A stretch of DNA of 20,838 nucleotides from a virus. The DNA lies in IMG/VR virus record IMGVR_UViG_3300021197_000079, positions 1-20,838 of that record; one strand, given 5' to 3'. The notes under the pieces are model-generated. The model saw only the letters and a program-made list of their open reading frames with translations. It did not search any database and was not told the origin of the DNA. This document shows, in pieces, positions 1 through 20,838 of the stretch; the first letter of the stretch is position 1; each line of letters starts with the position of its first letter. The translations under genes and the position numbers were made by a program.

Positions 1-417
1 TGAGTCTCTACCACTTTGACCCTTCCCTCCCACGCCATTAGACGCCCCCGAAGAGCCGCCCCCTCCGCCGCCGCCAGCAGCGGCCAAAAGAGTGTTACCG
101 GAGACGATACGAATACCGGAGGCATTACCACCGTTACCCCCTGCTGTTAGCTTCGAACCGGCTGCACTTATGGCTGTGTCAGAATTTCCGCCTTTGCCTT
201 TTGCACCAGAGAGCAATTCAAGCTGGGTTCCCACTGGAACAGTAATCGTACCACTTACAAAGGCACCATTACCACCTGCGCCCCCTCCGGACGTCTGCGA
301 CCTCCAGTCGTTTGCGCCACCACCGCCACCAGCACCCCACATCTCAAACGTGTAAACAGATGCCTCGGCAGACATTGCCCCGAGTCCGAATTGCGTCAAC
401 ATTATTGGTATACTCAT
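1..417 (-). CDS. Glycine-rich tail tip/adhesin-like protein (partial, C-terminus beyond the window)
   Basis: The frame is open from the ATG at 417 to the window edge (139 codons, no stop), so the C-terminus is missing. A GGAAAA stretch about 9 bases upstream serves as a ribosome binding site. After a short N-terminus the protein reads FEMWGAGGGGG near residues 24-34 and is then dominated by glycine runs, including a seven-glycine run near residues 112-118, mixed with Ser, Asn and Ala. Phage proteins of this type, with a WGAGGG motif near the start followed by glycine-rich segments, are often found among fibre genes and may form polyglycine-rich receptor-binding tips. The gene follows the large fibre gene by 70 bases, which fits a fibre-tip or accessory adhesin role. 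Function is inferred from composition and position only. Confidence 0.7.
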   Translation of the reverse strand, partial: MSIPIMLTQFGLGAMSAEASVYTFEMWGAGGGGGANDWRSQTSGGGAGGNGAFVSGTITVPVGTQLELLSGAKGKGGNSDTAISAAGSKLTAGGNGGNASGIRIVSGNTLLAAAGGGGGGGSSGASNGVGGKGQSGRDS

Positions 418-455
418 GGTGTTTTCCGTGTTTTCCTTTACATATTTATCGGGAT

Positions 456-481
456 AAAGGGCAGCGGTTAAACTACCCTTT
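456..481 (-). terminator. Intergenic hairpin after the large fibre gene
   Basis: In the transcript direction a 9-bp stem (AAAGGGTAG pairing with CTGCCCTTT, with one G-U pair) encloses an 8-base loop, starting 7 bases after the fibre stop codon. It is not followed by a clear run of T, so it may be a weak terminator, an attenuator or an mRNA-stabilising element rather than a full intrinsic terminator. Confidence 0.35.
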
Positions 482-487
482 AGCTTG

Positions 488-3400
488 TTAGCTTACATTA
501 CCGCTAATATATGCTTCACTGCTAGTAGTACATACTATAGTAGCTACTCCGTATGCTGCTAGTGTTATGCTAGTGCTGGCTATATTAGCAGAAGCACCTG
601 CTATTCTAGCTGCTGTCCAAGCATCAAGTGTTAGTGTTTTATCACTCGAAGTGTTGTTGACAATACTTACAGTATCACCAGCGGCGAAGTTAGCATTATT
701 AATGTTAATTGTACCAGACCCAGTCTGTAGTCTAAAGGTTTTACCCGAAGAGCCACTTGCTATAGCACTTGGTGTACTAGAGACATCACTTACTACAGTC
801 TTTCTTGGATCATCAATCCAGTCGTAATCAGTGCCGTTCCATGCTAGTACTTGGTCAGTAGTAGCACCGCTAGTGTTGAGATGAGTATCAACTAAAGGGT
901 CTACATTAGCTGAGTCAGTTACATCTGCTCCAGCTTCAATACCACTTAACTTGGTTACCGCAGCATCATCGTAGTTGTTAGTATCAGCATTGCTTTCGTA
1001 AGCTGTTTTGATCTCAGCGGCAGTTTGGTCTTGTGTAGCATTAGCTTCGATACCCGATAATTTGGATACATCAGCATCACTAAAGGCATTGGTGTCACTT
1101 TCAGCTTCGTACAGCGCCTTAATTTCCGCCCCAGTTTGGTCATCTTTCGCACTCGATTCGATACCAGTTAGTTTGGTCTTCTCAGCATCAGTATAAGCAT
1201 TAGTGTTAGCTTCGAGTTCATAAGCTGTTTTAATTTCAGCCCCTGTCATGTCAGCAGTCGCACCAGTTTCAATACCGCTTAGTTTGGTTTCTTCAGCAGT
1301 TGTATAGCTAGCAGTAGTGTTGTCTAGTACCGAGCTATAAGCTTGTACATTAACACCTACATCAGCATCCATAACAGCACCAGCTGCTGTTACATTAACG
1401 GCATCAGTGACATCAGCTAGTGCTTCAATACCAGCCAACTTGGTTACAGCAGCATCATCGTAGTTGTTAGTATCTGTTTCAGCAAACAATGCTGTAGCTA
1501 TTTCAGAGCCAGTTTGGTCTTGTGTAGCATTAGCTTCGATACCACTTAGCTTAGTTTCTTCGGCTGTTGTATATGAGGCTGTAGTAGCAGCTAGTACCGA
1601 GCTATAAGCTTGTACAGTTACACCTATAGCAGCAGCTTGTAGTGCTGAGTCAGCCTTAGTACCTTGTGCTGATGTCGCAAATGCTGTACTATCGTTACCG
1701 TCAAGTGTATCAGCATCGACATTCAAGTTGTCAATAAAGGTCTTGTCAACTCTTGTGTCGATAGCACTGTTTGCTCTTGTATCAGTGTAGTACAGGTTGG
1801 TGTTTTCAGTTAAATTAGCAGTAGTAAAGTTGCTTATGTCACTTACAGTACCAGTTACATCACCAGTTACATTACCTTCGAAGGTAGCTGCGACAAATGT
1901 CTCAGTACCTACTGTCCACTTGTTAGTAGCTTCGTCCCATACGAGGGTCTTGTTTGTTTCAGTACCCCGTTCAACTTCAATACCAGCGGGTTGACTTGGT
2001 GTACCAGTCTCATCACTGTTCAGTGTTATAATGTTATCACCGATTTCAACCGTAGTTGAGTTGACTGTTGTAGTCGTACCGTTGACAATTAAGTCACCAG
2101 CTAGTGTTAAGTCATTAAAGTTGACATCACTAGTAGTTGTTAAGCCTTGGTTAATAGCCTTAACTGCTGCTTCGTTGGTTAGTTCAGAATCCATAACAGC
2201 ACCAGCTGCTGTTACATTAACGGTGTCAGTGACATCTGCCAGTGCTTCGATACCAGCTAGTTTGGTTACAGCAGCATCATCGTAGTTGTTAGTGTCATTT
2301 TCAGCATATAGAGCTGTTTTAATTTCAGCTCCTGTTTGATCACCGGTAGCATTGGATTCAATCCCAGCTAGCTTGGTAACTGCAGCATCATCATAGTTGT
2401 TGGTGTCAGCATTGCTTTCATATGCTGTTTTAATTTCAGCAGCAGTTTGATCACCAGTAGCATTAGCTTCGATACCACTTAGCTTGGTTTCTTCAGCTGT
2501 TGTATAGCTAGCAGTTGTAGCATCAAGTACAGTTGAGTATGCCTGTACATTAACACCTATGTCCGCATCCATAACCGCACCAGCTGCTGCTACATTAGTA
2601 GCATCTGTTACATCAGCCAGTGCTTCGATACCGGATAATTTGGTTACAGCAGCATCATCGAATACATTAGTATCCGAGTTATTTTCATATGCTGTTTTAA
2701 CCGCAGCATCTGTCATAGTAGCTGTCATGTCAACCCATACATAATCGCTACCGTCCCAGCTTAGTACTTGGTCATTACCAGCAGTGCCTTGGTTAATATG
2801 AGTATCAACTAAAGGGTCTACATTAGCTGAGTCAGTTACATCGGCTAGTGCTTCAATGCCAGCTAGTTTGGTTACATCAGCATCGTCGAATACATTAGTA
2901 TCAGCTTCAGCTTCATATAGTGCCTTAATTTCGCTACCAGTTTGATCTTGTGTAGCATTAGCTTCGATACCGCTCAGCTTAGATACAGCAGCATCATTGT
3001 AGCTATTAGTATCCGCATTTGACTCATATGCTGTTTTGATCTCAGCGGCAGTTTGGTCTGCTGTAGCATTAGCTTCAATGCCAGAGAGTTTTGTTTCTTC
3101 CGCAGTGGTATATGAAGCAGTGGTTGCATCAAGTACGCTGCTGTAGGCTTGAACAGAAGTTCCAACCGCATTGGTAATTCTACCATCTGCTCTAGCATTA
3201 GTGTAATATAGATTGGTGCCTTCAGCAAGGTCGGACGTACTCTTAGTGGCTAACCGAGTGTCAAAGGCACTGTTGGACCGTGCATCAGTGTAGTAAAGGT
3301 TAGTAGAGCCTTCTGTAATGTCGTCAGTGTCGTGGTTTGATACATCACTCACAGTACCAGTCACGTTACCAGTGAGACTTGCAGTGATGGTGCCAGCAGA

Positions 3401-4861
3401 GAAGTTTCCACTAGCATCCCGTGCCACAACCTTAGAAGCAGTGTTTGCATCTGTAGCGTCTACAGCCACAGTATCGGCTGCTACCGTGATAAAGCTGCCA
3501 GCGCCTACGTTAAGAGTGGCATCTCCTGTAGAGGAACCACCTGTGAGGCCAGAGCCAGCTACAACAGAAGTGATGTCACCTGATCCACCACCACCACCAC
3601 CTGAGACCGTAGAAGGCTTCCAGTAGCTATTGGTGTTGTCCCATGTCAGGACTTGTCCGTCTGAGGGAGTAGCAGTAGTTGTGTCTACATCAGTAAGGGC
3701 ATCAATGCTGGTAGCATTAATCTTTGTTAAGACACGGGCATCAGTGTAATACTGATTGCTGCCTTCGCTAAGGTCACCAGTATCTTTAGTCGCCAACTGA
3801 GTGTCGAAGCGAGCATTAGTGTAGTAGAGGTTCGTGCTGCCCTCAGACAAGTCGTCAGTGTCTTTGGTGGCAATACGAGTATCGAAAGCGCTATTAGCTC
3901 TAGTATCGGTATAGTAGAGGTTGCTACTACCTTCGGTGATGTTGTCCGTTGTAGAAGTAGAGGCCAGCTTGCCATCTAGGGCCGTCTGAAGACCGTCTAC
4001 GTTGGCGATAGTGTGGTCGTGACTGTCATCTGCTACAGCAGCAGTGATCGTTATATCAACAGTCCCATCGAAGGACGCAGAACCAGTGACATCCCCACCA
4101 AGGGAAATAGTACGAGCCGTAGCAAGTCGTGTAGCTTGGTCAGCAGAGGATACTGCATCGTTGATTTGAACGTATGCAGAACCAGACCAACGATAGATGT
4201 CCCCTGTAGCAAGGTCTACATAAATCTTACCAGCCTCGCCAGTGCCGGGGAAGCCAGCGTAAGTAGCGTACTCTTCTACGTCATCTACATAGCTAGGAAG
4301 CTGACTTGCAGGGACAGTGCCACCAACCAGAGTAGCATAGGTGCCGTGATCGCTGATCTGGCTTTCAGTTATGCTTAGTGCTGCTTGGTGTGCAGTTACG
4401 TCGCCTTGGGTTACAGTATAGTCAGTGATGTAACCAGCGCCATTAGTAAGCTGATTGTTGTTGGTAGGTACAGTGGGAATATCGGAGCTAAGGGCCAGAG
4501 TACCAGTGCCACCGGGAATGGTGTGAGTATTAAGAGAGGTCGCAGTAACACCACCTACCGAGATGTCGTTAGTGGTAGTGTTGTTATTAGAGGTAACATC
4601 GTCAAGCGTGTTAGAAGCACCCGCCACTGTCACAAAGCTGTAGGTGTCATCACCGTCCGCTTGGAGAAGCTGACCAGTGGTTGCACTGTCTGTGTCAACA
4701 TCTGTAAGGCCGGGTAAAGTAGTAGCTCCGGCAGGGCCAGAAGGCCCTTGAGGACCTTGAGGACCAGCCTCACCCCGTGGACCTACAATGTCAAGTACAG
4801 TGAGAGTTAAAGGGCTAGAGAGAACATTGTCACTCGTAACCACCAGTTCATATTTGGCCAT
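488..4861 (-). CDS. Giant repeat-built tail fibre protein with collagen-like N-terminus
   Basis: This 1457-residue protein is the largest in the window. Residues 1-26 resemble the start of the short fibre at 5902. Residues 27-47 form seven Gly-X-Y triplets (collagen-like). The body is mosaic: six copies of a YYT(D/N)xR motif between about residues 310 and 1035, a six-glycine hinge near residue 425, thirteen copies of KL(S/A/T)GIE in two blocks (about 590-890 and 1095-1320), and between the blocks a segment starting LTLAGDLIVNGTTTT near residue 915, of a kind I know from marine phage structural proteins. A distinct 100-residue, Ser/Thr-rich C-terminal region follows and could be the tip. Its ATG overlaps the stop of the upstream adaptor gene (TAATG), implying coupled translation. 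Role: probably a trimeric fibre for host recognition; receptor and fold are unknown. Confidence 0.88.
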   Translation of the reverse strand: MAKYELVVTSDNVLSSPLTLTVLDIVGPRGEAGPQGPQGPSGPAGATTLPGLTDVDTDSATTGQLLQADGDDTYSFVTVAGASNTLDDVTSNNNTTTNDISVGGVTATSLNTHTIPGGTGTLALSSDIPTVPTNNNQLTNGAGYITDYTVTQGDVTAHQAALSITESQISDHGTYATLVGGTVPASQLPSYVDDVEEYATYAGFPGTGEAGKIYVDLATGDIYRWSGSAYVQINDAVSSADQATRLATARTISLGGDVTGSASFDGTVDITITAAVADDSHDHTIANVDGLQTALDGKLASTSTTDNITEGSSNLYYTDTRANSAFDTRIATKDTDDLSEGSTNLYYTNARFDTQLATKDTGDLSEGSNQYYTDARVLTKINATSIDALTDVDTTTATPSDGQVLTWDNTNSYWKPSTVSGGGGGGSGDITSVVAGSGLTGGSSTGDATLNVGAGSFITVAADTVAVDATDANTASKVVARDASGNFSAGTITASLTGNVTGTVSDVSNHDTDDITEGSTNLYYTDARSNSAFDTRLATKSTSDLAEGTNLYYTNARADGRITNAVGTSVQAYSSVLDATTASYTTAEETKLSGIEANATADQTAAEIKTAYESNADTNSYNDAAVSKLSGIEANATQDQTGSEIKALYEAEADTNVFDDADVTKLAGIEALADVTDSANVDPLVDTHINQGTAGNDQVLSWDGSDYVWVDMTATMTDAAVKTAYENNSDTNVFDDAAVTKLSGIEALADVTDATNVAAAGAVMDADIGVNVQAYSTVLDATTASYTTAEETKLSGIEANATGDQTAAEIKTAYESNADTNNYDDAAVTKLAGIESNATGDQTGAEIKTALYAENDTNNYDDAAVTKLAGIEALADVTDTVNVTAAGAVMDSELTNEAAVKAINQGLTTTSDVNFNDLTLAGDLIVNGTTTTVNSTTVEIGDNIITLNSDETGTPSQPAGIEVERGTETNKTLVWDEATNKWTVGTETFVAATFEGNVTGDVTGTVSDISNFTTANLTENTNLYYTDTRANSAIDTRVDKTFIDNLNVDADTLDGNDSTAFATSAQGTKADSALQAAAIGVTVQAYSSVLAATTASYTTAEETKLSGIEANATQDQTGSEIATALFAETDTNNYDDAAVTKLAGIEALADVTDAVNVTAAGAVMDADVGVNVQAYSSVLDNTTASYTTAEETKLSGIETGATADMTGAEIKTAYELEANTNAYTDAEKTKLTGIESSAKDDQTGAEIKALYEAESDTNAFSDADVSKLSGIEANATQDQTAAEIKTAYESNADTNNYDDAAVTKLSGIEAGADVTDSANVDPLVDTHLNTSGATTDQVLAWNGTDYDWIDDPRKTVVSDVSSTPSAIASGSSGKTFRLQTGSGTININNANFAAGDTVSIVNNTSSDKTLTLDAWTAARIAGASANIASTSITLAAYGVATIVCTTSSEAYISGNVS
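900..3110 (-). repeat. Degenerate tandem coding repeats of the fibre (KLxGIE units)
   Basis: About 2.2 kb of the fibre gene is made of related units of roughly 35-45 codons. A typical unit reads KLSGIEANATxDQT, then AEIKTAYE, then a DTNxYDDAAVT segment. An alternative unit has KLAGIEALADVTD followed by VNVTAAGAVMDAD. Thirteen KLxGIE motifs can be counted. A non-repeat insert lies at about 1650-2150. Codon differences among units show they are old or diverged rather than fresh duplications, but several stretches are still nearly identical in DNA. Confidence 0.85.
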
Positions 4862-5199
4862 TATACCCTCGTAATATCTTTGATTACTTTAATCTTAAAT
4901 GTCTCGGAAGAACTAGTTTCGTTGCTTCCATCTACAATCTGAACGTCGCAATCATAGGTTCGGGTGTCCCACTCTGATGTAGCAGTAGCTGAAGCAGCTA
5001 ACTGGAATTGACCAGCATTAGGGTCGATAAGCGTGTAGGTCAGACTGCCGTTAAAGTTGTTGGTAGTCAGGAGAGTATCCGTAGAGTCTCTCAACTGACT
5101 GGTGATTGTGTAGTTGGTGATGTCTACAGCCGTACCGTCCCTCTTAAGTTGGAAGGTAAGCTCCAAAGTGTCACCCTTCTTATGAGTGATAGTTGTCAT
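4861..5199 (-). CDS. Fibre adaptor protein, BppU N-terminal-like (copy 2)
   Basis: This 112-residue protein starts THKKGDTLELTFQL and ends ETFKIKVIKDITR. It is clearly paralogous to the 123-residue protein at 5905-6276: both have H-K-(K/R)-G-D-T near residue 6, a V-x-I-T-N motif near residue 27, and an SSETF-x-I-x-VI-x-D-x-TR ending. The pattern resembles the beta-sandwich N-terminal domain of BppU-type upper baseplate proteins, which dock receptor-binding fibres onto the tail; that assignment is from memory of the family. The gene sits directly before the giant fibre and shares one base with it (TAATG). No good Shine-Dalgarno precedes its ATG; an upstream TAA directly abuts the start (TAAATG), so initiation may depend on upstream translation. 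Confidence 0.75.
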   Translation of the reverse strand: MTTITHKKGDTLELTFQLKRDGTAVDITNYTITSQLRDSTDTLLTTNNFNGSLTYTLIDPNAGQFQLAASATATSEWDTRTYDCDVQIVDGSNETSSSETFKIKVIKDITRV

Positions 5200-5290
5200 T
5201 TAACAGTTCGCCATATAGTTAGTTGCTTGTGTCGTACTTATACCATAGATCACCAGAGGTCTCGTAAAACCAAAGGGTCTCCCTCCGTTA

Positions 5291-5902
5291 TTACAGCCAG
5301 AGACCTGCCAGCCCTATTTTCCAGTCACTATTGTTATGTTCAGCGCTTGTGCCGTCGTACCTCACGAGACCTTCAATCGCCTGATCGTCCATCCACACCG
5401 CCTTTAGAGAAGTAGACCCCCTGCTAAAAATAGTTAGAATGTCTGCACTGTAATTGTCCCCAGAGTTAATAATACGAATATCCCCAACTTGTGCGCCAGA
5501 ATTTGCCGTGATACACTCGGCTTCTAACCAAAATATCACTGGTGCCGAGCTTTGACCGTGTGTCCATGTAAGAGAGTCACCAGACCCTCCGAAGGTACTT
5601 GTGGCAACCTTTGTCTGCCTATGAACCGAAGGACTTGAACCATCGGCTCCATCGGCTCCATCGGCTCCATCGGCTCCATCGGCACCATCATTGCCAGCAA
5701 CGCCTTGGATACCTTGAATGCCCTGATCTCCTTGGGGACCAGTAGCCCCCGTAGGACCAGTAGCCCCCGTAGGACCAGTAGCCCCCGTAGGACCAGTGGA
5801 GCCAACACCGTTAAGAACACCTACAGTGAAGCCCTGTTCCCCTGCTAGGGTGGTTCCTGCAAGAGACGTATTGACAGTAGCGGTGAGATTAAACTTAGCC
5901 AT
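5291..5902 (-). CDS. Short collagen-like tail fibre protein
   Basis: The 203-residue protein has three parts: an N-terminal segment (1-33) similar to that of the giant fibre, a collagen-like stretch of 18 uninterrupted Gly-X-Y triplets (34-87, mostly GPT/GAT then five GAD), and a 115-residue C-terminal domain rich in Trp and beta-forming residues (for example [20 protein letters not shown]) that could be the receptor-binding or trimerisation head. Collagen repeats in phage fibres normally make trimeric shafts. It begins 2 bases after the upstream adaptor stop. It ends in two consecutive in-frame TAA codons, after which the same frame stays open for 22 codons (see findings). The receptor is unknown. 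Confidence 0.82.
5641..5685 (-). repeat. 9-bp tandem repeat encoding Gly-Ala-Asp triplets
   Basis: Four perfect copies of CATCGGCTC on the plus strand and one variant (CATCGGCAC) encode the GAD triplets of the short fibre's collagen-like shaft. The unit is a multiple of three, so slippage would change shaft length without breaking the frame. Confidence 0.9.
5741..5794 (-). repeat. 18-bp tandem repeat encoding Gly-Pro-Thr-Gly-Ala-Thr
   Basis: Three perfect copies of AGTAGCCCCCGTAGGACC (plus strand) with partial flanking copies encode GPTGAT units of the collagen-like shaft. Perfect identity at DNA level suggests recent expansion or ongoing homogenisation. Confidence 0.9.
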
Positions 5903-5904
5903 TG

Positions 5905-6276
5905 TTAGTCCCTCGTAACGTCTTCAATAACAGTGATGGTAAAGGTCTCTGAAGAGTTTACCGAGTCTGGTGTAGCAGAGGTATCAGTAAACTCTACGTC
6001 CACATTCATTACACCAAGAGGCCAAGACTCAGTAGCAAGTTGCCCTGTGGGAGTGCTACTATAAGTTGCCTCACTCTTGAAGTTAAACAGACCACCTGTG
6101 GCATTAGTCACGTTTACGCCGCTGTTAGTTTCGTTCCACTCAAGGATAAGAGTACCAGCAGCATTCCTAGCTTGCGCTCGAATATCGAAGTTAGTGATGT
6201 TTACAGCTACATCGTTTGCTTCAAGTGTGAAGTCTAGCTGGAAGGTATCACCACGTTTATGATTAATGTTAGCCAT
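5905..6276 (-). CDS. Fibre adaptor protein, BppU N-terminal-like (copy 1)
   Basis: This 123-residue protein begins [18 protein letters not shown] and ends [16 protein letters not shown]. It shares the diagnostic start and end with the 112-residue protein at 4861-5199, so the two are paralogues. The GDT motif followed by alternating hydrophobic residues and an I-T-N turn resembles the N-terminal domain of BppU-type baseplate proteins that connect fibres to the tail tip. It overlaps the stop of the preceding gene by one base (TAATG) and is followed after 2 bases by the collagen-like short fibre, which makes it that fibre's likely partner. Binding partners are inferred from order only. Confidence 0.75.
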
Positions 6277-6908
6277 TATATTACCTCAACAGCATCAAAT
6301 GAAATGCCATAAGTGCTGGCATTATTAATAGACCAAGAAGTCAGGCCAGATGTCAGCCTAAACTTTCCTGTAGTAGACTGATGAACTACGGAAGTACCAG
6401 AAGCTACAGTGCCTCGGATATGAGGCCAAATGTCAGCAGTGCCATCACCATTAGCATCCCAGTCTACGGTGTTAAGAACTTTGTGTAGGGTACGGCTAGA
6501 GTCTGTCCCAATCTGGATGTAGTCTCCCGGTAGAAAGACGTTGCTTTTAGCAGGGCCAGCGCTCTTAGTCAGGGCTACAGTCTCATTCCCAGCAGCAGCG
6601 GCAGAGTCTAGGGTCACAGTGGTCCCAGACAGGATAGTTCCCCTCGGGGTAGCCATGTTAGGGTCTCCCAGATAGAAAGTGCCTACAGGCCCCTTGAGGG
6701 AAATAAGGAAGGCAATCCACTCTTCAGCAAGGTCTTTACGGACAGGAGGGATGCTTACTGATGCTTCCCAACGCTGACCCTGATGTTGGACTACCTGTTG
6801 CTTGTAGGTAAAGGGAGACTGGCTTACACCAACTACGTTGTTAGCTCGTAGCTCAATCTCACCGATACCGATTGTAGTGGGAAGGGATAAGGGGTAGGTA
6901 ATAGCCAT
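6276..6908 (-). CDS. Distal tail/minor tail protein candidate
   Basis: This 210-residue protein follows the tape measure directly (TAATG overlap), the position of distal tail or hub-adjacent proteins in siphoviruses. Its first third reads like a beta-rich tail protein, with QHQGQRWEASVSIPP (about 41-55) and GTFYLGDPNM near residues 76-85; I associate the W-E-A-S and F-x-L-G-D-P pattern with minor tail proteins of marine phages. The middle (about 90-160) looks like a beta-stranded insertion, with DWDANGDGTADIWP near 148-161; the DxNxDGxxD pattern could bind calcium but may be chance. No enzymatic motif is seen. Whether this is a true Dit homologue needs structure-based comparison. Confidence 0.6.
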   Translation of the reverse strand: MAITYPLSLPTTIGIGEIELRANNVVGVSQSPFTYKQQVVQHQGQRWEASVSIPPVRKDLAEEWIAFLISLKGPVGTFYLGDPNMATPRGTILSGTTVTLDSAAAAGNETVALTKSAGPAKSNVFLPGDYIQIGTDSSRTLHKVLNTVDWDANGDGTADIWPHIRGTVASGTSVVHQSTTGKFRLTSGLTSWSINNASTYGISFDAVEVI

Positions 6909-9322
6909 TAGCCAAAGGCCCTTCGCATCTGACCGCCTCGTTGACGGGAATTAATAATCTTCGCCTCAGTCATCTGAGCGATCTTAGGTGCAGCTTGTGC
7001 AATAATCTTCTTGACAGACTCATCACCGTTAGCAGAGAAGTTGAAGGTCTGGTGTACTGTTACGTTGCCACCGCCTTCTACACCCAGCTTACCACCAGCA
7101 CCTCGCTTCAGTGGCATGATAGCCTCTGGACCAGCCTCACCCATGAGACCAGTACGACCACCGGACATGCCGAAGTAAGTAGGAGAGCCTACAACACCAC
7201 CGTTAGCGAACGGTATTACATTACCTGCACTAAATGCTCCACCCTTCTGGAACCCGAAGATAGAGCTTACGATACCTCCCAAAGCACCTCCACCAGACTG
7301 AGCGCCAGAGATAGAGCCAGAGATAGAGTTGGTAAGGCTAGTAATCAAAGGTTGCCAGATAAGGATGTCCATGATCTGCTGGATGATGTTCAGTGCCATA
7401 TCTCGGAAGGCTTCAGAGGCAGTCTTAGTGCCGTTTACAATACTCTTGAGTGCGCCTACAGTCTCACTGGCAAGGCTCTTAGATACTGCTTGTACCTTCT
7501 TCTCAGCCTCTTCTAGCTTCTTAGTAGCTGCTGCTTGCTCTTCAGTCTTCTTAATGTACTCTTCTTTAAGGGCAATGATGGTGTCGTACTGAGCAACTTG
7601 TTCTTCACTGAGGTCTGCTCTGGTAGCGCCCATCTGCTTCTCAAGCTCATAGATAAACTTTGTAAGCTCTGCTTCTTCTTTAGACAGACCGATAAGGGAG
7701 ATTTCATGGCGAAGTTGTTGTTCGGTAGAGTCAAGAACTTTCTCGATGTTCTCTTGGTACTTCTTCCAAGCCTCTACCTGTTCGTCAAGCTGCTCTGTGG
7801 TGTCTCCGGTAGCTTCCCCTGCTTCCTGCATAGCCTTCATAAGAGCTTGGATACTGAAGGTTCCGGTAGAACCTACTTCGGCAAGAACAGTCTTGAGCTT
7901 CTGATAAGCTGCCATCCCCTTTGATGAGAATGGGCCAGTTTCCGCCGTTAGTTGGTCAGCAGCGCTGTCTGCCCGTCCCGCTGATCTACGAATGCCAGCA
8001 GCAATTTTACTGGACCCTCTGCGGTCGTAGACCTCTTGCTGGATAGAGCGATTGCTGGTGACATCCATCGCCAAAAGGTCAGCCTGATAGCCAGAGCCAG
8101 CGAGGTTTGTCCCGGTCAAGCCTAACTGGTCAGCAAGGGGTAAATTAGAAATCTTACTAAAGAGGTCATCAACACCTCTATAGATGGTCATCAGAACACC
8201 GTTAAATGCTTGGATAATGCCATTAAGAGCAGCGACACCAGCATTCTTTACGCCCTTCCAGAAGATAGCAAAGCCAGCTTCAGCACCTGATTGCCAACCA
8301 TGTAGAGCATCAAACATGTTAGCTAGGCCATTCTTGAAGTCAGCCTCTACTCGTAAGATAGCTGCTGTTAAGGAGTTTCCAACCCCCTCAAAGACAAACT
8401 TAATGTCTTCTCCAAAACCGTTGGCAACATTTCCAAGCAAGGCAAATGCCTCTGCAAAAGAGCCTGTAGCCTCCCTTAGCTGTAACATCTTATCCAGAAC
8501 AAAGCCAAGACCAACAGCCAAAGCACCGATACCTGTGGTAATAAGTGCCGACCTGATTATCTTAAAAGCGTTAGCACCTACAGTCCCGAAGGTTGCCATA
8601 GCAAAGGTAGCCGCCTTAATCCCGTAGACAATCCCCAGTCTACCAAGCCACACGGCAGCAAAAGCCGTTGCGTATGCTATAATCTTTTGTAGGTTATTGG
8701 CGAGAAGGTTAACAGCAGACATGGCCACGCCAGAAATAGCGCTGAATAGTTGTCTCATAAGAGTGGCTATAGGCTCAAGCTCACCCTTGAGCTTTGCCAT
8801 CTCATCAGCAGCAGCACCAGTACCAGTCTCCATCTGAGACAGTGGTGCAGCAAAGGCTGTAAAGATAGCCAACACAGCACCAGCAATAGCACCCATAGGG
8901 CCAAAGATACCGAGAAGCTGTGAACCCTGCTGACCGAAGGCTACAAAGGCATTAGTGCCACCTTGAAGCTGTACTGCAAAGTCACCAACCTGATAACCTA
9001 CTTGCTGTAGTCCAACAGAACCAAAGCGCTTAAAGCTACGAGTACCCTGCACAAGGGCGAGGTTCATACGTTGTACTTGCTTGGTGGTGTAGCCGTACTG
9101 AACACCCAACGATTTAAGAGCCGCATTTGCTTGGCGTTGGCTGGCTACACCAAGGCGTACTGCGTCGTTGACTTGCTTCAGCGCCCTATGGAACTCTCGC
9201 TCCTTGCGGATAAGCGGGGCAAGGTCTTTAGCCAGTCTGTCGTTGGCAGACGACAAACTCTCAACTTGCTGCGCTGCTCGTTTTAACTCTGAAGAGTCTA
9301 CGGTGATCTTAATATCAGCCAT
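6908..9322 (-). CDS. Tail tape measure protein
   Basis: This 804-residue protein sets tail length and occupies the tube lumen in long-tailed phages. The N-terminus (about 10-75) is helical and charged. Hydrophobic, glycine- and alanine-rich segments follow at about 136-160, 213-250 and 258-280, as is usual for tape measures. A long coiled-coil-prone region (about 520-640, rich in Glu, Lys and Gln) precedes a conserved-looking C-terminal part with ASEAFRDMALNIIQQIMDIL and, near residues 725-747, GLMGEAGPEAIMPLKRG, a signature common at the end of tape measure proteins. The gene overlaps the end of the frameshifted chaperone by 8 bases, with GAGGG about 7 bases upstream of its ATG. By the rule of thumb of about 1.5 Angstrom per residue, 804 residues suggest a tail of roughly 110-120 nm. 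Confidence 0.93.
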   Translation of the reverse strand: MADIKITVDSSELKRAAQQVESLSSANDRLAKDLAPLIRKEREFHRALKQVNDAVRLGVASQRQANAALKSLGVQYGYTTKQVQRMNLALVQGTRSFKRFGSVGLQQVGYQVGDFAVQLQGGTNAFVAFGQQGSQLLGIFGPMGAIAGAVLAIFTAFAAPLSQMETGTGAAADEMAKLKGELEPIATLMRQLFSAISGVAMSAVNLLANNLQKIIAYATAFAAVWLGRLGIVYGIKAATFAMATFGTVGANAFKIIRSALITTGIGALAVGLGFVLDKMLQLREATGSFAEAFALLGNVANGFGEDIKFVFEGVGNSLTAAILRVEADFKNGLANMFDALHGWQSGAEAGFAIFWKGVKNAGVAALNGIIQAFNGVLMTIYRGVDDLFSKISNLPLADQLGLTGTNLAGSGYQADLLAMDVTSNRSIQQEVYDRRGSSKIAAGIRRSAGRADSAADQLTAETGPFSSKGMAAYQKLKTVLAEVGSTGTFSIQALMKAMQEAGEATGDTTEQLDEQVEAWKKYQENIEKVLDSTEQQLRHEISLIGLSKEEAELTKFIYELEKQMGATRADLSEEQVAQYDTIIALKEEYIKKTEEQAAATKKLEEAEKKVQAVSKSLASETVGALKSIVNGTKTASEAFRDMALNIIQQIMDILIWQPLITSLTNSISGSISGAQSGGGALGGIVSSIFGFQKGGAFSAGNVIPFANGGVVGSPTYFGMSGGRTGLMGEAGPEAIMPLKRGAGGKLGVEGGGNVTVHQTFNFSANGDESVKKIIAQAAPKIAQMTEAKIINSRQRGGQMRRAFG

Positions 9323-10054
9323 TCATAACCCTCATGTAAACTAAGTCAAGCCGCTTCACTGCTTCTACTTCTCTGGCAGATAGGGGCGTCTGAGTTAGTT
9401 CCTTCCATGCTTTGATTTCTTGGTATGTTATCGGGTTAGGGCCACTGAAGCCTGATGTCCTTGCAGACGATAAAGAGAAAAAGGCAGACCAGAGATACTC
9501 TAGGGAAATAGGGAAGTCGGGGCCTTCTAATTCCTTTGGAGTACGTCCTGTCTGCCTTTCTACTTGCTCTAAGTGTTCTAGTTTTGAAGCGCCGTCTTGA
9601 CTCTTGGATAGGTCGAAGCTCCATTCAGCATACTCGACCAGTTCGTCAATTAGGCTTGCGTAAAATCCAGAGTTTCGTTAATCGCCTCTTCAAGCTGGTC
9701 TTTAATCCAGAAATACTCGGTGTAGATTTCCTTAGCCTTGACCACAGAGAGCTTAGGGCTTTCACCATCATAAGTGATGTCCCATTCTTTTGTAGCTTTA
9801 GCTAGTACGTCGATAGACGACTTCTCTAGGTCGGCAGCAGAGATTTGTACTTTCTTGCTCTTCTGCATCTGTGCTAGTCGCTTATCGGTCTGCTCATGCA
9901 CCAGCTTCTTATACTCCTTGGAGTGTGGTGCATGAAGAGTGATACTCATCTCACGCTTCTTAGTGCCTTCGTTCATCAGAGGCTCTAGGGTATTTGGATG
10001 TACCAGAATAACTTCGATTGTGTCGGAAGTTGGGGTGAGGTTCTTCAAATCCAT
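9315..10054 (-). CDS. Tail assembly chaperone, frameshifted long form (GT-like)
   Basis: The product is the 131 N-terminal residues of the short chaperone joined by a -1 shift to a 115-residue extension (9662 down to the TGA at 9315-9317), 246 residues in all. The extension has no ATG until six residues before its end, yet reads as coherent protein with WSFDLS, LEYLWSAFFSLSSARTSG, PNPITYQEIKAW and LSAREVEAVKRLDLVYMRV. Leucine- and tryptophan-rich sequence like this is typical of the T part of GT chaperones. The zero frame stops at 9650-9652, and the -1 frame is open only after a TAA about 13 bases before the TTTT run, so the shift must occur in a short window. Position between tube and tape measure matches the lambda G/GT arrangement. 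The slip site (GGATTTT) is not a canonical XXXYYYZ heptamer, so the exact shift point is inferred. Confidence 0.82.
9650..10054 (-). CDS. Tail assembly chaperone, short form (G-like)
   Basis: This 134-residue protein lies between the tail tube and tape measure genes, the standard place of the G chaperone, which helps the tape measure fold and recruits tube subunits. The sequence starts DLKNLTPTSDTIEVILVHP, has a short beta-rich N-terminal part, then a charged helical part (KEYKKLVHEQTDKRLAQMQK) and ends TLDFTQA. AAGGA about 8 bases upstream supports the ATG at 10054. No enzymatic motif is present. The strongest argument for its identity is the -1 frame extension that begins at its last codons. 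It is not a virion component in known systems. Confidence 0.85.
   Translation of the reverse strand: MDLKNLTPTSDTIEVILVHPNTLEPLMNEGTKKREMSITLHAPHSKEYKKLVHEQTDKRLAQMQKSKKVQISAADLEKSSIDVLAKATKEWDITYDGESPKLSVVKAKEIYTEYFWIKDQLEEAINETLDFTQA
9662..9668 (-). promoter_or_regulatory. Candidate -1 ribosomal slip site (GGATTTT)
   Basis: In the transcript direction the sequence is CTG GAT TTT ACG CAA GCC TAA. A Phe tRNA on TTT can re-pair perfectly one base upstream (T-TTT), giving TAC GCA AGC CTA and entry into the extension. The P-site Asp codon would re-pair poorly on GGA, so this is a weak or atypical heptamer. The zero-frame stop lies 9 bases beyond the slip codon. Confidence 0.5.
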
Positions 10055-10094
10055 TGTCGGGTTCCTTTGGGTTAATTCGGGTTACTAAATGAAT

Positions 10095-10129
10095 GAGAGA
10101 GGGAGCCACCCGACAAGCTCACCTCTCTC
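10095..10129 (-). terminator. Strong hairpin between tail tube and chaperone genes
   Basis: GAGAGAGG + GAGC pairs with GCTC + CCTCTCTC around a 10-base loop with one bulged base, giving a 12-bp stem in the 93-base gap after the tube gene. The transcript continues ATTCATTTAG, a poor T-run, so termination is probably partial. It may instead protect the 3' end of the abundant capsid and tube mRNA and reduce expression of the tape measure side. Confidence 0.55.
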
Positions 10130-10147
10130 CCCTCGGCCAAGGGATTC

Positions 10148-11059
10148 TTATGCCGTAGTGATCTTCAAGTTGGTAAGTTCTGTATCGTCGTACAGGGCCA
10201 CAAACGGCAGGGTTACTACACGGGAGCTTGGGCCATCAACAGGAATGTCTGCTGCATTGAACTTCACCCGTGGGAAAAGGAAGGTCATGGTGTTAGCGGA
10301 AGGATCAGCTACAGATACTTCGATAGCGCTCTCGGTCTCGTTAAGAAAACGGTTGACAAGAGCAAGGTCTTCAAAGTATGCAGTTACGGTGCCTTCTACT
10401 TCTGCACGCCCAAACTCAAGAGCGGGGGCTGAGTCGCTGCCTACAACAAAGGTAGGAGAGAACGAGTTGGTCACTGTGAAGTCTACGCTAGTAATGATGG
10501 ACAAGGCAGAAGCTGCACCAATGCCGTCTACATCAGCTACCTTGAGAGCGCCAGAGTAAGCATCAAACGGCTCACCTACGCCACCAGCAGCTACAGTCTT
10601 CTCTGTACCAGAGATAGCCATGTCTTTGCCAACCATACCAAAGGTAGCAGATACCATCTGGTTAGGGGCCATAGAAACGCTCATGGTAGAAACAGAACAA
10701 CCCGTGAACAAACGGGCTTGGTCGATGTCAGCAGCATAATCCTCAAGGGTGAGGAACTTAGGTGTTGTGCCTACCTTAATAACTCCGGTACTGAAAGCTG
10801 ACAGCATAGCTGACTCAATCAGGCTGTCGTAAGCAGTGTCACGCAAGTCTACAGCAACATCACCTGATACGGACTTGTTACCATGACGGTCTACACGGGG
10901 CATACGGTCTGGCTGAATTTCGTTGCCAGCCACACGCTCCTTGGACAGGTTCATGGAGTGGCTGTTGAATGGGAGATTGGTATAAGAACTAGCCGCAGAC
11001 CCGAAAGTGCTTTCAACACCGAAAGCCAAACGAGAACGAGAACCTTGTGCGAAAGCCAT
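10148..11059 (-). CDS. Major tail tube protein
   Basis: The 303-residue protein fits a tail tube subunit by length, position (after the tail terminator, before the chaperones) and sequence: an N-terminal RSRLAFGVESTFGSAAS motif (about 8-24) characteristic of one family of phage tube proteins, then RVDRHGNKSVSGDVAVDL (about 54-71) and long stretches of beta-forming residues. The second half (about 185-280), with SVDFTVTNSFSPTFVVGSD and VEGTVTAYF, looks like a second beta domain. AAGGAGGAA about 5 bases before the ATG is the strongest ribosome binding site in the window, as expected for a high-copy virion protein. It polymerises as rings around the tape measure. The two-domain reading is inference. 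Confidence 0.85.
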   Translation of the reverse strand: MAFAQGSRSRLAFGVESTFGSAASSYTNLPFNSHSMNLSKERVAGNEIQPDRMPRVDRHGNKSVSGDVAVDLRDTAYDSLIESAMLSAFSTGVIKVGTTPKFLTLEDYAADIDQARLFTGCSVSTMSVSMAPNQMVSATFGMVGKDMAISGTEKTVAAGGVGEPFDAYSGALKVADVDGIGAASALSIITSVDFTVTNSFSPTFVVGSDSAPALEFGRAEVEGTVTAYFEDLALVNRFLNETESAIEVSVADPSANTMTFLFPRVKFNAADIPVDGPSSRVVTLPFVALYDDTELTNLKITTA

Positions 11060-11070
11060 TTGCTTCCTCC

Positions 11071-11493
11071 TTAGTTATAAATGTAGAACCCGATGTTCAC
11101 CGGGACATAATAAAACGGAGTGTCTAACCCGCCACCTTCTCGTTCGGCATAGTCGATAGACACAAGAATAGTCTCAGTATCACTGTTCGTGTAAGAGACA
11201 TCTGTGGTCGCTTCAAAGGCATTAAGCACCTTGTCCGCAATCTCATCTGCTGCACCGGGACCATTGCCCTCTGCGGCGTAACAGACTACGGTGAATACTC
11301 CACCATAGCGTTGCTGGGGATTTAAGCCTCGTACAGCGGGTCTACGAGATTGAGGCACAAAGAACGTCTCTACATAGGAAGTACCGTTGGTGCGGTCAAA
11401 GGAAACGTTCTCATGGGAAATAGCTGGGATACCGGATACGGCGGCTAGTTTAGTCTCTAGGGCTGCACGAATGTCTCTGTATATACTAGCCAT
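11071..11493 (-). CDS. Tail terminator protein
   Basis: This 140-residue protein has the composition and place of a tail terminator (lambda gpU-like), which caps the tube and contacts the neck. It starts with a helix (IYRDIRAALETKLAAVSG), followed by alternating strands with RTNGTSYVETFFVPQ and YGGVFTVVCYA, a helix (ADEIADKVLNAFE) and C-terminal strands ending YYVPVNIGFYIYN. This alpha-beta order, including the F-x-V-x-C/x-Y strand and the A-D-x-I helix, matches the family as I know it. It lies 2 bases after the preceding gene and 11 bases before the tube gene, whose strong ribosome binding site fills the gap. Confidence 0.75.
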   Translation of the reverse strand: MASIYRDIRAALETKLAAVSGIPAISHENVSFDRTNGTSYVETFFVPQSRRPAVRGLNPQQRYGGVFTVVCYAAEGNGPGAADEIADKVLNAFEATTDVSYTNSDTETILVSIDYAEREGGGLDTPFYYVPVNIGFYIYN

Positions 11494-11495
11494 GC

Positions 11496-11927
11496 TTACC
11501 TACCGTGTTGCCGAATAATCTTGTCTACGATCTGCTTCTTCCGCTCAACCTCAATAGCATGAGGCGCACGGTTGATGAAGTAGTAGTTACCAGCTTGGAG
11601 GGCTATACCCTCTTCAACTGAACCGCCGGGGCTACCCACCTCTACGGTCTTCTTAATGTCGTTTACTAGGCTGTTGAGGCCCTTGCCTCGTTCAGCGCCT
11701 TTGTCACGACCTCTTGGCCTATTGTCGGAGGACTTGCTACGGCCTCCACCAAGGTTGTCCTTGAAGGACCAAGAGTTGACGAATGCCCCTGTATCTACAG
11801 GAGAGGCCAGAACAACCGTCCTAGCCACGTCAGTCATCTTGCGCTCTACAGCGTCTTCGAGCATCTCATCAATCTCTGCCAGCTTAGCCTTAAGAGCAGG
11901 GGAGACTTTTAGCTTGGGAACTGCCAT
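11496..11927 (-). CDS. HK97 gp10-like tail completion/neck protein
   Basis: This 143-residue protein shows the hallmark of HK97 gp10-family neck proteins: an N-terminal helix, then VVLASPVDTGAFVNSWSF (about 38-55), where S-P-V-D-T-G-x-x-x-x-S-W is the usual signature, then a basic, glycine-rich loop (GGGRSKSSDNRPRGRDKGAERG) and a C-terminal part with YYFINRAPHAIEVE (about 114-127), equivalent to the family's N-x-x-x-Y-A-x-x-x-E-x-G region. It starts on the stop codon of the preceding gene (TAATG). The family joins the tail to the head-tail connector. The basic loop of about 25 residues is longer than I usually expect. Confidence 0.8.
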   Translation of the reverse strand: MAVPKLKVSPALKAKLAEIDEMLEDAVERKMTDVARTVVLASPVDTGAFVNSWSFKDNLGGGRSKSSDNRPRGRDKGAERGKGLNSLVNDIKKTVEVGSPGGSVEEGIALQAGNYYFINRAPHAIEVERKKQIVDKIIRQHGR

Positions 11928-12283
11928 TACTCGAAGGTCTCACAAAGGTAACAGACAGCCTGACCACCACTAAAGATGGTACGAACGGTAGTAATATTTA
12001 CCGTATCTCCATTCCCTAAAATCTGGTCTTCGTCATCAGGGGTAGCTGAAAGACCTTTAGCGGGAATGACACAGGCTCGTCTGCCTCTCCTAGTCTGATT
12101 GAGGTCAGAAATACCCTCTGCTAGGTTATAAAAGTATCCAGTAAAGGAATAGTCCGTAGTCGCACTTCCACTAACAGTACCAGTGGAAGCATTGTAAGTG
12201 CCTCCGGTGGTGACCTTGCGGAGTGTAAGAGTTTCGCCAAAGTCTTGGACCAACTTCAAAAGGTCACTTGCATTAAACGACAT
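11927..12283 (-). CDS. Head closure/head-tail joining protein candidate
   Basis: This 118-residue protein sits between the connector adaptor and the gp10-like neck protein, the expected site of the head closure (stopper) protein. It begins with a helix (ASDLLKLVQDFGETLTLRKV), then GTYNASTGTVSGSATTDYSFTGYFYN, a small beta barrel-like pattern with Y-x-x-x-T-G-x-x-x-G, followed by RRACVIPAKGL and DQILGNGDTVNITTVRTIF. The G-Y/F-x-x-x-x-G pattern and total length resemble gp16/gpFII-like stoppers. No enzyme motifs. The start codon is 11 bases after the previous gene's stop. The assignment rests mainly on order and length. Confidence 0.65.
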   Translation of the reverse strand: MSFNASDLLKLVQDFGETLTLRKVTTGGTYNASTGTVSGSATTDYSFTGYFYNLAEGISDLNQTRRGRRACVIPAKGLSATPDDEDQILGNGDTVNITTVRTIFSGGQAVCYLCETFE

Positions 12284-12293
12284 GGACTATTCC

Positions 12294-12752
12294 TCACTCG
12301 TAATCCGCAGAACCGTTGTAGTTCGGTGGGTTGCGGAAACGATCCCTGCGGAAAGATGGGGTGACACGATCAGTGTCTTGTCTTACCACAGAGATAGTTG
12401 CCTTACTGAGGCCCCCAGCTTTGACGCCGAGACCGGACTGTCTTTTGGACTCAGACTCAAGAGTTTCCGCAAGGGCCATGTAATGGGTGTGAAGATCAGA
12501 GTAACTAGCGCTAAGAGCGCCATCAAGCTCAGTGTCAACACGGCGGCTATACTTAGCTGCAATAGCTCGGCAGCAATAAGCACCAGCCTCATAAACATTA
12601 TTACTGGACTCAGTAAGAACAAAAGCAATTTCATCGTCTTGTACCTGTACGTCAAGTGGATCAGTGTCACCTACGAGAAAACGTACTGCATTGCGACGGC
12701 CAGTCGCAGTGGTGGTATTAAGATCGTCAATATCGTAGGTAAAGTCTGACAC
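12294..12752 (-). CDS. Head-tail connector adaptor protein (gp6/gp15-like)
   Basis: I place the start at the GTG at 12752 (152 residues): it overlaps the upstream stop by one base (TAGTG) and has GGGAG 8 bases upstream. A longer reading begins at a TTG at 12776 without a good ribosome binding site. The protein reads RRNAVRFLVGDTDPLDVQVQ, then DDEIAFVLTES, a helical segment with AYCCRAIAAKYSRRVD, and ends with a polar tail. The R-x-x-I/V-G-D-T-D...DEEI/DDEI start and A-A-K-x-x-x-x-V-D helix are typical of all-helical connector adaptors that ring the portal. The polar C-terminus with GGLSKATISVVRQD may reach toward the neighbouring stopper. Confidence 0.75.
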   Translation of the reverse strand: MSDFTYDIDDLNTTTATGRRNAVRFLVGDTDPLDVQVQDDEIAFVLTESSNNVYEAGAYCCRAIAAKYSRRVDTELDGALSASYSDLHTHYMALAETLESESKRQSGLGVKAGGLSKATISVVRQDTDRVTPSFRRDRFRNPPNYNGSADYE

Positions 12753-13159
12753 TATGCTTGCTCCCAATCTGACCAAGGGCTGTTACGCCAAGTACGGATA
12801 TGACCACGTTGTTTCTTCGTGACCGTAGAAGCCTTACACTTCTTTGTGTTGTATTCACGCTCTGTCTTGGTGAACACCTTGACCTTAGTGTTAATGTTGT
12901 CTACAATAACCTTAAGTTCATCGGGGCCTAGTTCATCGAGACCATCTCCTACTACAACCTTCTGGTTGGATTCAGTCGGAGCCTCCTGCATGAGGAGACC
13001 CCGGTTGAATAGAGACATCACGTCTTGCCAAGGGATGCTTCGCTGTTGCCAGTCAAAGACATCCCCTCGCTTCCATTCGGCTCCATACCCCTTAAACTCT
13101 TGTTTAACGAGTTGGACCCAGTTAAGTTGAAAAGGAAGAAGAGAGTAGTCGGGTGTCAT
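12752..13159 (-). CDS. Uncharacterised head-region protein
   Basis: I do not recognise this 135-residue protein. It begins DYSLLPFQLNWVQLVKQEFKGYG, has a tryptophan-rich segment (RGDVFDWQQRSIPWQDV, about 32-48), an acidic middle (GDGLDELGPDELKVIVDNIN) and a strongly basic C-terminus with CKASTVTKKQRGHIRTWRNS (about 109-128). It lies between the major capsid protein (11-base gap) and the connector adaptor, and its start has an AAGGGA ribosome binding site 7 bases upstream. The basic tail could contact DNA or the acidic capsid interior. A minor head or head-completion protein is possible. No signal peptide or membrane segment is apparent. Confidence 0.7.
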   Translation of the reverse strand: MTPDYSLLPFQLNWVQLVKQEFKGYGAEWKRGDVFDWQQRSIPWQDVMSLFNRGLLMQEAPTESNQKVVVGDGLDELGPDELKVIVDNINTKVKVFTKTEREYNTKKCKASTVTKKQRGHIRTWRNSPWSDWEQA

Positions 13160-13170
13160 ACTCTAGTCCC

Positions 13171-14154
13171 TTATGCTACACAGTCAGCCCAGAAGTAGCC
13201 AAGCTCAGAGCCAACCATCTTCATCTGGTAGGACATCTTAACTTGGATCATCTCAGCAATCTGCTGGCGCTTGAGAGCGTCGTCAGAGAAGGACTCAACG
13301 GTGATACCAAGGTTGTTAGCACCCGGAATGCTGTTCCATGCGAAGGTCAGACCAGCCGCAGGAGACATCAGACCAGCAGAAGAAGGGGTGTAACAAAGCA
13401 TTGCAGAGTCACCACCAATAAAGGAGGTAGATTCAGCAGCGCCTTCAGCAGCAGTGTTCTGCACAGACTCCATGACGTAGTAGTTTTCTACCTCAAAGAT
13501 TTCTGCCAGCTTCGCCTTGGTTACGAGTGCTGTGTTAGCAACAGTAGCGCCACCGCTCAAACGAGCGATAATGTCTGCGTTGTTTACCAGAGCATCGTGC
13601 GTCTCACGACCTACAACCAGAGTGTTCGGGCGGAAACCGCCAGAAGCAAGCTGGATAGTACGAGAAGCAAGGGTTACGTCCTTAATAGGAGTAGAGCTTG
13701 CGTTGTCCCACTGATTAGAGCCGGACAGAGTGCGGTCAGTACCCCAAACACCAGTCGTAAAGAAGGTGTCAGCGAACTGCTTCTCACGGTGGATCATCAG
13801 ACGCATAGCCAGCGTTTGAGCGCCAGCAGAACGAATGTCCAGAGCAGCATCTTCGTTAGCAAGAGTTTGCTCATCGAAATCCATACCGAGACCGTACACG
13901 TCAGCAAAGTAGCTGTCGCTGGAAACCGACATGCCGATACGCTCTACTTCGGTACGAGGTGCCAGCTTCTTAACATCACCAGTACGGTTCATGTCAGCAC
14001 GGCTGTAGATGTAGTATTTGTCAGACTGCTTGTCTACGCCTACGGTAGGGAAGACTTTATCTGCAATGAAGTTTTCCTGAGACTGAGCGTAAGCCAGCGT
14101 CAGGTTGGACAATGGTGCATCAATATGCACGCTAGATGGGGTCAGCAAAGGCAT
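13171..14154 (-). CDS. Major capsid protein
   Basis: This 327-residue protein has the position of a major capsid protein, behind scaffold and decoration genes and before the connectors. Features that fit this class: an N-terminal arm with LTLAYAQSQENFIADKVFP (about 18-36), a V-x-K-Q-S-D-K-Y-Y-x-Y segment (about 40-50), a helix with MRLMIHREKQFADTFF (about 116-131), GGFRPNTLVVGRETHDAL (about 171-188), typical of capsid proteins of this type, and a C-terminal DDALKRQQIAEMIQVK helix region. An HK97-like fold is expected. AGGAG 8 bases upstream of the ATG is a strong ribosome binding site. There is no long N-terminal delta domain, in keeping with a separate scaffold gene just upstream. Confidence 0.85.
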   Translation of the reverse strand: MPLLTPSSVHIDAPLSNLTLAYAQSQENFIADKVFPTVGVDKQSDKYYIYSRADMNRTGDVKKLAPRTEVERIGMSVSSDSYFADVYGLGMDFDEQTLANEDAALDIRSAGAQTLAMRLMIHREKQFADTFFTTGVWGTDRTLSGSNQWDNASSTPIKDVTLASRTIQLASGGFRPNTLVVGRETHDALVNNADIIARLSGGATVANTALVTKAKLAEIFEVENYYVMESVQNTAAEGAAESTSFIGGDSAMLCYTPSSAGLMSPAAGLTFAWNSIPGANNLGITVESFSDDALKRQQIAEMIQVKMSYQMKMVGSELGYFWADCVA

Positions 14155-14180
14155 TTTTATTTCTCCTGTTTGCTATTCAA

Positions 14181-14552
14181 TTACGCAGCATCTGCGCCAG
14201 CAGGCTTCAGAAGTACCGAGATGATTTCGCCAGCACCACCGGCAGCCTCAAGAGCGTAACCCAAACGGGCTTCGCCAGAAGCGGCAGGGATTGCTTCGCC
14301 AGCATCATCGGTGCTTACAGCAGCACCAGCGGTAATAGCTTCGTTGGCTTTTACCATTGCGATACCGTCAATTTGTACGGTAACCATTTTGCCAGCAGCA
14401 GCAGCACCGTAGGTAACGCCAATAGCGTCGTCACCAACAGTGGCTACATAAGCAGCCTGAGCATCGTTAGAAAGGGTCACAAAAGTGTGGGCCGTCAAGG
14501 TCTCGTCTGCGACAAGAGAAATAGTGTTAAAGCGGCCAGCATTCGTCGCCAT
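14181..14552 (-). CDS. Capsid decoration/stabilisation protein candidate
   Basis: This 123-residue protein, rich in Ala, Gly, Val and Thr, sits between the scaffold and the major capsid gene, where many phages encode a decoration protein that binds the outer capsid (for example lambda gpD or DUF2190-type proteins). The pattern of short strands separated by small residues (ADETLTAHTFVTLS, AAGKMVTVQIDGIAMVKA, GEARLGYALEAAGGAGEIISVLL) matches the small beta-barrel of the DUF2190 type, including the V-x-G-I-A/V turn and the L-G-x-A-L-E-A-A segment near the end. AAGGAG lies about 10 bases upstream of its ATG, a sign of high expression. A 26-base gap separates it from the capsid gene. Confidence 0.75.
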   Translation of the reverse strand: MATNAGRFNTISLVADETLTAHTFVTLSNDAQAAYVATVGDDAIGVTYGAAAAGKMVTVQIDGIAMVKANEAITAGAAVSTDDAGEAIPAASGEARLGYALEAAGGAGEIISVLLKPAGADAA

Positions 14553-14555
14553 GAT

Positions 14556-15401
14556 TTACTCTCCTTTGTAGAGCTTGGAAATGAGCGCCTTGCCTTCGTC
14601 GGTCTTGGCTACAGCAGCGTATGCTTTAGCGTAGCCAGACTTGGCAATAGCGTTTTCGTCCATGTAGGACTTTACCATAGAGTCCAGTTTGTCCTGTGGG
14701 GAAGCCATATCAGCTTCTACAGAGGCTTCACCGATCTCTTGCATTGAAGCACCCATTGCTGCATCAGCAGCCTTGAGAGCCTCTACGATTGCGTCGTCTT
14801 TAGCTACATGAGCCAAGAGCGTGGCCGCAATTTCGTTGTCGAAGTTAGGCAGGATTTCGTCAGCTTGCTTCTTAAGCTCGATATGACGCTTGGCAATCTC
14901 TGCTTCTTCGAGAGCTTTGAGGACGGGGGCCGGGATGTCAGACTTGACAACCTTCTCACCGTCAAATTCTACATACTCAGGCTCTTCAGCCTTCGTAACT
15001 TCTTCTTCGGAAACAACGTAACCGTTGTCTTCGAGGGCCTTGGAGAGGCGGGAGACTTCTGCCTTAAGAGCGTCAACTTCAGCCAAGAACAGTTCGGACT
15101 GATCTACAGCCTCTTCTGTTACTTCAGCTTCGTCAGCTTTGTTAAGGCGAGCCATAAGCTCCTTCTTCTCGTCAGCGGACATCTTTTCGAGTTCTTCCTT
15201 AGCCTTCTTCATGGCTTCGTCTTCACCCATGCCCTTACCCATGTAGTACGACTTACGCTCATCGAGGTAAGAGTCGTACCCTTTTTCCATGTCTTCCATG
15301 CTTTCGTCCCTTTTAATAAGACAGATTGTAGCGGCTTGATTAGCAGGACGGTCAACAAGTGACAATTCGTCCAACTCCAAGTCGAGTAGGATGTTAGTCA
15401 T
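14556..15401 (-). CDS. Capsid scaffold-like protein
   Basis: This 281-residue protein lies between the protease and the decoration/capsid genes. It is acidic and predicted largely helical, with coiled-coil-prone segments at about 64-90 (KKAKEELEKMSADEKKEL) and 108-128 (VDALKAEVSRLSKALEDNG), as expected of a scaffold degraded by the neighbouring protease. Its first residues contain LDELSLVDRPANQAA (about 10-24), a motif I know from capsid protease/scaffold fusion proteins. The C-terminal part (about 235-281), ending KALISKLYKG, may bind the capsid protein. The ATG overlaps the protease gene by 8 bases, with GGAAG just upstream. No catalytic residues are recognised here. Confidence 0.72.
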   Translation of the reverse strand: MTNILLDLELDELSLVDRPANQAATICLIKRDESMEDMEKGYDSYLDERKSYYMGKGMGEDEAMKKAKEELEKMSADEKKELMARLNKADEAEVTEEAVDQSELFLAEVDALKAEVSRLSKALEDNGYVVSEEEVTKAEEPEYVEFDGEKVVKSDIPAPVLKALEEAEIAKRHIELKKQADEILPNFDNEIAATLLAHVAKDDAIVEALKAADAAMGASMQEIGEASVEADMASPQDKLDSMVKSYMDENAIAKSGYAKAYAAVAKTDEGKALISKLYKGE

Positions 15402-16608
15402 TTACTTCCTTCCTCTTAGCTTTGCCGCCGATAGAAAAGGCCGTAAGTTGGCCAGATTTTACCAGAGACCAGACCTCATCATCGAATACCTTCAATGCTA
15501 CGATCCAACCTTCACGGCTACTGGAAATGCCCAAGGCTTCACCAATCTCATTAGTGAGTGGCATCGAGTGGACAACTTGACCCACCTGATCCCCCTTGTG
15601 CATCATCTTACCAACACGAATATGTTCCATGAATTTATTCACGGCCTTAACCATAGTGTCGGCTTCAATTACATCACCTTGGCGGTCTACCAGAGGCTTA
15701 CCGTCTTCAGTGATGACCGAGGCCCAACCGTAGACAAGACGTTGTTCGTCGTCTGTCTTAAGGATTTGACCCTCTAGGTTCGTTTGTTCTTTGTCTGACT
15801 TGTGGACGTAGCCCATCTCAGAAAGGCGAAGGTGTTCCTCATAAGTGTTGGCTTTTTTGCCCTTACCCGTTTTAGGGTCATACATCATATGAGGGGAAAA
15901 GTCCTTGTCGTCTTTTGCGAGCATATCGCTCACAGAAGAACCAGACTCCCACATTTTACAGGACCAATAACCAGCAGTGGTCTTATCAGTCTTGCTGTCG
16001 CAATTATGTCTAGCCCGGAAGTTAGCACGGGCCTTTGGGTCGTCACGACGGATTTCCATAGTGGGGCTACCAAAGGTAACTTTCTTCACTTTGTCACCGG
16101 ACTTGACGTAAACACCAAACTTCTTAGTAGAGCCTTTAGGCAGACGGAATGGCTTATCTAGGGAGACCTTCTCACCACGAAACTCAGCCTTCTCTGTGCG
16201 ACCCGGCAACAAATCCTTATCATGGCTTACAGCCTTCTGGCCAGCAGCAATCTTAAGGAAGCTGTTTACACGGGCCATTGCCCATTGCTCTTTAGATGTT
16301 ACGTTAGGGCGCACAGAACCGGGGTTGGTCTTGTATGCACCGATACCACGGTCATAGACTGCTCGAAGGGTCTTAGCACTGATGTTGCCCTTCTTAGCGC
16401 CATGACGTGCGTTCCAGTTCTTAGCCTTTTCTGCCAAGGTGGAAGTCTTTACTTTCTCTACCGAAGACCAAGCAGCACGAAAGGCACGCTGCTCAGAGCC
16501 AGTGTCTTCCATGACAGAGTTGAATACCTGACGGAACTTACCTTGGTTCTCTTCTGGGACAGTCTGTCGTACTGCTTTGGGGAGGTCTGCATTAGTAGAG
16601 AAGGGCAT
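15394..16608 (-). CDS. Composite capsid maturation protease: ChaB-like N-terminus plus XkdF-like peptidase
   Basis: The 404-residue protein appears to combine several modules. Residues 1-52 (PFSTNADLPKAVRQTVPEE... RAFRAAWSSVEK) match the ChaB pattern. Residues about 62-120 include SAKTLRAVYDRGIGAYKTNP and QWAMARVNSFL, a short domain that I have seen in marine phage head proteins. Residues about 175-220 hold MEIRRDDPKARANFRARHNC and YWSCKMW, with two cysteines 14 residues apart (C203, C217). Residues about 280-402 resemble the XkdF peptidase: VYGWASVITEDGKPLVDRQG, then MMHKG and VVHSMP, and LTAFSIGG near the end; H337 or H347 and S392 are the likely catalytic residues. It would cleave scaffold and capsid protein inside the prohead. 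The ATG overlaps the DUF1127 stop (TAATG) with AGGA 8 bases upstream. Confidence 0.85.
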   Translation of the reverse strand: MPFSTNADLPKAVRQTVPEENQGKFRQVFNSVMEDTGSEQRAFRAAWSSVEKVKTSTLAEKAKNWNARHGAKKGNISAKTLRAVYDRGIGAYKTNPGSVRPNVTSKEQWAMARVNSFLKIAAGQKAVSHDKDLLPGRTEKAEFRGEKVSLDKPFRLPKGSTKKFGVYVKSGDKVKKVTFGSPTMEIRRDDPKARANFRARHNCDSKTDKTTAGYWSCKMWESGSSVSDMLAKDDKDFSPHMMYDPKTGKGKKANTYEEHLRLSEMGYVHKSDKEQTNLEGQILKTDDEQRLVYGWASVITEDGKPLVDRQGDVIEADTMVKAVNKFMEHIRVGKMMHKGDQVGQVVHSMPLTNEIGEALGISSSREGWIVALKVFDDEVWSLVKSGQLTAFSIGGKAKRKEVND

Positions 16609-16772
16609 TACTTCTTTCCTTTGTAGAAGGCATCCCGAATAGAACCACGGGAAAGACCAATATCGTTAAGTTCTCGGTCTGTCATCGAATAGAGTGTCTG
16701 AAGATCACTCTTGATCCGGGCGTTCTGTTTCATCCGGTTGTACATCTCGCCGGGGAGCTTCATTAGGTTCAT
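16608..16772 (-). CDS. DUF1127 domain protein (small YjiS-like protein)
   Basis: The C-terminal half, SDLQTLYSMTDRELNDIGLS followed by RGSIRDAF, matches the DUF1127 core (L-x-x-L-S/T-D-R-E-L-x-D-I-G-L-S-R-x-x-I). Small DUF1127 proteins are abundant in alphaproteobacteria; some studied members, such as CcaF1 of Rhodobacter sphaeroides, bind RNA and affect RNA turnover. I chose the ATG at 16772 (54 residues, GCGGA about 8 bases upstream); an ATG at 16763 or a longer reading from 16844 (78 residues) is possible. The gene overlaps the portal 3' end in another frame (68 bases for the chosen start) and its stop overlaps the protease start (TAATG). A DUF1127 gene inside a phage head operon is unusual. 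Its role here is unknown; host RNA or translation control is a guess. Confidence 0.82.
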   Translation of the reverse strand: MNLMKLPGEMYNRMKQNARIKSDLQTLYSMTDRELNDIGLSRGSIRDAFYKGKK

Positions 16773-18069
16773 AGCTGAGTTCCGCAATGTCCATGAGGTC
16801 TTGAATAACTTCTGGATGGTCAGAGACGTTAATGTCTGCACCATTCAGATTACGAAGGAAGGCTGCAATCTCACGAAGATCGTGCGGTGCTACATCACCA
16901 GCCTTGATGTACGGCATAGTATCGTAGGAAAGCCCGTTGAGTTGCCAAAGGCGCTCTACGAGTTGCTTGTTGAGTACATCAGTGATGGCACTAATGTAGC
17001 TCTCCAAGGCACGAAGAAAGAGGTCGGTCTTAGATTTAGATAACGCATACGAGCCACCTGCGCTGTGCGCTCCAAGGAGAAGAAACTCAGAGAGAACACT
17101 ACGAGCAATATCGTGCTGATAACGGCTAACGATGGGGTCGATTTGGATATTGCGTGAACCACTAGAGGACATCAATTCTATGTCCATCAGGCGGACGTTG
17201 GTTGGGCTACCATCTTTATCAGGGTAGGTATCACTCGGAAGGATAATGTAACCCTGCTCGTTGAACTTTACGTCTCGGAGGATTTGCTGTAGGTCTGAGC
17301 GGATAGCCGACTGAGAGGCTGTAGCATCGCTAGAGAGGTACTCCGAGGGAATACGGGCTACTGGGATACCAGCAAGCTCTCGTTCCACTGCAATAGCCTC
17401 AATGGACTGAAGGTTGTTCAGATACTCATAAGAGGTATAAGCATTACGAAGAATGCTACGACCACTAGGGTCGCCGTTAATTGCAGTGGTCTTGTAGTAT
17501 AGAGACTTATTAGCCGGGATATAATGGCTTTTACCAAACTGTGAGCCTTCCTGATAGAGACCTAAGACATCACCGGACTTCTGGTCTACATCAAACTTGG
17601 ATACAGTCCAAGGCGCTCTAGAGGCCAACTTACGGATACCGATGCGGCCATCATCGTACTTGGAATACTTCTTGTAGCTACGGAACTGTGGGCCACTACG
17701 ACGCTTATATACTACCTCAAACCAAGCAAAGCCATACGACAAAGAAGACAAAGCCTCTGCGATATGATCGTCAAGAGTGTGGTCCATGTCATCTAAGACA
17801 GACTCAACAAACTCTGCTTCCTTCTTGGCCTCTGGTGTATCATTGCAGGGTACAACCTTCAACTCTACATCACGAAGCACCTGCTCAGTGGCATACATAA
17901 CTGCACCGATGGTGCTGTCGTTGTCACGCATCTCACGGTACTTGCGGATGGCCTTCTTGCCACGAAGCTCCGGTAGGAACTCATCCGCTCGAATCTGACC
18001 GTTATGGGTGTTGTCACCAGCTACACCAAGAATCTTCTTGGCTTCTGTCTCCGATAGCTTCTTGGGCAT
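16705..18069 (-). CDS. Portal protein (DUF935/Mu gp29-like)
   Basis: The 454-residue protein follows the large terminase with a TAATG overlap. Its sequence fits the Mu gp29-like (DUF935) portal group: RKYREMRDNDSTIGAVMYA (about 42-60), a helix with ALSSLSYGFAWFEVVYK (about 106-122), NGDPSGRSILRNAYTSYEYL (about 198-217), where G-x-S-x-L-R is the usual clip-region signature, and SEFLLLGAHSAGGSYALSKS (about 326-345), typical of the later stem. The acidic C-terminal tail (EPNEAPRRDVQPDETERPDQ) is encoded where the next gene begins out of frame. The portal forms the dodecameric DNA channel at one capsid vertex and binds terminase during packaging. Confidence 0.92.
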   Translation of the reverse strand: MPKKLSETEAKKILGVAGDNTHNGQIRADEFLPELRGKKAIRKYREMRDNDSTIGAVMYATEQVLRDVELKVVPCNDTPEAKKEAEFVESVLDDMDHTLDDHIAEALSSLSYGFAWFEVVYKRRSGPQFRSYKKYSKYDDGRIGIRKLASRAPWTVSKFDVDQKSGDVLGLYQEGSQFGKSHYIPANKSLYYKTTAINGDPSGRSILRNAYTSYEYLNNLQSIEAIAVERELAGIPVARIPSEYLSSDATASQSAIRSDLQQILRDVKFNEQGYIILPSDTYPDKDGSPTNVRLMDIELMSSSGSRNIQIDPIVSRYQHDIARSVLSEFLLLGAHSAGGSYALSKSKTDLFLRALESYISAITDVLNKQLVERLWQLNGLSYDTMPYIKAGDVAPHDLREIAAFLRNLNGADINVSDHPEVIQDLMDIAELSYEPNEAPRRDVQPDETERPDQE

Positions 18070-19424
18070 TATCTAAGTCCTTTCGCAGAGCTATACGCCA
18101 GCTTTAATTGGGGCTTGGCATAGCCCTGTAGAGATAGGTCCGTAATAGCCCATACAAGGGCGTCAAGGCGGTCTGGTGATCCTACGGAGCCTAGTGGCTC
18201 CCAAGTGACCATCTGGTCCTCAAGGTCGTTGAGACCCTTTACATGACGTACCTTGTCTTGTTCATACAGGGCGGAGACTGGCTCAGCACGGGCCATCTTG
18301 CCTCGACTAGCATGGACTAGCTTGACAGGGACCGTCTCAGACTCTGTGTGGAGAGTGTGGCGAACCATATCTCCGCCCTGATTACGTTCGGCGACAATCC
18401 GGTCAGCTTGATACTCTTCAAAGAGTGACACTGCCCTCGCAGCCCATTGCTGGGGTGTGTAGCGACCTGTGTGGTCAGCCAGAACGTAAGCGATACCATT
18501 TACGTCAACCCCTGCTACAACAATACCAGTCATATCTGACTCTTTGTTGCTTGTAATGGCAGGGTCAATAGATACTACAATGCGGTTTAAGTCAGGTACT
18601 TTATCTGCTTCAACCTCTACCTGTGCAAGTCCTGATCGACTCCACAAGGCACCAGAGGCTTCATCAAGGATTTCAGCGTAAAGCTCTTGTCTACCAAGTC
18701 TAGTGCCTTCATACGTCTTCCTAACTGCATCAAGGAACGTAGAGGCTAGGTTAGCAGAGTTATCATAGGTGGAGCCTGTAGACGTTACCGTCTTCTCATC
18801 ACCTAATATCGTCCTCAGTAGCTTGGTGGTCTTAGGGGTTGTAGTGATAAACACTTGTGGATGTCTACCGAGACGTAACCCAAACTGCAACATATCCCAA
18901 GTCTCTTGGGCATTCCGCCAAGCACAAAGCTCATCACACCATGCAGAGTAAGCCTGTGGACCACGAAGACGCTCTGGGTCTTCCGCCGAAAAGAATACAG
19001 CCTTAGCCCCATTCTCCCAAGTCATTGTGTTATTGGTAGGAGACCATTCTGGGTAGCCAACATGCTTACCACGGTAGGTCTTATCACCCTTCCAACATAC
19101 ATTAAGAAGGCCACTATCGCCCTCTACCATGACCTTCCGTACATCACCCTTTGTTGGTGCTACACAATGTACGATCTTGTCGCCTTTGCGGATACGGTGT
19201 CTTACCCACTCTGCTCCGGCTCTGGTCTTACCCCAGCCTCGTCCTGCTAATGCTACCCAAATATCCCAGTGGTTGCCTGTAGGCTCCATCTGGTTGGGTC
19301 TAGCCCAGAACTCCCAAGTGTGTTGTAACTCTTCCGCTTTAGCTGGCCCTAGCTGGGCCATGATGGATGCTACTTCTTCATCAGGTAGTTGTCGTAGGTC
19401 ATTCGCTGTTATCGGAAGGGTCAC
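18069..19424 (-). CDS. terL: Terminase large subunit
   Basis: The 451-residue protein carries both domains of a DNA packaging motor. ATPase: Walker A GRGWGKTRAG at 61-70, Walker B-like YSAWCDEL at 159-166 with D164 and E165, and coupling motif ITTTPK at 193-198. Nuclease: SIDPAIT at 285-291 (D287), VAERNQGGD at 344-352 (E347) and DRLDALVWA at 418-426 (D421), giving the usual acidic triad of the RNase H-like fold. Length is normal for the family. It starts inside the small subunit gene (26-base overlap) and ends on the portal start codon. It cuts concatemeric DNA and pumps it through the portal. Confidence 0.97.
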   Translation of the reverse strand: MTLPITANDLRQLPDEEVASIMAQLGPAKAEELQHTWEFWARPNQMEPTGNHWDIWVALAGRGWGKTRAGAEWVRHRIRKGDKIVHCVAPTKGDVRKVMVEGDSGLLNVCWKGDKTYRGKHVGYPEWSPTNNTMTWENGAKAVFFSAEDPERLRGPQAYSAWCDELCAWRNAQETWDMLQFGLRLGRHPQVFITTTPKTTKLLRTILGDEKTVTSTGSTYDNSANLASTFLDAVRKTYEGTRLGRQELYAEILDEASGALWSRSGLAQVEVEADKVPDLNRIVVSIDPAITSNKESDMTGIVVAGVDVNGIAYVLADHTGRYTPQQWAARAVSLFEEYQADRIVAERNQGGDMVRHTLHTESETVPVKLVHASRGKMARAEPVSALYEQDKVRHVKGLNDLEDQMVTWEPLGSVGSPDRLDALVWAITDLSLQGYAKPQLKLAYSSAKGLR

Positions 19425-19791
19425 GGGATTTGCCTAAGAGAGTCATAAGGGCGTCAATAGCAGACTCATCAGTATCAGCATCAGTATCTTGCTCATTCTC
19501 ATTAAGAGTGGAGTTAGGGGACCAACCACCCTTACTACGGAGAAAGAGTTCCTGAGACTTGAAGTCACCATCTAGTGCTTGCTGCACTACTACATTACCT
19601 ACTTGACCTACAATATCAGAACGCTCTTGTGCGATGTCCTGACCATAGGTCTTGTAGAAGGTAGCAAAAGAGCTAGGTGCATCCTGTAGCTCTTGAATGG
19701 ATACCATGATGTCTTTCATAGCTACGCCATCTCGAATCATCTTGCGGATTCGATTGGCAATCGCTTTCTTATAAGGAAGTGCCGCTGGCAT
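19399..19791 (-). CDS. terS: Terminase small subunit
   Basis: This 130-residue protein precedes and overlaps the large terminase gene. The N-terminal half is helical with an HTH-like region (AIANRIRKMIRDGVAMKDIMVSI, about 10-32) followed by APSSFATFYKTYGQDIAQER (about 38-57) and an oligomerisation-type helix (DIVGQVGNVVVQQALDGD). LRSKGGWSP (about 84-92) is common in small terminases. The acidic tail (NENEQDTDADTDES) probably contacts the large subunit. AAGG about 8 bases upstream supports the ATG. It recognises the packaging site, which in many phages lies in or beside this gene; the adjoining 730-bp noncoding region is an attractive candidate. Confidence 0.85.
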   Translation of the reverse strand: MPAALPYKKAIANRIRKMIRDGVAMKDIMVSIQELQDAPSSFATFYKTYGQDIAQERSDIVGQVGNVVVQQALDGDFKSQELFLRSKGGWSPNSTLNENEQDTDADTDESAIDALMTLLGKSRDPSDNSE

Positions 19792-19812
19792 ACTACAGAC
19801 CTTGCTACAGAA

Positions 19813-19884
19813 TTAAGATACATCTAGGGATTTAGAAAACCACATACTATAGTTCTGCTATAGCCTTTATCGAGATCATAATCA
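19813..19884 (-). promoter_or_regulatory. Candidate sigma70-type promoter for the terminase operon
   Basis: In the transcript direction TTGATT is followed after 17 bases by TATAGC, and TATAGT lies a further 11 bases on, all upstream of terS. Both hexamers match the bacterial consensus only partly (4 of 6 each for the first pair). The -10 candidates coincide with CTATAG motifs. Coordinates are approximate. Confidence 0.35.
19845..19867. repeat. CTATAG pair 1 (A then B half-sites)
   Basis: TACTATAGT (19845-19853) is followed by CTATAGCCTT (19858-19867). The CTATAG cores start exactly 11 bp apart, about one helical turn. The same 9-mer and 10-mer recur in pair 2 in the opposite order. Confidence 0.8.
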
Positions 19885-19926
19885 AATTAGTAATTAAACC
19901 TGATATGAATTATGTCTCTGGCTAAT

Positions 19927-19944
19927 CTATAGCCTTACTATAGT
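19927..19944. repeat. CTATAG pair 2 (B then A half-sites)
   Basis: CTATAGCCTT (19927-19936) is followed by TACTATAGT (19936-19944), again with cores starting 11 bp apart. In the minus direction TATACT here could be a -10 element with TTTACT 18 bases upstream. The core is palindromic, so orientation is uncertain. Confidence 0.8.
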
Positions 19945-20264
19945 ATAAGCCTCTTTTGGGGTAAAAGTAAAGGGGTCTCAGAGAATATTTCTTGTTGTTT
20001 TATAAAAATATTGTTGTAGTGTGATATTAATGCTACAGTATGCCCCCTGCCTACTAAGGTAGTGCTGCTGAGTGCCGCTCCTAATAGGGGTCGAAGGTTT
20101 TGACTTATGTTGTAGACCAAGGTGCATACCAACGGAGACTCATACAATTTGAGATAAATATAAGGGTCCCATTTGTGTAACATTTGCGCAACACTCAAGG
20201 ATAATCGACCTGATTGTGCTGTTTATGCCACAGTTCTTAATACGTGTGGAACTTTTGCTTGACA

Positions 20265-20277
20265 CTCGCTAAGCGAG
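20265..20277. repeat. 13-bp palindrome CTCGCTAAGCGAG
   Basis: Two 6-base arms flank a single central base. It follows directly on a TTGACA hexamer (20259-20264, plus strand). It could be an operator or small hairpin; no matching -10 hexamer is seen at the proper distance. Confidence 0.5.
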
Positions 20278-20403
20278 AGCGCAACCATTCCTAAGACTTA
20301 ATTCAAATCCGTAATAGTACAACAAAAGAAAAGCGACCGTGAGCAAATTGCACACAACCGCTTGTCTCTAATTTGATATAGTATGTCCCTAACCTGTAAA
20401 CCT

Positions 20404-20420
20404 GCGCTTTGATCGAGCGC
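20404..20420. repeat. Short inverted repeat GCGCT/AGCGC
   Basis: A 5-bp GC-rich stem (GCGCT with AGCGC) encloses a 7-base loop in the noncoding region. No T-run follows on either strand, so it is not a typical terminator. Confidence 0.35.
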
Positions 20421-20522
20421 TGAAATCTAACACTGAAACGCCACCAATTCGAACAGGTTTGGCTGCTGTTACCGTTGCCGCTATCCGGTTGGCGGTTAAC
20501 GCTTGCTTGCTTGTCTGTTGCT

Positions 20523-20723
20523 TTACCATTCTTTGAACCACCCTAAAGTTTCGTTATCCTGCCAACCTGCCTTGTAAGCTTCTAAATCGGCTGCTGACAG
20601 GCTTACCACCTTGTCGCTTGTCATGGTGCCAGCGACGTATTTGTGTGGGCTGTATGGCCTTCTGTAGTAACTGTCTGCACTACCTCTATCCCATGCTCCA
20701 CCGTGACGCTTGTCATATGTCAT
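20523..20723 (-). CDS. Small conserved phage protein of unknown function
   Basis: This 66-residue protein starts MTYDKRHGGAWDRGSADSYY, continues RRPYSPHKYV and ends AYKAGWQDNETLGWFKEW. I recall small phage proteins with the same D-R-G-S-A-D-S-x-Y start, P-H-x-x-x-G middle and Y-x-x-G-x-x-x-N-E ending, especially from marine phages, without known function. GAAGG about 7 bases upstream supports the ATG. It has no membrane segment or signal peptide. The Y-x-x-G-x-x-x-N-E ending vaguely recalls ribosome modulation factor, but I would not assign that function. It is separated from the terminase genes by the large noncoding region and so may belong to an earlier transcription unit. Confidence 0.8.
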   Translation of the reverse strand: MTYDKRHGGAWDRGSADSYYRRPYSPHKYVAGTMTSDKVVSLSAADLEAYKAGWQDNETLGWFKEW

Positions 20724-20838
20724 GGTTTAACCTTCTCAATTCTAAACGTTTCCTTTGAGAATATGTGCGCCAAGTGTACGCATTCCCAATAATGCCCGAC
20801 AAACTTAGGCTTGTCGCCAAGCCAAAGCCGCCAAACTG

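Follow-up and report, generated by a model that had tools for sequence, protein, structure and literature searches.

Paired palindromic sites at a candidate sigma-dependent late promoter in relatives of Roseobacter phage CRP-6

The region upstream of the terminase genes in a 20,838-nt stretch of virus DNA (the window, which is the whole stretch analyzed) is probably a late promoter that depends on a phage-encoded sigma factor and bears paired operators for a regulator. Judged from its large terminase, the record is a fragment from a relative of Roseobacter phage CRP-6 (MK613348). Indeed, this protein is 80.4% identical to the CRP-6 terminase large subunit, the best match among 372 phage records, while the remaining 371 stay below 60% identity. 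The terminase genes are encoded on the minus strand, as are the structural genes when read from the long reading frames. In PMC6918029 and PMC8528129, CRP-6 is presented as a phage of a new type, belonging to a group found throughout the ocean; a word search of the two texts returned no "promoter" in either paper, no "sigma" in the former, and no "sigma factor" in the latter. Judged by title and the start of the abstract, none of the open-access articles listed by literature searches describes a phage sigma factor covarying with its promoters, or the CTATAG element treated here, and a DNA-level search for known phages carrying this element gave zero matches.

The CTATAG cluster and the predicted late promoter

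Four CTATAG hexamers start at positions 19847, 19858, 19927, and 19938, forming two pairs with an 11-bp start spacing at exactly the positions given in the original prediction. The longer cores were also as described: TACTATAGT is found at 19845 and 19936 and CTATAGCCTT at 19858 and 19927, in the order A-B and then B-A, with 82 bp between the pair starts. The arrangement is real, but the mirroring that had been emphasized is partly trivial, because CTATAG is its own reverse complement. As had also been pointed out, the motif is not confined to the cluster, since TACTATAGT occurs again at 533 (with ACTATAGT at 534). A count against shuffled sequence, proposed as a check, gave a divided answer. 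CTATAG is not enriched across the whole window (nine copies versus 6.13 expected, with 18 of 100 shuffles reaching nine), but the cluster lies beyond shuffles: among 20,000 dinucleotide shuffles of the 731-bp intergenic region (19792-20522), five contained at least four CTATAG and none contained two 11-bp pairs. Chance is ruled out for the cluster.

A minus-strand promoter, TTTACT-18-TATACT, is predicted before the terminase genes, with 9 of 12 matches to the sigma-70 type and a spacer within the 16-19 bp range. A promoter match alone is weak, as four promoter-like sites were detected in the scanned stretch versus 1.9 in shuffles. The parts of this predicted late promoter, hereafter P_late, and the genes that follow it are:

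19966-19971, minus strand: predicted −35 element TTTACT (within the CCCCTTTAC type); all 11 relatives with this type share a single type of sigma region 4
19948-19957, minus strand: allelic stretch AAAAGAGGCT just upstream of the −10 (extended −10, or candidate sigma-read element); it varies among close relatives, is of the same type at both promoters of a genome, and covaries with sigma residue 73
19942-19947, minus strand: predicted −10 element TATACT; from spacing alone, transcription is predicted to start near 19935
19938-19943, minus strand: CTATAG site 1, overlapping the −10; exact match, conserved in close loci
19927-19932, minus strand: CTATAG site 2, at about +4 to +9; exact match, conserved in close loci
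19916-19921, minus strand: degenerate extra site CCAGAG, 11 bp past site 2; CTATAG in L002 and CTAGAG in L007
19880-19895, no strand assigned: imperfect central palindrome AATTACTAATTTGATT; ATTACCAAATTGGTTAAT in several relatives
19858-19863, minus strand: CTATAG site 3; exact match, conserved in close loci
19847-19852, minus strand: CTATAG site 4 (ACTATAGT); exact match, conserved in close loci
19399-19791, minus strand: putative small terminase gene, first of the late operon, assigned by position and conservation, with no family match
18069-19424, minus strand: large terminase gene, 80.4% identical to its CRP-6 counterpart

The suggestion that the sites overlap possible −10 elements was borne out for the first hexamer, which covers part of TATACT. 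The left "pair" is thus composed of one site overlapping the predicted −10 and one just past the predicted start, while the right pair lies about 73-89 bp past this start, upstream of the small terminase gene; sites 2 to 4 are spread over about +4 to +90. The original prediction missed that the left pair is half promoter, that an element of this kind exists at a second promoter, and that a phage sigma factor seems to read both.

Recurrence of the sites in relatives and at a second promoter

Viral contigs were scanned three times for the large terminase, each scan contributing its best 80 of several hundred matches, and with the window and CRP-6 added this yielded 224 stretches. Of these, 192 extended 500 nt or more upstream (32 were left out), and keeping only representatives less than 97% identical left 105. 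Each of the 16 aligned close loci, the window among them, has kept TATACTATAG and four or more CTATAG. Within the representatives of this best-80-per-scan sample, and with one mismatch to CTWWAG allowed, two pairs located 45-100 bp apart were found in 76 of 105, including the window, versus 0-3 in ten rounds of shuffling, and no double pair was found in the other 29; under the same rule, a pair was present in 94 of 105 versus 27-43 in shuffles, it being understood that shuffles and representative sets leave shared ancestry in these counts. In the same best-80-per-scan sample, the palindromic hexamers paired at 10-13 bp were CTTAAG in 34 entries, CTATAG in 27, and others in 2. The cores drift (CTATAG, CTTAAG, CGTAAG, CATAAG) and are combined in different layouts, such as A-T...T-A, T-T...A-A, or CTTACG...CGTAAG; clades differ in their cores while the spacing and position stay similar. 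Exact CTATAG-5-CTATAG was found in 2 of 12 records searched, each time solely at P_late. When a stricter 8-mer rule was applied (ACTWWAGT, one mismatch, 11-13 bp), no pair was detected in the window, G001, or G002, because the inner sites match over six bases only, and one unrelated pair was detected in G005.

The palindromic sites are thus about one turn apart and conserved above chance, as an operator cluster would be, and the conservation in relatives on which the idea of regulator sites partly depended was found for both the motif and its roughly one-turn spacing. The pair-to-pair distance varies from 45 to 80 bp within the 45-100 bp search range, and the strict phase needed for looping between the pairs was not upheld. 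Two side observations were made on these records. The motif GGGACCC (20164-20170 in the window, minus strand) is present upstream of the large terminase in 70 of the 95 representatives with at least 1100 nt upstream, drawn from the best 80 of several hundred matches per scan. The 43.8-kb G001 record (L084-L086) is probably a complete circular assembly, since its ends appear to overlap by about 120 bases in an alignment of relatives.

In CRP-6, a predicted promoter with sites is also found at about 4090-4200, between gp14 and the primase gene. Across the CRP-6 genome, three ACTWWAGT pairs (at most one mismatch per site) were detected versus 0.7 expected from 20 shuffles; two of them belong to P_late and the third to the primase promoter. 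We then considered the 132 primase loci for which 900 nt or more of upstream sequence were available; a gp14-like gene is present in 113, and 131 have a usable upstream stretch. Where the sigma (gp14-like) gene adjoins the primase gene, a site pair (at most one mismatch per site) precedes the primase in 63 of 71 loci, or in 45 of 71 when an exact match is demanded of one site. Where the sigma gene is located farther away, the pair precedes the primase in 5 of 42 loci and lies at most 170 nt after the sigma gene in 37 of 42. Loci without a gp14-like gene have such a pair before the primase in 4 of 18 cases, and shuffled primase-upstream stretches in 4-11 of 67. In CRP-6 and a large number of relatives, such sites thus recur at a second promoter of the genome, whereas in the closest relatives of the window they are degenerate there: among the nine whose primase promoter could be read (primase at least 85% identical to that of G002), eight carry CTACAG and CTAGAG, and L236 carries none. 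By inspection and uncounted, the last site stands directly before the start codon in many rows, whatever gene follows. In the G005 clade (G005 being L090-L092), a 20-mer, TTGTAGGTATGGTAGTAATA, replaces the ACTWWAGT pairs and occurs exactly twice in the G005 record, at the same two promoters.

Three observations on neighboring genes were made in passing. The start codon annotated for the CRP-6 primase gp15 probably lies too far downstream, as the frame is open from 4201 (L083:4201-4327) and the N-terminus encoded there resembles that of G002. The slot between the primase and DNA polymerase genes is variable (L401:9409-10314, L402:8713-9507, L403:8586-9940, L083:5774-6178) and holds endonuclease VII-like, T5orf172-type, methyltransferase, or other genes, or nothing. 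The divergent early region contains several copies of short repeats, of a TTGCAA-AATGTCAC type in CRP-6 (L083:44333-44927) and of a TCATTTTCCCAC type in G002 (L087:313-700), which are possibly early operators or an origin.

The gp14-like sigma factor and its predicted promoters

The sigma gene and second promoter of the window's own phage are not part of the record, and the evidence on the sigma factor comes from relatives. CRP-6 gp14 is annotated as hypothetical. Profile searches identify the gp14-like protein as a sigma factor, in which both region 2 and region 4 were recognized: Pfam Sigma70_r4 was detected with an E-value of 6.7e-10 in G002 and 0.0083 in CRP-6 gp14, a PHROG sigma family matched most of CRP-6 gp14 (1.3e-07), and a profile match to a PDB sigma chain was obtained (8.5e-12). 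Region 2 was weak by Pfam in both proteins, with E-values of 0.012 and 0.051, below the cut-off. The structure model has a mean pLDDT of 82.5 and a pTM of 0.44, which leaves the domain arrangement uncertain, and most of the fold matches listed for it are sigma subunits, with low TM-scores. Most of 38 aligned sigma factors are 17-30% identical to the first, while the terminases compared are about 80% identical or more. This phage-made sigma factor appears to evolve fast and to read both promoters. In several phages, the sigma gene is immediately preceded by a small gene, the product of which looks mostly acidic by eye (L401:6978-7199, L402:6214-6489, L403:6169-6393); it is possible that this small gene encodes a sigma partner or an anti-sigma factor, and the two products submitted to Pfam had no family above the cut-off.

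The bases before the −10 switch among near-identical phages, as nine loci with terminases at least 97% identical display five forms of four types, one locus being unread. To compare the two promoters of single genomes, 20 records with both terminase and primase were taken, and G007 and G041 were left out for want of a sigma gene on the fetched stretch, leaving 18 genomes in which these bases were read by eye. In a test that ignores relatedness, the two promoters of one genome match at 8.17 of 9 bases on average (range 5 to 9, with G039 at 5) versus 3.68 between genomes, a difference reached in none of 200,000 permutations; an earlier count on 11 records had given 8.45. The last five bases before the −10 are identical at both promoters in 18 of 18 genomes versus 22 of 306 comparisons between genomes.

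We then asked which sigma residues track these alleles. Of 113 sigma loci, 100 could be labelled (13 promoters fit no pattern), and removal of 25 duplicates left 75 distinct ones. Column 73 is the strongest tracker, followed by 84, 93, and 97; among sigma pairs 70-98.5% identical, and again ignoring relatedness, residue 73 differs in 94% of 101 different-allele pairs versus 7% of 150 same-allele pairs. For promoters of the GAC/GGC/GGG group, the pairing is Met with GGC (10/10) and Arg with GAC (17/17), and Gln was seen twice with GGG and once with GAC. Outside this group, TATCCC accompanies Asn in 15 of 19 cases (the others being two GCACT and two TTCC); Trp goes with AGTCCC (2), Asp-Lys with AAAGAGGC (4), Arg-His with AAAGGATCC in three of the four loci having that allele, and Ser-Glu with TTAGGGC (4) but also with TTAGTGGC (2) and AAAGGATCC (1). 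Residue 73 alone does not set the allele across clades, as Asn and Arg each occur with more than one; the code is context-dependent and has exceptions (L241, L240, L246, and L354). One of these, L241, stays an exception when compared with L242, its sigma being 98% identical and its allele different. L240 and L241 also encode a near-identical protein between primase and polymerase and differ in allele, and the variable gene in that slot was rejected as the allele determinant. The switch recurs in separate backgrounds (L253/L254, L328/L333, L344/L348, and L273/L383). On this code, the sigma factor of the window phage should have Asp-Lys at residues 73-74; G036, with AAAAGAGGCC at both promoters, has a sigma factor that reads SDKTR.

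The −35 type tracks the type of sigma region 4 in 21 of 22 loci, L260 being unclassed, with classes named after the rows were seen and loci that are related. The associations are ITKQRVLQID with CCCCTTTAC (11/11), VQYADQRI with TTCGTAA (5/5), SERNVRLREH with CACTTCCGG (3/3), and ITKQMVWSIC with CATTGACC (2/2). In the structure model, residue 73 starts the helix after region 2, and this modelled helix is placed where sigma region 3.0 would be. Region 3.0 is the part of sigma factors that reads the extended −10.

Alternative explanations and relation to known systems

We consider it unlikely that P_late is a plain host sigma-70 promoter, in which the hexamers would be −10-like sequence and drift with no regulator. 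TTTACT-18-TATACT, and TTGACA-17-TATACT in L166, are good matches to such a promoter, but the site clusters exceed shuffles by far in the best-80-per-scan sample and the promoter bases covary with phage sigma residues. Slightly less probable still is an RNA or cruciform hairpin in the late leader, in which site 1 would pair with site 4 and site 2 with site 3 for stability, pausing, or antitermination. The whole element does fold well in the window (z −4.5) and in L166 (−9.3), yet values are near 0 in L138, L162, and L130; a central palindrome exists in several clades, but interior folding is weak and without strand preference (mean z −1.05 sense versus −1.17 antisense, 27 elements). Over 30 distinct late layouts, complementarity is 5.2 for sites 1-4 and 4.77 for 2-3 versus 4.8-4.97 for other combinations, so that only 1-4 is slightly higher, and at the primase promoter (five layouts) both pairings score 4 versus 3.2-4.8 for the others. 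The stem is broken in L129, L102, and L163, site 1 lies upstream of the predicted start, and an Rfam search of the region found no family near its gathering score.

That the element is a packaging start (pac or cos) recognized by the small terminase is very improbable. The element is directly upstream of the small terminase gene, the product of which seems, on our reading, to have an N-terminal HTH and has no Pfam or PHROG terminase match. Against this, a similar element is present at the primase promoter in many relatives, L056 and L225 have different elements with small terminases that are 94.6% identical, and long contigs such as L002 and L020 continue through the element. The original prediction had also offered variants of a phage-type promoter, which we regard as scarcely credible. 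T7-type promoters end in CACTATAG and have CTATAG in common with the sites, but CRP-6 has no annotated RNA polymerase gene, CTTAAG versions exist, and the sites are in tandem; promoters of this type span about 20 bp, and the 11-bp spacing excludes that each CTATAG is a promoter of its own. The hairpin, the packaging site, and the T7-type promoter all fit worse than a sigma-dependent promoter with operators.

For the sigma-dependent promoter, we propose that the phage sigma factor (region 2, a short helix, and region 4) would direct host RNA polymerase to two promoters: one directly behind the sigma gene, from which primase and replication genes would usually be transcribed, and P_late, which would serve the terminase and structural genes. 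Recognition of the −35 would fall to region 4, and that of the bases immediately preceding the −10 to the helix that follows region 2. The hexamers belong to palindromes of the ACTWWAGT type, which are spaced 11-13 bp apart and form two clusters between the −10 and about +90. Their most likely role is that of operators: a dimeric phage regulator would bind them on one face of the helix and control initiation or early elongation. Repression seems likelier, since sites extend over the −10 and the early part of the transcribed region. The binding sites for a late regulator that had been suggested thus remain the best reading, given the conserved motif and spacing. A trans-acting regulator common to both promoters would fit the G005 clade, which has its own 20-mer at both, and the fact that the element does not follow the small terminase. 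The gene for this regulator was not found among small HTH candidates, which are not common across the group, nor was a common regulator seen among early-region genes. The small HTH protein CRP-6 gp12 was rejected, being present in just 4 of 132 loci, and the site of host CtrA (TTAA-N7-TTAA) fits the 11-bp CTTAAG forms only.

Phage sigma factors for middle or late genes are known, such as SPO1 gp28 and gp33/gp34 and T4 gp55. As in these systems, a small phage sigma factor would redirect host RNA polymerase to late promoters, but here its residues vary with elements of two promoters in a lock-and-key fashion and the promoters also bear paired palindromic sites. The likeness to extended −10 recognition is that a helix past region 2 would read the bases just upstream of the −10; these are not TG here and exist as many alleles (AAAAGAGGC, TTAGGGC, AAAGGATCC, GAC/GGC, and others) that switch among close relatives, mostly with residue 73. 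Met boxes are tandem-palindrome operators, and other repressor sites are also spaced by one turn. Short palindromes recurring about once per turn across the predicted transcription start are shared with Met boxes, whereas the present sites are 8 bp long, 11-13 bp apart, and in two clusters, with a WW center and ACT, ACG, or ACA half-sites. CRP-6 itself shares with the group the element at P_late and at the primase promoter, the terminase downstream, and gp14 before the primase, and it differs from the window in its CTTAAG, CGTAAG, CTACAG, and CTATAG cores and its GACGTC allele.

There is an even chance, in our judgment, that the hypervariable sigma factor and its two promoters change together as a private, allele-matched switch in each lineage, with paired ACTWWAGT operators as a second layer. 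If so, a switch set by a residue or two against a few bases would possibly prevent relatives in the same cell from switching on one another's late genes. The natural alleles make up a data set on how sigma factors read promoters, for instance Arg/GAC and Met/GGC in one subgroup, and are a possible source of mutually exclusive sigma-promoter pairs, while the paired sites point to a further phage regulator acting at one or two promoters. An odd repeat thus leads to a testable control circuit in a widely distributed, little-studied group of marine phages.
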